DNA from: Megasphaera coli
GTDB lineage: Bacteria > Bacillota > Negativicutes > Veillonellales > Megasphaeraceae
NCBI RefSeq assembly: GCF_900095855.1
Contig: NZ_FMIY01000002.1
Coordinates: 797,322 to 861,321 of the forward strand
DNA: 64,000 nucleotides
Direction of reading: 5' to 3'
Made by a program: the position numbers and the translations under genes. Under the pieces are notes generated by a model that was not told where the DNA came from, did no database searches, and was given only the letters and a program-made list of their open reading frames with translations. Below are positions 1-64,000 of the stretch, in pieces. Every line of letters starts with the position of its first letter. Within the stretch, counting starts at the first letter, position 1.

Positions 1-330
1 AGCCGCCCGGTTGCGGTTATCCGTCAAAACATTAATCGTAAGCGCCACACCTGCCGGACCGTAGCCTTCGTAAACAATTTCTTCATAGCTCTGTCCTTCG
101 AGCGTACCTGCTCCCTTTTGAACGGCACGGTTAATGTTTTCTTTAGGAATGTTGTTTTCCTTAGCCTTCTGCAGGGCCAGCTTCAAGCGCATATTGCCCG
201 TAGGATCGGCACCGCCCATGCGTACGGCAATGGTTATTTCACGACTGATTTTCGTCGTAATTTTGCCGCGAACGGCGTCGTTTCTACCTTTTTTTCGTTT
301 GATGTTGGCCCATTTTGAATGTCCCGACAT
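1..330 (-). CDS. yebC: YebC/PmpR-family regulator, N-terminal 110 residues (cut by window edge)
   Basis: The visible 110 residues begin [19 protein letters not shown], the hallmark start of the YebC/PmpR/TACO1 family, whose members bind DNA or act on stalled ribosomes. The following [16 protein letters not shown] and YEGYGPAG segments are also family signatures. The start codon has a GGGAGGAAAT ribosome site upstream. The family is about 240 residues long, so slightly more than half the gene lies outside the window. It sits 17 bases downstream of the SPOUT methyltransferase gene and probably ends the same transcript. The identity is firm; the cellular role is known only by family. Confidence 0.95.
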
Positions 331-347
331 ACGCTATTTCCTCCCTT

Positions 348-920
348 TCACTGCCACCACGCCTCACCGGCCAGTCTGTCCAGAATAATGGCGACTGCCG
401 AGCGGACGGAAAGGTGGTTATACTCACCTGTGCCGTGTATCGGCTCCAGAATATAGTCAAATTTTTCCATCATTTCCCTCGTCATACCGTAACCTGTACC
501 GAAAAGAAGTAAAATCGGCCGCTCTTCGCTCTGCCGTTTTTGACGCAATTTTTGATATGAAATCGTGTCGGCATAAGTCCTGGCATCGGTCGTAACAACA
601 TACGGCCGTACGCCCTCGGCTTCCGTCACGGCATTAACGGCCTCATCTACGCACTTTTTAATCTCGACGAGATTAAAGGCCTCCGTGCGGTAAGCATTGT
701 AAGCCCGACCGGTTTTGCCGCGCCAGAATGACAATATTTTTTGAATCATATCCACCTGACCTTCAATATGGTGGATAAGATAGTATTTTTTCACTCCGTA
801 CGTCTTGGACGAGCGCGAAATGTCATGCAAATCATAATTTGTCACTGCCGTGGCAACGACGTTAGAATTCTTGTCATATATGGGATAATGTACAAGTCCT
901 ACATATAAAGGTGCGCTCAT
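348..920 (-). CDS. SPOUT-fold RNA methyltransferase (RNA_Me_trans family)
   Basis: This 190-residue protein resembles the small bacterial SPOUT-superfamily RNA methyltransferases often found next to trmD. The N-terminus reads APLYVGLVHYPIYDKNSN. A later GTGYGMTREMMEKFDYILEP stretch and a Ser-Val-Arg-Ser-Ala-Val-Ala-Ile-Ile segment near the C-terminus fit the knotted S-adenosylmethionine site. The start overlaps the trmD stop by four bases (ATGA), which implies translational coupling. The RNA substrate cannot be told from sequence. Family assignment rests on recalled patterns. Confidence 0.8.
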   Translation of the reverse strand: MSAPLYVGLVHYPIYDKNSNVVATAVTNYDLHDISRSSKTYGVKKYYLIHHIEGQVDMIQKILSFWRGKTGRAYNAYRTEAFNLVEIKKCVDEAVNAVTEAEGVRPYVVTTDARTYADTISYQKLRQKRQSEERPILLLFGTGYGMTREMMEKFDYILEPIHGTGEYNHLSVRSAVAIILDRLAGEAWWQ

Positions 921-1654
921 TCCCTCATCTCCCGCTCTATCTCAGTAAGCACGGCCTCATCCGCCTCGGACAGGTTGGCCTCTTTTAATAAGTCGGGACG
1001 CACCTTCGCCGTACGCATAAGAGATGCTCTGCGCCGCCATGCCGCAATTTTGGCATGGTCGCCGCCGCAGAGCACTTCCGGCACGGCAAGATTCCGAAAA
1101 ACTGCCGGCTTCGTGTACTGGGGGTACTCCAAGAGGGACGCGGCAAAGGAGTCTTCCGCGGCGCCTGCAGCCGCACCGAGAACGCCCGGTATCATGCGGG
1201 CCGTCGCATCGGCAACGATCATGGCCGGCAGTTCCCCGCCCGTAAGGATATAGTCGCCTACGGAAACGGTTTCGTCGGCAAGCTTCGTTTCCACGCGATA
1301 ATCAACACCTTCATAGTGGCCGCAAATGAGTATGATCTGGTTATATGCCGCCAGTTCTCTAGCCTTGGCCTGTGTAAACTGCGTGCCTGCCGGTCCCATA
1401 AAGATGACGCGCCGCTTCGGTACATGACGCCGCACCGCTTCGACCGCCGCAAAGAGGGGGCCCGCCTTCATGAGCATGCCGCAGCCGCCGCCATATACCG
1501 TATCGTCCACCATACGGTGACGATCATACGTAAAGCAGCGCGGATTGGTCACGTCAAATTCCATCAGGCCTGCAGCACGGGCGCGGCCGATAATGCTGTG
1601 CCCGTAAAAGGCCTCGATAAATTCGGGAAAAAGAGAAATAATGTCTATCCTCAT
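917..1654 (-). CDS. trmD: tRNA (guanine-N1-)-methyltransferase TrmD
   Basis: TrmD methylates G37 of tRNAs that carry a G at position 36, which prevents +1 frameshifting. The 245 residues start MRIDIISLFPEF and contain the knot motifs GHYEGVDYRV and DYILTGGELPAM, followed by the LEYPQYTKP segment. The length matches the family. I chose the ATG at 1654, which overlaps the rimM stop (ATGA), over an in-frame start 12 bases upstream. It lies in the conserved rpsP-khpA-ylqD-rimM-trmD order. Confidence 0.97.
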   Translation of the reverse strand: MRIDIISLFPEFIEAFYGHSIIGRARAAGLMEFDVTNPRCFTYDRHRMVDDTVYGGGCGMLMKAGPLFAAVEAVRRHVPKRRVIFMGPAGTQFTQAKARELAAYNQIILICGHYEGVDYRVETKLADETVSVGDYILTGGELPAMIVADATARMIPGVLGAAAGAAEDSFAASLLEYPQYTKPAVFRNLAVPEVLCGGDHAKIAAWRRRASLMRTAKVRPDLLKEANLSEADEAVLTEIEREMRE

Positions 1655-2154
1655 GAGTCGGCCCACTCCGGCGGATCGGCGACGATTTTTTTCGCTTCAA
1701 TGTCAACGGACACGATGACACTCGGAATAACGGGAAGCAAGATTTCTTCGCCGTCTTCGCCGGTAACGGCATATACGTCGTTACTGCCCGTTTTGAGAAC
1801 ATCCGTAATCGTACCGAGACGTGTACCGCTCGTATCAAAGACGGCGCACCCCATAATATCGAACACATAGTACCTCCCCTTCGGCAGGGGCATCAATTCT
1901 TCACGTGTAACTTGAATCTCCTTGCCCACCATGCGCTCCGAGCCGTCACGGTCATCAACACCTTTAAACTTCATGAGGACAACCCGCTTGTGAAAGCGTG
2001 CATTTTCCACATCGTATTTCATACCGTCAATATAGGCGTACGTCATTTTCAAAAATCGTTCGGGAAAATCCGTATCCGCATAAATACGAACATCACCCCG
2101 CACGCCGTGCGGGGCAACTATTTGTCCTATTGTAAAAAATTCTTCTTCAGTCAT
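1651..2154 (-). CDS. rimM: 16S rRNA processing protein RimM
   Basis: RimM assists assembly of the 30S head domain and binds ribosomal protein S19. The 167-residue product has the N-terminal FTIGQIVAPHGVRGDVRI motif and a C-terminal PRC-barrel half with KGRYYVFDIMGC and LLPVIPSVIVSVD. Length and position between ylqD and trmD are standard. The stop codon is overlapped by the trmD start. Confidence 0.95.
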   Translation of the reverse strand: MTEEEFFTIGQIVAPHGVRGDVRIYADTDFPERFLKMTYAYIDGMKYDVENARFHKRVVLMKFKGVDDRDGSERMVGKEIQVTREELMPLPKGRYYVFDIMGCAVFDTSGTRLGTITDVLKTGSNDVYAVTGEDGEEILLPVIPSVIVSVDIEAKKIVADPPEWADS

Positions 2155-2161
2155 CGGTCAC

Positions 2162-2569
2162 TTATTGGCGAAAGGCCGTGATTTTGCCGTCTTCCAGCAA
2201 AATCTCCGTGCCCATAAGCTGATTAAGATCGTCACCGATCTTGACCGTAACGGTCTGTTCCAACTGGCCCTGTCTGATTTCGGAGCCGATTTCCAATTGC
2301 TCCGCCTGGCTGCGGTCATTGCGCGCCTTTTCTTTTGCCGCGGCGAGGCGCTGCTTCTGCTCTTCCACTTGCGCACGCAGGGAAATCAGGCCTTGTGCGT
2401 CCAATTTGGCCTGTTCGGCCATCATGCGTTTTGCCTGAAATTCGAGATTCTGCATTTCCCGATCAATGTCGGTCAATATTTGATCCGTTTCTTTCAGTAT
2501 CTTTTCTTTCAATTCCTGCGTCACCTTCGATTTGATGACGACAGGAATACGAAGTGTAATCTGATCCAT
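2162..2569 (-). CDS. ylqD: YlqD-family protein
   Basis: The 135-residue protein starts MDQITLRIPVVIKSKVT and carries a long charged, probably coiled-coil middle (ILKETDQILTDIDREMQNLE and the Glu/Gln/Lys-rich part after it). The C-terminus, from VKIGDDLNQLM to FRQ, matches the YlqD family of Firmicutes. Function is unknown. Its place between khpA and rimM is the usual one for this family. Confidence 0.85.
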   Translation of the reverse strand: MDQITLRIPVVIKSKVTQELKEKILKETDQILTDIDREMQNLEFQAKRMMAEQAKLDAQGLISLRAQVEEQKQRLAAAKEKARNDRSQAEQLEIGSEIRQGQLEQTVTVKIGDDLNQLMGTEILLEDGKITAFRQ

Positions 2570-2578
2570 GAATCCTCC

Positions 2579-2806
2579 CTAGACGATGTCTACGGCAACC
2601 TTCACGTCGGCGCGTACGGCTGCGGCCTTGACAACAAGGCGCAATGCTCGCGCGATTTTGCCTTGTTTGCCAATGACCTTACCCATATCATCCGGCGCTA
2701 CGTGAAGCCGATAGACTTCGAGATCCGCTTTTTGAATCTTTGTTACTGTAACCGCCTCGGGCTGTGTAACCAGCGCCTTGGCAATACATGCAATCAACTC
2801 TTCCAT
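2579..2806 (-). CDS. khpA: KH-domain RNA-binding protein KhpA
   Basis: This 75-residue protein is a single KH domain with the nucleic-acid loop seen in DDMGKVIGKQGKIARALR. KhpA pairs with KhpB/EloR in Firmicutes and influences cell-wall synthesis and small-RNA binding. I preferred the ATG at 2806, which has GAGGG nine bases upstream and gives the usual length. An in-frame GTG at 2821 abuts the rpsP stop and is the alternative. Confidence 0.93.
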   Translation of the reverse strand: MEELIACIAKALVTQPEAVTVTKIQKADLEVYRLHVAPDDMGKVIGKQGKIARALRLVVKAAAVRADVKVAVDIV

Positions 2807-2821
2807 CGTATGCGCCCTCAC

Positions 2822-3091
2822 TTATTTCTTGGATGCTTCAAATTGAGCCATAATACCGGCTTTTTTGAAAAGAGAACGGATTGTGTCGGTCGGCTGAGCA
2901 CCTTTGCCGAGCCATGCCAATGCGGCTTCCGTATCGACCGTCAAAGCTTCCGCCAAGTCTTTGGCGGGATCGTACATGCCGATTGTCGCAACGGGACGAC
3001 CGTTGTTGCGGGCATTGCGAACATCTGCTACAACAACACGATAAATAGGTTTCTTTTTCGCGCCTAAGCGTGCCAAACGAATTTTAATCAT
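2822..3091 (-). CDS. rpsP: 30S ribosomal protein S16
   Basis: The 89 residues start MIKIRLARLGAKKKPIYRVV, the S16 signature, and continue with ADVRNARNNGRPVATIGMYD. The ATG at 3091 is preceded by an AAGGAGGTG ribosome site. The longer reading from 3121 adds residues foreign to the family. It lies 47 bases downstream of ffh, the common Firmicute arrangement. Confidence 0.98.
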   Translation of the reverse strand: MIKIRLARLGAKKKPIYRVVVADVRNARNNGRPVATIGMYDPAKDLAEALTVDTEAALAWLGKGAQPTDTIRSLFKKAGIMAQFEASKK

Positions 3092-3138
3092 TATTTTCAC
3101 CTCCTTCACAGAATTCCCCAACTATGCGGGAGCTTACA

Positions 3139-4488
3139 TCAGAACGGGAGCTTGGGCATAAACCTGCGTCCCTTTTTCTGCGATTTTTGAGCCTGTTTCA
3201 TCATTTTTTGAAACTCCGTGAACTGTTTGAGCAGTCGGTTCACATCTTGTACGCGTGTACCGCTGCCATTGGCAATGCGCCGTTTACGACTGTCCTTAAT
3301 GAGCAGTTTCGGATTGGCGCTCATTCTTTCTTTTATCGTCATGGACGTTATAATCGCTTCAATGCGTTTAAATTCTTTGCCGTCCATATCGACCTTATCC
3401 AACTCTTTCTTATACTTGCCGATACCCGGAATAAGGCTCAGGATACCGCCGAGGTTACCCATTTTCTTGATCATCTGCAGCTGCTTGAGAAAATCGTCAA
3501 ACGTGAATGCACTGTTGCGCATGACTTTCTGCATGTCCGCTACGGCTTCTTCATCAAAGGCGGCCTGGGCTTTTTCAATAATCGTCTCCACATCACCCAA
3601 ATCAAGGATGCGCGACGCGTAGCGATTAGGATGAAATTCTTCAAGGCCGTCCATTTTTTCGCTGACGCCGATAAACTTAATCGGCTTCCCCGTGACGGCC
3701 TTGATGGACAGGGCCGCACCGCCGCGGGCATCGCCGTCAAGCTTGGTCATGACGAGACCGTCAATGCCGAGGGCGCCGTCAAAGGCGGATGCGGCCGTAA
3801 CCGCATCCTGACCGGTCATGGCGTCGACGACGAGGAGTATTTCGTGAGGATGAACGGCCTCTTTGATGCGGACGAGTTCATCCATAAGAGTTTCATCTAT
3901 ATGTAGGCGCCCGGCCGTATCGATGATAACGACGTCACGCAAATGGCTCGTCGCGTAAGGAACGGCATGCTGCGCAATCGCTACGGCATCGGCGCTGCCC
4001 TCTTCCGTGTAGACGGGAAGGCCCAAATCGCCGCCCAACACTTGAAGCTGCTCAATAGCGGCCGGCCGATACACGTCACAGGCAACGAGGAGAGGATGCT
4101 TCCCCTGACTGACGAACTTCTTCGCAAGCTTTGCGGCAGTCGTCGTCTTACCTGCCCCTTGCAGGCCGGCAAGCATGACGATCGTCGGCGGCCGTGAAGA
4201 AATGGTAATGCGGCTCTGCGTGCTGCCGAGAAGTTCCGTCAATTCGTCGCGAACTATCTTGATAACCGTCTGCGACGCGTTCAGACTGCTGAATACTTCT
4301 TCGCCGACAGCTTTTTCTTTAATCCGTTTAATAAAATCTTTTGTTACGTTAAAATTAACATCCGCTTCCAATAAAGCGCGGCGCATTTCTTTCAGCGCTT
4401 CACTGACGTCTTCTTCAGAAAGCTTCCCTTTGCCGCGAAGCTTTTTAAAGGCCGCCTGAAAGCGTTCGGACAAACTCTCGAACGGCAT
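3139..4488 (-). CDS. ffh: Signal recognition particle protein Ffh
   Basis: Ffh is the SRP54 GTPase that binds signal peptides and 4.5S/scRNA to direct ribosomes to the membrane. The 449 residues show an N domain, a G domain with GLQGAGKTTTAAKLA, DVYRPAAIEQL, DTAGRLHIDE and TKLDGDARGG, and a methionine-bearing M domain with the RRKRI-type RNA-binding region (KDSRKRRIANGSG). An AAAGGAGG ribosome site precedes the start. It is the second gene of the ylxM-led operon. Confidence 0.98.
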   Translation of the reverse strand: MPFESLSERFQAAFKKLRGKGKLSEEDVSEALKEMRRALLEADVNFNVTKDFIKRIKEKAVGEEVFSSLNASQTVIKIVRDELTELLGSTQSRITISSRPPTIVMLAGLQGAGKTTTAAKLAKKFVSQGKHPLLVACDVYRPAAIEQLQVLGGDLGLPVYTEEGSADAVAIAQHAVPYATSHLRDVVIIDTAGRLHIDETLMDELVRIKEAVHPHEILLVVDAMTGQDAVTAASAFDGALGIDGLVMTKLDGDARGGAALSIKAVTGKPIKFIGVSEKMDGLEEFHPNRYASRILDLGDVETIIEKAQAAFDEEAVADMQKVMRNSAFTFDDFLKQLQMIKKMGNLGGILSLIPGIGKYKKELDKVDMDGKEFKRIEAIITSMTIKERMSANPKLLIKDSRKRRIANGSGTRVQDVNRLLKQFTEFQKMMKQAQKSQKKGRRFMPKLPF

Positions 4489-4520
4489 AGGTCGCCTCCT
4501 TTATCCAATCATATTGTCAT

Positions 4521-4850
4521 CTATAATTCAAGATCCGCCAAAATCCGCTTTGCTGCAGCCAAGTCGACGTCGGTCCCCTTCTCAAGATGTGCCGCAGCCG
4601 CTCCTATACGTTCCTCTATCTGCTCCGTCCGTTCGGCCAAATGCAGCTTTGCTTCATAGTGCTCCAGACTCTGGGAAGCACGCTGCAGCAAATCATGCAC
4701 GCCTTGGCGGGAAATGGCGAGTTCCGCCGCAATTTCGGCAAGCGACAAGTCCTCGCAGAAGTACAGCTTCATACAGAGCTGCTGATGCGGCGTCAACAGG
4801 GGTGCGTACATATCAAGCAACCGTCCCATGCGCACAACATCTTCTACCAT
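4521..4850 (-). CDS. ylxM: YlxM/p13-family helix-turn-helix protein
   Basis: This 109-residue protein has a sigma-factor-region-4-like helix-turn-helix, LSLAEIAAELAISRQGVHDL, after PHQQLCMKLYFCEDL. Members of the family sit directly upstream of ffh in Firmicutes and are thought to help the SRP pathway. It is the first gene behind the promoter at 4881-4910, so it opens the operon that runs to trmD or beyond. Confidence 0.92.
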   Translation of the reverse strand: MVEDVVRMGRLLDMYAPLLTPHQQLCMKLYFCEDLSLAEIAAELAISRQGVHDLLQRASQSLEHYEAKLHLAERTEQIEERIGAAAAHLEKGTDVDLAAAKRILADLEL

Positions 4851-4880
4851 ATGCTCACCGCCTTCGCATCATACTGTGTC

Positions 4881-4910
4881 AGTATATACTAAAGCCTTTT
4901 CACATGTCAA
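4881..4910 (-). promoter_or_regulatory. Sigma-A-type promoter of the ylxM-ffh-rpsP operon
   Basis: On the minus strand a perfect TTGACA (4905-4910) and a TATACT (4881-4886) are separated by 18 bases. The -10 lies inside the palindrome AGTATATACT. Transcription would start about 25 bases before the ylxM start codon. Confidence 0.8.
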
Positions 4911-4947
4911 GTATTTTTACTTGTCACGCAAAAAGGCTTATTTTTCC

Positions 4948-6123
4948 TTAGTGATGAAAGAGGCGAAGACCGGTCATGGCCATGGCAATATTGTACTTGT
5001 CACACATGGCGATGACATGGTCGTCTCGCACGGAGCCGCCTGCCTGGGCGATATAATCGACGCCGCTGCGATGAGCCCGTTCAATGTTGTCGCCGAAGGG
5101 AAAGAACGCGTCGCTGCCGAGGGACACACCGTGAAGTTCTCCGAGCCAGGTTTTCTTTTCTTCCCGCGTAAGGGGAACGGGGCAACGGGTGAAGACGAGC
5201 TGCCATGCGCCGTCGGCGAGGACATCATCGTAATCATCGGAAAGGTAAACATCAACGGCGTTATCCCTGTCGGGACGGTGTACGTCCTCTTTAAAAGGCA
5301 GCGCCAATACTTTCGGATGCTGACGGAGCCACCAAATATCCGTCTTATTACCGGCAAGACGCGTGCAGTGAACGCGCGACTGCTGGCCTGCACCGACGCC
5401 GACGGTCATACCGTTTTTTACGTAACATACCGAATTGGACTGCGTATATTTCAAGGTAATCAGGGCGATTAACAAATCGCGTTGCGCTTTTTCGGGGATG
5501 TCTTTATTCCTTGTCGGTCTCGTCTTGAATAAGTCCGTCGTAATCTTCGCCTCATTGCGCTCCTGCTCGAACGTAACGCCGTATACGTCCTTATGCTCCA
5601 AGAGGGCCGGCTTATAGTCTTTGTCAATTTTCAATACGCAGTACGTTCCTTTGCGCTTGGTTTTTAAAATTTCCAAGGCTTCCTCCGTATAGTCCGGCGC
5701 AATAACACCGTCCGATACTTCCCGTTTCAGGAGCGTTGCCGTTGCGGCGTCACACGTATCGGAAAGGGCGACAAAATCGCCGTACGAGCTCATGCGATCG
5801 GCACCGCGGGCGCACGCGTAGGCTGTCGCCAGGGGCGAAAGTTCCAAGTCGTCCACGTAGTATATATGCTTTAATGTATCGCTCATGTCCGTTGCAACAG
5901 CCGCCCCTGCCGGGCTGACATGCTTAAACGACGCAGCCGCCGGCAAATGTATCGCTTCCTTCAATTCCTTCACGAGCTGATAACTGTTTAAGGCGTCGAG
6001 AAGGTTAATATAGCCGGGACGGCCGTTCAGTACTTCAAGGGGCAGGTCGCCGCCGTGATTCATATAAATGCGTGCTGCCGCCTGATTGGGATTGCAGCCG
6101 TACTTTAATACCATTTCCTTCAT
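4948..6123 (-). CDS. purH: Stand-alone AICAR formyltransferase (PurH transformylase domain only)
   Basis: The 391 residues match the transformylase half of PurH, which formylates AICAR with 10-formyl-THF in purine synthesis. It begins MVLKYGCNPNQAAARIYM after two residues. It contains the conserved SFKHVSPAGAAVAT segment with the catalytic Lys-His pair, GVGAGQQSRVHCTRLA, and SDAFFPFGDNIERAHRSGV. The N-terminal IMP cyclohydrolase domain of normal bifunctional PurH (about 520 residues) is absent, so IMP cyclisation must come from another gene. A GGGAGG ribosome site lies 11 bases before the start. No other purine gene is in the window. Confidence 0.92.
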   Translation of the reverse strand: MKEMVLKYGCNPNQAAARIYMNHGGDLPLEVLNGRPGYINLLDALNSYQLVKELKEAIHLPAAASFKHVSPAGAAVATDMSDTLKHIYYVDDLELSPLATAYACARGADRMSSYGDFVALSDTCDAATATLLKREVSDGVIAPDYTEEALEILKTKRKGTYCVLKIDKDYKPALLEHKDVYGVTFEQERNEAKITTDLFKTRPTRNKDIPEKAQRDLLIALITLKYTQSNSVCYVKNGMTVGVGAGQQSRVHCTRLAGNKTDIWWLRQHPKVLALPFKEDVHRPDRDNAVDVYLSDDYDDVLADGAWQLVFTRCPVPLTREEKKTWLGELHGVSLGSDAFFPFGDNIERAHRSGVDYIAQAGGSVRDDHVIAMCDKYNIAMAMTGLRLFHH

Positions 6124-6175
6124 GTTATGTTTTACCTCCCGTAACTGACAATTACACGGACACCGCTATCCGCCG

Positions 6176-7006
6176 TCATTCCTTAACAGCTACATCGCGG
6201 ACGGTGATTTTTAAAACTTCCACGGTCATACCCGTCGTGTAAACGATTTCTCCCTCCACTTCCTTACGCAGGCGGGACATGAGACGTTTTATATTTTCGC
6301 CGTATTGCACGGTTAAAGCGAGCTCAATATTGAGACCGTTACTGTGGGAATCCCCATTCTTCCGCACACGCAGCCTGTTAATTTTTACAACGCCCTGCAG
6401 GGAACCCACCGTATGGCGCACGAGGGACAGAAGGACGTTGTCCGAAAAGATGAGTTTGCCGTAATAGCTGAATACGGGACGAACGACGGAGCGCTCAAAC
6501 TCGGATTCTTCATTGCCGACATTCCTGCTGAAGAAAGAGCGAACCGAATCGAGGAGATACCCGCGAAAATGGGATTTCAGCTCCACCGTCGGCACGGGAA
6601 TAATATGGCGCCCCGCTTTCAGGCGCTGTTCCCGGGCCTTGCCCATTTCTTCGGCTGTTGATACTTCTTCTATGGTTACATATGATATGGGCATAGGTAA
6701 GGTCAAGGTCTTACAAATGCACTCCACCATATGTTTCGACGTGCCCAAAATGAGCAGGCGTTCCGCCTTTATGCGGTGCAGCGCTTCCCGCATGACAGCT
6801 GCGGCTTCAGGATTGGAAAAAATGGCGCAGCGCACGGCCCGCAGCCGATTGGGCTCGTCTTTTGCCGAATGGCCGGCGATGATGCGATTGTGGTAAATGA
6901 GAAGGCCGTCATCAATAAAAGCGTCAATATGCCGGTCATAGGCAACGACCAGAGCATGATGACTCTTACCGGTACCGCTGGGTCCGACAAATCCGATTAC
7001 GTCCAT
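6176..7006 (-). CDS. P-loop NTPase fused to an Asp23/Gls24-like C-terminal domain
   Basis: This 276-residue protein starts MDVIGFVGPSGTGKSHHA with a clear Walker A at residues 8-15. A nucleotide-handling region follows, with ILGTSKHMVECICKTL and PISYVTIEEVSTAEEM. The last 100 or so residues (VGSLQGVVKINRLRV, then IELALTVQYGENIKRLM and VYTTGMTVEVLKITVRDV) look like an Asp23/Gls24 (DUF322) envelope domain. I chose the ATG at 7006, two bases after the upstream stop; longer readings run into the PHP gene. It is the last gene of the pepA-PHP operon. Function is unknown; the fusion suggests an ATPase tied to envelope upkeep. Confidence 0.75.
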   Translation of the reverse strand: MDVIGFVGPSGTGKSHHALVVAYDRHIDAFIDDGLLIYHNRIIAGHSAKDEPNRLRAVRCAIFSNPEAAAVMREALHRIKAERLLILGTSKHMVECICKTLTLPMPISYVTIEEVSTAEEMGKAREQRLKAGRHIIPVPTVELKSHFRGYLLDSVRSFFSRNVGNEESEFERSVVRPVFSYYGKLIFSDNVLLSLVRHTVGSLQGVVKINRLRVRKNGDSHSNGLNIELALTVQYGENIKRLMSRLRKEVEGEIVYTTGMTVEVLKITVRDVAVKE

Positions 7007-7007
7007 C

Positions 7008-7820
7008 TCAATTTTCCCCCTTCCCATAAGATAACAAGGCCGCCACATCCGCCTCATCAACCGTAAAGACGCCGATTTTCTCGGGGAATCTGCCTGCAGT
7101 GCCGTGAAAGTCGGAGCCGCCGCTCACAAGAAACCCCCGCTGCCGGGCAATGCACAAAAACTCGTCTTCCCTTCTTATATTGCGCGGATGATACACTTCC
7201 ATACCGTCAAAGGGATAGGACACGACATCGGCAAGATGCTTCTTCACCAAAGCCGGGTGGGCCAGGACGGCAATGCCGCCGGCGCCGTGAATGAGGTCGA
7301 TACACTCGTCAACAGTGTGCCGTTCGTACGGAATATAGGCCGGGCCGCCGCGATAGAGAATCTTGTCGAAGACAGTCTTTACATCGGGAAAATAGCCGGT
7401 CTTGACGAGAAGACGCGCAATATGCGGTCTGCCGATCACCGTATTTCCCGTCACGACGGACTCCGCTTCTTCCGCCGAAAGAGGATAACCGAGGGCGGCA
7501 CAGCGCCGTATCATTTTCTGCGCCCGCTCTAAGCGCCTCTTTTTGAAGGTGCTGCAATACTCCTGCAAGTCCGCATCGGCGGGATTTACATAATAACCGA
7601 GAATATGGACATCTTCGCCCCCATAATCGCTGCTCATTTCAATGCCTCGAATAATACGCAGTTCCTGCGGATAAACATGCGACCCGTCATATGCGGCAAG
7701 CGTATCGTGATCCGTTATGGCTATAACCGAAAGCCCGGCGGCAAGAGCTTCACGTGCCAATTCTTCCGGTGACAGTACGCCGTCGGAGCAGGTCGTGTGC
7801 ATATGTAAGTCCGCAGGCAT
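7008..7820 (-). CDS. PHP-domain phosphoesterase
   Basis: The 270-residue protein has the four-motif PHP metal site: ADLHMHTTCSDG at the N-terminus, VIAITDHDTLAAYDG, RGIEMSSDYGGEDVHILGYY, and the late GGSDFHGTAGR. This matches the TrpH/YciV subgroup (nucleoside 3',5'-bisphosphate or RNA 5' exonucleolytic phosphatases); the exact substrate is inferred. The start overlaps the aminopeptidase stop by one base (TAATG), so the two are translationally coupled. Confidence 0.9.
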   Translation of the reverse strand: MPADLHMHTTCSDGVLSPEELAREALAAGLSVIAITDHDTLAAYDGSHVYPQELRIIRGIEMSSDYGGEDVHILGYYVNPADADLQEYCSTFKKRRLERAQKMIRRCAALGYPLSAEEAESVVTGNTVIGRPHIARLLVKTGYFPDVKTVFDKILYRGGPAYIPYERHTVDECIDLIHGAGGIAVLAHPALVKKHLADVVSYPFDGMEVYHPRNIRREDEFLCIARQRGFLVSGGSDFHGTAGRFPEKIGVFTVDEADVAALLSYGKGEN

Positions 7821-9268
7821 TATTTATCGCCTCGCAACAAGGCCAATATCGTCTTAATACCGACGCCCGTCGCGCCGTAATACCCGTTTTCGTCCTTTTT
7901 CTCGCAAAAGGCCGTCCCTGCAATATCCAAGTGAATCCACGACGTGTTTTCTTTAATAAAGTGTTTAATAAAAAGACCTGCCGTAATGGCGCCGCCGTCA
8001 GAACCGCCGACATTCTTGAGATCCGCCGTCTCGCTCTTCAGCTGCCGTTCATACTCTTCGTCGGCCGGCAGCTGCCACACCTTTTCGTGCATCCGTTCGG
8101 CCGCCGTAAAGAAGCGATTCATCCACTCCTGATCATTGCCGATCATACCGCTCCTGACCGTGCCCAAAGCCGTAACACAGGCACCCGTAAGCGTTGCCAG
8201 ATCGATTACCTTGCGTGCCCCCTTGGACTGGGCGTAAGCGACGGCATCGGCCAATACCAACCGCCCTTCGGCATCCGTATTTTTCACTTCCACTGTCGTA
8301 CCGTCAAACATAGTTATAATATCGTCAACGTGGTATGACATGCCGGACGGAATATTTTCAGCCAAGGGTATGACGGCAAGGACATTGACGGGATACTTCA
8401 GTAGCATGAGAGCCCGAATAACACCCAGCGCCGCGGCGGCCCCGGCCATGTCGGACTTCATATGCTCCATACCGGTACGGCTTTTTAAAGAAAGTCCGCC
8501 GCTGTCATACGTAATGCCCTTACCGACGACGGCAACGACGTCACGGCTCTCCGGATCGCCCGTATAGGCGACGGACAAAAGCTGCGGCTGATTCATACTT
8601 CCCTTGCCGACGGAAACAATGCCACCCATATTGCGCTTTTCCAAATTCCACTTATTCAGGACTTCCACGAAAATGGCGTCGCCCTTACAAAGACTCGTCG
8701 CCGTATCGACGAACTTGCGCGGCGTCATTTCATTAGGCGGCATGTTGACGAGGTCACGGGCTAAATATATACATTCGTAAATAGAGGAATAGACATAACA
8801 GAGCGTATTGAAATCCTTACTCTTCAGGCTCGACGTAATGAGGTTGATATTCTTCAGCACCTTTGAGTCGACCTTCGTCTTATAACGATTGAAGGCATAA
8901 TTATCGTATAAAAGACCGTCAATGAGTGTTTCCACGTCCATGTCGAGCGTATCAATGTATACGGCCAGTTCACTCACACCTTCATCCATAGCTGCGGCCA
9001 TAATTTTCCGGGCATACATAAATTCGCGGAACGTCCCCCGCTCAGGCGAGTTCTCTTCAATACCGACGAGAAAATAAACCTTCACCGCATCATCGACGAC
9101 GGAGCGCAATACATGAATGGCACCGCCTTTAAAGGCGGCGGGATTTTTCTCCGTATATGCCCGAATAAGCGCGCCTTCCGCATCCGTCAACCGCGACAAA
9201 GCACGCAGGCGATGATCAATCCCCAAGACGACCGCATCGAGATTGCCGCTTCCGTTACAAGTAATCAT
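7820..9268 (-). CDS. pepA: Leucyl aminopeptidase (M17 family)
   Basis: This cytosolic dizinc/manganese aminopeptidase trims N-terminal residues from peptides. The C-terminal catalytic half carries VVGKGITYDSGGLSLKSRTG, MKSDMAGAAAALG and the family signature NTDAEGRLVLADAVAYA, with metal ligands Lys, Asp and Glu in place. The N-terminal half is the divergent macro-like domain. The 482-residue length is normal. GGAGGCAACAGT precedes the ATG. It is the first gene behind the promoter at 9309-9338. Confidence 0.95.
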   Translation of the reverse strand: MITCNGSGNLDAVVLGIDHRLRALSRLTDAEGALIRAYTEKNPAAFKGGAIHVLRSVVDDAVKVYFLVGIEENSPERGTFREFMYARKIMAAAMDEGVSELAVYIDTLDMDVETLIDGLLYDNYAFNRYKTKVDSKVLKNINLITSSLKSKDFNTLCYVYSSIYECIYLARDLVNMPPNEMTPRKFVDTATSLCKGDAIFVEVLNKWNLEKRNMGGIVSVGKGSMNQPQLLSVAYTGDPESRDVVAVVGKGITYDSGGLSLKSRTGMEHMKSDMAGAAAALGVIRALMLLKYPVNVLAVIPLAENIPSGMSYHVDDIITMFDGTTVEVKNTDAEGRLVLADAVAYAQSKGARKVIDLATLTGACVTALGTVRSGMIGNDQEWMNRFFTAAERMHEKVWQLPADEEYERQLKSETADLKNVGGSDGGAITAGLFIKHFIKENTSWIHLDIAGTAFCEKKDENGYYGATGVGIKTILALLRGDK

Positions 9269-9308
9269 ACTGTTGCCTCCATTTTACGAAATAAAAACCG
9301 TATGTTTC

Positions 9309-9338
9309 ATTATACTGTTTTCATTCCCTCTAAATCAA
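9309..9338 (-). promoter_or_regulatory. Promoter of the pepA operon
   Basis: TTGATT (9333-9338) and a consensus TATAAT (9309-9314) on the minus strand are 18 bases apart. The promoter lies about 40 bases upstream of the aminopeptidase start. Confidence 0.65.
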
Positions 9339-9449
9339 GCCGCCAAGCCTTTTCTCCCTGTCCGCCGCTCGCAAAAAGGGCATATTTTCATACTTGATTT
9401 TTATTTTCGGATAGTGTAACATAATACACGTGCCTGAGAGGCATGCCAT

Positions 9450-9525
9450 GGACCACTAGCTCAGCTGGCAGAGCACCTGACTCTTAATCAGGGTGTCCAG
9501 GGTTCGATCCCCTGGTGGTCCACCA
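9450..9525 (+). tRNA. tRNA-Lys (anticodon CTT)
   Basis: The acceptor arms GGACCAC and GTGGTCC pair perfectly and are followed by A plus an encoded CCA. The D arm (GCTC..GAGC), the anticodon stem CTGA..TCAG with loop CTCTTAA, and the T arm CCAGG-GTTCGAT-CCCTGG are all present. The anticodon CTT reads AAG. It marks the left edge of the accessory stretch. Confidence 0.97.
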
Positions 9526-9537
9526 CACAAAATAACG

Positions 9538-9573
9538 ATACCCATGTGGTTTATGCCGTGTGGGTATTTTTTA
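9538..9573 (+). terminator. Rho-independent terminator of tRNA-Lys
   Basis: ATACCCA and TGGGTAT form a stem, and the second arm is followed by a run of six T. It begins 12 bases after the tRNA. Confidence 0.75.
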
Positions 9574-10064
9574 TTCACGTCTAAAATAATTGTTCCGGTA
9601 CTACTCTCCCATGACGTGTTTTAACAGTTCCCGTATACACATCAGGCAGTTTCTTGCGCAAGTCCTTCCAGCCTTTACCCGTATATTCCGCCTCGATGGC
9701 AATTTATATGAGAAGGTGCATCCAAATCCATTCATTATTCGTAATAGGTTGCTTGAACTGCTGCCCCGTTTCTCTTGTTCTTTCCCCCTTCTTTTGCTAT
9801 ACTGTCTTTATGGAAGGACGCATCACCGCCGTTGTATTCGGACGTATGGCCGGGGCCTTGAGCATCGACCGTGGCAGGAGCGTCTTTCCATATTGTTTTT
9901 AGGGTTATAGGATATTTCGTGTTGGTATAAGAGGCCGTTAAGCCGGTTAACATCCGGCTTAACGGCCTCTTATACTTATTTCAACCAACTTTGAGGGTGG
10001 ATAAAACGTGTTATGACGGAAGCAAGTTGGAGGGCTTTCGCCCTCACCTGTCCGGCTCTTGTTA
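9574..10064 (+). other. Intergenic stretch with no convincing gene
   Basis: No open frame here has both a credible start and ribosome site. On the minus strand a startless frame ending at 9581 encodes about 39 residues of protein-like composition (containing GKGWKDLRKKLPDVYTGTVK) and may be a gene remnant. The only strong structure is the perfect inverted repeat at 9925-9975. Short plus-strand frames look random. Confidence 0.5.
9925..9975. terminator. Perfect 22-bp inverted repeat, probable bidirectional terminator
   Basis: Arms of 22 bases (9925-9946 and 9954-9975; core AGAGGCCGTTAAGCCGG) pair without a mismatch around the loop TTAACAT. T-rich sequence follows on the right side (CTTATACTTATTT). 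It would stop transcripts leaving the small helix-turn-helix gene at 10065 on the minus strand. It may also stop plus-strand reading. Confidence 0.6.
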
Positions 10065-10286
10065 TCATTTTTTAACTTTTTTCTCTCCAAAAAGCCGATC
10101 CATCCCGGAACGTGTCACAAACCAGCCGGAGCTACATTGCCTGTACTCATCGTCGTTAAATTTTTTCCATTTACGCACTCCTCTGCACGCATCTTTTATT
10201 GTCTGCGGATTAACGCCATAAATCTTGGCCGCCTCAGCGGCAGTCAGTACCTCTTTTAATGCCTGTTTACTAAATTTCTCAGTCAT
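10065..10286 (-). CDS. Small helix-turn-helix protein, cassette copy A
   Basis: The 73-residue protein has a predicted helix-turn-helix, LTAAEAAKIYGVNPQTIKDA, and ends in the motif GWFVTRSGMDRLFG. That ending is common to small single-domain DNA-binding proteins of Firmicute accessory regions. The gene at 10582 encodes a diverged paralogue of exactly the same length when the start is placed at 10286: KFS, AL.EV.TA, AC.G and VTR.GM...(F/Y)G are shared. A GAGGGAG site lies 12 bases upstream. An earlier in-frame start reads into the decayed membrane gene. Possible roles are repressor, antitoxin or excisionase; none can be chosen from sequence. Confidence 0.65.
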   Translation of the reverse strand: MTEKFSKQALKEVLTAAEAAKIYGVNPQTIKDACRGVRKWKKFNDDEYRQCSSGWFVTRSGMDRLFGEKKVKK

Positions 10287-10390
10287 AGCGCAATTAAGCT
10301 CCCTCGTCATTAATAATTCTATCATACCAGATAAAACCGGCACGTTGACAATACTAATATTACGCCGATCATAGCCTCACACTATTTAGA
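10287..10390 (-). pseudogene. Decayed copy of the small membrane-protein gene (copy A)
   Basis: The bases upstream of helix-turn-helix copy A align with those upstream of copy B. Both have CGGC, ATATTAGTA, G(A/T)GCCG and ATTATTAAT in the same order and nearly the same spacing. In copy B this stretch encodes an intact 51-residue membrane protein. Here the frame is broken by small indels: only MIGVILVLSTCRFYLV and, in another frame, VPVLSGMIELLM remain. I read it as the degenerate partner of a tandem duplication. Confidence 0.4.
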
Positions 10391-10581
10391 TATCTCAGAA
10401 AATTGGATACACTTAGATATGGCTATATTTTCACCGGCATATAAATATACTCTTGGAAATATTCCGCTTCCGGTATCTCCTCATAATAAACGTTATACAT
10501 CATTCATTAATACTGAATTATGCTTCATTCATTAGTAATAAAATCGCGATAAAAAGATGAATAGTTTACTGGGCAGTTTCT

Positions 10582-10803
10582 TTATGTATTCGGCATAGAA
10601 CCGTATACTTGTTCCATACCGGTCCGTGTAACAAGCCGGATACGGCCTGTTTTACGTGCTTTCATCGATGCAAATCGAGGCTTTCCGCCGTGATACCCCG
10701 TGCATGCCTGTTGTACCGTACGTATCAACCGCCTCCGTTTCACAATCGCTTTCGTTGCTGTCATTACTTCGTGTAAAGCCTTTTCACTAAATTTACTGCC
10801 CAT
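10582..10803 (-). CDS. Small helix-turn-helix-like protein, cassette copy B
   Basis: The 73-residue, very basic protein (KAIVKRRRLIRTVQQACTG in the middle) ends with RLVTRTGMEQVYG, aligning residue for residue with copy A at 10065. An AGGAGGTGCAATAAGTTT leader sits before the ATG, a good ribosome site. Its first 40 bases overlap the 3' end of the membrane-protein gene in another frame. Compared with copy A the helix-turn-helix has lost its acidic character and may bind a different target. Function unknown. Confidence 0.6.
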   Translation of the reverse strand: MGSKFSEKALHEVMTATKAIVKRRRLIRTVQQACTGYHGGKPRFASMKARKTGRIRLVTRTGMEQVYGSMPNT

Positions 10804-10919
10804 AAACTTATTGCACCTCCTACTATTAATAATTTAAGTGTAACGAGCGTCATCGGCTCATCATACATAATTACTAATATGCCGACAATAAATGCCACGT
10901 TGTAAACTACAAATTTCAT
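10764..10919 (-). CDS. 51-residue small membrane protein
   Basis: An ATG with a strong AAAGGAGAGAAGTGT ribosome site opens a 51-codon frame. The product is mostly hydrophobic: residues 4-18 (VVYNVAFIVGILVIM) and 30-45 (LLIVGGAISLWAVNLV) could be two membrane segments, followed by a basic tail KRLYTK. The last 40 bases overlap the helix-turn-helix gene in a different frame, which suggests coupled translation. A decayed copy precedes copy A. The pair could be a toxin/antitoxin-like or phage-derived unit, but nothing in the sequence proves it. Confidence 0.55.
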   Translation of the reverse strand: MKFVVYNVAFIVGILVIMYDEPMTLVTLKLLIVGGAISLWAVNLVKRLYTK

Positions 10920-10974
10920 ACACTTCTCTCCTTTCAATATTCAACTAACAAGTAAAAAAATATCCATACCGGCA

Positions 10975-13882
10975 TTACTAAACTGCCTTTGCGGCAGCTA
11001 ACACTCGCAGCTTTGATGATTTTAATGACAGCGATTTCTAAGCTGCCTTTGCGGCAGCTAACGTTTTGACGGCACAAAAGCTGCAATAGTTGCATTTCTA
11101 AGCTGCCTTTGCGGCAGCTAACCCGATGCTCGGCATTGGTAGTGCTGGGCTTATTTTCTAAGCTGCCTTTGCGGCAGCTAACGCTTTCTTCCCGTTCGTG
11201 TATTCTACCATGCATTTCTAAGCTGCCTTTGCGGCAGCTAACATGAGGCCGTCCGCCGTATCATACTCTTTGCCTTTCTAAGCTGCCTTTGCGGCAGCTA
11301 ACTAAAGGGGAACATAATAGTGTTTCCCCGGAAATTTCTAAGCTGCCTTTGCGGCAGCTAACTGACACAACGTTTTTACTCAAGCATTTTGAGATTTCTA
11401 AGCTGCCTTTGCGGCAGCTAACTTCTTTGCGACTGATACTTGTGCTATGAGTTTTTTCTAAGCTGCCTTTGCGGCAGCTAACCTGTCTAAAAATGACCAC
11501 ATCATATCGCGGCATTTCTAAGCTGCCTTTGCGGCAGCTAACCAAGATTATATCACGGTGGATGCGAGCTAGAATTTCTAAGCTGCCTTTGCGGCAGCTA
11601 ACTTTCTGCTTGTGCTTTGTTGCTCCAGTGTTTATTTCTAAGCTGCCTTTGCGGCAGCTAACTCATCAATATGCGTAATCGGACTTACAAAACCTTTCTA
11701 AGCTGCCTTTGCGGCAGCTAACCAGTTTATGCAGCTCCTCTGATTCGGCGTTAATTTCTAAGCTGCCTTTGCGGCAGCTAACGATCACGACGCAGGCTGT
11801 CATGACATCTACGTTTTCTAAGCTGCCTTTGCGGCAGCTAACTTTTGAGCGCGCGGCGTGTTACCGATAAACGATTTCTAAGCTGCCTTTGCGGCAGCTA
11901 ACGTAAATGTGCGGACTGACACCAAAAGATTTTGTTTCTAAGCTGCCTTTGCGGCAGCTAACTCGGATGAGTAGCGCGAATGGCTTATCTGAGCTTTCTA
12001 AGCTGCCTTTGCGGCAGCTAACATCCCGTGCGGTCGTTGTATTGGTTGCCGATTTTTCTAAGCTGCCTTTGCGGCAGCTAACGGACGACGCTCGAGCTCT
12101 GCCGTAACCATTATTTTCTAAGCTGCCTTTGCGGCAGCTAACAGCTGCGGGCGTCTATACGGATGGACGTCAAATTTCTAAGCTGCCTTTGCGGCAGCTA
12201 ACAACGCCTCTGCCGTCCGGACGGACTCCCAAATTTCTAAGCTGCCTTTGCGGCAGCTAACATATCGCAGCTGCAGTATGTAAAGTAGGTGATTTTCTAA
12301 GCTGCCTTTGCGGCAGCTAACGAGTAGACCTGCTGCCTTACTCGTCTCCGTCATTTCTAAGCTGCCTTTGCGGCAGCTAACGACCACCAGAAACGCGAGC
12401 CGTAGCACCTAATTTTCTAAGCTGCCTTTGCGGCAGCTAACACGGCACTGACAGAGTGGCAAGCGCAGCAAGATTTCTAAGCTGCCTTTGCGGCAGCTAA
12501 CACGCAAAAAGCGCGTAAAACCGTTAGGACTATTTTCTAAGCTGCCTTTGCGGCAGCTAACACAGTCCACAGATTATTTAATTCCGCAGGTAAATTTCTA
12601 AGCTGCCTTTGCGGCAGCTAACATCTCCGGGCATGAGTCGCTGTGGCCGCTGCATTTCTAAGCTGCCTTTGCGGCAGCTAACCCGGGCAATTACGCCCGG
12701 CTGATTGATAAGTATTTCTAAGCTGCCTTTGCGGCAGCTAACACGACCGTTGACGATAGCATGGTGGCGCGTATTTTCTAAGCTGCCTTTGCGGCAGCTA
12801 ACAGTTTGTTTCCCATCCCCATCACCTCCTTTCGTTTCTAAGCTGCCTTTGCGGCAGCTAACTCTGACAAAAACCAAGGCGGCGTCAGCATGGATTTCTA
12901 AGCTGCCTTTGCGGCAGCTAACGTCAAGCGGAAACAGTAACGCGATGGACGTAATTTCTAAGCTGCCTTTGCGGCAGCTAACCAGGTTACAGTTATTGAG
13001 CCGCAAGCTCAGATTTTCTAAGCTGCCTTTGCGGCAGCTAACGTTGGTTAGGCAGTATTTTAGGTGGTGCAGTTTTTCTAAGCTGCCTTTGCGGCAGCTA
13101 ACATACAATAGCAAAGGCCTGTATTTCCGCATTCTTTCTAAGCTGCCTTTGCGGCAGCTAACATCCTGCGCGGCGATCCCGTGCAGCAGAGCCATTTCTA
13201 AGCTGCCTTTGCGGCAGCTAACTTATGCCTGGCATAATGCCAGTACATTGCTTGTTTCTAAGCTGCCTTTGCGGCAGCTAACATAAAAAGGACGCCCCGA
13301 TTCAGGGCCCCCTTTTTCTAAGCTGCCTTTGCGGCAGCTAACTTCCTCAATTTCTTTTAGCATGAAAGCCCGAATTTCTAAGCTGCCTTTGCGGCAGCTA
13401 ACCAATAAAATTAACGGTTGCCGTCAGTTCTTTATTTCTAAGCTGCCTTTGCGGCAGCTAACGGTTCGTCAGGAAAACTTCTGTCACGCTACTTTTTCTA
13501 AGCTGCCTTTGCGGCAGCTAACAATTGAACTGTTTGAAGGGCGTATTTTTTACATTTCTAAGCTGCCTTTGCGGCAGCTAACGTGAAGGTGGAGAGTTCG
13601 TATCTAAATCAAATTTTCTAAGCTGCCTTTGCGGCAGCTAACCCGACACGGTGACCATCTCTTATGCCCAGATTTTTCTAAGCTGCCTTTGCGGCAGCTA
13701 ACACGTCACGCGCGGCATGACGGAAAACGCCCTGTTTCTAAGCTGCCTTTGCGGCAGCTAACGGTGGCAATAGTGATGGATGCACGTTTACATTTTTCTA
13801 AGCTGCCTTTGCGGCAGCTAACGCCCGCCGCGCCTCGGATATAGTCACCGGTTATTTCTAAGCTGCCTTTGCGGCAGCTAAC
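10975..13882 (-). CRISPR. Type I-F CRISPR array, 49 repeats and 48 spacers
   Basis: The 28-base repeat, read on the minus strand, is GTTAGCTGCCGCAAAG followed by GCAGCTTAGAAA. AGCTGCC and GGCAGCT form a 7-bp hairpin around GCAAA, as Cas6f needs. The array has 49 copies at a 60-base period. Spacers are 32 bases except one of 31 (12203-12233) and one of 33 (12562-12594). All repeats are identical except the one at 10975-11002, which has two changes; this marks the old, leader-distal end. Transcription therefore runs leftward from the leader beside cas6f, co-directional with the cas operon. Confidence 0.98.
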
Positions 13883-14013
13883 AGTAGCATTATATCACAC
13901 AAATGCTGATTATAGCTACTATTACGGGGGATTATCCCAAAATACCCAATTTTTTCCACCCGTCTTTCAAAGCCTGTATTTTACTTGCTTCTCGCACTGG
14001 CAAAATATTTTGG
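13883..14013 (-). promoter_or_regulatory. CRISPR leader and putative array promoter
   Basis: The 131 bases between cas6f and the first repeat are A/T-rich on the minus strand. The last 38 (13883-13920) hold two TATAAT boxes, the nearer in the extended form TGATATAAT, lying within an inverted repeat with outer arms AGTAGC and GCTACT. The nearer box ends about seven bases from repeat 1, so transcription would begin at the repeat edge. No convincing -35 is visible. Confidence 0.6.
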
Positions 14014-14589
14014 TTAAAATTCCGGAACTGTTGCTCGAACACTAAGTCCATAGGTTCCAACTTCTCCTTCACACGGACTGTCAACCAGTTTTTTTTGGAC
14101 GAAAAGTCTGAATTGATTTTGATTGGAAATGCTTTTCATCTGAATATACGGAAACCGTTCTTTGTCTTTTTTCTGCCTCAAAAACTTCACTGCCTGCTCA
14201 TAAGTCGTTTCCGGATGTCGTCGTGCATATCTCATCGCCTTTTGATGTACTGAGCCGTCTCCTTGATACCGGCTGTATACGGCATATGATTTAATCCTGT
14301 TTTTAGGTACCGCCCTAACTTGTGTAATATGAACATAATCAAAGAATCGCTGCAATATCAATTTTAATTCCAGACTTTGTAATATTCCCTCTGTATCTGC
14401 AAAAACCCTGAGTTTACTACCCGGGCCAACTGCAGCATACTCAGGAAAAGAAACAGCGAAATCCATACAGCCTGTTTTATTTTTTCGATCCGCAAAGGCA
14501 ATATGCAGCTGCGTGAATACTTTCGTCCATAAAAAATGCACCGGAATCTCTGCATCAGGCAATAGGGTTACTTCCTGATAATATTCCAT
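14014..14589 (-). CDS. cas6f: CRISPR RNA endonuclease Cas6f (Csy4)
   Basis: The 191-residue protein starts MEYYQEVTLLPDAEIPVHFL, like Csy4, with WTKVFTQLHIAFADR next. The His at residue 29 aligns with the catalytic His29 of the Pseudomonas enzyme. Cas6f cuts the pre-crRNA at the base of each repeat hairpin and stays bound to the crRNA 3' end in the Csy complex. The start lies three bases after the cas7f stop with an AAAAGGAGTAGG ribosome site. It ends 131 bases before the array. Confidence 0.95.
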   Translation of the reverse strand: MEYYQEVTLLPDAEIPVHFLWTKVFTQLHIAFADRKNKTGCMDFAVSFPEYAAVGPGSKLRVFADTEGILQSLELKLILQRFFDYVHITQVRAVPKNRIKSYAVYSRYQGDGSVHQKAMRYARRHPETTYEQAVKFLRQKKDKERFPYIQMKSISNQNQFRLFVQKKLVDSPCEGEVGTYGLSVRATVPEF

Positions 14590-14592
14590 GTC

Positions 14593-15645
14593 CTACTCCT
14601 TTTCTTTGGTTCCGAACACACCGCCTCGTACCAAAACAGCCATAACATAGTTTTTATCATTTTCATTAACCAAATCTTTATCAGTATTGGAAGACCATTT
14701 GTCAAATAACGTATAAAAATCCTTTTTATCCGCCTTGTTACCGCGAAAAGCACGCCCCAAATTTGTGACGGATCCGTATACTTCAATTGCAATCGGTCCA
14801 TTTGGTAATTCATCATAATGTGGATACCACGTATCAATTGTTCGAACGGCATTTCCAATTTTTTGCGAATGCATGGCGGCAATATTATTGACACTGTAAA
14901 GAACCTTGCTTTTTTCTCCATTATTTTTATTTTTGTTCTTATCCAAAATTAACTCTTCACTCGGATATACTTCCTGCCCATTCCCAACTTTAGCAAAAGC
15001 TGTTACTTCCAGTAATAAGGTCTTACATTTTTCGGTTTCGGTTAATGTATTGGCAATGATTTCACTCAGTTCTTTCACATCCGAATTTTCGACCTCAAAA
15101 TTCTTTAATGGTAGTTTATAAGAATCAAAAGTCCACGTTTTATCTGTGCCTTTTATCGTTATAACAGTTTCCAAAGCTTCTGCACCAACACGATTTCGCC
15201 AAAGAAAACGTGCATTTGCAAGATTTATGGCATAGCGTTTGGCCAACTCTTGAAAACCGTTTTCTTGTATAAACTTTTCGCCCATAGATTTTATGTTTTT
15301 TAAATGAGTTTCATCATTGCAAGCTGACGGTATATGCGGATTGGGCAAGACTTTTACTGTAAATTTTAATTTTAATGTATCTTGTTCCATACTAAGCATT
15401 GCATTGTCAACGGTCTGCAAATTCGCTTTTTCCACTTCTGCGCTTAATTTACCGGGATCTCCCGTAACTGAATCAGGTAACCGATGAGAGATAGTCCCTC
15501 TAACCGATTTTTCAACCAAGCGTATCGGTGTTTCTTTGTCATTATCCCGATTCTCCCATGTAGTTCCATACATATATCCATCAGAGAAAACTAATTTTTT
15601 CTCAAATGCCAATACCGATGCAATTCCATCCTTTTTCTTAGCCAT
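14593..15645 (-). CDS. csy3: Cascade backbone protein Cas7f (Csy3)
   Basis: The 350-residue protein opens MAKKKDGIASVLAFEKKLVF, matching Csy3, and contains NARFLWRNRVGAEALETVIT and the late NLGRAFRGNKADKKDFYTL stretch. Six copies normally coat the spacer part of the crRNA in type I-F complexes. It overlaps the 3' end of cas5f by eight bases and has a TAGGAGGTAAGTG ribosome site. Length is close to known Csy3. Confidence 0.95.
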   Translation of the reverse strand: MAKKKDGIASVLAFEKKLVFSDGYMYGTTWENRDNDKETPIRLVEKSVRGTISHRLPDSVTGDPGKLSAEVEKANLQTVDNAMLSMEQDTLKLKFTVKVLPNPHIPSACNDETHLKNIKSMGEKFIQENGFQELAKRYAINLANARFLWRNRVGAEALETVITIKGTDKTWTFDSYKLPLKNFEVENSDVKELSEIIANTLTETEKCKTLLLEVTAFAKVGNGQEVYPSEELILDKNKNKNNGEKSKVLYSVNNIAAMHSQKIGNAVRTIDTWYPHYDELPNGPIAIEVYGSVTNLGRAFRGNKADKKDFYTLFDKWSSNTDKDLVNENDKNYVMAVLVRGGVFGTKEKE

Positions 15646-16537
15646 AACACTTACCTCCTATTTTCTGATTTTTACACAAATACAACTGTTCACCTTCGTC
15701 ATACTCATAATGCCACATCATGTCTTCAACTTTTGTAAATCGATATGGCATTTTAAACTCGCCTAATGTCACTACGGGCTCTACAAAGCGATGCGGCATA
15801 TTGGGATCTCGCTGCTTTTCTACCTTCCCAAGCGGAGATAATCCCTTAAACCCGACTGCCACAGGCACTAACCATCCCGACTCACGTTTACTTTTCTTCC
15901 ATTCTAAAACTTTACCGGACTCTGATTTTACCGCTTCATTCTGCACCGCTAAAAAGTTTATAAGCGCATCCAAGGCATCTTCCTCACGTTCCTCTTCTGT
16001 TAATAAATCACTTCGTTCTACAATAACAAACCCCGGCATTAAGGACGCAATTATCTTTCTCTCACTTCGTTCGTCTTCTTCATCAGCATATAAGACACGT
16101 ACAGACTCTACTTTTAATAAATCACCTCCGGCAAATTTCATTAAGGGCAACTGTTTTTCTACTGCATTCTTAAATATTGCTTCCGTATCGCCGTTAATAC
16201 CCTGCAATTCCATGAGAAGAGATACATTTAAATGTATCCTCGGTTCTTCAATAAAAGAAGGTCTCTCCCCTTTTTCATTAAGAGGATTGGCTGTACCTAT
16301 AATAGAGTTAACATAATCACCCGATCCTCGATACACTTGTAAATCTGTTTGATGATAGGAAACGGCAACCTTGGGAATTCTTACTGCCTTTAGGCCATCA
16401 TGTGCAGTAACGTTCCGTTCCAAAGCATGGACTGCTCCAAGCCAGGCAGTCATAGCCGGCACACCCATAGTCAAAGTACTGCTCATGGCATTGGCATTAT
16501 GAATTTCCAAGTTTTGCATCAGTAAGTACGCTGCCAT
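15638..16537 (-). CDS. csy2: Cas5f (Csy2), crRNA 5'-handle-binding subunit
   Basis: The 299 residues include LEIHNANAMSSTLTMGVPAM, PAMTAWLGAVHALER and SGWLVPVAVGFKGLSPLG, typical of Csy2. With Cas8f it caps the 5' end of the crRNA in the interference complex. The start at 16537 has AGGAGGTG about ten bases upstream and overlaps the cas8f 3' end by 41 bases. A later ATG at 16519 is possible but lacks a comparable site. Confidence 0.93.
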   Translation of the reverse strand: MAAYLLMQNLEIHNANAMSSTLTMGVPAMTAWLGAVHALERNVTAHDGLKAVRIPKVAVSYHQTDLQVYRGSGDYVNSIIGTANPLNEKGERPSFIEEPRIHLNVSLLMELQGINGDTEAIFKNAVEKQLPLMKFAGGDLLKVESVRVLYADEEDERSERKIIASLMPGFVIVERSDLLTEEEREEDALDALINFLAVQNEAVKSESGKVLEWKKSKRESGWLVPVAVGFKGLSPLGKVEKQRDPNMPHRFVEPVVTLGEFKMPYRFTKVEDMMWHYEYDEGEQLYLCKNQKIGGKCYG

Positions 16538-17723
16538 TCGTATACGTCACCTCCTCTTTCAGTACGGCTTTCATCCGTTCGGCAAAGAATTGAAACTCTG
16601 CGTCTCCCAACAACACGGCATCTTTTACCATTCGCTCATAAGACTTAATAAGCCAGCGAGAAAAGTCTTTGCTCAGTTCTGTAAGTTCCCGTTCCACATC
16701 GTCTTCCAATTTATATTTACAATCAAGCCATGCTTTATAGCGAGGCGGCAAACTTTTATAAGCATCTCGTCCAGTCCACCCCGCCGGCTCTTGTAACAAT
16801 TGATACCGCACACACATGACTACATCGATTATTGCATCTATTGCATTTCTTATGGCTGTTCTGATTTTCAAGTTGTTCCGGTCTAACAAAAACAGTTCTT
16901 GTAATCTGTAGATCAAATCTGCATATTGCTCACGAGGTATACTTTCCTTCCAAAAATCTCGCTTCGGTAATCGTATGGTTCGAACTTTTATATTAGGGGG
17001 CAACGATTCAAGTAGTCTAGCCTCTCCATGATTCAAATGATTCTGTCCACTAATATTCTGTGATTTTGTACCACCAAAACCGATAACTGTCATATTTAAT
17101 AATTCCAAATAACTTTTACCATAATCTTTATTCTTTTTTTCTTCTTTATCTTCTGTAATCTTTTCACTCCGATAATTATTTTTTTGTTCAATCAACTTAC
17201 TAATCCGTCTATGCAATTCCATCAGTATTCCTGAAGCTGGCATAACAGTCAACAAATGATACCCATTGTTAACCGGAAAGTACACTTGTCTTAATCTTCC
17301 GTCAGATTTTATATTACTTGGTCTATCATTCATTATCTGTTTCACATGATTACATAATTGAGAATAATCTCCACCTAGTTTTTCAATAACTGTCCTAACC
17401 TCAATATCCTCAGCTAATATATGCTCAATTACTTTCTTCCCATCTTTCAAGTCTGACAATAATAACTCTGCACTTGATATATACGCTGCATTTACAGTGA
17501 TGTCCAGCGGATAATCAACTGTATCAGACATGATATATCTCAGATTTTCTGTTTTTTGCCTGCTATACCAATAAAAAACTTTTGTAGCAGGATGAGTAAA
17601 CTTACCTATATGAGTAGCCAGTTTACACTCCGGTATTTTACTAATGCAGCTTTCTAACCATTCTTCCGTACGCACTTTCTTTTTTTTCGCTTTATCTTTA
17701 ATACGCTCCTCCAAAATACTCAT
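16497..17723 (-). CDS. csy1: Cas8f (Csy1), PAM-recognising large subunit
   Basis: The 408-residue protein has a lysine-rich N-terminus, then ATHIGKFTHPATKVFYWYS and FGGTKSQNISGQNHLNHGEA, the latter strongly reminiscent of the Csy1 core. In type I-F systems Cas8f reads the CC PAM and recruits Cas2-3. It begins 15 bases after the cas3 stop. Codon use and A/T content match the other cas genes rather than the flanking chromosome. Confidence 0.93.
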   Translation of the reverse strand: MSILEERIKDKAKKKKVRTEEWLESCISKIPECKLATHIGKFTHPATKVFYWYSRQKTENLRYIMSDTVDYPLDITVNAAYISSAELLLSDLKDGKKVIEHILAEDIEVRTVIEKLGGDYSQLCNHVKQIMNDRPSNIKSDGRLRQVYFPVNNGYHLLTVMPASGILMELHRRISKLIEQKNNYRSEKITEDKEEKKNKDYGKSYLELLNMTVIGFGGTKSQNISGQNHLNHGEARLLESLPPNIKVRTIRLPKRDFWKESIPREQYADLIYRLQELFLLDRNNLKIRTAIRNAIDAIIDVVMCVRYQLLQEPAGWTGRDAYKSLPPRYKAWLDCKYKLEDDVERELTELSKDFSRWLIKSYERMVKDAVLLGDAEFQFFAERMKAVLKEEVTYTNGSVLTDAKLGNS

Positions 17724-17738
17724 CTATCTCCCTCCCAT

Positions 17739-20700
17739 CTATTCCTTATATTCTCTAAATAATCCGAAATGATCCGAATAGTACCATTGGGAATTATTTG
17801 TATTGTATGGCATTACAATTTCTCCATACTGTCTAGATATCTCTTCTAAAATAATCGTTTCATCCTTTCTGCCATCCGCTATAATTCGCTTTTGCAATGC
17901 ATTCTTATAATCTCTATACAACCAAAGCCGCTCCTTCATAATTTCGTTCATCCCTTCCCGTATAGAGATATTTAAGATTTCATTCCTGCGTATATATTTA
18001 CCATTATTATACTCACAAAAATCAATCCTTTCATCTTTATAAATCGCCCAGAGTTTCACATCCGTTCCTGTACTTTCACGAAATGGGTTAAACCGCTGCG
18101 GCAGGGCCGTAAGCCACCAGTACTCTTCCAGCCATCCGTTTAACTGCTTTGGTCCGTCTTCATGGCTGTTAAAATCCAGCATGACTTGATGTTCCAAGTC
18201 AATGAGACGTTCTTCCGGCTTCAATGCTTCCGCCTTTATAATGCGCGGTATTGCATCCACTCTTTCCGCCAGTTCAGTCTCGTTCAAGAGCGAAGTAATA
18301 TCGTGTGTACGTAGCAAATGTAGTCCCGATTCATACCCCGGACGACAAAAGGCAATTTTTTGCTTTTCCAAGCCGCGCAAATTAAACTGCATAATCGCCA
18401 TATTATAGGCTTCAATACCCTTGTCATTTCGCCTATGGCGGCGTATTCTGCCGGCAAGCTGAATGATGGAGCGATACGATGACGGCTCGACTACGGCCCA
18501 GTCCCAATCATGGTCGCGCCCCACCTCTTCAACGGGCGTGGCCACGAGGATAAAAAGAATATTCTCCGAATCACACGAATCGATATGCTTACGAACAACA
18601 GAATCTTCGAAATCTGCAATATTCGATTTTTCTTGATGCCGTTTCAACAGTTTATCTAAATATTTTTCCTGTTCATGTCGCAATAACAAGATTTGTCGGC
18701 TGTGATATGCCATGACTCGCACCGTAATATCTTTGCTCCAGGAACAAGACAATAAATAGCGGCATAATGACACGCAAGGCTTGATATTGGCCGTACGCAC
18801 GACGCCGAAGGAGACTTTCTTCCCGGTCTTTTTGTCGCATACACAGTTTTGTCGGTGCAGCGCTTCAGCCGCTTCTTTAATCTGTTCAAAATATCGAATC
18901 TCAACGGTATTGTGCTCAATACACGTTCCGGCCTCATCAATCGCTTCTGCGGTGCAGTTCTGTATGTAAGCTTTTCGTTGAATTGGTTGCTGCCGAAGTT
19001 TTTTCACCCGTTTCTTAACAAAGCGCTCATGAACGTCTGCAAAACAACGGTCTTTAATATTTATATCTTCCACTTGCGCTTTAAATTCATCACAGTGAAT
19101 TAGAACTGGCTGCTTTTTTTCGGAAAAAAATCCGTTATGGCAGGCAAGACCGGCCGTATATGCTCTATAAAGACCTTCCGCCAAATCCGGCGGTATGGTA
19201 GCAGACGATATGGTTACATTTCTACCGTACATACCTGCCAAGTGCACCAAGCGTGAAATGGCAATTAAATCTTTTTTGCCAAAATCATCGATCTCATCAA
19301 TGACTAAATCAGAAGACATAAGCCGTAAAGACGGTAATAAGAATCTTCCGCCACGTACAGTTTCAGTTGCACCCATCATATGGTCAATCGTTGCGACCAG
19401 AACCGGTTTATATAAGAGAGCATGATTCTTTGCGGCTTGTTTTGAGCTGATTCCCCGTTTTCCCGGCGTGACTGCTTTGAAAAAGATATCCAGAAATTTT
19501 ACTTGCTCATCATCTTCCGTATCAACATATTCAATTTCTTCCTCTACCAGTTCTTCAAGATTACCGTCTATAGCCGGTTCATATTCTTTATCTTGATTGT
19601 CTTGCCGATGTAATTCCCGTACTGCTGTCGAACCGATTAAAACGGCAAGTTCCGTATCATCCAAACGTATGCGCTCTTTATATTCATCACCTGTTTGCAA
19701 TGTTAATGAACGAAGCCCTAATGCCAAAATATAGCGAAGAGACCTGCCGTCTTTTGAGAGTGCCTGCATAATTTTCGCATTGGCAAATGTCTTGCCGCAA
19801 CCGGTACTGGCCATATTTATCGTAAAGTATGCATACCTTTCTTCTTTGTCTTTTCGAAAGGCTTTTATTTCTTCTGCTACCGTATCTTGCCATTTAAATT
19901 TTTCCGGGCTTTTTTTCTTCAGTGTCTTATTATCAGTTACACTTTCCATCTGCTCTGTAAGGCGCGGCAATTGATGAGCAATTTTTACGGCCTGTTCACA
20001 TACTCGCACCAAATGCTCTTCTAAAAGCTGCCTCATTCCCGATATATCCGTATTCGCCCATAGTTTTAGACTATTACACCATCGTCCTGTATTCTCCGCA
20101 TCCATGGACGACACATAGTGATCGCCCAAGACTAAACATATACGGGCATAGTTAAGGAGCTGCCTAAAAGCATTTTTATTTGTTTTGTTATTAAAAAGAC
20201 ATAAAAAAGCCTCCCTGTTTTCCAGTAATCGGTAAGTCCATTTTTTTACCGCTTTATGCCACTGCACCTGCTTCGGTCCGACCAATCCTTCAGAAAAGGT
20301 AAAACAACCGTCCTTATTCAAAGCTTGGGTATTTTCATATCCCCAATCGGCATGAATACTGTTCAACATTTCGTTAAACTCTTTTTTAGATACGTCTTTA
20401 AAACTTCTGCACTTCTCTTTATCTGCCAGGTCAGGAAGTTTATGATGGCATAAAATTAACCAGCAAACACTCTGTGCAAGAGGCGGTAACTTATTAAAAT
20501 TAATTTTCCCGTCTTGTTCGGACGCCACCATCCGGGCTATAGAACATATGTCCAATTCTCCGTTTTGTAAGATCTGCAACCATTTACAATCGTTACTTTC
20601 ATGAACACCGGAACCGGCATGTTTAACGATCATCTCCAACAGTTTACACGACATCCACTCGTGCCGAAAGGGATCTCTTTCGAGACTTCGCGATTTCAAT

Positions 20701-21104
20701 TTCTGCTGAAAATGATCTGATGCTTTTCCGTAGTCATGAAATAAAGCGGCTACAGCTACCAGAGCTTTCAATAAGGGCAAATATGTCCAGCCGTTTTCCC
20801 ATTCTCTATGAAGGATATTTGTCCTGGTAGAATGGACCGGAACTATACCATTGTCATTAAAACATTCCCGATTACCGATAACCCATACGAGTTCACTGCG
20901 GCTACGGGAACGAATCCAATGGCAGGCAACGGCCGTGTTTTTTGTCGCACTTTTTCGCAGCAAGGTTCTTACGGCGGACAGGCCTTCCGCCGTTATGACT
21001 GTTTTCCATGTATCATTGCCGATACGATCCGCAAAGCTGTCTAAAATACGTCTGACCGTATACAGAGCCTTTTTCTCGCTCCTACTTGTAAAAACAACCA
21101 TCAT
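17739..21104 (-). CDS. cas3: Cas2-Cas3 fusion nuclease/helicase (type I-F)
   Basis: The 1121-residue protein has the I-F layout. Residues 1 to about 90 are Cas2-like. An HD nuclease follows with LFHDYGKASDHF at about residue 122, and then a superfamily-2 helicase with Walker A-like ASTGCGKTF, the Walker B DLVIDEIDDF, SSATIPPDLA (motif III) and QLAGRIRRHRR (motif VI). It degrades DNA recognised by the Csy complex and, through Cas2, joins Cas1 in spacer acquisition. ATGA overlap with the cas1 stop implies coupling. All key motifs look intact. Confidence 0.96.
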   Translation of the reverse strand: MMVVFTSRSEKKALYTVRRILDSFADRIGNDTWKTVITAEGLSAVRTLLRKSATKNTAVACHWIRSRSRSELVWVIGNRECFNDNGIVPVHSTRTNILHREWENGWTYLPLLKALVAVAALFHDYGKASDHFQQKLKSRSLERDPFRHEWMSCKLLEMIVKHAGSGVHESNDCKWLQILQNGELDICSIARMVASEQDGKINFNKLPPLAQSVCWLILCHHKLPDLADKEKCRSFKDVSKKEFNEMLNSIHADWGYENTQALNKDGCFTFSEGLVGPKQVQWHKAVKKWTYRLLENREAFLCLFNNKTNKNAFRQLLNYARICLVLGDHYVSSMDAENTGRWCNSLKLWANTDISGMRQLLEEHLVRVCEQAVKIAHQLPRLTEQMESVTDNKTLKKKSPEKFKWQDTVAEEIKAFRKDKEERYAYFTINMASTGCGKTFANAKIMQALSKDGRSLRYILALGLRSLTLQTGDEYKERIRLDDTELAVLIGSTAVRELHRQDNQDKEYEPAIDGNLEELVEEEIEYVDTEDDEQVKFLDIFFKAVTPGKRGISSKQAAKNHALLYKPVLVATIDHMMGATETVRGGRFLLPSLRLMSSDLVIDEIDDFGKKDLIAISRLVHLAGMYGRNVTISSATIPPDLAEGLYRAYTAGLACHNGFFSEKKQPVLIHCDEFKAQVEDINIKDRCFADVHERFVKKRVKKLRQQPIQRKAYIQNCTAEAIDEAGTCIEHNTVEIRYFEQIKEAAEALHRQNCVCDKKTGKKVSFGVVRTANIKPCVSLCRYLLSCSWSKDITVRVMAYHSRQILLLRHEQEKYLDKLLKRHQEKSNIADFEDSVVRKHIDSCDSENILFILVATPVEEVGRDHDWDWAVVEPSSYRSIIQLAGRIRRHRRNDKGIEAYNMAIMQFNLRGLEKQKIAFCRPGYESGLHLLRTHDITSLLNETELAERVDAIPRIIKAEALKPEERLIDLEHQVMLDFNSHEDGPKQLNGWLEEYWWLTALPQRFNPFRESTGTDVKLWAIYKDERIDFCEYNNGKYIRRNEILNISIREGMNEIMKERLWLYRDYKNALQKRIIADGRKDETIILEEISRQYGEIVMPYNTNNSQWYYSDHFGLFREYKE

Positions 21105-22066
21105 ATGCCATCACTGTCGCAAAATAGGCGACTTCCTTTTTTCACTTCATCAAACATAAAATCAAGAGCTTTATGTTCCGTAAATTTTTGCAAACACGTT
21201 TGTCTGAAATCCTGTTCCGCTCTGCCGTCTGCAGCACAAATAAAGGCCCACGGTAATACCAGCGTATCTTTAACTAAATCAGCCACATCAAACACAAGTG
21301 CCCCTCTACGCGTCTTTCCATGCATTACGGCAAAACCGTGCGGTATTCCTAAAACCCACAATGTACAAGCAGCTAATCCGTATGCAAGATAATTACCGTG
21401 ATTAAGAAAACAATTAGCGTCATCAGTACCGTCATGATCACGCGTAAAACTATTCTCACCGCTTGTCCGCTGGGCCGCATACTTGTAAAGTTTTTTAGTA
21501 AATTCCGCTTCCGCTGTCAAAAGCTTAGTGACATTAGGGGCTACTTCTATTTTCTTTTTATACGACGCCAACGCATGTTCAATATCCGTATCGTCACAAT
21601 AAAAACTATACGACTGTAATTCCGAATCCTTAGTCCACACTACCTCTAAAAATTGACACCGCTTCCTTTGGAATTCTTTAGCCAATTTCAACCGTTTTTC
21701 CGAGTCAAACCAAAAAGACAACCAACCTTGTACATACTCAGTAGGTCTGTACTCACTCTGCGGTGCAAACCATTCTATTTCCGTCCCTGCAAATAAAGGC
21801 GTGCCGCCGCCGCCACAGAATCCGACTAAAACACCGGCAGCAGCCAGCAATCTCATAGCAGCTTGAGTTATGGACGTACCTGTCCCTAACATAATAACTG
21901 TCGTATTTGCAATAGGAATATTCCAATAAAGACTCTCTTTTTTGCCATCTGTCAAATAAACAATACGCCCATCCTTCTGCATGACTCTACATTTCTCAAG
22001 ATAATAAATATTGGCCCTCTTAGAATGTAATATTGCTTTTAAATCCGAACGATTTATATCTTCCAT
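21101..22066 (-). CDS. cas1: CRISPR integrase Cas1 (type I-F)
   Basis: The 321-residue protein matches I-F Cas1. It opens MEDINRSDLKAILHSKRANI, continues with TVIMLGTGTSITQAAMRLL and VGFCGGGGTPLF, and later has FLNHGNYLAYGLAACTLWVLG and IPHGFAVMHGKTRRGALVFD holding the metal-binding acidic and His residues. It integrates new spacers together with the Cas2 part of Cas3. First gene of the operon; a GGAG site stands 11 bases before the ATG. Confidence 0.95.
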   Translation of the reverse strand: MEDINRSDLKAILHSKRANIYYLEKCRVMQKDGRIVYLTDGKKESLYWNIPIANTTVIMLGTGTSITQAAMRLLAAAGVLVGFCGGGGTPLFAGTEIEWFAPQSEYRPTEYVQGWLSFWFDSEKRLKLAKEFQRKRCQFLEVVWTKDSELQSYSFYCDDTDIEHALASYKKKIEVAPNVTKLLTAEAEFTKKLYKYAAQRTSGENSFTRDHDGTDDANCFLNHGNYLAYGLAACTLWVLGIPHGFAVMHGKTRRGALVFDVADLVKDTLVLPWAFICAADGRAEQDFRQTCLQKFTEHKALDFMFDEVKKGSRLFCDSDGI

Positions 22067-22347
22067 ACCTTATGCTCCATCAAAAATTAACCATCTTTCC
22101 ATGTATATTCGTCATATACTTTATCATTATATCTTGCTAATTTCTACATGAAATATTGTAACATTTTTATGATATTTTGTGTTATTGGGAATAATTATTA
22201 AACCACTTATTTGATTGACTTAAACTCATAGATATTTTTTCAGTTTTATCGGAACGATTTATATTGCTGCGTCGGGAAGCAACTCTTTTGTCCTTATTCA
22301 TTTTCTCCTTGCCGCAGTGCAATAAATCTGCTAAACTAATTGTACTG
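22067..22347. promoter_or_regulatory. A/T-rich gap upstream of cas1 with candidate cas promoter
   Basis: No gene is visible in these 281 bases. On the minus strand a consensus TATAAT (22126-22131) lies 60 bases before cas1, with no clear -35 at the right spacing. It probably drives the cas operon. The rightward half leads into the long hairpin at 22348. Confidence 0.4.
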
Positions 22348-22411
22348 GAAGACCTTGCATAATTGTTCCACGGCTCTTGAGCCGTTGCGTATGCAAGGTC
22401 TTCTCTTTTTT
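22348..22411 (+). terminator. Two-part hairpin followed by a T run
   Basis: The outer arms GAAGACCTTGCAT (22348-22360) and ATGCAAGGTCTTC (22391-22403) pair perfectly. An inner hairpin, ACGGCTC-TT-GAGCCGT, stands between internal loops of nine and five bases. TCTTTTTTT follows on the plus strand. It could be a terminator or attenuator before the DUF2939-like gene, or the 3' end of an unannotated small RNA. Confidence 0.6.
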
Positions 22412-22484
22412 TATAATGTCTTTCTTATGGTATGATATAGGCGGGTATATATTATCCGAAAATACTAATAAGGAGACATGCACC

Positions 22485-23066
22485 ATGACCATTAGAATAG
22501 GTAAAAAGTTTTTCATCATTGCGGCACTCATTATCGCAGCTGTAGCCGGCGCTTACGGTTATTATCATTTTTATTACACGCGCACGCCCGAATATACGCT
22601 GCAAATCATCCGTACGGCCGTGAAGGATCATGACGCGGACACGTTCAACAAGCACGTCGACATTGACAGTATTATCGGCAAATGGATTGACGGCGAAATG
22701 GAAAAAGACGAATCCATCAAGGCCAATCCTTTTGCTGCAGCCCTGATTCCGGTTGCCAAGAATATTTTAACGACGTCCGTCAAAAACGCCGTTAACGCGG
22801 CTATTACGGATACGCCGAAGGCTGCCGCTGCAAACACATCCGGGCAAAGTACGCCGGCCGATACGATCATCTCCGAAAAGGACGACCTCTCTATCGGCAA
22901 CATTTCTTCTGTCAAAAATGCCGACAAAACGGCCGATATCAGTATTGTCGTTGAAAACAAAAAGAAAAACACGTCGACAACGCTTAAATTGAAAGCCGTT
23001 TCTCTGGAAGACGGCACATGGAAGATTACGGAGCTCGAAAATCCGGAAGAAATAAAGAATTTATAA
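22485..23066 (+). CDS. DUF2939-like membrane-anchored protein
   Basis: The 193-residue protein has one N-terminal membrane segment (FFIIAALIIAAVAGAYGYYH) and an outside domain. The start of that domain, PEYTLQIIRTAVKDHDADTF then NKHVDIDSII, resembles DUF2939. A Ser/Thr/Ala-rich linker precedes a C-terminal part ending in WKITELENPEEI. The ATG at 22485 follows AAGGAG by nine bases. Function is unknown. It is transcribed away from the cas operon. Confidence 0.7.
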   Translation: MTIRIGKKFFIIAALIIAAVAGAYGYYHFYYTRTPEYTLQIIRTAVKDHDADTFNKHVDIDSIIGKWIDGEMEKDESIKANPFAAALIPVAKNILTTSVKNAVNAAITDTPKAAAANTSGQSTPADTIISEKDDLSIGNISSVKNADKTADISIVVENKKKNTSTTLKLKAVSLEDGTWKITELENPEEIKNL

Positions 23067-23120
23067 TCGGTTTTATTCAAATTGATATAATTGCTGCCCG
23101 GGTCTGTTACAACAAAGTAA

Positions 23121-23149
23121 TTGTATTCATGCGGCCCTTTTGCTATAAT
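23121..23149 (+). promoter_or_regulatory. Promoter of the amino-acid permease
   Basis: TTGTAT (23121-23126) and a perfect TATAAT (23144-23149) are 17 bases apart, 61 bases before the permease start codon. Confidence 0.7.
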
Positions 23150-23209
23150 GTTTTGCGTATAACTTTTACATAGTAAAGATCTAAATTTATAGGAAAGTAG
23201 TGGTTTTGT

Positions 23210-24664
23210 ATGGCAGAAGAACAGCAACAATTGCGGCGCAGCCTCAAAGCGCGTCATATGAACATGATCGCCATAGGCGGCGCTATCGGCACGGGTCTTT
23301 TCGTTGCCGGCGGGGAAACGGTCAGCTCGGCAGGCCCGGGCGGTGCCCTCCTGGCTTATGCCTTCATCGGCGTAATGGTTTATTTTCTCATGACCAGTCT
23401 CGGCGAAATGGCTGCCTATTTGCCGGTCAGCGGCTCCTTTGAGACCTATGCCAACCGGTATGTCGACAAGTCTCTCGGCTTTGCCCTCGGTTGGAACTAT
23501 TGGTTTAACTGGGCCATTACTCTCGCGGCGGAGCTCGTGGCAGGTGCTCTTATCATGAAGTATTGGTTCCCCGATGTGCCTGCGGCCGTCTGGAGCGGTA
23601 TTTTTCTTGTCGTCTTATTTTTCCTGAATTACCTGTCTACCCGTTCATATGGGGAAAGTGAATTTATCTTCGCCGGTATCAAGGTCATTACGGTCGTAAC
23701 CTTCCTTATTGTCGGTACACTCCTCATTCTCGGCGTAGGCGGCGAATCACCGGGGTTTACGAACTGGACTGTCGGCGACGCGCCTTTTGTAGGCGGTGTA
23801 ACGGCAATTCTCGGTATCTTCATGGTAGCCGGCTTCTCCTTCCAGGGGACGGAAATGATCGGTATTGCCGCCGGTGAAAGTGAAGAACCGGAAACGAATA
23901 TCCCCAAGGCGGTACATTCCATTTTTTGGCGTATTCTTCTCTTTTACTTAGGTTCCTTCGTCGTCATCGGCTTCCTCATACCTTATACGGATGAAAACCT
24001 TTTGAACACGGCTATTGAAAATATCTCCATCAGCCCGTTTACACTCGTCTTTGAACGGTTCGGGCTCGTTGCAGCGGCTTCCGTTATGAATGCCGTCATC
24101 CTTACGGCCGTCCTGTCCGCAGGCAATTCGGGCCTTTACGTATCGACACGTATGCTCTATGCCATGGCCAAGACAGGCCAGGCCCCGAAGACCTTCTTGA
24201 AGCTCAACAAGCGCGGCGTTCCTTCACACGCCCTTTTCGCTACGGCCGTATTCGGTCTGGCAGCTTTCCTGACATCGCTCATCGGTGAAGGCAAGGCCTA
24301 TGATTGGCTCGTCAACATCAGCGGCATGGCAGGCTTTATTACATGGATCGGCATCGCTATTTGCCACTACCGCTTCCGCCGCGCTTTCAAGGCACAGCAC
24401 AAGGACTTGTCCGTCCTGCCCTATAAGGCATCTCTCTTCCCGTTCGGGCCGATTTTGGCTCTCATCCTCTGTATTATTGTCACGGCCGGCCAAAATTATT
24501 CGGCCTTTACAGGTCCTGAAATCGACTGGTACGGTGCCAGTGTCGCTTACATCGGCATCCCCGTATTCCTGGCCGTTTTCCTGTACCACAAGTTTAAGCA
24601 CAAGACAAGTCTCATTCCCTTAAAAGAAGTTAATTTGTCTCGTGATGAAGAAATATCCCGCTAA
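23210..24664 (+). CDS. APC-family amino-acid permease (AnsP/LysP/GabP type)
   Basis: The 484-residue protein has about twelve hydrophobic segments and the amino-acid/proton symporter start: RSLKARHMNMIAIGGAIGTG and LFVAGGETVSSAGPGG. The FQGTEMIGIAAGESEEPE and AVLSAGNSGLYVSTRMLYAM segments are also characteristic of the AAT subfamily. It should import an amino acid; the substrate is not decidable from sequence. It stands as a single gene between its own promoter and a terminator. Confidence 0.92.
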   Translation: MAEEQQQLRRSLKARHMNMIAIGGAIGTGLFVAGGETVSSAGPGGALLAYAFIGVMVYFLMTSLGEMAAYLPVSGSFETYANRYVDKSLGFALGWNYWFNWAITLAAELVAGALIMKYWFPDVPAAVWSGIFLVVLFFLNYLSTRSYGESEFIFAGIKVITVVTFLIVGTLLILGVGGESPGFTNWTVGDAPFVGGVTAILGIFMVAGFSFQGTEMIGIAAGESEEPETNIPKAVHSIFWRILLFYLGSFVVIGFLIPYTDENLLNTAIENISISPFTLVFERFGLVAAASVMNAVILTAVLSAGNSGLYVSTRMLYAMAKTGQAPKTFLKLNKRGVPSHALFATAVFGLAAFLTSLIGEGKAYDWLVNISGMAGFITWIGIAICHYRFRRAFKAQHKDLSVLPYKASLFPFGPILALILCIIVTAGQNYSAFTGPEIDWYGASVAYIGIPVFLAVFLYHKFKHKTSLIPLKEVNLSRDEEISR

Positions 24665-24676
24665 ATTAACAAACGC

Positions 24677-24709
24677 AAAAAGGGCGGTCCTGGTGAACCG
24701 CCCTTTTTG
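24677..24709 (+). terminator. Terminator after the permease, possibly bidirectional
   Basis: AAAAAGGGCGGT and ACCGCCCTTTTT pair perfectly around an eight-base loop, with A and T runs on both sides. It can end both the permease and the convergent FMN dehydrogenase transcript. Confidence 0.9.
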
Positions 24710-24737
24710 TATGCCCACTTCACTCGTATGCGCATTT

Positions 24738-25769
24738 CTATGTGAGGCGCATCATGACATGCGCCGGCACGCGGCGTACGTCGCGGACACCTGTAATCGT
24801 CATGGCATCGCGAAGCTCTCCTTTTATTTTGTTAAAATACAGTTCTACGCCTTCAGCGCCGCCGCCGATGGCCGCAACCGCCACGGGTCGTCCGATGAGA
24901 ACGGCGTCGGCCCCCAAAGCGAGCATTTTAAGGACGTCTTCACCCGTACGTACGCCGCCGTCGACAAGAATGGTCGTCTTCCCTTTTACGGCTGCCGCAA
25001 TTTCAGGCAATACATCTGCCGTTCCGGCCATGCCGTCCAGGACGCGGCCGCCGTGATTGCTGACGACGACGGCCCCCGCTCCGGCCGCAACACACCGCTT
25101 CGCCTCCACGGCGGACATGATGCCCTTCACAATAAAAGGGATACTTACGGCCTTTGAAACGGCACGAATGCTCTCGGGACTCTTCGGTCCTACAGGCTGC
25201 CCCAAAAGCCGCATATTGATAAGCGTCGCCGCATCGACATCCGACGCGACGGCCGGTGCGCCGCACGCAGCCGCAAGCTTTGCCTTTTCAATTATCTTAT
25301 CATCTTCCCGCGGCTTTATGGTCGGTATGACACGGCCGGGACAGGCCTTACATGCCTGTAAGGAGCCTTCATACATGAAGGGTGCACCGCCGTCCCCGCA
25401 AAAGGCCGCCGTCCCCGCTGCAGCCGCACCTTGAGCGACAGCCAGGTCATAGGCCGCTTCTATTTCCGCCGCATCGCCTTCCATCTTTGCATTAAGTGAA
25501 ATCGCACCGACAGGCGCCGCCATGACGGGCAGGGACAGCTTCATGCCGAAAAGGGTAATTTCCGTCCGAGGCTCCTCAACCTGTGCCAAACTGTTCATAA
25601 TAAGACCGTACTGCCGCAGAGATTCCACATTGCGAATAAAGGACCGGGCCGTCCGCAGGCCGCCGAATCCCGGAATTTCTCCGATACAGCCCAAGCCGTT
25701 ACATTCTTTGCACACACGGCATCCATTCATTCGTTTTTTCGCCTGCGCACGCACTTCGCTATAGTCCAT
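24738..25769 (-). CDS. FMN-dependent alpha-hydroxyacid dehydrogenase with N-terminal cysteine motif
   Basis: The 343-residue protein shows the FMN TIM-barrel features of the lactate/glycolate oxidase family: PVMAAPVGAISLN, VVSNHGGRVLDG with the catalytic His and Arg, and VDGGVRTGEDVLKM with GADAVLIGRP. It differs from aerobic members by an N-terminal CRVCKECNGLGC stretch (spacing C-x2-C-x2-C-x4-C) that could bind an iron-sulfur cluster. I preferred the ATG at 25769, nine bases after GGGAGC, over a GTG at 25778. Substrate unknown; electrons may pass to the rubredoxins encoded next door (inference). Confidence 0.85.
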   Translation of the reverse strand: MDYSEVRAQAKKRMNGCRVCKECNGLGCIGEIPGFGGLRTARSFIRNVESLRQYGLIMNSLAQVEEPRTEITLFGMKLSLPVMAAPVGAISLNAKMEGDAAEIEAAYDLAVAQGAAAAGTAAFCGDGGAPFMYEGSLQACKACPGRVIPTIKPREDDKIIEKAKLAAACGAPAVASDVDAATLINMRLLGQPVGPKSPESIRAVSKAVSIPFIVKGIMSAVEAKRCVAAGAGAVVVSNHGGRVLDGMAGTADVLPEIAAAVKGKTTILVDGGVRTGEDVLKMLALGADAVLIGRPVAVAAIGGGAEGVELYFNKIKGELRDAMTITGVRDVRRVPAHVMMRLT

Positions 25770-25786
25770 CGTCAACACGCTCCCAT

Positions 25787-25827
25787 AAAAAAAACTGCTG
25801 TCACATTTTTATGATAGCAGTTTTTTT
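25787..25827. terminator. Bidirectional terminator between rubredoxin and FMN dehydrogenase
   Basis: A hairpin with AACTGCT and AGCAGTT arms, extended by a G-U pair and TCA/TGA, is flanked by seven A on the left and seven T on the right. Confidence 0.85.
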
Positions 25828-25842
25828 ATTATGCGTCTAATC

Positions 25843-26001
25843 TTATAATTTTTCGAATGCGTCTTTGCCTGCACCGCATACGGGACATACCCAAGAATCG
25901 GGAAGGTCCGCAAATTTCGTGCCTGCCGGGGCGCCGTTATCGGGATCACCTTCAGCTTCGTCGTAAATATAACCGCATACCGTGCATTCGTACTTATCCA
26001 T
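25843..26001 (-). CDS. rub: Rubredoxin (copy 1)
   Basis: This 52-residue protein has the two iron-binding knuckles CTVCGYIYD and [11 protein letters not shown], plus the conserved [20 protein letters not shown] between them. It is a small cytosolic one-iron electron carrier. A TATAGGAGGAG ribosome site precedes the ATG. A separate promoter lies at 26055-26083, so it is not simply co-transcribed with copy 2. Confidence 0.97.
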
Positions 26002-26054
26002 ACTTAACTCCTCCTATAGGAACATATCATACCGCTCTAAAAGCGGTCGGCTTT

Positions 26055-26083
26055 ATCATAACACTTGCATTTGAAAGGTACAA
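26055..26083 (-). promoter_or_regulatory. Promoter of rubredoxin copy 1
   Basis: TTGTAC (26078-26083) and TATGAT (26055-26060) on the minus strand are 17 bases apart, 54 bases before the start codon. Confidence 0.6.
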
Positions 26084-26131
26084 CCTGATTCTTATCAAGA
26101 TTGACTTTACTTATACGCATAAACGCCGTAC

Positions 26132-26290
26132 TTATAACTTAACAAAAGCATCCTTGTCCGCACCGCATACGGGGCATACCCAGGAATCGGGAAGGTCCGC
26201 AAATTTCGTACCTGCAAGGGCACCGTTGTCGGGATCGCCTTCAGCTTCATCATAAATGTAACCGCAAATTGTGCATTCGTACTTTTCCAT
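26132..26290 (-). CDS. rub: Rubredoxin (copy 2)
   Basis: Also 52 residues, this copy differs from copy 1 at only a few positions (E for D at 2, I for V at 8, L for P at 25, D for G near the second knuckle, V for E near the end). Both CxxC pairs, CTICGYIYD and [11 protein letters not shown], are intact. GGAGG stands ten bases before the ATG. The near identity points to a recent tandem duplication. Confidence 0.97.
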
Positions 26291-26346
26291 TTTTACTTCC
26301 TCCATTTATTCTCAACAAATTATTATTATTAATTAAATCTATATGT

Positions 26347-26375
26347 ATAATAACATAGATTCTTTTTGAATGCAA
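26347..26375 (-). promoter_or_regulatory. Promoter of rubredoxin copy 2
   Basis: TTGCAT (26370-26375) and TATTAT (26347-26352) on the minus strand are 17 bases apart, in a strongly A/T-rich stretch. Confidence 0.55.
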
Positions 26376-26418
26376 CAGGAATTACAAACTCTTTTTGACC
26401 GAAAAAAATCACGTATTT

Positions 26419-26447
26419 TTGCGGTTCCCAAGGTAATATGATATAAT
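26419..26447 (+). promoter_or_regulatory. Promoter of the glycosyltransferase gene
   Basis: TTGCGG (26419-26424) and a perfect, extended TGATATAAT (-10 at 26442-26447) are 17 bases apart. They stand back to back with the rubredoxin 2 promoter. Confidence 0.65.
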
Positions 26448-26466
26448 TCGGCCATAAGGAGGGTGT

Positions 26467-27207
26467 ATGAAAAAGAGATATTTTTTCTTCTTTATTCTCG
26501 CCTTCATGGCCATGGCCGTTTGGAGCCATATTACGGACAAACCCTATAACGCTAATCCCTTTGCGGCATCGGAAGAAGCCGATTCGTCCCTTGCGCCGTA
26601 TCTGCATTTTCGCGAATCCATGCAGAGCAAAATCAGGCATATTCACGGTTACGTCAAGGCCGATAAGCTTCCCCGCTCTCTTCTCCGGGCTGTCGTTTCC
26701 GTAGAAGATAAACGCTTTTACGACCACGGCGCAGTCGACCCCGTCGGTATTATTCGTGCCGGTGCCGTCAATCTCTATGCGGGCAAGACGGTAGAAGGAG
26801 GCAGCACAATCAGCCAGCAGGTCATAAAAAACACGTTCCTCTCGCAGGAGCGCACGGTCTCCCGCAAAGCAAAGGAATTGCTTTTAGCCATCCTTCTGGA
26901 GCGTAATTACACAAAGGATGAAATCCTCGCCATCTACTTAAACACGGCCTATTTCGGCGCTGACGCGACGGGAATCGCCCAGGCAAGCCATACATACTTC
27001 GCTGTTGAGCCGGAAAATCTCACGCTGGCTCAGTCGTCCATGCTGGCCGGCCTTCTTCAGGCGCCGACTTACTATAATCCGCTGGAAAATTACAAAGCGG
27101 CCAAAGAGCGGCAACAAACGGTCCTCGCCCAAATGACGGAAAGCGGCTTCATCTCAGCCGACGAAGCCCGTCGAGCTTATGAGGAAGATCTGCATCTGCA
27201 AAAGTAA
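26467..27207 (+). CDS. Monofunctional peptidoglycan glycosyltransferase (GT51)
   Basis: The 246-residue protein has an N-terminal membrane anchor (FFFFILAFMAMAVW) and a single GT51 domain. Motifs are VVSVEDKRFYDHGAVDPVG with the catalytic Glu, EGGSTISQQVIKN, RKAKELLLAILLERNYTKDE, and IYLNTAYFGADATGIAQAS. No transpeptidase domain follows, so it polymerises lipid II without cross-linking, like MtgA. ATAAGGAGGG precedes the ATG. Confidence 0.93.
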   Translation: MKKRYFFFFILAFMAMAVWSHITDKPYNANPFAASEEADSSLAPYLHFRESMQSKIRHIHGYVKADKLPRSLLRAVVSVEDKRFYDHGAVDPVGIIRAGAVNLYAGKTVEGGSTISQQVIKNTFLSQERTVSRKAKELLLAILLERNYTKDEILAIYLNTAYFGADATGIAQASHTYFAVEPENLTLAQSSMLAGLLQAPTYYNPLENYKAAKERQQTVLAQMTESGFISADEARRAYEEDLHLQK

Positions 27208-27228
27208 AATATGCCCGTATACACGAAA

Positions 27229-27262
27229 ATCCCCCTGCCCGAAGAGCAAGGGGATACTTTTC
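27229..27262. terminator. Terminator between convergent genes
   Basis: ATCCCC..TGC and GCA..GGGGAT pair around a short loop, with ACTTTT after it on the plus strand and ATTTTC on the minus strand. It separates the glycosyltransferase from rny. Confidence 0.65.
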
Positions 27263-27269
27263 TTCATGC

Positions 27270-28805
27270 TTATTTCGCGTAGTCGACCATGCGCGTTTCT
27301 CTGATAATGACAACTTTGATTTGTCCGGGATATTCCAATTCCGATTCAATTCGTCTTGCCACATCGTGAACCAGAATGACGCAATCATCTTCGCTCAATT
27401 TTTCCGGTTTTACCATAACGCGAATTTCGCGGCCGGCCTGAATAGCAAAGCATTCTTCAACGCCGTTGAAGGATTTTGCGATTTCTTCGAGTTTGGCCAA
27501 CCGTCTTAAGTAATTTTCCAGTGTTTCCCGACGCGCCCCCGGCCGTGCCGCCGATATGGCATCGGCCGCCGCTACCAACACGGCTTCCACGGATGTCGCT
27601 TCTTCATCACCGTGATGCGAAGCGATACAGTTGATGACGGTCTTCGATTCGCCGTACTTCTTGGCTACATCAACACCGATGGACACGTGCGTTCCCTCGA
27701 GGTCATGATCCAACGCCTTACCGATATCATGCACCAAGCCGCCGCGGCGGGCAAGGGTTACATCAACGCCCAGCTCGGCCGCCATAATACCGGCAAGCTG
27801 CGATACTTCAATGGAGTGGCGCAAGACATTTTGCCCGTAACTCGTACGGTAACGCAAGCGTCCCAATATCTTGATCATTTCCGGATGCAGGCCGTGAACG
27901 CCCGCTTCATATGTCGCCTGTTCACCGGCTTCGCGAATCTTCTGGTTCACTTCTTTACGGGCTTTTTCAACCATTTCTTCAATGCGTGCCGGATGAATAC
28001 GGCCGTCGACAATGAGTTTTTCCAAAGCCAGGCGGGCAACTTCACGACGAATGGGGTCGAAGCACGAAAGAATAACCGCTTCCGGCGTGTCGTCGATAAT
28101 GAGATCGACGCCGGTCAACGTTTCAATAGCGCGAATATTGCGACCTTCGCGACCGATAATGCGTCCCTTCATTTCGTCATTGGGCAGAGATACGACAGAG
28201 ACTGTCGTTTCCGCTACATGATCGGCGGCACATCGCTGAATAGCGAGAGAAATGATTTCCAAGGACTTCTGCTCCGCTTCTTCCTTCGCTTCTTCTTCGA
28301 GTGTCTTAATGAGCTGTGCCGTTTCATGTTTCACTTCGTTCTTGACGTTTGCCAGAAGAAGTTCTTTCGCATCATCGTAGGTCAGTTCGGAAATACGTTC
28401 CAACTCGGCCAGCTGACGTTCGTGCAGTTGGTCGATTTTTTCACGTACCTTCGCGACTTCCCCTTCTTTTCTGACGAGAAGTTCTTCTTTTTTCTCCATG
28501 GACTCGGATTTTTTATCCAGGTGTTCCTCTTTTTGAAGCAACCGCCGTTCCAGACGCTGCAATTCGGAGCGCCGTTCTTTATTGTCCCGTTCCGCGTCAA
28601 TACGCAGTTTGTGAATTTCTTCTTTGCCTTCGAGAATCAGCTCTTTGCGTTGTGCTTCGCCTTCCTGTTTGGCCGTCGTAATAATACGGGCCGCCTCCGC
28701 TTCGGCACTGCCGAGTTTGCTTTCGGCAATGCGCAGGCGGTAAAAGTAGCCGAAGCCGAGGCCGATAGCACCGCAAACTACGGCTGCAATTATAATTCCA
28801 ATCAC
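27270..28805 (-). CDS. rny: Ribonuclease Y
   Basis: RNase Y is the membrane-anchored endonuclease that starts mRNA decay in Firmicutes. The 511 residues contain an N-terminal membrane helix ([19 protein letters not shown]), a long coiled coil (about residues 30-190), a KH domain with [17 protein letters not shown], and an HD domain with [14 protein letters not shown] and [10 protein letters not shown]. The start is a GTG with AAGGAGG about 12 bases upstream. A terminator at 28831 separates it from recX. Confidence 0.97.
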
Positions 28806-28830
28806 TTTACACTGTCACCTCCTTTTCATT

Positions 28831-28860
28831 AAAAAAAGCCGAACTCCCGTCCGGCTTTTC
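28831..28860 (-). terminator. Terminator upstream of rny
   Basis: On the minus strand GCCGGACGGGAGTTCGGC forms a hairpin followed by seven T. It ends the recA-recX transcript. The 100 bases from it to recX contain nothing else I can recognise. Confidence 0.85.
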
Positions 28861-28960
28861 TAGTATGCGTCTTACTTTTCTGCATCTTTTTTCAAAAAAC
28901 CATCATAGCTGCATATAAGAACCGATACTGTCATTCGGTTACTCTTATTGTAAATTTTTT

Positions 28961-29395
28961 TCACTCATCTGTCAAGCTGACAAAGTCATCGAAAACCGCT
29001 CGTACAGCCGTTCCCGAAAAACCGCGGTTCTGTAAATAACGGGCAATTTTGCGCCTGTCGGCTTCCGTCCGGGAAAAGTATTTTCGTACGAGAGCAAGAG
29101 CGGCTTCCGTTTCGTCATACTCTTCCCGCTCTTCCGGCAAAGGCAATAGGCGGAGGCGCAGTTTATTGCAAATATACGCATGACCGTACTTTGCTTTTTG
29201 CGCATAATGGCGATATACGGCGGCTGCCAGGCGCTCGTCATCAATAAATCGCTCCGTTTTCAGCTTCTCTACCACTTCATCAATTACATCGTCCGCCGCT
29301 TCACGAGCCTGCAATTTGCGGCGCAGCTCACCTTCGCTGAGAAAGCGCACGCTCAGCAGGTGCAGCGCCTTGGCATAAACCTCTTTCGCATTCAC
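28961..29395 (-). CDS. recX: RecX-family regulator of RecA
   Basis: The 144-residue helical protein has repeats of the RecX type: ALHLLSVRFLSEGELRRKLQ, ERFIDDERLAAAVYRHYAQK, KYGHAYICNKL and RKIARYLQNRGFSGTAVRAV. RecX binds the RecA filament and limits its activity. It starts three bases after recA. The length is at the short end for the family. Confidence 0.93.
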   Translation of the reverse strand: MNAKEVYAKALHLLSVRFLSEGELRRKLQAREAADDVIDEVVEKLKTERFIDDERLAAAVYRHYAQKAKYGHAYICNKLRLRLLPLPEEREEYDETEAALALVRKYFSRTEADRRKIARYLQNRGFSGTAVRAVFDDFVSLTDE

Positions 29396-29398
29396 GGC

Positions 29399-30448
29399 TT
29401 ACTCTGCGGCCGCTTCATCGGCGTGAGGCCGTTCCGTCAGCACTTCGTCGAATCGTTCCGGTTCCGCCGCAAGGGTGTCACGAATAATTTGTTCCACTTC
29501 CGACGCTATTTCCGGGTGCTCTTTGAGGAATGTCTTCACGTTTTCCTTACCCTGGCCGAGACGCTGGCCCTTGTAGGAATACCATGTACCGCTTTTTTCC
29601 AGGATGTCCATGGATGCGCCCAAGTCGAGGAGCGTTCCCTCCTTGGAGATACCTTCACCGTACATGATATCCACTTCACAGTTACGAAAAGGCGGCGCCA
29701 CCTTATTCTTTACGATTTTGACCTTCGCCTTATTGCCTACGAGTTCACCGCCGACTTTAATGGCTTCACCCTTGCGAATTTCCATACGCACGGATGCGTA
29801 GAATTTAAGGGCCCGGCCGCCCGTAGTCGTTTCGGGATTGCCGTATATGACACCTACTTTTTCACGCAATTGGTTGATAAAAATGACAATGGATTTGGAC
29901 TTAGAAATAATGCCCGTCAATTTACGCAAAGCCTGGCTCATGAGTCGGGCGTGGAGACCTACATGGGATTCACCCATTTCCCCTTCAATTTCCGCCTTCG
30001 GCACGAGAGCCGCCACAGAGTCGACGACAATGATATCGACAGCACCGCTGCGTACGAGTTCTTCCGTAATTTCCAAAGCCTGTTCTCCGTTATCGGGCTG
30101 AGAAATGAGCAGTTCCGCCGTATCGACGCCGAGATGGCGCGCATATACGGGATCCAAAGCATGTTCCGCATCAATAAAAGCGGCAATACCGCCGTCTTTT
30201 TGAGCCGAAGCGATGGCATGCAGAGCTAATGTCGTCTTACCGGACGATTCGGGACCGTATATTTCTATGACTCGGCCGCGCGGATAGCCGCCGACGCCGA
30301 CAGCCGCATCAATAGCCAAGGAGCCGGACGAAACAACTTCCAAGTTCATTTTTTCCGCCAAATCGCCGAGCCGCATAATGGCGCCCTTGCCGAAGTCTTT
30401 TTCAATTTGCTTCAACGCGTTTTCCAGCGCCGTTTGTTTCGCTTCCAT
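29399..30448 (-). CDS. recA: Recombinase RecA
   Basis: The 349 residues have Walker [25 protein letters not shown], the Walker B region [20 protein letters not shown], and the L2 loop [20 protein letters not shown]. RecA catalyses strand exchange and triggers LexA cleavage. A GAAGGAGGCAC site precedes the ATG. No LexA-type operator was obvious in the 14-base gap to cinA, so it is probably read from upstream. Confidence 0.99.
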
Positions 30449-30462
30449 AAATGTGCCTCCTT

Positions 30463-31713
30463 CTATGAATGTTCCATTATATACTGTAATGCATGATAAA
30501 CGGCCTTAGTCGCCGCTCTTTCTTTCACTTCTTTACGTTCGCCCGGAAAGACGCTCTTATAAACCGTCGTTCCCCACGGGCCGGCGACACCCGTATAGAC
30601 AAGGCCTGCAGGTTTTTCTTTCGTACCGCCGTCGGGACCGGCGATACCCGTTGTGCTGACGGCAATATCGCTGCCGTAAAGCTTCCTGCTTCCTTCCGCC
30701 ATTTCGGCAGCCGTTTCTTCGCTCACTGCCGTATGAAGGCGCAGCGTTTCCGAAGACACACCGAGGAGTTTCGTCTTCACGCCGTCCTGATAGGTCCCGG
30801 CAGAGCCGAGGAAGTAGGCCGAACTGCCGGCAACGTCCGTTATATACGAGCCGACAAGGCCGCCCGTACAGGATTCGGCACAGCTCATCGTAAGCTTCCG
30901 ATCAAGCAAAGCACGGCCCAAGGCGGCGGCAACCGTCTCGTCGTTATACGTCACGGCAGCGCGCCTGAGGCGCTTACGCAGCTCGTCTTCCACAGGTCTT
31001 ACCAGTGCCTTGGCGGTTTCCTCATCTGCCGCTTTTGCCGTGACACGCACTTCCACAAAGCCGATGCGTGCATACATGGCAATGGTCGGGTTGGACTGTC
31101 TCTCAACGAGATCCATAATCATGTCTTCAATACGTGCTTCGCCCATATCATATATTTTAACATAAGTCGAATAAATATAGCCCTGAGAACCGAAAATATG
31201 CCGTAAATAAGTCTTTACCCGGTTATTGAAGACCCAGCGCATTTCCGACGGCGGACCGGGCAGGTGGATGAGAACCTTTCCGTTCTTATATAAGGCCGTC
31301 CCCGGTGCCGTCCCCGCCTCATTGGCAAGAACCGTCGCTCCCTCGGGGATCATCGCCTGGCGTCTCTGGTTATCCGTCAAATCCCGTTCGGGATGACGCA
31401 ACTTGATCCAGGCCGTAACGCCTTCCATAACGTCTTTGCGAAAGACGAGAGACACGCCCATGACCTGAGCACCGATGATCTTAGTCACATCTCCCTGCGT
31501 CGGCCCCAAACCGCCCGTCGTAATGACGATATCCGCTCTGTTTAAAGCCGTGCGCAGAACCGTCTCCATACGATTCGGATTATCGCCGACCGTCGTCTGA
31601 TAGATAACGGAATAGCCCATTTTATTGAGCTGTTGTGACAAGTAGCGCACATTTTCATTGACAATTTCACCGAGCAGCAGTTCCGACCCGGTCGTTACCA
31701 GTTCTACGAGCAT
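30463..31713 (-). CDS. cinA: CinA-family nicotinamide-nucleotide amidohydrolase
   Basis: The 416-residue protein combines an N-terminal MoCF-like domain ([32 protein letters not shown]) with a C-terminal PncC-like amidase domain ([39 protein letters not shown]). The family hydrolyses NMN and recycles pyridine nucleotides; in competent species it travels with RecA. Placement just upstream of recA is classic. Confidence 0.95.
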
Positions 31714-31731
31714 GTCTTATCCACCTCGCCG

Positions 31732-33063
31732 CTATACTCTTTCGGCAATTAAATCATAAGCGAAGCCGCGCACTACTTTGACGGGAATAATATCGCCCGG
31801 CTCAAGGCCCGCGCCGTCTTCCACATAGGTCAGGCCGTCCACTTCGGGAGCCTGCGTATTGATACGGCCCACAGCCTGTGTATAACCGTTTTCGTCCGTA
31901 ATTTCTTCAACAATGAAAGGATGAACGCTTCCTTCAAGCTCGCAGTTTCGTTCCTCCGAAACCTTTGCCTGAATGGCCATGAGCTTATGATACCGTTCCT
32001 CCTTTACGCCTTCGGGAATTTGATCCTTCATGGCCGCTGCCGGTGTACCTTCCTCCTGCGAATACGTAAAAACGCCGACGGCATCGAATTTCGTCTGCTC
32101 CACGAAATCGCAGAGCTCCTGAAATTCTTCTTCCGTTTCACCCGGAAAGCCGACGATAAAGGTCGAGCGCAAGGTCAGCTTGCGGCCGTGACCGCAGAGC
32201 TTGCGGACGAGCCGTAAAATATCATCCTTCGTGTCCCGTCGATTCATACGCCTCAATACCGTATCGGAAATGTGCTGCAGCGGCAAATCGACGTAAGGAC
32301 AGATTTTATCCTCCCTGACAATAATATCCATCAATTCGTCCGTAAAGTAATGAGGATATAAATAGAAGAGGCGAATCCACCGCACCTTGTCTATTTTTAC
32401 GAGGCTGCGCAGGAGTTCGGGCAAAAGCGGCTCACCGACCGTATCGATACCGTAACTCGTCGTATCCTGGGCAATAAGGTTGATTTCCTTCACGTCGTTT
32501 TGCGCCATATCTTTCACTTCCGCCACGATCGAGTCCATAGGCCGGCTATACAGAGGACCGCGTACTTTGGGAATAATACAGAAGGTACAGCCGTTGTTGC
32601 AGCCTTCACCGATTTTAACGTAAGCGCTGTACGCCGGCGTCGTCCGCAGACGACTCGTCTCCTGATCGTACAGGTGGCTGACATCATCCATAAAACAGGC
32701 GCGTTTTCCCTGTTTTGCCGCCGTAACGGCTTCCCAAATGCGATCCCACGAGCCCGTACCCAAGAGGGCATCCACTTCGGGCAGTTCTTTCAAGAGTTCC
32801 CGTTGATACTGTTGACTGAGACAGCCCGTAACGATGAGGATTTTGCATTTTCCGTCCGTCTTATAGCGTGCCGCAGCCAAAATCGTTTGAATGGATTCTT
32901 CCTTCGCCTTTTCAATAAAGGTGCACGTATTGACAATAATAATGTCGGCGTCCGCCATGTCTTCGGTCAGGCCCATGTGGCGCTGCTGCAAAATACCGAG
33001 CATGACCTCCGTATCTACTAAATTCTTTGAACAGCCCAAGCTGACAAAAGCAATTTTTTCCAT
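31732..33063 (-). CDS. rimO: Ribosomal protein S12 methylthiotransferase RimO
   Basis: RimO is a radical-SAM enzyme that methylthiolates an Asp of ribosomal protein S12. From the ATG at 33063 the 443 residues start MEKIAFVSLGCSKNLVDTEV. They contain the three N-terminal cluster cysteines (GCSKN, NTCTF, TGCLS), the radical-SAM motif EGCNNGCTFCIIP, and a C-terminal TRAM domain. The start codon shares a base with the stop of the upstream solute-binding protein gene (TAATG). A longer frame exists but lacks conservation. Confidence 0.96.
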   Translation of the reverse strand: MEKIAFVSLGCSKNLVDTEVMLGILQQRHMGLTEDMADADIIIVNTCTFIEKAKEESIQTILAAARYKTDGKCKILIVTGCLSQQYQRELLKELPEVDALLGTGSWDRIWEAVTAAKQGKRACFMDDVSHLYDQETSRLRTTPAYSAYVKIGEGCNNGCTFCIIPKVRGPLYSRPMDSIVAEVKDMAQNDVKEINLIAQDTTSYGIDTVGEPLLPELLRSLVKIDKVRWIRLFYLYPHYFTDELMDIIVREDKICPYVDLPLQHISDTVLRRMNRRDTKDDILRLVRKLCGHGRKLTLRSTFIVGFPGETEEEFQELCDFVEQTKFDAVGVFTYSQEEGTPAAAMKDQIPEGVKEERYHKLMAIQAKVSEERNCELEGSVHPFIVEEITDENGYTQAVGRINTQAPEVDGLTYVEDGAGLEPGDIIPVKVVRGFAYDLIAERV

Positions 33064-34112
33064 TACCCTTCCCTTCCGAATCGTACGGCTCTGAGCCACC
33101 AATCCTGCATGGACTTGCGTTCACTGTCGTTATAATGCTTCGTCCCTTTAAAGATGACGAGATTTTGCTGTTTCGAGTCCTGACGCGCAGGCAATGTACT
33201 GTTGGCATAGTGGAAATAGAGGCGGTTTTTGCGCAATACGGCTGCCGCTTTATCAGACAAAAGCCAATCTATAAAGGTTCCCGCCAGGTCTTCATCGGAG
33301 CACCACCTAGTCACGGCGGCTCCGGTCAACCAAGCGGATGTTCCGTCCTGCGGAAAAATAACATATACAGGCGCGCCGTCAAAACGATACTGCTCGGCCG
33401 TAACCGCATCGACTACGCCGACCTGGGCTTCACCGCCGGCGACGCGGTGCATAATGGGGATCATCGTTTTCGTGTACGAGCCTATACGCTCCTGCAAGCT
33501 TCTGAAGTAAAGAGCCGACCGTTCCGTCCCGTGTTGTTCCACATATTCGCAAAGAAAATCGCCGGCAATGTCCGTCGCCGCAAGATCCGGAAAACTGATG
33601 ACCATAGTCGAATCCGTAAGCAAGTCGCCCCACGTATTGATATTACTGCCGCCCATACCGTAATAGTCACGGTTGACTACAAAGACAAGAGGATTATACC
33701 ACAGACCCGTCCAGGCACCGGCATCGTCTTTACGCTCGGGCGCAACCGTATCCGTCATGTCCGACAGATACGGCAAAAAGGCGCCTTGAAGCCGTCCCGT
33801 GCGCAACGTCCCTTCCGAAGCGATGACCGCGTCGGGCTGCTGCCCCGGTGTAGGGTGCTGCAGTGAACGCTGCAGGGCGTCTTCCGTGAGCGTCACCATG
33901 CGCACGCGCAGGCCCGTTTCCTCATAAAAGGCCGTCGCCAAATCGCGATTCGCTGCGGCCGGCAGGTCCGAATACACGGTCAAATGCCGTTCTTTTTCGT
34001 ACATTGCCTGCGCTTCAAGCTGCTGTTCCCGATCCTGCTGTATAAATACGCCTGCCCAAAGGAGGCCCATAATAAAAAGTATTATCCCTAAAAGAGGAAG
34101 ATGTTTTTTCAT
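33063..34112 (-). CDS. Extracellular solute-binding protein, iron/polyamine type (orphan)
   Basis: The 349-residue protein has an N-terminal membrane segment (LLGIILFIMGLLWAGVFI) with no lipobox cysteine. A type 2 periplasmic-binding fold follows: HLTVYSDLPAAANRDLATAF, TGLWYNPLVFVVNRDYYG, VVDAVTAEQYRF. It resembles ferric or polyamine ABC binding proteins. No permease or ATPase gene is near, so its transporter partner, if any, is elsewhere. It lies between a RodZ-like gene and rimO and is translationally coupled to rimO. Confidence 0.75.
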   Translation of the reverse strand: MKKHLPLLGIILFIMGLLWAGVFIQQDREQQLEAQAMYEKERHLTVYSDLPAAANRDLATAFYEETGLRVRMVTLTEDALQRSLQHPTPGQQPDAVIASEGTLRTGRLQGAFLPYLSDMTDTVAPERKDDAGAWTGLWYNPLVFVVNRDYYGMGGSNINTWGDLLTDSTMVISFPDLAATDIAGDFLCEYVEQHGTERSALYFRSLQERIGSYTKTMIPIMHRVAGGEAQVGVVDAVTAEQYRFDGAPVYVIFPQDGTSAWLTGAAVTRWCSDEDLAGTFIDWLLSDKAAAVLRKNRLYFHYANSTLPARQDSKQQNLVIFKGTKHYNDSERKSMQDWWLRAVRFGREG

Positions 34113-34148
34113 GCACCCGTTCTCCTACGCGGTTAACCGTCCGTCTCG

Positions 34149-34535
34149 TTACAAGACCTGCCATACAACGACTGCGGCAAGACAAATGACCATGCCGACA
34201 ATGCCGACTTCAACCCATCTGCCCTGATTACGCCGATTATTTTGCGTACGCCGCAAAAAAGAGGATTTTCGCACCTTGCGGCGCACGGGCTGCGGCCTTT
34301 CCGGTGCGGTATGCTGTAAATACAACTCTATCAACTCCTCGCCGTTTATGCCCAAATAATTGGCATAGGAGCGAATAAATCCTTTGACAAAAACCGCACC
34401 CGGAATAGTATCATACTTATCGGCTTCAAGGGCCGCCAAGTAATCCGTCTTTATATGCGTAGCCGCCGCTATATCCGTCAACGTCCGACCCTGAACTTCC
34501 CGTTCGGTTTGTAGAACTTCTCCTGCTGAAGGCAT
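34149..34535 (-). CDS. RodZ-like helix-turn-helix membrane protein
   Basis: The 128-residue protein begins with a Cro/RodZ-type domain: GEVLQTEREVQGRTLTDIAA then ATHIKTDYLAALEADKYDTI. It also has the characteristic VFVKGFIRSYANYLGINGEE. A basic linker (RRKVRKSSFLRRTQNNRR) and one C-terminal membrane helix (VGIVGMVICLAAVVVWQVL) follow. RodZ ties MreB to the membrane in rod-shaped cells; this short form lacks the extracellular domain. It follows ftsK by 46 bases. Confidence 0.8.
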   Translation of the reverse strand: MPSAGEVLQTEREVQGRTLTDIAAATHIKTDYLAALEADKYDTIPGAVFVKGFIRSYANYLGINGEELIELYLQHTAPERPQPVRRKVRKSSFLRRTQNNRRNQGRWVEVGIVGMVICLAAVVVWQVL

Positions 34536-34581
34536 ATATGTATCCTCCGTTTATGGTATATATAGTCAAACCGACAGCTTT

Positions 34582-37128
34582 TTAATCGGAAAAATACTTA
34601 TGCTGTACTTCTTCCGCCGTCATGAGAATTTCTCGCGCCTTACTGCCATTGGCGGGACCGACAATATGCATGACTTCCATTGTGTCGACCATGCGGGCGG
34701 CACGAGAAAAGCCGATACGAAAACGGCGCTGCAGCATGGATACGGAGGCCTGTCCCGTTTCCAAGACCATCATAATCGCCTTTTCCATCAATTCGTCTTC
34801 AAAGAAATCGCCGCCGTCGGCCTTTTCTTCCTGCTGAGCCGCCGTGACGGATTCGTCATACTGCGGCTTGCCTTGCGCCTTAATATATTCGACGACTTCG
34901 TCGATTTCGTTGTCCGATATGAAAGCGCCCTGAACGCGCACAGGCTTTGACGCACCCATAGGATAAAAGAGCATATCTCCCTTGCCGATAAGCTTTTCCG
35001 CACCGGCCATATCCAAGATAGTGCGCGAGTCGATTTGGCTCGACACGGCAAAGGCGATACGGCTCGGCACGTTAGCCTTAATCAGGCCTGTAATGACATC
35101 GACGGACGGTCGCTGCGTTGCCAAAACGAGGTGCATGCCGCAGGCGCGGGCTTTCTGCGCCAAACGGCAAATAGAGTCTTCCACATCGCCGGCTGCAGCC
35201 ATCATAAGATCCGCCAATTCGTCGATAATGATAACCACATAGGGCATGGCTTCCTGCGGATGAAGCTCGTTATAACGCTTAATATCGCGCGTCTTCGTCA
35301 TGGCAAAACGCTTATACCGATCATCCATTTCCCGTACGGCCCAACGCAGTATATTGGCCGCCTTTTTCGGATCCGTCACGACAGGTGTCATCAAATGCGG
35401 TATGCCGTTATAGTTCGACAGTTCGACAACCTTCGGATCGATTAAAATCAGTTTTACATCCTGCGGCCGCTGTTTAAAGAGGATACTGGAAATAAGGGTA
35501 TTAATACACACGCTCTTGCCCGATCCGGTAGAACCGGCGACGAGCAGATGGGGCATCTTCGCAAGATCCGCCACAATAGGTGTGCCTGCAATATCCCTGC
35601 CCAGACCGACGGGAACACCGCCGGCGGCATTGCGAAATACGTCTGTATCCAAGACGTCGCGCAGGCAAACGGGCGTCACCTTGTGGTTGGGCACTTCAAT
35701 ACCCACGGCAGCCTTGCCGGGAATGGGAGCCTCTATACGAATATCCGTAGCGGCAAGCTTTAAAGCCAAATCATCCGCCAAGTGAACAATTTTGCTGACC
35801 TTGACGCCTGCCGCCGGCTCCAGCTCATACCGTGTTACGGCAGGGCCGCGACTGGCTGTCAGCATTTTTGCATCAATGTTAAAGCTTTTTAACGTATCCT
35901 GCAAGATCTGAGCATTTTGCCGCACTTCATCACTCAAACCCGTTTCGGCCGCATCGCCGCGATGCAGTATGGAAACAGACGGCAGGCGGTATGTGTGTTC
36001 GCCTTCAGCCGTCGGTACGGCCGTCTGTCCTCTCGCGCCCACTTCGACCGTACCGGCCGTAAGCTCCGTTTCGAGAGGCTTTAAGTCCTCCATTTCAACA
36101 GCCGGCGCCGTTGCGGCCGTATACGCCGCCGGTTTCGTATCGTCGATGACGACCGTTTCGATTATACCGTTGCCGTCGTTTGCTTTACCTGCTTCGGCCT
36201 CGGGAATCTCCGCATCGTCTTCATCATAACCATAAGCTTCCAATTCGGAGCCATATACGTCTCTGCGGTCTTCAAATTCTCCTTTATCGGCAAAATCTGT
36301 GTTGTCGCCGCCGGCTTCGACAAGCGACAACTCGTCAGATGAACTCGGTTGTACGATTTCACGCTCTTCCCAATTTTCCGTTTCCGTCACCGCGGACTGC
36401 GGATTATGAGACACGACAACTGATGCGGCAGCTGCGTCGTTCGCTTCCTTTTCAATGTCAAAAATCTTTCGCTGTTCACGCTGTTGCCACTGTTCGCGCA
36501 CGACCTGCGTCGCTTCCTGAATGCCTGTAACCGCCTTGCTCGACGCATAGGCGACAGGCCTCGAGATGGAGATTTTCTTCCAGATCATGAAAGCTGCAAT
36601 AAGAGCAACGACAAGAATTAAAACAGTGCCGAAAGGACCGCAAAGGCTGCGCAGAGCCGAAGTCGGCAGGGCGCCCAAAATTCCGCCGCCCAGACGCAGA
36701 GACGCGGGAACGAACTCTTCGCCCTGTCCCGTAAAAAAGGCGTGCCAAAGGCTCAGCAAAAGCTCGTACACCAAGGCGCCCATGCACCAGCTTTTCGTAA
36801 AGGGCAGGGCTTTCCGTTTAATTATGTACTGAATGCCCGCCGCAATAAAGGCAACAGCTACAAAGAGGCGACCCGCACCGAAAGCATAAGCAAGGAGGTC
36901 GTCCAGAGCATAGCCGATACTGCCCGTGTCAACACCCATAAAACCGACGGTAAAAAAGATGCCGCCTACCAATAAAAAAAGCCCGATTATTTCATATTTT
37001 AACCAAGGCGTACCGCTTTTTTTACGCGTTGCCGCCCTCTTTTTTGCACTCCCGCCTGAAGCCCGCTTCACTTCGGTCCGTGCCGCCTTTGCCCGAGTCT
37101 TTCGTTCAGCCACTTTGCCACCTGCCAA
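34582..37128 (-). CDS. ftsK: DNA translocase FtsK/SpoIIIE
   Basis: The 848-residue protein has a basic N-terminus, four membrane helices (about residues 45-185), a long acidic linker, and the translocase motor with Walker [17 protein letters not shown], Walker [17 protein letters not shown] and [17 protein letters not shown]. The C-terminal gamma winged helix ([20 protein letters not shown]) reads the polar DNA motifs. It moves chromosome ends out of the division septum. The start is probably a TTG with AGGAG nine bases upstream; a GTG 15 bases later is an alternative. Confidence 0.95.
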
Positions 37129-37217
37129 TTATAGCGCTCCTGTAGATTTATAGGTTTCGTACCATATAGAAAGCCGCCAAGCTAACTTAGCGGCCGAATA
37201 ATCATGGATTATCTGTC

Positions 37218-37405
37218 AAAAAAGAAGCCCCACCATGCCGTCTATAACCGAGTTTTGAGCCTGCCTGAGCAGGTGGGTGTCCTCCTATTGGGAGTCAACA
37301 GTCCAGTGAAGGCATTGTTTAACCGCAATAGAGCCCGAACTCCCGATGTATAAGTGTTGGTTCAAAACATCGAGTACCTTTACGCACACAGTAGGGTTTT
37401 CTCTT
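37218..37405 (-). ncRNA. ssrS: 6S RNA (RNA polymerase inhibitor)
   Basis: The only gene-free stretch between ftsK and serS encodes a roughly 188-base RNA on the minus strand. Its ends pair: CCCTACTGTG near the 5' end with CATGGTGGGG near the 3' end, ten pairs including G-U. Between them lie a long imperfect hairpin and an open centre, the shape that mimics an open promoter. A perfect sigma-A promoter precedes it and a T run closes it. Sequence pieces such as GGACACCCACCTGCT recall Firmicute 6S RNAs. An Infernal scan against RF00013 would settle it. Confidence 0.8.
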
Positions 37406-37411
37406 GACCTT

Positions 37412-37440
37412 AGTATACTTAATGACCGCAAAAAAATCAA
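37412..37440 (-). promoter_or_regulatory. Promoter of 6S RNA
   Basis: TTGATT (37435-37440) and TATACT (37412-37417) on the minus strand are exactly 17 bases apart. Transcription should begin near 37405. Confidence 0.8.
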
Positions 37441-37501
37441 GTCATACCGCCAATTCTCACATATCTTGACGGCATGACCCGGCCATTGGAATTCTCTTGC
37501 C

Positions 37502-38776
37502 TTATACGGATTTAATGACATCGCATTTCATATACGGACGGAGCACTTCCGGTACTGCGACGGAGCCGTCCGCCTGCTGGCAGTTTTCCAGAATGGCCGC
37601 GACCGTGCGGCCTACGGCAAGACCGGAGCCGTTCAGCGTATGGACGTATTCGGGCTTCGACTTGGCATCGCGGCGAAAACGAATATTCGCACGCCGTGCC
37701 TGGAAATCTTCCGTATTGGAGCACGACGAGATTTCGCGATACTTGCCCTGCGCCGGGAACCATACTTCCACGTCGAAGGTCTTTGCTGCGGAAAAACCGA
37801 TATCGCCCGTGCAAAGGCAGACGACATGATACGGCAGCTTGAGTTCCTGCAGAATAGCCTCGGCGTTTTGCGTCAACTTGTCCAGTTCGTCATAACTCGT
37901 TTCGGGGGTAACGTATTTTACCATTTCCACTTTGTGGAACTGGTGCTGCCGAATAAGGCCGCGCGTATCTCTGCCGGCGGATCCCGCTTCGGCACGGAAA
38001 CACGGCGTAAGGGCCGTCAAGTAAACGGGCAGTTTCGCACCGTCAATGATTTCGTTGCGATAGTAATTCGTGAGCGGTACTTCCGACGTCGGAATCATGA
38101 ACATTTCCTGTCCTTCAATACGGAACATGTCTTCATAAAATTTCGGCAACTGCCCCGTTCCCTGCATTGACTCGCGATTTACGATATACGGCGGAATCAC
38201 CTCCGTATAGCCATCCACTTCCGTATGGCGGTCGAGCATGTAATTATAAACGGCCCGTTCCAAATGAGCGCCGGCACCTAAATAGAAATAAAAGCGCGAA
38301 CCCGCCACTTTACCGGCCCGTTCGGCGTCAAGGATGCCGAGAGCTTCACCGATTTCCCAATGGTCTTTGGGCTGAAAATCAAAGTGCGGCAATTCACCCC
38401 ACTTACGCACTTCCGGATTGTCGCTGTCGTCTTTGCCGACGGGAACGGACGGATGGCACATATTGGGCAGCATGAGCCGGATGGCGACCATCTTGTTTTC
38501 CGTGTCCCTCACTTTTTCATCAAGTTCCGCAATTTCATCGCCCAATTTTTTCATGTCCGCAATTTTTTCATCTGCATTTTCTTTGTTTCGTTTGAGCACG
38601 CTGATTTCTTTTGTCACTTCGTTACGGCGGCTTTTCATGGCTTCAACGCGGCCTAACAAATCGCGCCGTTTTGCATCAAGTTCAATAAAAGTATCCACGT
38701 CGACGACAGTGTTGCGTCGTTTTAAATTCTCTTTTACAGCCTCTGTATTTTCACGAATAAATTTTGCATCCAACAT
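37502..38776 (-). CDS. serS: Seryl-tRNA synthetase
   Basis: The 424-residue class II synthetase starts [20 protein letters not shown], with the long antiparallel coiled coil that grips the tRNA-Ser arm. Class II motifs are seen in [39 protein letters not shown] and [17 protein letters not shown]. The ATG at 38776 has GAGGAGAT upstream. It is the last gene of the T-box-led serine operon, so charging capacity and serine synthesis are regulated together. Confidence 0.98.
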
Positions 38777-38804
38777 ATTAATATCTCCTCTCATTGTACG
38801 CTGA

Positions 38805-39449
38805 TTATAAGCCTTTTTGGTCTGTCGTGCTGAATAAATATCCCATGTGAAGTGTTGAGTTCAGCAGGACCAGGCGCCACTTGCCGTCCTGTTCCTCCAG
38901 GACGTTAATGCACGTATTATCCTGCTTTACTTGCCAGAATTTGTCGATTCCCATACCGAGAAGATCACAAATAATAACCTTGTTTACCGCATCGTGAGCG
39001 GCAACGAGCACGGTTTTGCCGGAAAAGCGGGCGGCGTAGTCGTCAAAGGCCGGGCGCACTCGTTTTCTCACGTCTTCCAGCGATTCGCCGCCGGCACCGG
39101 GCATTTTCACCGTATGAGGGGCTTTGTGCCAAGCCTTAAACTCGTCGGCATACAGGCTTTCAATTTCTTCCGTAAGGCGGCCGCCCCAATCACCGTGATG
39201 GATTTCCGTCAATCGTTCGTCCTTTTCAACGGAAAGATTATGCAAATCGGCACAGAGTTTGGCCGTTATAAAAGCACGTTGCAAAGGGCTCGACAGGCAG
39301 ACGTCGAAAGGAATGTCCTTGAGGCTCCGAGCCAGCTTTTCTCCCTGCTCCCGGCCATAAGCGCTGAGCGGGGTGTCTTCCTGTCCCTGATAGCGACCCG
39401 TAACGTTCCACTCCGTTTGGCCGTGGCGAACTAAAATAATACGTACCAT
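38805..39449 (-). CDS. Histidine-phosphatase-family protein, probable phosphoserine phosphatase
   Basis: The 214-residue protein belongs to the phosphoglycerate-mutase-like superfamily. It has the phospho-acceptor motif [24 protein letters not shown], the acidic EIHHGDWGG segment and the second catalytic His in VAAHDAVNK. By itself that permits cofactor-dependent mutase, alpha-ribazole phosphatase or phosphoserine phosphatase. Its place between serA and serS, 11 bases after serA and behind a serine T-box, favours a metal-independent phosphoserine phosphatase like PspA of Hydrogenobacter. Family assignment is firm, substrate inferred. Confidence 0.8.
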
Positions 39450-39460
39450 CGGTCTCCTCC

Positions 39461-41068
39461 TTATTGGTGCGGCTCACAATGAATGAGTTTCATATCCAAA
39501 ATGCCGTCGATTGCCTTGAGCTTCAACATGACATTGCTTGGAATATCGTCGGCGACGGCAATAGCCATTATATTCGTCCCCTTTTGCGTCATATTCCCGA
39601 CCTGCATGCCCGTAATATTGATCCGCGCTTCGCCAAGGATGGTCGAAATCTGGCCGATCATATTTGGCTGGTCAATATGCGGTGCCAGGATAAGGTAGTT
39701 TTCCGGCGTGAAATCGACGCGGTATCCGTCAATCTGCACGATTTTCGCTTCTGTCCGGTTAAATAAAGTTCCCACGATGCTGTGTTCGCCCTTTTCCGTC
39801 ACAATGCGTACCGTAACGGCGTCAACAAAGGTACCGGGGTCGGCGCTGCGTATTTCTTTGACCGAAATATGCCGCTGCTTGGCCACATCCGGCGCATTTA
39901 CGAAATTGACCGAATCCTGCAGGATCGGATTCAGCGCACCTTTCAAAACGGCCGTCGTCAAAAGCCCGGTCTCCGTTTCGGCAAGCTTCCCCGTGTATTC
40001 GACCGTAATTTCCTTCATAGGCCCCTCAGCCAAGTATACACCGATGATGCCGATACGTTCCATCAGATCGAAGTAGGGCTGAATTGTAAGATAAACGTTC
40101 TTGGCAATAGGTACCATGTTGACGGCCGTCGGCACCGGTTCACCGCGCAGTCCGGCCATAATTCCTTCGGCCACATCTACGGACACGCCTTCCTGAGCCT
40201 CTACGGTCGATGCACCGATGTGCGGTGTAATGACGACGTTTTCCATGCCCTTGAAGGGATTGATATCCGCCGTAAGCGGTTCTTCCGGGAAAACGTCTAC
40301 GGCTGCGCCGGCAACGTGACCGCTTTTGAGGGCGGCGGCCAGGGCATGTATGTCGAGGACGGCACCGCGCGATACGTTAATTACGCGCACACCCTTTTTC
40401 ATTTTCGCTATTTCTTCAGCGCCGATCATGCCGCGCGTCTCCTTTGTCAGCGGCGTATGGAGCGTAATATAATCCGCTTCGCGCAAGAGCGTATCCAAAT
40501 CGACGAGCTCGCAGCCCAGCTGCTTGCCCCGTTCTTCCGGTATGTACGGGTCATAGCCGATAGTCTTCATTTCCATGGCCTGCATGCGTTTGGCAATACG
40601 CGAGCCGATACGACCGACACCGATAATCCCGACGGTCTTGTCCTTGAGCTGAATACCCGTAAACTTTTCCCGGTTCCACTCGCCGGCCATGAGCGAATCG
40701 TGAGCCTGCGGAATATGGCGCGTAACGGCCAAAATCATGGCGCACGTGTGTTCCGTCGCGGCAATCGTGTTGGATGTCGGCGCGTTGACGACAATAATAC
40801 CGCGAGCCGTAGCGGCTTTGAGGTCGATACTGTCGATACCGACACCGGCACGGCCGATGATTTTAAGCTTCCCCGCCGCTTCAATGACCTCCGCTGTAAC
40901 GTGCGTCATAGACCGCGTAATGAGGCCGTCATACTCGCCGATGCACGTAATGAGGTCTTTTTCGTCGAGGTTTGTTTTTATATCAACATGATATCCGTTC
41001 CTGCGCAATAACTCGACGCCCTTAGCCGACACGTCGTCGCTTACCAGTATTTTCATCATCTCTTCCAT
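39461..41068 (-). CDS. serA: D-3-phosphoglycerate dehydrogenase
   Basis: SerA oxidises 3-phosphoglycerate to 3-phosphohydroxypyruvate with NAD. The 535-residue long form contains the NAD motif VGIIGVGRIGSRIAKRMQ, the catalytic Arg/Glu/His segments (NVSRGAVLDIHALAAALK, VVITPHIGASTVEAQEG), an ASB domain, and a C-terminal ACT domain (LILAPHIDQPNMIGQISTIL) that usually binds serine. The ATG at 41068 follows GGAGG by nine bases. It lies 21 bases after serC. Confidence 0.97.
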   Translation of the reverse strand: MEEMMKILVSDDVSAKGVELLRRNGYHVDIKTNLDEKDLITCIGEYDGLITRSMTHVTAEVIEAAGKLKIIGRAGVGIDSIDLKAATARGIIVVNAPTSNTIAATEHTCAMILAVTRHIPQAHDSLMAGEWNREKFTGIQLKDKTVGIIGVGRIGSRIAKRMQAMEMKTIGYDPYIPEERGKQLGCELVDLDTLLREADYITLHTPLTKETRGMIGAEEIAKMKKGVRVINVSRGAVLDIHALAAALKSGHVAGAAVDVFPEEPLTADINPFKGMENVVITPHIGASTVEAQEGVSVDVAEGIMAGLRGEPVPTAVNMVPIAKNVYLTIQPYFDLMERIGIIGVYLAEGPMKEITVEYTGKLAETETGLLTTAVLKGALNPILQDSVNFVNAPDVAKQRHISVKEIRSADPGTFVDAVTVRIVTEKGEHSIVGTLFNRTEAKIVQIDGYRVDFTPENYLILAPHIDQPNMIGQISTILGEARINITGMQVGNMTQKGTNIMAIAVADDIPSNVMLKLKAIDGILDMKLIHCEPHQ

Positions 41069-41089
41069 TGCCGCATCCTCCCGTCTATG

Positions 41090-42166
41090 TTATGCATGGT
41101 TCTTGCGAAATATCCTCATAAAATCCGCCAATACTTCACAGGCTTCAAGTGTCACCGCGTTGTATACGGACGCCCGACAGCCGCCTAAGGAACGGTGCCC
41201 TTTAAGACCCGTTAAATTTCGTTCCGCCGCTTCATGTACAAACTTCTTTTCCAGTTCCGCCGACGGCAGGTTGAAGGTAATATTCATGATGCTCCGCGAA
41301 TTTTTTGCCGCATGCCCTTTATAAAAACCGTCGCTTTCATCAACGGCTTCATAGATGACGGCCGCTTTTCGGCGGTTGCGCGCTTCCATGGCTGCCAAGC
41401 CGCCCAGAGACTCCAACCAATGAAGGACCTTGTTGACGAAATAAATGCAAAAAACCGGCGGCGTATTGTATGTCGAATCGTGGTCAAAAAAGGTACCGTA
41501 TTTGAGCATAAGCGGCAAGTCTTTCTTTGCTGTCCGCAGCAGTTCTTTTTTCATAATACCGATGACCGCACCGGCAGGACCGACATTTTTCTGAATACCC
41601 GCGTATATAAAAGCAAACTTGCTCACGTCCACAGGCCGTGCCAAAAAGTCGCTGGATGCATCGCAGAAAAGAGGGACGCCGACCGTCGGGTAATCTTGCC
41701 ACTGCGTGCCGTGAATTGTATTGTTCGACGTAATATAGACATAATCCGTATCGGGAAGAACCGTAAAATCGGCAGCCCCGGGAATGTATGTGAAACCGTC
41801 TTTTTCACTTGACGCCACATCATACACTTCTCCGAAAAAGGAAGCCGCTTCCTTGGCTTTCTCCGACCACACGCCCGTATTGATGTAGCCGCCCCTGCGG
41901 CGCAGGAAATTCGCACCGTGCATGAGAAACTGCAAACTGCCGCCGCCCTGCATAAAGGCGACGACGTAGTCGTCGGGAACGGCGAGCAGTTTGCGCAAGA
42001 GCGAAACGGTCTCATCCTGCATTCGCTGATACGCGTCGCTGCGATGACTGATTTCAACGATACTCATGCCGGTCCCGTTAAAATTCAAAAACTCGTGCTG
42101 TACTTCTTCCAACACGTTCAGCGGCATGGCCGACGGACCGGCATTAAAGTTATAGACTCTTTCCAC
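41090..42166 (-). CDS. serC: Phosphoserine aminotransferase
   Basis: SerC converts 3-phosphohydroxypyruvate to phosphoserine with glutamate and PLP. The 358 residues start with RVYNFNAGPSAMPLNVLEEV after the initiator and contain VAFMQGGGSLQF, DASSDFLARPVDVSKFAFI and YAGIQKNVGPAGA with the PLP lysine. The start is a GTG seven bases after GAGGAGG. It is the first gene behind the serine T-box. Confidence 0.97.
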   Translation of the reverse strand: MERVYNFNAGPSAMPLNVLEEVQHEFLNFNGTGMSIVEISHRSDAYQRMQDETVSLLRKLLAVPDDYVVAFMQGGGSLQFLMHGANFLRRRGGYINTGVWSEKAKEAASFFGEVYDVASSEKDGFTYIPGAADFTVLPDTDYVYITSNNTIHGTQWQDYPTVGVPLFCDASSDFLARPVDVSKFAFIYAGIQKNVGPAGAVIGIMKKELLRTAKKDLPLMLKYGTFFDHDSTYNTPPVFCIYFVNKVLHWLESLGGLAAMEARNRRKAAVIYEAVDESDGFYKGHAAKNSRSIMNITFNLPSAELEKKFVHEAAERNLTGLKGHRSLGGCRASVYNAVTLEACEVLADFMRIFRKNHA

Positions 42167-42189
42167 CGTCTTTCCTCCTCACTTCCCGG

Positions 42190-42238
42190 AAAAAATAAAT
42201 ACGGAGAAGCTGTCCACTTGGGACGAGCCTCTCCGTAT
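42190..42238 (-). terminator. Second T-box terminator
   Basis: ATACGGAGAGGCT and AGCTTCTCCGTAT form a long stem around a stretch with GTCC/GGAC pairing, followed by TTATTTTTT. It ends about 24 bases before the serC start. Confidence 0.85.
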
Positions 42239-42276
42239 CTCGCGGTACCACCCAATTTGCCGTAATGCGAAAAAAC

Positions 42277-42306
42277 AAAAAAACTCCCGTCCCTCAGGGA
42301 CGAGAG
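42277..42306 (-). terminator. First T-box terminator
   Basis: On the minus strand CTCTCGTCCC-TGA-GGGACGGGAG is followed by seven T. It competes with the antiterminator that includes the T-box at 42315. Confidence 0.88.
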
Positions 42307-42500
42307 CATATTCCCGCGTTGCCACCCAACTTGCCGTACGGCCATCTTTAAGCGCTATATCGGGCGCAGCCCGTCAAATTCGTCATTTGCCGCTCCGGAG
42401 CGGAACGCCTCACAGTCCTGTCGCCTCGCACCGGCCGGCAACTCTCTGAAAAAGACTCCGATTTGCTTCTCCATCACTGCGTTTCCTTATTATTGTTCAT

Positions 42501-42529
42501 AGTATATGCATTTTACCGTTCCCTGTCAA
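42501..42529 (-). promoter_or_regulatory. Promoter of the serine operon
   Basis: A perfect TTGACA (42524-42529) and TATACT (42501-42506) on the minus strand are 17 bases apart, just upstream of the T-box leader. Confidence 0.85.
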
Positions 42530-42593
42530 TACATATGCTTATATTCGTATATCCATCCATGCAATAACTGTATATATCTGCGTGATTATAATC

Positions 42594-42622
42594 TGGACTT
42601 TTTAAGTATTATTTGTTATACT
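42594..42622 (+). promoter_or_regulatory. Promoter of the superoxide dismutase gene
   Basis: TGGACT (42594-42599) and TATACT (42617-42622) are 17 bases apart. The Fur-like box begins eight bases downstream, over the expected start of transcription. Confidence 0.6.
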
Positions 42623-42629
42623 TGTCATA

Positions 42630-42644
42630 TGATAATCATTATCG
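42630..42644 (+). promoter_or_regulatory. Fur/PerR-like operator
   Basis: TGATAATCATTATCG matches the 7-1-7 Fur consensus TGATAAT-N-ATTATCA at 14 of 15 positions. PerR boxes (TTATAAT-N-ATTATAA) are close relatives, so iron- or peroxide-responsive repression are both possible. Confidence 0.75.
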
Positions 42645-42669
42645 ACTTTTTATAAGGAGGTTTTTTATT

Positions 42670-43275
42670 ATGGCATACACATTACCCGATTTGCCGTACG
42701 CATATGCGGCGTTGGAACCGTATATCGACGAGGAAACAATGCATTACCATCACGACAAACACCACAACACGTACGTAACGAATTTGAACGGCGCTGTTGA
42801 AAAGCACCCGGAGCTTTTTGCAAAGACGGCTGAAGAACTGGTCGCCGATCTGAACGCCGTTCCTGAAGATATTCGTACAGCCGTTCGCAATAACGGCGGC
42901 GGACATGCAAACCACACGTTCTTCTGGAATATTATGAGTCCTGACGGCGGCAAGCTTTGCGGCTCCGTGGAAGACGCTATCAATACGGCTTTCGGCAGCA
43001 CGGCGGAATTCCAAAAACTCTTTACCCAAGCCGCCACAAGTCGTTTCGGCTCCGGTTGGGCCTGGCTTGTCGTAAACAAGGGTAAGCTCGAGGTCATGTC
43101 CACGGCCAATCAGGATTCACCTCTCAGCGAAGGCAAGACGCCGATTCTCGGTCTCGACGTGTGGGAACATGCATACTATTTAAAATATAAGAATGCCCGT
43201 GCGGCCTACATTGATGCTTTCTGGAATGTAGTCAACTGGAAACAGGTAAACGAACACTTTGAAAAAGCAAAATAA
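42670..43275 (+). CDS. sodA: Superoxide dismutase (Mn/Fe)
   Basis: The 201 residues start [20 protein letters not shown] and carry the four metal ligands: His in [12 protein letters not shown], His in [12 protein letters not shown], and Asp and His in [16 protein letters not shown]. It converts superoxide to peroxide and oxygen in the cytosol. The ATG follows ATAAGGAGG by nine bases. Metal preference cannot be assigned safely. Confidence 0.97.
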
Positions 43276-43288
43276 ATTTTCCATAACC

Positions 43289-43319
43289 GAAATGGCCGTC
43301 CTCAAGGGGACGGTCATTT
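43289..43319. terminator. Terminator after sodA
   Basis: AAATGGCCGTCC and GGGACGGTCATTT pair around TCAAG with an A run and a T run on opposite sides. It may also close the convergent gluconate operon. Confidence 0.75.
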
Positions 43320-43343
43320 TGCATACAAATTACTATCTCATTC

Positions 43344-43970
43344 TTATAAAAACAGGGACAACACCATTTGGTAAAGTATCAATATGCCCCTTTGCACGGG
43401 AATAAGGATCGTTCCCAATATATTCGTCATCAACAATACGATGAGAATCAGGAGTGAGTATCGTTCCAGGCCGGCCAGTTTATATGCCCATTCCTGCGGC
43501 AAAAGAGCTGTCAGGATCCGCGAACCGTCAAGGGGCGGAATAGGCAGTAAATTAAAAACGGCGAAATTGATATTATACATTACGATTAATTGCAATACCA
43601 GGAGCATACCGCTTGACAAGAGCACATCAAATCGGTTAAATACGGCTATCATCCCCATTGCCAAAAAGGCGACCAAAAAGTTTGCTCCCGGTCCGGCAAA
43701 GGCGACAAGAATCTCGCCGCGCCGCCAATTTCGAAAATTTCCGGGATTGATCATAACCGGTTTGGCCCAGCCGAAGCGTGCAATAAACAACATAAGCAGG
43801 CCGACGGGATCAATGTGGGCAATCGGATCCAAGGTAAGCCGTCCTTCCCTTTTGGGTGTATCATCTCCCATAGCGACAGCCGTACGGGCATGAGAATATT
43901 CATGAACGGTCATGGCGATAATTAAGCCGGGAATACCCGCTACCATGGCAAGTATATCAAAGTTAAACAT
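43344..43970 (-). CDS. Site-2 protease-family (M50) membrane metalloprotease
   Basis: The 208-residue protein has the zinc motif HEYSH in IIAMTVHEYSHARTAVAMG and the third ligand region NLLPIPPLDGSRIL. Several hydrophobic segments put the site in the membrane. It belongs to the short group without PDZ or CBS domains, substrate unknown. From the ATG at 43970 a GGAGGATAAT site is correctly spaced. A longer frame to 44093 overlaps the regulator gene and is unlikely. It is the last gene of the gluconate cluster. Confidence 0.88.
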   Translation of the reverse strand: MFNFDILAMVAGIPGLIIAMTVHEYSHARTAVAMGDDTPKREGRLTLDPIAHIDPVGLLMLFIARFGWAKPVMINPGNFRNWRRGEILVAFAGPGANFLVAFLAMGMIAVFNRFDVLLSSGMLLVLQLIVMYNINFAVFNLLPIPPLDGSRILTALLPQEWAYKLAGLERYSLLILIVLLMTNILGTILIPVQRGILILYQMVLSLFL

Positions 43971-43989
43971 ATTATCCTCCAAGAGTGTA

Positions 43990-44847
43990 TCAGTTGGATT
44001 TTTTCTTGCTGATTTCCATGCGCATACGTTCCATATTATCCTTAAACGTTTCCGAATCGGCCATGGCAATACGCGTATAGAGTATGTCCGCAACGGCCAT
44101 GTGAATCAGACGGGACGCGCCGGCTTCAGAAGAGTAATTGACCTCCCGCCCCATACCGTGCAGGCAAATATCGGCAAGCTTCGCCAAGGGCGGGTGAATA
44201 TGGCTGGTCAGGGCGATAACGGCCGCGCCTCTCTTTTTCGCCACCTTCACGGACTGTATAAGCTCGTCTGTCGCTCCCGTGTGAGAGACGGCAATGACCG
44301 CATCCTGCGGTGTGAGCATAGCCGCCGACGTCACCTGCATATGGGAATCGGAATAATCCTGAATGGCAAAACCGAGACGCAAATACCGTGTCATAATATC
44401 ACGACAGACCGTTGCGGAATTGCCGAACCCGTAGACGGCGATGCGCCGAGCCTGCCGCAAAACTGCGGCAGCCCGGTCTACAGCCCGATAGTCGAGAAGT
44501 TGAAGCGTATCCAATAATCCGTCTGTAATATTCTGAAATATTTTAGCCGCAACGGCACTGCACGAATCGTCAACGCCGATATCATGGTAGTTTTGCATTT
44601 CACTGGTCAGCAAATATGCCGTCAAGGCCTGCTTTAATTCTTGTCCCCCCCTGTACCCCAGTTTCTTACAAAACCGGGATACCGTAATTTCCGAACTCTC
44701 CGTTTGATCTGCAATCTCGGAAATGGTCATTCTCAAAAAAACTTCCGGCTGCTGTGCCATGTATTCGGCAATGCGCCGTTCCGATTTGGTCATGCCGGGA
44801 TAGGCGCTGCGGAGAAAGGGGATTTTTTCTATATTTTCATTAATCAT
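43990..44847 (-). CDS. MurR/RpiR-family transcriptional regulator, probable gluconate regulator
   Basis: The 285-residue protein has an N-terminal RpiR helix-turn-helix (YPGMTKSERRIAEYMAQQPE, TISEIADQTESSEITVSRFC) and a C-terminal SIS sugar-phosphate domain (RRIAVYGFGNSATVCRDIM, AVIAVSHTGATDELIQSVKV). Position inside gntK-gnd-gntP suggests it senses gluconate or 6-phosphogluconate. The sign of control is not shown by sequence. Confidence 0.9.
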   Translation of the reverse strand: MINENIEKIPFLRSAYPGMTKSERRIAEYMAQQPEVFLRMTISEIADQTESSEITVSRFCKKLGYRGGQELKQALTAYLLTSEMQNYHDIGVDDSCSAVAAKIFQNITDGLLDTLQLLDYRAVDRAAAVLRQARRIAVYGFGNSATVCRDIMTRYLRLGFAIQDYSDSHMQVTSAAMLTPQDAVIAVSHTGATDELIQSVKVAKKRGAAVIALTSHIHPPLAKLADICLHGMGREVNYSSEAGASRLIHMAVADILYTRIAMADSETFKDNMERMRMEISKKKSN

Positions 44848-44872
44848 ATGTCAACACTCTCTGCCTGAATGA

Positions 44873-46192
44873 CTATGCCACAAAAGCATTCAATACGAGT
44901 ACGCCGATGAGGCCCATAACCGCGATAATCGTTTCCAAGGCGCACCACGTACGCATCGTTTCTTTTACGGTTAAGCCGAAAAATTCCTTAAACAGCCAAA
45001 AACCCGGATCGTTGGGCGGACTGAAAATCAGAGATCCTGCGCCCGTCGCCAAAACCATGAGCTCCGGATTGGCACCGGTAGCGGCACAAATGGGGGCGGC
45101 AATACCGCCGGCTGTAAGAGCCGCAACGGTCGCCGAACCGCAAGCCGTACGAATAACGGCCGCTACAAGCCATGCAAGGACGAGAGGCGCAAGACCCGCG
45201 TCGGCAACGAGGGTACCGATATACGTTCCCACACCGCTGTCGATGAGAATCTGCTTCAATGCACCGCCTGCACCGACGATGAGAAGAATCATGGCAATAG
45301 CGAGAATGGCATCCTTAACGGTAATCATGATTTCATCCATCTTTTTGCCGCGCGCCAGGCCGAATGTATACAAAGCTATAGCCACGGAAATGGTCAGGGC
45401 CATGTCGGGCTGGCCGAGGAACTCGAGGATCACTGCCGCCGCCGACGCCTGGTCGAGGACGAGTTTGGCAATAGCCGATGCCGCCATGAGGACGACCGGC
45501 ACGAGGGCCGTGAATACGGAAACGCCGAAGCTCGGCATTTCTTCATCGGCAAAAATTTTAGGATTATACAGTCCTTCAGGAATGGCCGGATTAATATCTT
45601 TCGTGAAGTTGTAGAACAAAGGACCTGCAACGATGGCCGTAGGCACGGCAATAACGGCGCCGTATATGAGGGTCATGCCGATATCGGCATTATAAATGAC
45701 GGCAATGGCGGTAGGACCCGGGTGGGGCGGCAGAAATCCGTGTGTTACGGACAGGGCTGCAGCCATAGGGATACCCACTTCAAGAAGAGGAATCTTCGCT
45801 TCCGCCGCAATCGTGAATACGAGCGGTATGAGCAGGACGAAGCCGATTTCGTAAAAGAGGGCAATACCGACGATAAAGCCCGTCAGACTGACAGCCCATT
45901 TGACGTTCTGCCGACCGAAAACGTTGATCAGCGTCGTCGCAATACGCTGCGCACCGCCGCTTTCGGCCATGAGCTTGCCCAAAACGGCACCGAACGACAC
46001 GACGATAGCCAAGCCGCCGAGGGTGCCGCCCAATCCCTTCTCAATGGTGGGAATAAGCTTGGCAACGGGCATTCCTTCGGCCAGGCCGACGAGTCCTGCT
46101 ACGAGCAGGAGCGCAAGAAAGCTGTTGAGCTTAACGCGCACAATAAGAAAAAACAAGACGAGTATGCCGATTGCTAAAATAATTAATGGCAT
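44873..46192 (-). CDS. gntP: Gluconate:H+ symporter (GntP family)
   Basis: The 439-residue, highly hydrophobic protein starts MPLIILAIGILVLFFLIV. It has GntP-family landmarks: GLGGTLGGLAIVVSFGAVLG, HGFLPPHPGPTAIAV, and IRTACGSATVAALTAGGIAA. It imports gluconate. AGGAGGTG lies nine bases before the ATG at 46192. It follows gnd by 57 bases. Confidence 0.93.
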   Translation of the reverse strand: MPLIILAIGILVLFFLIVRVKLNSFLALLLVAGLVGLAEGMPVAKLIPTIEKGLGGTLGGLAIVVSFGAVLGKLMAESGGAQRIATTLINVFGRQNVKWAVSLTGFIVGIALFYEIGFVLLIPLVFTIAAEAKIPLLEVGIPMAAALSVTHGFLPPHPGPTAIAVIYNADIGMTLIYGAVIAVPTAIVAGPLFYNFTKDINPAIPEGLYNPKIFADEEMPSFGVSVFTALVPVVLMAASAIAKLVLDQASAAAVILEFLGQPDMALTISVAIALYTFGLARGKKMDEIMITVKDAILAIAMILLIVGAGGALKQILIDSGVGTYIGTLVADAGLAPLVLAWLVAAVIRTACGSATVAALTAGGIAAPICAATGANPELMVLATGAGSLIFSPPNDPGFWLFKEFFGLTVKETMRTWCALETIIAVMGLIGVLVLNAFVA

Positions 46193-46249
46193 GCTGTGCA
46201 CCTCCTGTATAGAAAAATAATTGCCGGCCGCAGAAGCGGCGAAAAAGTA

Positions 46250-47653
46250 CTAATGCCGTTTCCAATCGTGGTGAACCGCTTCTCCCGTATCGACGCGCTC
46301 AAAGGTGTGAGCGCCGAAATAATCGCGCAGTCCCTGAATCAGGTTGGCCCCGACGGACCGGCTGCGGAATATGTCTATATACTCCAAGGCACTCATGTAT
46401 GCCGGTACGGGAATACCGCCGAGGGCGGCCGCCGAAACGGTGTGCCGCAGGTTGTCCGTACCGTCGTTGATGCGCATGAGGAAAAATTCGTCGAACATAA
46501 GATTTTCCAAGGACGGATTATGTTGAAAGGCTTCCACTATTTTATTGAGAAAATCGGCCTGAATAATGCAGCCGGCTCGGAAAACGGAAGCGATATCGGA
46601 AAAGTTCAAATGCCAACCGTAGGCGTCCGATGCCGTGTGATACAAGGAAAAGCCCTGCGCATAGGCAATGATTTTGGCCGTATACAAGCTCTTCCGCACC
46701 ATTTCCGCAAAGGCCTCTTTATCGGCACGGGAACATTCCGACTGTGCCATAGCCCGGCGTGCCGTTATACGACCGGAATCGTTGGATGAAATACGTGTGT
46801 TGCAGGCGGCATCGATCATGGAAACGTTTACGCCGAGGCGCATAGCTTCCATACACGTCCAACGGCCGGTTCCCTTTTGGCCGGCCTTGTCGACGATCTT
46901 GTCGATAATATAACCGGCGGCGACATCATCGTGCTCCGCCAAAATATCTGCGGCCGCACCGATGAGAAAGCTCTTCAGCTCGCCCTGATTCCAACTGCGG
47001 AGGATTTCGGACATTTCCTGATTCGTAAAGCGGCCCACGTATTTGAGAAGTAAATAGGTTTCGGCAATAAGCTGCATATCGGCGTATTCAATGCCGTTGT
47101 GCACCATTTTCACAAAATGGCCGGCTCCGTTTTCGCCCATATAGGCACAGCAGGGCCTGCCGTCGTCCGCTTTGGCCGCAATAGCCTCATAAACGGGCCG
47201 AATGGCTTCATAAGCGGATGCGTCGCCGCCGGGCATGATGGACGGTCCCTTACGTGCCCCTTCTTCACCGCCCGAAATACCCATGCCGAAAAAAAGCACT
47301 CCCTTTTCCTTACACTGTATGCAGCGGCGCCGCGTGTCGCCGAAAAAGGAGTTGCCGCCGTCAATGATGATATCGCCCGGCTCAAGAATATCCAACAGCT
47401 GAAGGACCATGCTGCCTACCGGCGCGCCGGCCATGATCATGAGCATGACCTTGCGCGGTTTTTCCAGGGAGTCTACAAATCCTTTCAAGTCATAGTAAGG
47501 TGTAATATTTTCATGCGGCCGCTCAGCCGTAAATTGTTTCGTCAAATCAGGGGTATAGTTGTATACGGATACGCGAAAGCCGTGATCCGCCATATTCAGG
47601 GCAAGATTGCTGCCCATGACAGCCATGCCGATGACCCCGATGTCCTGTGCCAC
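46250..47653 (-). CDS. gnd: 6-Phosphogluconate dehydrogenase (decarboxylating)
   Basis: Gnd makes ribulose 5-phosphate, CO2 and NAD(P)H from 6-phosphogluconate. The 467 residues have the dinucleotide motif IGVIGMAVMGSNLALNMADH, GISGGEEGARKGPSIMPGG, HFVKMVHNGIEYADMQLIAE with the catalytic Lys, and KGTGRWTCMEAMRLGV. The start is a GTG after AAGGAGGACC. It lies 12 bases after the kinase gene. Confidence 0.97.
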   Translation of the reverse strand: MAQDIGVIGMAVMGSNLALNMADHGFRVSVYNYTPDLTKQFTAERPHENITPYYDLKGFVDSLEKPRKVMLMIMAGAPVGSMVLQLLDILEPGDIIIDGGNSFFGDTRRRCIQCKEKGVLFFGMGISGGEEGARKGPSIMPGGDASAYEAIRPVYEAIAAKADDGRPCCAYMGENGAGHFVKMVHNGIEYADMQLIAETYLLLKYVGRFTNQEMSEILRSWNQGELKSFLIGAAADILAEHDDVAAGYIIDKIVDKAGQKGTGRWTCMEAMRLGVNVSMIDAACNTRISSNDSGRITARRAMAQSECSRADKEAFAEMVRKSLYTAKIIAYAQGFSLYHTASDAYGWHLNFSDIASVFRAGCIIQADFLNKIVEAFQHNPSLENLMFDEFFLMRINDGTDNLRHTVSAAALGGIPVPAYMSALEYIDIFRSRSVGANLIQGLRDYFGAHTFERVDTGEAVHHDWKRH

Positions 47654-47665
47654 GTTCGGTCCTCC

Positions 47666-49213
47666 TTATAATTTGTTCTGATATGCCGTAATCGCCGTAA
47701 ATTCAGGCTGTAAATTTTCGTAAATCCGTTCAAAAATCCGAAACAGCTCTTTATATACGGCTACGTTTTCCGCCTGCGGCACATATACCTTCTTCGGATG
47801 GACGAGGCTTGCCGTATCGGCAATACCGCTCAATTTTCCGCCGGAAATAAAGCCCAGGACGGCAGCGCCGAAAGCGGCACCTTCACTGTTGTCGGGAAGC
47901 GTAATGGGCTCGTTCAATACATCGGCAAGAATTTGCAGCCAAAGCTGAGACTTTGTAAAGCTGCCGCTCACACGAATGTCTTCAACGGAGCCGAACTCAC
48001 GCAGGGCCGACATAACGCTGTTCAGACTGTAGCAAATACCTTCCATGACGGCGCGGATCATGTGCGAACGGCTGTGATTTAAGGAAAAGCCGAAAAACAT
48101 ACCGCGCAGCTCCGAATTCCAGTAGGGAGCACGTTCGCCCGTAAAGTAAGGCAGACAAATAAGGCCGTCCGCACCGGCATCGACGTGTTCCGCCTTCATA
48201 GTCATGAGATCGTACGGGTCGATGTCGAGGGATTCCAGGGCACTGCCGCCGTAATGGCAAATTTTGTCGCGTACCCAGCGCAAAATCATGCCGCCGTTGT
48301 TGACGGCACCGCCGGCGACCCACACATCATCGGTCAGGTTGTAGCACCACGTGCGCATGCGCTTGTCCGTCTTCGGTGCCTGTGTCAGCATGCGCAGAGC
48401 GCCGCTCGTACCGATAGTGCCGCTCAACTGGCCCGGATTGACGGCACCGATGCCGACATTGACGAGAACGCCGTCCGTAGCGCCGATAACGACGGGAAGG
48501 CCCGCAGGCAGGCCCATGGAAGCGGCAGCGCTGTCCGTAAGGGTGCTGCTGTATGTCGTCGAGACGACAGGAGGCATATAGTCTTTAGAAATACCTGCGT
48601 ACTGCAGGATTTCTTCATCCCATTCCAAAATAAACTCATTGTACAGGCCGCTTGCACTGGCCGCGGAACGGTCAATAACCCATTCACCCGTAAAGTTACG
48701 AAAAATATAGTCCTTCAGAGAACCTACGTATTTCATTTGGCTGAATAAGTCCGGCTGGTGCCTGCGCAGCCAAATAATTTTGGCCAACGGATAGCAGGCG
48801 TGTACAGGGCAGCCCGTCCGTTCATAAAAGCTGCGGCACAAGTCGGCATCAAGCTTCATGTCCCGCACAATGCCGGCACTGCGGCTGTCCGCCCAAGTCT
48901 GCATGTCCATGAGGGGCTGCTTGTTTTTATCAAGACCAGCAAAGCTGTGCATGACTGTACTCAAAGCAATACCGGATAATTCCTTATTCTTATAGCGCAG
49001 CTGTGACGCCGTTCTGCGAATAACATCTTCCACGGCTTCGTAGATTTGCAGCGGACTTTCTTCAGCCCAATCGGGATGGGGCGTCAAGAGCGGATAAAAG
49101 GCTTCCGCCGAGCACACATTTACACCTTCCGCCGTGTAAGCGATAGCGCGCACGCCCGTCGTACCGACATCAACACCTATCCAAACTTCCTGATTCGTCG
49201 AATCCATGGTCAT
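47666..49213 (-). CDS. gntK: Gluconokinase (FGGY family)
   Basis: The 515-residue sugar kinase has the phosphate motif WIGVDVGTTGVRAIAYTAEG, GLIWLRR-type and DYIFRNFTGEW segments, and the late GSFTKSQLWLQILADVLNEP and EGAAFGAAVLGF. Together with gnd and gntP the substrate is almost certainly gluconate, giving 6-phosphogluconate. It is first in the operon, about 45 bases from the promoter. A second ATG two codons in is possible. Confidence 0.92.
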   Translation of the reverse strand: MTMDSTNQEVWIGVDVGTTGVRAIAYTAEGVNVCSAEAFYPLLTPHPDWAEESPLQIYEAVEDVIRRTASQLRYKNKELSGIALSTVMHSFAGLDKNKQPLMDMQTWADSRSAGIVRDMKLDADLCRSFYERTGCPVHACYPLAKIIWLRRHQPDLFSQMKYVGSLKDYIFRNFTGEWVIDRSAASASGLYNEFILEWDEEILQYAGISKDYMPPVVSTTYSSTLTDSAAASMGLPAGLPVVIGATDGVLVNVGIGAVNPGQLSGTIGTSGALRMLTQAPKTDKRMRTWCYNLTDDVWVAGGAVNNGGMILRWVRDKICHYGGSALESLDIDPYDLMTMKAEHVDAGADGLICLPYFTGERAPYWNSELRGMFFGFSLNHSRSHMIRAVMEGICYSLNSVMSALREFGSVEDIRVSGSFTKSQLWLQILADVLNEPITLPDNSEGAAFGAAVLGFISGGKLSGIADTASLVHPKKVYVPQAENVAVYKELFRIFERIYENLQPEFTAITAYQNKL

Positions 49214-49252
49214 TTTCGATTACCGCCTTTCACGCTGCCCGTTCATCCGCAA

Positions 49253-49298
49253 GGTATTATATAATGCCATTATACCCGTTATTCACAGTATATAGCAA
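49253..49298 (-). promoter_or_regulatory. Promoter and candidate operator of the gluconate operon
   Basis: On the minus strand TTGCTA (49293-49298) and TATAAT (49269-49274) are 18 bases apart. The -10 is one arm of the perfect palindrome TATAAT-GCC-ATTATA (49260-49274). A wider inverted repeat with GGTATAAT and ATAATACC arms spans 49253-49276. This would be a natural RpiR site. Confidence 0.55.
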
Positions 49299-49347
49299 CA
49301 TTTATTTCATACTATTAAATAGATTGCGATAGCTTTTTATCATAAAT

Positions 49348-49376
49348 TTCCCCTTTTGCACAATTGCAAAAGGGGA
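49348..49376 (-). terminator. Hairpin after pyrD, probable terminator
   Basis: TTCCCCTTTTGCA and TGCAAAAGGGGAA form a perfect 13-bp stem around a short loop. The T run is weak on the minus strand (AAATTTATG). It lies six bases beyond the pyrD stop. Confidence 0.6.
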
Positions 49377-49382
49377 ATGCTT

Positions 49383-50297
49383 TTATGTCTCCAATGCGCC
49401 TACAATATCGCCGATTCGGTGTATGCCTTCGCGACGGCACCATGCTTCCATGCCGTCGGCAATTTCCGCCAAGGCACGGGGATTTATAAAATTGTATGCG
49501 CCTACTGCAACGGCACTTGCACCGGCCAACATGAATTCGACGGCATCCTGCCAGGTCGCAATGCCGCCGAGGCCCAAGACGGGAATGTCCACCTTATTTG
49601 CAACCTGCCAAACCATGCGCAGAGCAACAGGCTTTACGGCCGGGCCGGACAGGCCTCCCGTAATATTGCCGAGAAGCGGTCTGCGCGCAGTAATGTCTAT
49701 AGCCATACCCGTCAGCGTATTAATAAGGGCTACCGCGTCGGCCCCGGCCGCTTCGACGGCCTGCGCTATTACCGTAATATCCGTCACGTTAGGCGAAAGT
49801 TTTACAATAACCGGTTTTCTCGTACGGGCTTTCACACTTTTTGTCACGGCTGCCGCCGCCTGCGGATCCGTGCCGAAAATGATGCCCCCTTCTTTTACAT
49901 TCGGACAGGAAATATTCACTTCCAACGCATCCACACCGTTCACATCGAGCTTTGCCGCCATTTCTCCGTATTCATCGGCCGTACCGGCAGAGATATTGAC
50001 AATGAAACGTGTATCCAATTGTTTTACCGTCGGCAGTATATGTTTCATAAAGGCATCGATGCCAGGATTTTCGAGGCCTATGCAGTTGAGCATGCCTCCT
50101 GCCGTTTCGGCTACGCGCACACCCGGATTACCGGCACGCGGTAAAGGCGTAATTCCCTTGGAGATGACGGCGCCTACATCTTTCATGGCGAGGAAATCTT
50201 CATACTCCGTGCCGAAGCCGAAGGTACCCGAAGCGCCCATGACAGGCGTATTCATAGGCATTCCGAGGAAATTGATTCCTATACGTTCCCGCTTCAT
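49383..50297 (-). CDS. pyrD: Dihydroorotate dehydrogenase, class 1B catalytic subunit
   Basis: The 304-residue protein starts MKRERIGINFLGMPMNTPVM and contains VSKGITPLPRAGNPGVRVAE and the active-site Cys in EVNISCPNVKEGGIIFG, plus VGAYNFINP near the end. Class 1B enzymes use NAD through the PyrK subunit. The start overlaps the pyrK stop by one base (TGATG) with GGGAGGTG upstream. Confidence 0.95.
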   Translation of the reverse strand: MKRERIGINFLGMPMNTPVMGASGTFGFGTEYEDFLAMKDVGAVISKGITPLPRAGNPGVRVAETAGGMLNCIGLENPGIDAFMKHILPTVKQLDTRFIVNISAGTADEYGEMAAKLDVNGVDALEVNISCPNVKEGGIIFGTDPQAAAAVTKSVKARTRKPVIVKLSPNVTDITVIAQAVEAAGADAVALINTLTGMAIDITARRPLLGNITGGLSGPAVKPVALRMVWQVANKVDIPVLGLGGIATWQDAVEFMLAGASAVAVGAYNFINPRALAEIADGMEAWCRREGIHRIGDIVGALET

Positions 50298-51061
50298 CAG
50301 AACACCTCCCTGCCGTCAAAGACGGGCCCGTCGGTGCAAACCTTATAGCGCTTGCCGTCGATCTTGCTTTCAAAGGTACAGCCCAGACAGACGCCGATAC
50401 CGCAGGCCATGCGTTTTTCTACGGATACTTCACAGGGAAGGCCGGCCGCTGCAGCCGCCTCGGCCACGGTCCGCATCATGGCTGTCGGCCCGCATACGGC
50501 AATGCGTCCAATGGCGTGGTTTTGCAATATATGCGGTACAGCCGCAACGGCAAAGCCCTTCATACCGGCACTGCCGTCATCGGTCGTCACATAGAGCTTC
50601 TCCGCATTTTCTGCAAAAAAATCCGTCCAAAAAAGCTCTTCCCTATTTCTGCCGCCGACGAGGACTATAGGCTTATCCGGCAAGCGCCGTGCCAGGAAGA
50701 TGAGCGGCGCCAAGCCGACACCGCCGCCGACAAGAAGCGTTTTTCCCGGTTTCGTCGAAAAAGTTCCCTCACCCAAGGGACCTTCTATAGAAAAGCGGTC
50801 ACCGGTCCGCAGCTTCGCCATATTCTCCGTTCCCGTGCCGACGATGCGGTAAATAATTGTGATTTCACGGGCTTTAGCAGAAACACCGGCAATGCCGAAG
50901 GGACGGCGTAAAAAGGTATTTCTTCCTGTAAGGGCAATATTGACAAACTGCCCCGGCAAGGCCGCCGCCGCAACCTGTGGCGCCCGACAGTCGAGCTTAT
51001 ACACCGTATCCGTAACCGGACCGTTCGCCGTAACAGCCGCTTCCTCCAAGAACTTCTTCAC
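50297..51061 (-). CDS. pyrK: Dihydroorotate dehydrogenase electron-transfer subunit PyrK
   Basis: The 254-residue protein has a ferredoxin-reductase-like FAD domain (RRPFGIAGVSAKAREITIIY), an NAD domain (GKTLLVGGGVGLAPLIFLAR) and the C-terminal [2Fe-2S] cysteines (MACGIGVCLGCTFESK and KVCTDGPVF). I chose a GTG start at 51061, preceded by CAGGAGAAGAGG, because the frame upstream has no conserved residues. Confidence 0.92.
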   Translation of the reverse strand: MKKFLEEAAVTANGPVTDTVYKLDCRAPQVAAAALPGQFVNIALTGRNTFLRRPFGIAGVSAKAREITIIYRIVGTGTENMAKLRTGDRFSIEGPLGEGTFSTKPGKTLLVGGGVGLAPLIFLARRLPDKPIVLVGGRNREELFWTDFFAENAEKLYVTTDDGSAGMKGFAVAAVPHILQNHAIGRIAVCGPTAMMRTVAEAAAAAGLPCEVSVEKRMACGIGVCLGCTFESKIDGKRYKVCTDGPVFDGREVF

Positions 51062-51128
51062 ACCGCTACCTCTTCTCCTGTAAGTTTCTCTATATTCTAC
51101 CACAGGCGGCGATAGGGAAAAAGGTATT

Positions 51129-51602
51129 TTATCTATTATCGATCTTTTCCGGATACAAGTCACGGTTCATCATTCTGTAGCGGGCTATACCGGCCCATTT
51201 CGTACCGGCCTTGCCGTAATTGCAGTACGGATCGATGGAAATGCCGCCGCGCGGCAAAAACTTTCCCTGTACTTCAATGTATTTCGGCTCCATAAGAGCC
51301 TTCAAATCTTCCAGGATTATGTTGACACAATCTTCGTGAAAGGCGCCGTGATTGCGAAAGGAAAAAAGATAAATCTTGAGACTCTTGCTCTCCACCATCT
51401 TTATATCCGGCACATAGGCGATAGTAAGAGCCGCAAAATCGGGCTGTCCCGTAACGGGGCAAAGGCTCGTAAATTCGGGGCAGTTAAATTTTACGAAATA
51501 GTCGCGATTGCGGTGCTTGTTATCGAATACTTCCAATACAGTCGGATCGTATTCACTGCTGTAAGATACCTGCTTGTTTCCCAATAACGTTAATTTTTCC
51601 AT
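51129..51602 (-). CDS. queF: preQ0 reductase QueF
   Basis: QueF reduces the nitrile of preQ0 to preQ1 with NADPH. The 157-residue short form contains the catalytic region [19 protein letters not shown] with the nucleophilic Cys, and [20 protein letters not shown]. The ATG shares a base with the queC stop (TAATG). It is the last gene of the queD-queE-queC-queF operon. Confidence 0.97.
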
Positions 51603-52294
51603 TATCTTATTCCTTTCAGGGCCGGATCTTGCACATGATTGGCCGCAAATGCGGCAGCCCTGTCCCGGCATGTACCGCAGCGCCCGCAGGGTATGTCGCC
51701 GTTTTCATAGCACGAACGGGTAAGTTCATACGGAACTTTGAGATCCAAGCCTATTTTTATAATAGCCGCCTTATTCATTTGTATAAACGGCGCTTCTATG
51801 CGTATCTGTCGGCCCGTCCCTTCCCAAACGGCTTTTGCCGCAGCTTCGTTAAAGGCAGGCGAACAATCGGGATAAGCAAAGCCTGCCGCGTCATCCGCAT
51901 GGGCGCCGTAATAAAGGACGCTGCTGCCGCGGCTCAAGGCGATTCCCGCCGCAACGGAAAGAAATATGCCGTTGCGAAAGGGCACATAGGTGCTGACCGG
52001 CGTCTCGCCGTTTATCTTCTCCAACTGAGCCGCATAACTTTCCTTCGGTATGTCCTCAGTCGAGTGCTTGAGCAGAGACGACGGACTGTACTGAAAAACG
52101 GTTGTCAAGTCTGTAACAAGCTGTTCCACACCGTAATGAGCCGCAATAGCCGCGGCTGCGGACAATTCGGCTTCATGCTTTTGCCCGTAGCGCACGGACA
52201 GGGCCGTCACGTTTTCCCGCCCCGCCTTTTCGATTGCCAGAGCCAAAACCGTCGTCGAATCGATGCCGCCGCTGAAAAGTACCGTTGCTTTCAT
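51602..52294 (-). CDS. queC: 7-Cyano-7-deazaguanine synthase QueC
   Basis: QueC converts 7-carboxy-7-deazaguanine to preQ0 using ATP and ammonia. The 230 residues have the PP-loop [43 protein letters not shown], and the C-terminal zinc cysteines in [19 protein letters not shown]. It follows queE by 13 bases. Confidence 0.97.
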
Positions 52295-52307
52295 TATGCT
52301 TCCTCCG

Positions 52308-52961
52308 TCATACCCCGCGCGCCGCAGGGTCCCAAATAACCTTGTGTATCTGTATTTGCAGGCGCCAGTCGTTCAGCTTGCGTTCCAACATATAGGCGAC
52401 AATTTCCTGCGGATCGACAGCTCCGAAGACGGGACTTACATAGACATGGCACCGCTTCATCAGACTGTAAGCCCTTACGATTTCTTCGGCACGCATCAAA
52501 TCCGCTCTTGACGAGACGACGAATTTCACCGTGTCGTCCGGACCCAGGCAGGCAAAATTTTTGCATATCATAGCGTCTTCGCAGCCGCTGCCGGGCAGCT
52601 TGCAGTCCATCGTAAAAACGGGATGTGCACCGCTGCAAAACGGCTGAAGCGGTACGGCACCGTTCGTCTCTATTTCTGCACGCAGGCCGGCGTCGGCCAG
52701 CAGCCGCAGGAGCTCTTTCATATCTTCCTGCAAGAGCGGCTCACCGCCTGTAAGTGTCACATTCTTAATTCCCGTTCGGGCGGCATAGGTACAGATTTCG
52801 GCCGGTGACATTTCCATATAAGGACAAGCCGCCTCATTGACCCACTGCGTGTCACAGTAAGAGCAATTCAGATTACAGCCCTTAAAGCGAATAAAGACAG
52901 CCGGTTCACCGGCTCTCCGTCCTTCGCCGTTAATGCTGACAAATTTCTCCGCCACCTGCAT
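52308..52961 (-). CDS. queE: 7-Carboxy-7-deazaguanine synthase QueE
   Basis: QueE is the radical-SAM enzyme that contracts the pterin ring. The 217 residues open AEKFVSINGEGRRAGEPAVF and carry the cluster motif KGCNLNCSYCDTQW (C-x3-C-x2-C), then NVTLTGGEPLLQ. It begins two bases after the queD stop. Confidence 0.96.
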   Translation of the reverse strand: MQVAEKFVSINGEGRRAGEPAVFIRFKGCNLNCSYCDTQWVNEAACPYMEMSPAEICTYAARTGIKNVTLTGGEPLLQEDMKELLRLLADAGLRAEIETNGAVPLQPFCSGAHPVFTMDCKLPGSGCEDAMICKNFACLGPDDTVKFVVSSRADLMRAEEIVRAYSLMKRCHVYVSPVFGAVDPQEIVAYMLERKLNDWRLQIQIHKVIWDPAARGV

Positions 52962-52963
52962 GA

Positions 52964-53383
52964 CTAAGCCTCGTAAGCGGCACAGTTAACGGGTGTCTCA
53001 TATACTTCCGTGCGGCAAACCGAAAGCCCTCTTGCCTGCAGGACATCAAAAAAGTAGCGCGCCAAATTTTCCGCCGTCGGCCTGAAAGGTACTGCACGCA
53101 GCAAAAAGCCTTCGTCCTTAAGAGCCGCCAAAGTCGCCGGTTTTAAAGAGTTTCTCTCATATATAAGCGCATGGTCGAAATAATTACAGATTTCCCGCAA
53201 TACCCGCTTCAAATCGCCGAAGTCGACGACCATACCCGCTTCCTGCCGGGTATGCTGCAAAGCTTCACCTTTAATCTGCGCCGTAACGCGCCAATGATGG
53301 CCGTGCAGATTACGGCATTTACCGTCGTAGTTTTTCAAAAAATGGGCACCGTCAAAGGTCGCTTCCGAAGTAATATAAAACAT
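52964..53383 (-). CDS. queD: 6-Carboxytetrahydropterin synthase QueD
   Basis: QueD makes 6-carboxy-tetrahydropterin from dihydroneopterin triphosphate. The 139 residues include the zinc His set in EATFDGAHFL and RNLHGHHWRV, the catalytic Cys in DGKCRNLHG, and the late TEVYETPVNCAAYE. The ATG at 53383 follows GGGAGGG closely. A TTG 12 bases upstream would consume that ribosome site. It is the first gene after the riboswitch. Confidence 0.95.
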   Translation of the reverse strand: MFYITSEATFDGAHFLKNYDGKCRNLHGHHWRVTAQIKGEALQHTRQEAGMVVDFGDLKRVLREICNYFDHALIYERNSLKPATLAALKDEGFLLRAVPFRPTAENLARYFFDVLQARGLSVCRTEVYETPVNCAAYEA

Positions 53384-53396
53384 GAACCCTCCCAAT

Positions 53397-53421
53397 AAAA
53401 AAGCTCTGCCCGTGACAGAGC
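53397..53421 (-). terminator. Regulatory terminator of the preQ1 leader
   Basis: On the minus strand GCTCTG-TCACGGG-CAGAGC is followed by six T, 14 bases before queD. Its first arm GCTCTG can instead pair with CAGGGC at the 3' edge of the aptamer. Confidence 0.8.
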
Positions 53422-53449
53422 GTTACGCCGTGAGCGCAACAAAAAACAG

Positions 53450-53492
53450 CCCTGGTTTTGTTTAAGGACAGGATGGCACAAACGAACTGTCC
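53450..53492 (-). promoter_or_regulatory. Candidate preQ1-I riboswitch aptamer
   Basis: On the minus strand GGACAG and CTGTCC form the P1 stem around TTCGTTTGTGCCATC-type loop bases. An A-rich tail TTAAACAAAACCAGGG follows. Loop GTTT can pair with AAAC of the tail to give the pseudoknot. Position between the promoter and the queDECF operon is the usual one. An Infernal search with RF00522 would decide. Confidence 0.65.
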
Positions 53493-53508
53493 GCGTTTCC
53501 GCTGTTTC

Positions 53509-53537
53509 AGTGTAGCCGACGGAGCGGCTTTTGTCAA
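53509..53537 (-). promoter_or_regulatory. Promoter of the queuosine-precursor operon
   Basis: A perfect TTGACA (53532-53537) and TACACT (53509-53514) on the minus strand are 17 bases apart. The transcript would begin near 53502, just before the aptamer. Confidence 0.85.
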
Positions 53538-53542
53538 TTAGA

Positions 53543-53575
53543 AGAAGCCTCTCCGTTCTTGTCGGAAAGGCTTCT
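53543..53575 (-). terminator. Hairpin upstream of the que promoter, probable terminator
   Basis: AGAAGCCTcTCCG and CGGAaAGGCTTCT pair with one mismatch. The T run is only moderate (TTCTTCTAATT). It follows the ene-reductase gene, read on the minus strand from the right. Confidence 0.6.
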
Positions 53576-53600
53576 TTCATAACGAGTTACAGGCCGCATA

Positions 53601-54605
53601 TTATTCATTAATCAAGTCGGCTGCGTAATTCGCCTTCGCAAGCAGCATGCGGCCGATGCCTATAAGATCCGCATCGCCGGCATTTAAAATGTCTTCCGCA
53701 GCGGCACGTGTCTTAATGCCGCCCGTCACGAGAACGGGAATGGAAACAGCTTCCTTAGCGGCGTGCGATACGTCGCGGTACCATCCCTCTTGTGTATTGC
53801 CGGGACGTGTAAATCCGTTAGCACCGCCGGAAATGCTGATCAGGTCCGCTCCGGCCGCTTCAAACCGCTTGGCTGCAGCTCCGACGTCATCAATAACCGC
53901 TCCGCCCGGCATGTCGTCCACGGCACCCAGGCGAATAGAGACGATAAAATCGCCGCCTACGGCCTTGCGCACGGCTTCCAGGATCTCCGTCTGCAGCTGC
54001 GTACGTCCTTCTATCGCAGCTCCCGTATAGGCATCAGTACGATGATTCATGAGGGGCGAATAAAATTCGCTCAGCAAATAGGAATGGGCACTGTGGATTT
54101 CGACACCTGCAAAGCCTGCCGCTTTGACGCGCAGCGCTGCCGCCACGAATTGGTCTTTAACCGTATTGATGTCGTCCTGCGTCATTTCATGAGGCAGAAC
54201 CGGTGTTTTGTCTTTATAGCGCCTTACAATATCCGGGCGCCTGTTGGGTACTGCCGACGGCGCTATGGCCTGCGCATCCAGTGCGGCTTCGTTGGCGCTG
54301 CCGCCGTGATTGATCTGCACTAGACCGACCGTCCCGTTCACCTGTACGGCGGCGGCCAATTTCTTCAAGGCTTCAATATCGCTGTCACGGGCGACGGAAA
54401 CCTGTTCCGCTTCCGCTCTGCCTACTTCGGAAATGTAGCTGTGCTCCGTAATAATCATGCCGATGGCACCCGTAGCGGCGCGGTCTTTATAATAAGCGAG
54501 TGTCTTATCAACCAACCCCCTGCCGAATCCGGTTGCCATAGGCGGCATGACAATACGGGATTGCAACGTATATGGACCTACTTTAATCGTATCTGTTATT
54601 TTCAT
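53601..54605 (-). CDS. NADH:flavin oxidoreductase, Old Yellow Enzyme family
   Basis: The 334-residue FMN barrel starts MKITDTIKVGPYTLQSRIVM and includes MPPMATGFGRGLVDKT, LVQINHGGSANEAAL, GVEIHSAHSYLLSEFYSPL with the HxxxY-type ligand pair, and VLVTGGIKTRAAAEDIL. It has no C-terminal iron-sulfur/FAD extension, so it is the short ene-reductase form. GGGGAGGG stands upstream; the ATG at 54608 would sit too near it. Substrate unknown. Confidence 0.9.
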   Translation of the reverse strand: MKITDTIKVGPYTLQSRIVMPPMATGFGRGLVDKTLAYYKDRAATGAIGMIITEHSYISEVGRAEAEQVSVARDSDIEALKKLAAAVQVNGTVGLVQINHGGSANEAALDAQAIAPSAVPNRRPDIVRRYKDKTPVLPHEMTQDDINTVKDQFVAAALRVKAAGFAGVEIHSAHSYLLSEFYSPLMNHRTDAYTGAAIEGRTQLQTEILEAVRKAVGGDFIVSIRLGAVDDMPGGAVIDDVGAAAKRFEAAGADLISISGGANGFTRPGNTQEGWYRDVSHAAKEAVSIPVLVTGGIKTRAAAEDILNAGDADLIGIGRMLLAKANYAADLINE

Positions 54606-54636
54606 CATGCCCTCCCCATTTATCAAGAGATTCCGT

Positions 54637-55560
54637 TCAAGGAACGCCCAAAATTCGTACTTCCGTTTCCAACCGCACGCCGTGCACCTCATGGACGCGC
54701 CGCTGTACCTCATGAATGACGGCGAGTACGTCCGCTGCCGTCGCATTGCCCCTGTTGACGACAAAGCCCGCGTGTTTCGTAGACACTTCCGCATCGCCGT
54801 GAGAAAATCCCTTCAGTCCCGTCTGATCGATGAGTGTCCCTGCAAAATACCCGGGCGGGCGCTTGAAGGTGCTGCCGGCACTGTGCATTTCAAGAGGCTG
54901 CTTCGCCAATCGCTTTTCCGTAAACTCGTTCATCTTTTCCCGAATGACCTCTTTATCACCATACTGCAGCCGGAGCTCCACTTCAACGACAAATTCCTGA
55001 AGCCGCTGAAACATACTCGTCCGATAGGAAAAACCGAGCTTTTCCGCTTCATACGTCGTCACACCTCCGTGACCGTTAACAGTGCGCACGCGAAAAACAA
55101 TGTTGCTCATTTCGCCGCCGTAGGCGCCGGCATTCATGAATACGGCACCGCCGATGGTACCCGGAATGCCGCAGGCAAACTCCGCTCCTGTAAGCGCATT
55201 CTGACAGGCAAAGTCACAAACATCGGCAAGCATATAGCCCGAAGCGGCGTGAATCTTATTGTCGTGGCAGGAAAGAACGCGCTTCATCTCGTTAAGCTGA
55301 ATAACGACACCGCGAATACCGCCGTCCAGAACGAGCACGTTCGATCCGCCGCCGAGGACGGTCAGCGGCAGTGATGCCGCCCGTGCCGCCCGTATGGCCA
55401 GGGACAGTTCCTTAACCGATTTCGGCTGCACCAACACGTCCGCCGGCCCGCCGACGGCAAAGGTCGTATGTCTGCACATGGGCTCATCCGGCAATATTCG
55501 CTCTGCCGGCATGTCCGCACCGAGACGATCTATAAATTCTCCAACAGCCTTACCGGTCAA
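54637..55560 (-). CDS. murB: UDP-N-acetylenolpyruvoylglucosamine reductase MurB
   Basis: MurB completes UDP-MurNAc. The 307-residue type II enzyme has the FAD-binding segments HTTFAVGGPADVLVQPKSV, VLGGGSNVLVLDGGIRG, FACGIPGTIGGAVFMNAGAY, the SYRTSMFQ region, and the C-terminal AGSTFKRPPGYFAGTLID. It overlaps the YlbF-family gene by 11 bases. Confidence 0.96.
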   Translation of the reverse strand: MTGKAVGEFIDRLGADMPAERILPDEPMCRHTTFAVGGPADVLVQPKSVKELSLAIRAARAASLPLTVLGGGSNVLVLDGGIRGVVIQLNEMKRVLSCHDNKIHAASGYMLADVCDFACQNALTGAEFACGIPGTIGGAVFMNAGAYGGEMSNIVFRVRTVNGHGGVTTYEAEKLGFSYRTSMFQRLQEFVVEVELRLQYGDKEVIREKMNEFTEKRLAKQPLEMHSAGSTFKRPPGYFAGTLIDQTGLKGFSHGDAEVSTKHAGFVVNRGNATAADVLAVIHEVQRRVHEVHGVRLETEVRILGVP

Positions 55561-55900
55561 GAATGCTCATCCCTTCCGCCATAGAATCCTGAATGATTTG
55601 ATAAATTTCGCCGGCCTTGGACTGCCATTTATTATATGCCTGTAAATATTCCATAGCCGTAGGCCTGTTTTTAAGGATTTTCGCCAACCGGTTGAGTTCT
55701 TCAATCTTTTTCTTTACGGGCTTGTCCCCCATGGATTGGGCATAGGCGAGTTTTGCCTGAAGAACCAGGTAATCACGCACGTGTATGCGCGTTGCCGCTT
55801 CTTGGTCCAGTTTTTCACCTGCCGCCAAGAGCGCTTTATAGTCTTCGCAGTCTTTTACTGCCGCTGCCAGAGCGTCGGCTTTCTCGTATATCGCTTCCAT
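55550..55900 (-). CDS. YlbF/YmcA-family protein
   Basis: The 116-residue helical protein (IYEKADALAAAVKDCEDYKA; LVLQAKLAYAQSMGDKPVKK; NRLAKILKNRPTAMEYLQAY) matches the Com_YlbF family. In Bacillus the YlbF-YmcA-YaaT complex assists RNase Y in mRNA maturation. Only one member is visible here; rny lies elsewhere in this window. It is 14 bases downstream of trmL. Confidence 0.85.
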   Translation of the reverse strand: MEAIYEKADALAAAVKDCEDYKALLAAGEKLDQEAATRIHVRDYLVLQAKLAYAQSMGDKPVKKKIEELNRLAKILKNRPTAMEYLQAYNKWQSKAGEIYQIIQDSMAEGMSILDR

Positions 55901-55914
55901 TATAAATTCCTCGT

Positions 55915-56403
55915 TTAACGTAAATGTTCAATTCCTGTACCGCCTTTGGCAAGATCGGGAAAATCAAGCTGCCGCAGGGCTTCGTACGAAACGACGGCGA
56001 CGGCGTTGGATAAGTTGAGGCTGCGCGCCTCGTCGATCATGGGAATGCGGAAACAGTTTTCCTTATTGGCCTTCAGCAAGCTTTCAGGCAGGCCCTTTGT
56101 CTCCTTGCCGAAGACAAGCATGTCGTCGGGCTGAAAGCGAATATCCGCATAGCATTTATCGGACTTCGTCGTCAAATAGAAATAACGGTTTGCCTTATAC
56201 TTTTCCTGTAATTGCGCAAAATTTTCGTGTACTTCCAGGTCGAGAAGCTCCCAATAGTCAAGACCGGCCCGCTTCAAGTACTTGTCTTCCAGTGAAAAGC
56301 CCAGGGGCTTCACTAAATGTAAGGTAATATGGTTGGCCGCACAAAGGCGGGAAATATTTCCCGTATTCCCCGGTATTTCCGGCTCTACCATGACAATATG
56401 CAT
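55915..56403 (-). CDS. trmL: tRNA (cytidine/uridine-34-2'-O)-methyltransferase TrmL
   Basis: The 162-residue SPOUT enzyme starts MHIVMVEPEIPGNTGNISRL and has KPLGFSLEDKYLKRAGLDYW, LVFGKETKGLPESLL and FRIPMIDEARSLNLSNAVAV, the three SPOUT motifs of the TrmL/YibK group. It methylates the wobble ribose of tRNA-Leu isoacceptors. It has its own promoter at 56425. Confidence 0.94.
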   Translation of the reverse strand: MHIVMVEPEIPGNTGNISRLCAANHITLHLVKPLGFSLEDKYLKRAGLDYWELLDLEVHENFAQLQEKYKANRYFYLTTKSDKCYADIRFQPDDMLVFGKETKGLPESLLKANKENCFRIPMIDEARSLNLSNAVAVVSYEALRQLDFPDLAKGGTGIEHLR

Positions 56404-56424
56404 AACCTATCACACTCCGCCATC

Positions 56425-56453
56425 ATTGTACAGGATGAGGCGCCTAAAGACAA
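56425..56453 (-). promoter_or_regulatory. Promoter of trmL-ylbF-murB
   Basis: TTGTCT (56448-56453) and TACAAT (56425-56430) on the minus strand are 17 bases apart, 22 bases before the trmL start and beginning right after hemW. Confidence 0.6.
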
Positions 56454-56461
56454 GAGCGCGG

Positions 56462-57583
56462 TCAGCGTAAAAACCTGCCGAACACATAATTGCCGTATGG
56501 CAGTCCCCGCTTCGTCAGCTTATAACCTCTTGCGGTCTTTTCCAAAAAACCTTTTGCCCTGAGCTCCGGCAGCACCGGGCCGAAAGCGGCTTCCACGGTC
56601 CTGCCGAAAAGGTCCCGAAAACGATTGCCGTCAATACCGTCGCGCATGCGCAGGGCAAGAAAGCAGTAATCTTCTTCGCCCCGTTCGGTGTCTATATCTT
56701 CCTTTTCCGCCACAACGGATGTTTTGCCCGCCTGTTTAATGTATACCGGAATATTGCTTTCATTGGCAAAACGCGTCTTCCCGTCAAAAGAGTGGGCCGA
56801 CGCGCCGAAACCGATGTACGGCTCGTAAGTCCAATACTTTATATTGTGGCGCGACGCATAGCCGGGCCGGCAATAAGCGGATATCTCGTAGTGTACAAAA
56901 CCGCTTGCCGCCATAGCTTCCCGAATAAGCGTGCCTGCCGCTTCCACTTCCTCAACGGAAGGAAGCGACACCCTGCCTGCCGCAACAAGGCGCTCCAAGG
57001 GCGTGTGCGCTTCTACGATGAGGCTGTACAGGGATGCGTGCGTAATCGGTAAAGACAGAAGCGTTTCCACGTCGCACCGCAGGGCGGCCGCGGACTGCCC
57101 CGGCAGTCCGTATATAAGGTCGACGGAAATATTTCCGATGCCTGCGGCATACACATCTTCCACGGCGCGTACGGCCTCTTCCGCCGTATGGATGCGGCGC
57201 AGGAAGCGAAGCGTTTCATCACCAAAGGACTGAACACCCAAACTGACGCGGTTTATGCCGAGAGCCGCCAGCTCTTTCGCATATTCTTTGTCCATGCTGT
57301 CCGGATTGGCTTCAAGTGTAATTTCCGCATCCGCTCCAAGAGAAAAGGTCGCCCGTACGGCCGCCATAATCCGATCGACTTGCTCAGCCGTCAAAAGTGA
57401 CGGCGTACCGCCGCCGAAGTAGAGAGTATCCGCTTCTCCGCCCGCATAGGAAGAGGCGCCGATTTCCCGGCACAGGGCAGCCACATAGTCTTCCTGATAT
57501 GACGAAATGCCTCCGTATGACGGGAAGTCACAATAGAGGCATTTCTGCATGCAAAACGGAATATGTACGTATATCCCCGTCAT
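56462..57583 (-). CDS. hemW: HemW-like radical-SAM protein
   Basis: The 373-residue protein starts [20 protein letters not shown] with the C-x3-C-x2-C cluster motif, then FGGGTPSLL, EANPDSMDKEYAKEL and GVQSFGDETLRFL. HemW binds heme and inserts it into proteins; it lacks the oxygen-independent coproporphyrinogen oxidase N-terminus of HemN. Start and lepA stop overlap by one base, and lepA-hemW is a common pair in Firmicutes. Confidence 0.92.
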   Translation of the reverse strand: MTGIYVHIPFCMQKCLYCDFPSYGGISSYQEDYVAALCREIGASSYAGGEADTLYFGGGTPSLLTAEQVDRIMAAVRATFSLGADAEITLEANPDSMDKEYAKELAALGINRVSLGVQSFGDETLRFLRRIHTAEEAVRAVEDVYAAGIGNISVDLIYGLPGQSAAALRCDVETLLSLPITHASLYSLIVEAHTPLERLVAAGRVSLPSVEEVEAAGTLIREAMAASGFVHYEISAYCRPGYASRHNIKYWTYEPYIGFGASAHSFDGKTRFANESNIPVYIKQAGKTSVVAEKEDIDTERGEEDYCFLALRMRDGIDGNRFRDLFGRTVEAAFGPVLPELRAKGFLEKTARGYKLTKRGLPYGNYVFGRFLR

Positions 57584-59385
57584 TATGTATCATCCACCTG
57601 CAGTACCGCCATAAAGGCTTCCTGCGGGATTTCCACACTGCCTACCTGTTTCATGCGTTTCTTCCCTTCCTTCTGCTTTTCCAGAAGCTTGCGCTTGCGG
57701 GAAATATCGCCGCCGTAGCACTTTGCCAGGACGTCCTTGCGCAGGGCCGCCACGTTTTCGCGGGCAATGATCTTATTGCCTATGGCCGCCTGAACGGGGA
57801 TTTGAAAGAGCTGCCGCGGAATGAGACCGCGCAACTTTTCCACCAGCCCTCTGCCGCGGCGAACGGCAAAGTCCTTGTGCACGATAACGCTCAATGCGTC
57901 GACGACGTCGCCGTTAATGAGAATATCCATCTTCACCATGGGCGACGTGCGATAACCGTCAAGCTCGTAATCCAAGGATGCATATCCCTTCGTCGCCGAC
58001 TTAAGAACGTCAAAATAATCGTAGAGAATTTCGCAAAGAGGCAAGTCATAAACAAGAGATACCCGCGTGTCGTCGAGATAGTCCATGGTTACGTACTGGC
58101 CGCGCCGGTTCTGCGATATTTCCATAACCGTGCCGACCATTTCCTTGGGAATGATAATAGTCGTCTTCACGTACGGCTCTTCAATATGCTCTATCCTCGT
58201 CATTTCCGGCAAGAATGCCGGATTGTCGACAGTCGTCATCTTGCCGTCCGTCGTATAGACCCGGTAAATAACGGACGGCGCAGTCGTAATCAGGGCCAGG
58301 CCGTATTCCCGTTCGAGCCTCTCTTTGATGACATCCATGTGAAGGAGCCCCAAAAAACCGCAGCGGAAGCCGAAGCCGAGGGCCGTTGATGTTTCAGGTT
58401 CATAGAGGAGGGCGGCGTCATTGAGGTTGAGCTTTTCCAAGGCGTCCCGCAGGTTATCGTAGTCGCTCGTATCGGCCGGATAGAGGCCGCAGTAAACCAT
58501 GGGCGCCGCCGGCCGATAGCCAGGCAAAGGCTCCGTCGCCGCCTTGTCCGCCTCGGTAACCGTATCACCGACGCGGCAATCGCGGACATTCTTCATGCTT
58601 GCCGCAAAATAGCCGACGCTGCCGCATTCCAGGTCTTTTACCGGATACATGCGCGGCAGAAAGACGCCCGTTTCAATAACTTCAAACTCCTTGCCCGACG
58701 ACATCATGCGAATCGTATCACCCGTCTTGAGGGATCCTTCCATAATACGGATATTGGCGATGGCACCCTTATACGGATCAAAATGGGAGTCGAAGATGAG
58801 AGCCCGCAAGGGCTTGCCGCTCTCGTCCTTGGGCTCGGGAATCTTCGTGACGATTTCTTCCAGCACTTTGTCCACGCCGAAGCCCGTCTTGGCGCTGACC
58901 ATGACGGCTTCGGACGTGTCGAGACCGATGACGTCTTCAATTTCCCTGCACACCCGTTCCGGGTCGGCACTGGGAAGATCGACTTTATTGATAATGGGGA
59001 TGATTTCCAAATCGTGCTCGAGGGCCAAGTAAACGTTGGCCAAGGTCTGGGCTTCCACGCCCTGTGTTGCGTCGACGACGAGGAGTGCCCCCTCGCAGGC
59101 TGCCAGACTGCGGGATACTTCGTAGTTAAAATCGACGTGTCCCGGCGTGTCGATGAGGTTCAACGTATATTGGTGCCCGTCTTCGGCGTCATACAAAAGC
59201 CGCGCCGACTGTGCCTTAATCGTAATGCCCCGCTCCCGTTCGAGGTCCATCGTGTCGAGGAGCTGTTCTTCCATTTCCCGCCGCGTCACGGTGCCGGTCA
59301 TTTCCAGCAGGCGGTCGGCCAGGGTCGATTTGCCGTGATCGATATGCGCGATAATGGAAAAGTTGCGAATATATTTCGTTGCCAC
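57583..59385 (-). CDS. lepA: Elongation factor 4 (LepA)
   Basis: The 600-residue translational GTPase has G1 [14 protein letters not shown], the [12 protein letters not shown] switch, [12 protein letters not shown] and [10 protein letters not shown]. Its C-terminal LepA-specific domain ([20 protein letters not shown]-like; [20 protein letters not shown]) is complete. It acts in ribosome assembly or back-translocation. The start is a GTG with GGAGATCC upstream. Confidence 0.98.
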
Positions 59386-59401
59386 TGTGGGATCTCCTTT
59401 A

Positions 59402-60478
59402 TTATATAATTACACCGCCGCCTAAGACGCGGTCACCGTCGTACAGCACCAATGCCTGCCCTGCCGTCACCGCCCGCTGCGGTTTGTCAAACTCCGCTTC
59501 CAGTCCGTCTCCGTCGGGATAGACACGGCAAGCCGCTTCCTCGGCTGCATAACGTATTTTGCCGTACGCCCGAAAGGGCTTTGTCGGCGTTTCTTCGACC
59601 CACGTCGCTGATTTTGCCCTTACGCGCGTGGAAAATAAATCTCTTTCGCCGCCGACGACGACACGGTTATGCACCTTGTCGAGAGCAATTACGTAGTACG
59701 GGCCGCCGGGTCCGCCGATGCCGAGGCCGCGCCGCTGACCGACGGTATAGGCCGCAATACCTTTATGGCGGCCGACGACCTTGCCCCTTATATCTACAAA
59801 ATCACCGGCTTTAAAAATGTCAGGCGATACCCTTTCCAAAAAGCCTTTATAGTCATTATCCGGAATAAAACAGATATCCTGGCTTTCGGGCTTATTAAAG
59901 ACCGGCAGTTTCCACTGCTTCGCCAGTTCCCGGGCCCTTGTCTTTTCAATATGCGCCATGGGAAACAGCAGGTGCGGCAGTATATCCTGCGTCAGCTGAT
60001 AGAGTACGTACGTCTGGTCCTTGTGCAGATCCTCGCCGCGCCGCAGCGTATACAATTGCCGCTTTTCATCGTAGATGACGCGCGCATAATGGCCCGTCGC
60101 AAGAAAATCGGCACCGAACTGCTGCGCCTGCTCCCAAAGGAGACCGAATTTGATGAATTTATTGCATGCAATACAGGGATTCGGCGTCTCGCCGCGGGCA
60201 TATAAATCGACGAAATAGTCGATGACGTCACGTCGGAACATGTCGCGAAAATCAAGGGTATAGTGAGGAATGCCCAGAATAGTCGCTACGGTCTTGGCGT
60301 CGTCCACGGAGTCGAGAGAGCAGCAGGCGTGAACGTTATTTTCCACACGGCACGACGGCTCTTCCTCCCACAAACGCAGCGTAATGCCGATGACGTCATA
60401 CCCCTCGCGCCGCAAGAGGCCGGCTGCAACGGAGCTGTCCACACCGCCGCTCATGGCGACGGCCGCGCATTTAGCCAT
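59402..60478 (-). CDS. mnmA: tRNA-specific 2-thiouridylase MnmA
   Basis: MnmA thiolates U34 of Lys, Glu and Gln tRNAs. The 358 residues have the PP-loop [15 protein letters not shown], the first catalytic Cys region [15 protein letters not shown], and the second Cys in [14 protein letters not shown]. The ATG at 60478 overlaps the end of the cysteine desulfurase gene by eight bases, fitting direct sulfur supply from that enzyme. Confidence 0.96.
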
Positions 60479-61616
60479 GGTTCGGCTCCTCTCCCGCAAT
60501 AGTGCGTATAATCTCTATGGCCTTCCTTATGTCGGCCTCAGTCGTATCTTTTCCCAAGGACAGGCGCACACTGCCGTACAGCGCCTCACCTCCAAGGCCC
60601 ATGGCCGTAAGAACGTGAGACGGCTGTGCCGCCCCCGATTCACAGGCCGACCCGGCCGACAAAGCGAGGCCCTTACGGTCCGCCGCAATGAGAACGACAG
60701 TCCTGTCCTTATGAGCAATAGAAAAATTAATAATATGGGGCAACGAATTTTCCAATGTGCCGTTCAGGCAATATGTTTCGCTGCCTGCAATGAGTTCTTT
60801 ATAGAAAAGAGCCTTTAAGGCGTACGCATGACGTACGCGTTTTTCTCCTTCGGCGGCAAGGAGTTCGCAGGCCTTGCCGAAGCCGACGAGGGCCGCCACG
60901 TTCTCCGTCCCCGCCCGCAGATGCCGTTCCTGCGGGCCGCCGTACATATCCGGCTGAAGCTCAAGACCGCGGCGGATGTAAAGGGCGCCGCATCCCTTCG
61001 GGCCGTACACCTTATGAGCCGCCACACTGAGAAGATCAATATGCCGGGTCAAGGGATGCAGCGGGAGCCAACCGAAGCCCTGGACGGCGTCGACATGAAA
61101 GACGATACCTGCTTCGTGAGCTATAGCACCGATTTCTTCAATAGGCTGAACCATGCCGGTTTCGTTATTTGCCGCCATGACGGAAATGAGAACCGTATCG
61201 TCCCTAAGGGCCTGTCGTACGGAATCGGGCGCAACGCGACCGTCCGCTCCTACCGGTAAAATCGTGAGGTCATATCCCTTTTCCGCCAAGGCCTTAAAGG
61301 TCTGCAGGACCGCGGCGTGCTCGACAGCCGTCGTAACGATATGACCGCCGCCCGGACAGCTTGCGCGCAAATAACCGAGGACGGCCAAGTTGTCCGCTTC
61401 CGTGCCGCCGCCCGTAAAGACGATGTCCTTCGCATCCACATTCAGAACGGTCGCCACCTGACGCCGTGCCGTCTGCACGGCTGCCCGTGCGGTTTGCCCG
61501 AAGCGGTGCAGACTGGAAGGATTGCCGAATTCACTTGTCAAATAAGGCATCATCGCCGCCAGGACGCGTTCATCAAGAGGCGTTGTTGCCGCATAGTCCA
61601 AGTATATGCGCTCCAT
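60471..61616 (-). CDS. Cysteine desulfurase (NifS/IscS-like)
   Basis: The 381-residue PLP enzyme has ERIYLDYAATTPLDERVLAA, VFTGGGTEADNLAVLGYL, the PLP lysine in LLSVAAHKVYGPKGCGALYI, and the mobile Cys loop SAGSACESGAAQPSHVLTAM. The PLP lysine region and loop Cys are both intact. Coupling to mnmA suggests tRNA thiolation; iron-sulfur assembly is also possible. No iscU or iscR gene is adjacent. Confidence 0.93.
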   Translation of the reverse strand: MERIYLDYAATTPLDERVLAAMMPYLTSEFGNPSSLHRFGQTARAAVQTARRQVATVLNVDAKDIVFTGGGTEADNLAVLGYLRASCPGGGHIVTTAVEHAAVLQTFKALAEKGYDLTILPVGADGRVAPDSVRQALRDDTVLISVMAANNETGMVQPIEEIGAIAHEAGIVFHVDAVQGFGWLPLHPLTRHIDLLSVAAHKVYGPKGCGALYIRRGLELQPDMYGGPQERHLRAGTENVAALVGFGKACELLAAEGEKRVRHAYALKALFYKELIAGSETYCLNGTLENSLPHIINFSIAHKDRTVVLIAADRKGLALSAGSACESGAAQPSHVLTAMGLGGEALYGSVRLSLGKDTTEADIRKAIEIIRTIAGEEPNHG

Positions 61617-61705
61617 GCGAATCTCCTCATAAAAATCTATCTTTTATCATATCACATAGGCGCCTTGCCGACCAGATAGGTCAACCTCGGAAATACATAT
61701 TTTCC

Positions 61706-61734
61706 TTGCTATGGAGCCCTATTCATGATAGAAT
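61706..61734 (+). promoter_or_regulatory. Promoter of tRNA-Arg
   Basis: TTGCTA (61706-61711) and TAGAAT (61729-61734, preceded by an extended TGA) are 17 bases apart, 17 bases before the tRNA. Confidence 0.6.
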
Positions 61735-61751
61735 GACGAAGTACGGCACAT

Positions 61752-61826
61752 GCGCCTATAGCTCAGGGGATAGAGCACCGGTCTCCGGAACCGGGTGCGC
61801 AGGTTCGAATCCTGCTAGGCGCACCA
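61752..61826 (+). tRNA. tRNA-Arg (anticodon CCG)
   Basis: GCGCCTA and TAGGCGC pair as the acceptor stem, followed by A and an encoded CCA. The D arm GCTC..GAGC, the anticodon stem CCGGT..ACCGG with loop CTCCGGA, and the T arm CAGG-TTCGAAT-CCTG are all present. The anticodon CCG reads CGG. Confidence 0.96.
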
Positions 61827-61828
61827 TA

Positions 61829-61878
61829 TACATAAAGAGGCTTCTCGAAAATATTTCGAGAAGCCTCTTTATGTATAT
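61829..61878. terminator. Long inverted repeat after tRNA-Arg, bidirectional terminator
   Basis: ATACATAAAGAGGCTTCTCG and its complement (CGAGAAGCCTCTTTATGTAT) pair perfectly around AAAATATTT. A/T-rich ends lie on both sides, so it can also close the EamA transporter transcript from the right. Confidence 0.75.
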
Positions 61879-61939
61879 ATCGGACATCACTCATACACTA
61901 TACCTATAGCCTAATAAGCGGCAGCCGTATGGTCTCGAT

Positions 61940-62353
61940 TTATAAGATCATGACAAAGGTTCCTGCCGTGATGAGGAAAGCGCCAATGATAACTTTCAAG
62001 GTTACCGTTTCGTGCAGGAAGATAAATGCCAGCACGATGGTAATGACGAGACTGAATTTATCTATCGGAACCACCTTGGATGCATCGCCCAGTTGAAGGG
62101 CCTTAAAGTAAAAGAGCCATGACGCGCCGGTGGCAAGACCGGAAAGGATTAAAAATATCCAGCTCTTTTTGGAAATGTCCGAAATCCCCTGCTGTGTTCC
62201 TGCAAAAAATACCATGCCCCACGCCATGACGAGGACGACGGCCGTGCGAATGGCCGTCGCCAAGGTCGAATTGATTCCGTCGAGGCCGACCTTGGCCAAA
62301 ACCGAGGTCAATGCCGCAAACAGGGCGGACAAAAGAGCATATACAAACCACAT
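61940..62353 (-). CDS. Half-size EamA-family transporter
   Basis: The 137-residue membrane protein contains one EamA domain of about five helices: MWFVYALLSALFAALTSVLA, GINSTLATAIRTAVVLVMAW, FLILSGLATGASWLFYFKAL, and a C-terminal VTLKVIIGAFLITAGTFVMI. Full drug/metabolite transporters have two such domains, so this one should dimerise. It starts nine bases after the end of the TerB-N gene. Substrate unknown. Confidence 0.88.
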   Translation of the reverse strand: MWFVYALLSALFAALTSVLAKVGLDGINSTLATAIRTAVVLVMAWGMVFFAGTQQGISDISKKSWIFLILSGLATGASWLFYFKALQLGDASKVVPIDKFSLVITIVLAFIFLHETVTLKVIIGAFLITAGTFVMIL

Positions 62354-62362
62354 AGTATCCCC

Positions 62363-63923
62363 TCATTTATTTATAAAAATTTTCGTCCACTCATCGATAC
62401 GCTGCTTCATTTCTTCTATATTGAGGACACCGCAGGCAAAGCCTTTCTTCACAAGATCCGGCGGCAAGTATTCGTCGTATTTGTCGAAGAGGGGCAGCTC
62501 TTTCGGATATATGAGCTCCATCGGGTCCAAAGGCTTTTGTATTTCCTCGGTAAGGACCGCAAAAAATTCTTTTTCTCCCGCCTGCATGGTGAACTGCATG
62601 TAAAAGGGCCGCGCCGAGTCGAAGGCGCGCAGGCCCAAGGAACCTGCACATCTTATGCGCAGGAATCGCTCCAACGCATAAAAGGAGTATGTCCCGAGCC
62701 ACGGCAAAAGACAGTACATATTGCCGCCCAGATTGATGAGAGGCCTCTCGGCTGCTCCCGAATGAACTGCTGTATTTCTTGCCTGTGCCAGACGGACGAC
62801 AGCGTTTTTCTTCGGCCTTGCGCCGTGCCTCTTCTTCTTTGCGCCGCCCTTCTTCTCGTGCATGAGTCATATTCCATTGGCGCGTCACTTCTTCTTCGAT
62901 AAATTTTAAAATCCATTTTGTGCGAACGACGGGACGGACCGGATACTTACTCCCGTACACTTTCCGCATGAGTGAATCGACGGTACGAATCAAATCACCG
63001 GGCTTATGCTTCTTTAAACGATAAAAGTTAAAACACCGCAAACTCCAATGTCCATCCTTTACGCGATACACACGGGCCGGATTGACTTCGTATATCCGAT
63101 CCTGCGGTTTGCTCTTTTCATAAAAGGTTGCCGTATAGAAGGGATAGAACGGATTGTTGAAGAAGGATCCAAAGTAATCTTCGAGCCATGTTTTCGTCCG
63201 GCCGGCCTTATAATACGCACTCAGACGCCTGACAACATTTCCAAGGACGGTCAGCATATCATCCGGATACTGCTTATAAAAGCGATTTCTCTCTATTCTA
63301 AAGTCTGACGCGATAATAAGAGCCATGCCGACTTCCATATCATCAAATTGATCCAGGTTGCTCAAAGTGAAAATGGCCCCATCACGGAAATCTTCCTCAT
63401 CACGCAGTAAAAATGGCGGAAGATCATAGTAGATCACGTAGTCCGTCAGCCACTGACCTACATAGTAATAATAGCCGTTCGAGTGGCATACATTTATGTA
63501 ATTCAAGCAAAGATTAGCCAGCTTCTCATATCCGTCAAGGGGATCTTTACACCCGATTTGATTAATGAGTTCATACGCGTACAGGCAGACAAACGTAAAG
63601 GGCATTGTTTTCCATATATACTTGCGCGCTTGTGTACGCCACGTAAAATAACCGCGCAGTTCCGCATCCGTAAGGTCTCCGTAGGTCGGATAAAACTGTC
63701 TTACTTCTTTTGCATAGGGCTTATTGTCCTCATAGTTTTCCATGAGCTTCGCTTCCGCGACGAAGAGCTGCGCAGGCGATACTTTACGCCGATCCGCAGT
63801 ATTTTCGAGGTCGCGCAGTTGTTTAAAGGGCGGATATACTTTCCTCTGTTTTTTCCTCCCGTTACGGTAAGGAACGGATTCCGATGAATAGGTCTGTTCA
63901 AAAAAATGCTCAAGCCATGACAT
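62363..63923 (-). pseudogene. TerB-N-domain protein interrupted by a frameshift
   Basis: Read from 63923, the first part (about 370 residues) resembles TerB N-terminal-domain proteins: FYPTYGDLTDAELRGYFTWR then TQARKYIWKTMPFTFVCLYA. After an Arg/Glu/Lys-rich hinge the frame turns into unlikely sequence. The conserved-looking C-terminus (INLGGNMYCLLPWLGTYSFY, EYLPPDLVKKGFACG) continues in the +1 frame to the stop at 62363. The switch is best placed at a run of five A (minus strand; 62805-62809); removing one A restores a single frame of about 520 residues. It may be a real mutation or a homopolymer error. GGAGAAAT precedes the ATG. Confidence 0.7.
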
Positions 63924-64000
63924 ATTGAAATTTCTCCATTATATATGACATTAAGGTATATTCTTCCTTTTCTTTTATATTATCAAGTAAAATACATCCG

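Follow-up and report, generated by a model that had tools for sequence, protein, structure and literature searches.

A predicted serine T-box leader with one Stem I and two antiterminator/terminator units ahead of serC in Megasphaera coli

Duplicated terminator-antiterminator elements reportedly define a structural class of T-box leaders set out by Vitreschak et al. in 2008 (RNA). Partially tandem T-boxes have at least two antiterminator/terminator pairs behind a single Stem I, as does the leader analysed here; the literature recognises them and lists their mode of action as unknown (PMC7583486). Full tandem T-boxes, such as those in trp, ilv/leu and thrS leaders, also place two T-box terminators in series ahead of amino-acid genes, but each of their units has its own Stem I, and their function is said to require two uncharged tRNAs (PMC12452182), whereas in the serine leader one Stem I precedes both units.

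The serA T-box of Paenibacillus polymyxa, for which transcription antitermination was shown experimentally (PMC8002221), is likewise serine-specific and located on serine synthesis genes. However, its specifier is AGC and it has one terminator, whereas the specifier of the present leader is UCC and its terminators are two. The tandem riboswitches of PMC9481103 are similar to the present leader in that one ligand is checked at several points of the same transcript, but the five architectures in figure 1 of that paper combine two aptamers with a single platform, line up complete riboswitches or use an allosteric ribozyme, and one aptamer with two platforms, as in the serine leader, is not among them. 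A layout of one Stem I and two units is already known for T-boxes, and the comparative set of serine leaders from Negativicutes described below adds to it. In the literature searched, no description was found of Negativicutes serC or serA leaders, of inequality between the units or of natural single-unit derivatives.

Anatomy of the serC leader

The DNA analysed (the window) is a stretch of 64,000 nucleotides from Megasphaera coli, and the serC leader lies on its minus strand, running from the promoter to the GTG start codon of serC at 42166, with transcription expected to start near 42494 (Table 1). The Rfam T-box model RF00230 aligned end to end (model positions 1-219) to 42486-42293 (72.2 bits, E 1.2e-15), the alignment stopping at the end of unit 1, and the second core was matched separately, by the core portion of the model only (positions 183-216), at 42258-42219 (25.4 bits, E 0.0013). 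As the curated gathering cut-off is 93 bits, a default Rfam scan misses both matches, and annotation of T-boxes as single copies can in addition hide leaders with several units. Ten full T-boxes were found in this genome, and an extra core was found in the serine leader only.

A first-pass annotation, made by a model from the sequence without database searches, had proposed one Stem I with a TCC specifier followed by two T-box cores and two terminators, and both the alignment and the predicted folds agree with it. In the RF00230 alignment, Stem I has its specifier loop, its AG bulge and its distal loop, and the distance from UCC to the 3' end of Stem I is the same as that of UUC, UAC and UGG in multi-unit leaders with Phe, Tyr and Trp specifiers. 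The UCC codon also fits the regulated pathway (a serC-serA-serS operon) and a cognate tRNA, as the tRNA-Ser anticodons of the genome are GGA, CGA, UGA and GCU; all four tRNA-Ser genes have a discriminator G and CCA at the end.

Behind the single full Stem I, two T-box antiterminator/terminator units are predicted, each with a UGGN bulge complementary to the NCCA end of the tRNA. Core 1 is GGGTGGCAACGCGGGA (42327-42312), and its UGGC can pair at all four positions with the GCCA end of tRNA-Ser; core 2 is GGGTGGTACCGCGAG (42253-42239), and its UGGU would pair with GCCA via a U-G wobble at the discriminator G73. In both units CUCGUCCC is the strand shared by the antiterminator and the intrinsic terminator, the two folds being mutually exclusive. 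Folding gave about -17 kcal/mol for terminator T1 and -29 kcal/mol for the longer T2, compared with about -9 kcal/mol for each antiterminator without tRNA, T2 being far more stable than antiterminator 2. The automatic terminator scan returned T1 only, probably because a bulge interrupts the helix of T2 and an A interrupts its tail; T2, which is followed by the tail TTTATTTTTT to 42190, was found by folding.

The repeat GGCAA(G/A)TTGGGTGG that had been noted ahead of each terminator is exact in both places, and no third copy occurs in the window, even when two mismatches are allowed. A second Stem I between the units, which the first-pass annotation had named as evidence that would count against its reading, was looked for and is absent in the window and in 38 relatives, and in the window the 16 nt between the end of the T1 T-tract (42270) and core 2 (42253) leave no room for one. 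The leader, with its second, core-only RF00230 match and this 16-nt gap, belongs with the partially tandem T-boxes, which have at least two units behind one Stem I, and not with the full tandem T-boxes, which have a Stem I for each unit.

Table 1. Predicted features of the serine leader and its operon (coordinates are those of the window)
Feature	Coordinates	Strand	Basis
Sigma-70-like promoter TTGACA-17-TATACT	42501..42529	-	11/12 consensus positions; 0.7 such sites expected per shuffled region
T-box Stem I with AG bulge (AGAGAG) and distal loop (GGUG)	42392..42480	-	RF00230 alignment; boundaries approximate
Specifier UCC (Ser), reader tRNA-Ser(GGA)	42402..42404	-	RF00230 alignment position; UUCC invariant in 34 aligned Ser leaders; cognate tRNA encoded
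Stem III hairpin ahead of unit 1, flanks AGAUG and AA (purine-string motif RRRxG-stem III-AA)	42333..42342	-	Sequence; motif definition PMC7583486
Unit 1 antiterminator, core GGGUGG-CAAC-GCGGGA with UCUCGUCCC	42297..42327	-	RF00230 alignment, folding, leader alignment
Unit 1 terminator hairpin T1	42283..42307	-	Folding; automatic terminator scan; T-tract T7GT6 at 42283-42270
Second copy of repeat GGCAA(A/G)TTGGGTGG	42248..42261	-	Exact match; first copy at 42335-42322
Unit 2 antiterminator, core GGGUGG-UACC-GCGAG with CUCGUCCC	42220..42253	-	RF00230 alignment, folding, leader alignment
Unit 2 terminator hairpin T2	about 42197..42240	-	Folding, -29 kcal/mol; T-rich tail 42199-42190
serC, phosphoserine transaminase, GTG start	41090..42166	-	NCBIfam TIGR01364 and NF003764 over cut-off
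serA, phosphoglycerate dehydrogenase	39461..41068	-	TIGR01327 over cut-off
Histidine-phosphatase family protein	38805..39449	-	Best match NF045917 (PspA), 183 bits against a cut-off of 350
serS, seryl-tRNA synthetase	37502..38794	-	TIGR00414 over cut-off

Spread, conservation and loss of the units

A pattern search for two cores 48-78 nt apart found the spaced pair in 112 of 380 genomes of the class and in 11 of 398 genomes of a phylum sample, 7 of the 11 lying outside the class, and these counts are lower bounds as the strict pattern is blind to wider spacings. The reversed pattern, used as the control in the class, gave 0 matches. The two-unit layout is not exclusive to Negativicutes. Comparison with the serC leaders of other Negativicutes, which the first-pass annotation had suggested, returned an identical two-unit layout ahead of serC or serA, and 38 two-unit serine leaders were gathered from many families of the class, located upstream of serC, serA or a class-V aminotransferase gene. 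In these, the distance from the specifier region to core 1 is 78-82 nt and that from core to core is 69-95 nt.

Judged from this distribution, the layout is old and occurs widely among Negativicutes. The RF00230 matches, the absence of reversed-pattern matches and the uniqueness of the repeat in the window rule out chance or an artefact of repeats, and the occurrence of the identical layout in many independent genomes rules out an assembly artefact. The suggestion that unit 2 is a partial duplication fits the start of the copy, which lies within the 3' half of Stem III, but the event was not recent, as conservation of two-unit leaders across families rules out a recent local duplication. Derivation from a full tandem T-box that lost its second Stem I, a rival account of origin and not of function, draws on the common occurrence of full tandem T-boxes in Bacillota (PMC12452182); it is nonetheless very unlikely, because no Stem I sequence lies between the cores in the 38 serine leaders or in other multi-unit leaders, the spacing is at most 95 nt, and the repeat begins within Stem III.

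Multi-unit leaders with other specifiers, assigned by eye from position, were found ahead of genes for a sodium-solute symporter and DAHP synthase (Phe), a TrpX-like binding protein (Tyr) and trpD (Trp). Three units stand behind one Stem I upstream of a DAHP synthase gene (leaders L098/L099, Phe specifier) and of an amino-acid binding protein gene (L174). The Negativicutes Phe/Tyr multi-unit T-boxes L070, L185, L131, L142 and L178 have a first terminator of differing design, in which the T-box sequence itself seems to pair with an anti-T-box further downstream (e.g. GGGTGGTACC ... GGGTGCCACCC-T7). Helix A2 would lie nested within this pairing and the 3' antiterminator strand seems not to be used, a design that would hide UGGN directly.

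In an alignment of 35 leaders, most of them picked by a pattern that demands intact cores and inflates core conservation though not terminator covariation, the share of paired cells is 96.5% for antiterminator 1 and 99.6% for antiterminator 2, and GGGUGG and ACC of core 2 are invariant. Both alternative foldings of each unit are retained, all 35 leaders folding a hairpin for each unit, with a T-rich tail behind each in nearly all. T2 has 8 pairs changed on both sides, a number that 6 of 500 shuffles also attain. None of the 500 shuffles matched T2 in cells paired, double changes, pair types or covariation score, which are four of the five measures used. The covariation signal of T1 is weak, partly owing to alignment gaps in its 3' arm. 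In the aligned serine leaders, the stretch from the T1 T-tract to core 2 showed neither conservation nor a Stem I. The pairing of antiterminator 2 and the compensatory changes in T2 indicate that unit 2 is under selection, and comparison of the leaders points to selection on both units.

The two units are not equal. Rejection of charged tRNA by T-boxes involves the purine string (RRRxG-stem III-AA) and the terminal G-U pair of helix A2 (PMC7583486). Stem III with the purine string precedes unit 1 in 25 of the 38 serine leaders and unit 2 in none, while the G-U sensor pair is present in all 38 first units and 24 second units (missing in 14), unit 2 of the window being one that keeps it. By this comparison unit 2 is a simplified, stripped-down copy of unit 1, and its lack of parts that reject charged tRNA, like the retention of either unit alone in sister species, had been missed by the first-pass annotation. 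A proposed core rule, CAAC in unit 1 and NACC in unit 2, was dropped, as the search pattern forced ACC in core 2; loci found with the covariance model include leaders with CAAC in both cores.

Within the GTDB genus of the window, the leader has two units in six species and one in eight. In another family, genomes G037 and G039 carry unit 1 only and their sisters G038 and G040, which share their genus, carry both, while G041 carries only a platform of the unit 2 type, joined directly to stem III, with both units present in its sister G042, these two belonging to a different genus. Judged by this retention in nature, either unit can work alone behind a similar Stem I. Single-unit leaders are scattered among two-unit ones on a serC tree of 50 leaders, whose starred branches force unit number to have switched between one and two at least 7 times; parsimony puts the number of switches at 11. 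Unit-number labels on this tree are no more clustered than chance would give (53 of 500 shuffles scored as low), and the direction of change is therefore argued from related T2 sequences and apparent unit 2 leftovers and not from the tree alone. The single-unit serC leaders L001/L055 (M. micronuciformis) and L056-L058 have T2-like hairpins without a T-box core behind T1, suggesting a trace of unit 2 loss.

These features bear on a simpler reading, in which T2 is a plain backstop that cuts leak by a roughly fixed factor with no control by tRNA and core 2 is a relic of duplication. The missing purine string, the frequent lack of the G-U pair, the high stability of T2 and the apparent ease with which unit 2 is lost, given the scattered single-unit leaders, would all fit. 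We consider this unlikely, as core 2 and its partner strand are near-perfect in the 35 leaders, even if inflated by a sample partly selected for intact core 2, and a plain terminator needs neither; G041, moreover, has the unit-2-type platform as the sole one behind its Stem I. The Negativicutes serC leaders form a natural test set, with sisters that have both units, unit 1 only or unit 2 only behind a near-identical Stem I. With this set, and with the parts missing from unit 2 clearly listed, it is directly testable how both terminators are opened by one tRNA and what the second terminator adds.

Proposed control by two terminators in series

On balance we favour, with moderate confidence, a transcriptional T-box riboswitch for tRNA-Ser(GGA) in which a single sensing domain followed by two expression platforms in a row would form a serial AND gate, controlling both serine synthesis and serine charging (serC-serA-phosphatase-serS). 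Uncharged tRNA-Ser would place its anticodon on UCC of Stem I and its GCCA end on UGGC of core 1, a pairing with which antiterminator 1 would beat terminator 1, and a polymerase past T1 would then have a second, independent terminator to pass. As the probabilities of two terminators in series multiply, AND logic would lower the basal leak and make the response steeper, and the tighter or staged control proposed in the first-pass annotation is plausible. Unit 1 would be the main charge sensor. Unit 2, without the purine string and, in many relatives, the G-U pair, would be a reduced gate that cuts leak and mainly checks whether Stem I still presents a tRNA end. We infer termination at each of the two sites in the cell, and likewise the AND logic and the hand-off.

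In the hand-off, once the polymerase is past T1, the T1 hairpin (-17 kcal/mol) could displace antiterminator 1 (-9 kcal/mol) and free the tRNA end, which, with the tRNA still bound to Stem I, would dock on antiterminator 2; during this time Stem I would keep its tRNA or bind a new one. We suggest only tentatively that this is the most economical way to open the second gate, and with similar reserve that one aptamer might drive two platforms, or three in some relatives, by passing the 3' end of one tRNA between antiterminators. The three-unit leaders are hard to explain if each tRNA serves a single unit. If the proposal is correct, a T-box would not be a one-off switch, and its ligand would be tested repeatedly during transcription, strictly at first and in a more relaxed manner later.

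The earlier concern that a single uncharged tRNA cannot obviously serve both units is well founded. In single-molecule work on B. subtilis glyQS, the fully bound state lasted >24 s and was called close to irreversible for transcription (PMC6197855), which, set against the ~2 s needed to transcribe unit 2, argues against a hand-off. The construct in that study was without the terminator strand, which could drive displacement. The U-G73 wobble of unit 2, the excess stability of T2 over antiterminator 2 and the weak covariation signal of T1 also count against the two-gate model.

Binding of tRNA to an isolated antiterminator stem-loop was not seen (PMC5951919), which likewise bears out that concern. 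Although UGGN of core 2 is complementary to tRNA 3' ends, it is on this ground extremely unlikely that unit 2 is opened in trans by a further uncharged tRNA acting independently of Stem I, and a reader of this kind would have no amino acid specificity.

A second tRNA contact would be unnecessary if the decision were taken once and enforced twice. In that case, the tRNA-locked antiterminator 1 would free the 3' arm of T1 (GGGACGGG), the arm would capture CUCGUCCC of unit 2 and T2 would be disabled, and where T1 had formed T2 would form too and stop the leak. The required 8-bp cross pairing is present in the window (-14.4 kcal/mol), and the hand-off would no longer be required. However, such pairing arises from any duplication, and in the 35 serC leaders the T1 arm binds the unit 2 of its own leader (-11.7 kcal/mol) no more strongly than that of other leaders (-11.9 kcal/mol), so that these leaders give no signal of co-evolved cross pairing. 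The pairing also has a mismatch where unit 2 has CGCCCC, and the lower stem of T2 is largely outside the captured strand, such that T2 could still form. Together with the plain backstop, this relay is one of the main alternatives to the hand-off; we regard it as quite improbable.

The serine operon and its surroundings

Downstream of the leader, the gene order on the minus strand is serC-serA-phosphatase-serS. By its place between serA and serS, the histidine-phosphatase family protein is possibly the missing phosphoserine phosphatase. A 6S RNA (37223-37400, minus strand) lies directly 3' of serS, with an FtsK-like gene on its far side. On the other side, a superoxide dismutase-like gene, identified by eye (42613-43275, plus strand), is divergent from the serine leader and <120 bp from its likely start. 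Elsewhere in the window, a CRISPR array at 11035-13882 has 48 repeats matching RF01317 at ~60-nt spacing, with equal scores, indicating that the repeats are hardly degenerate.
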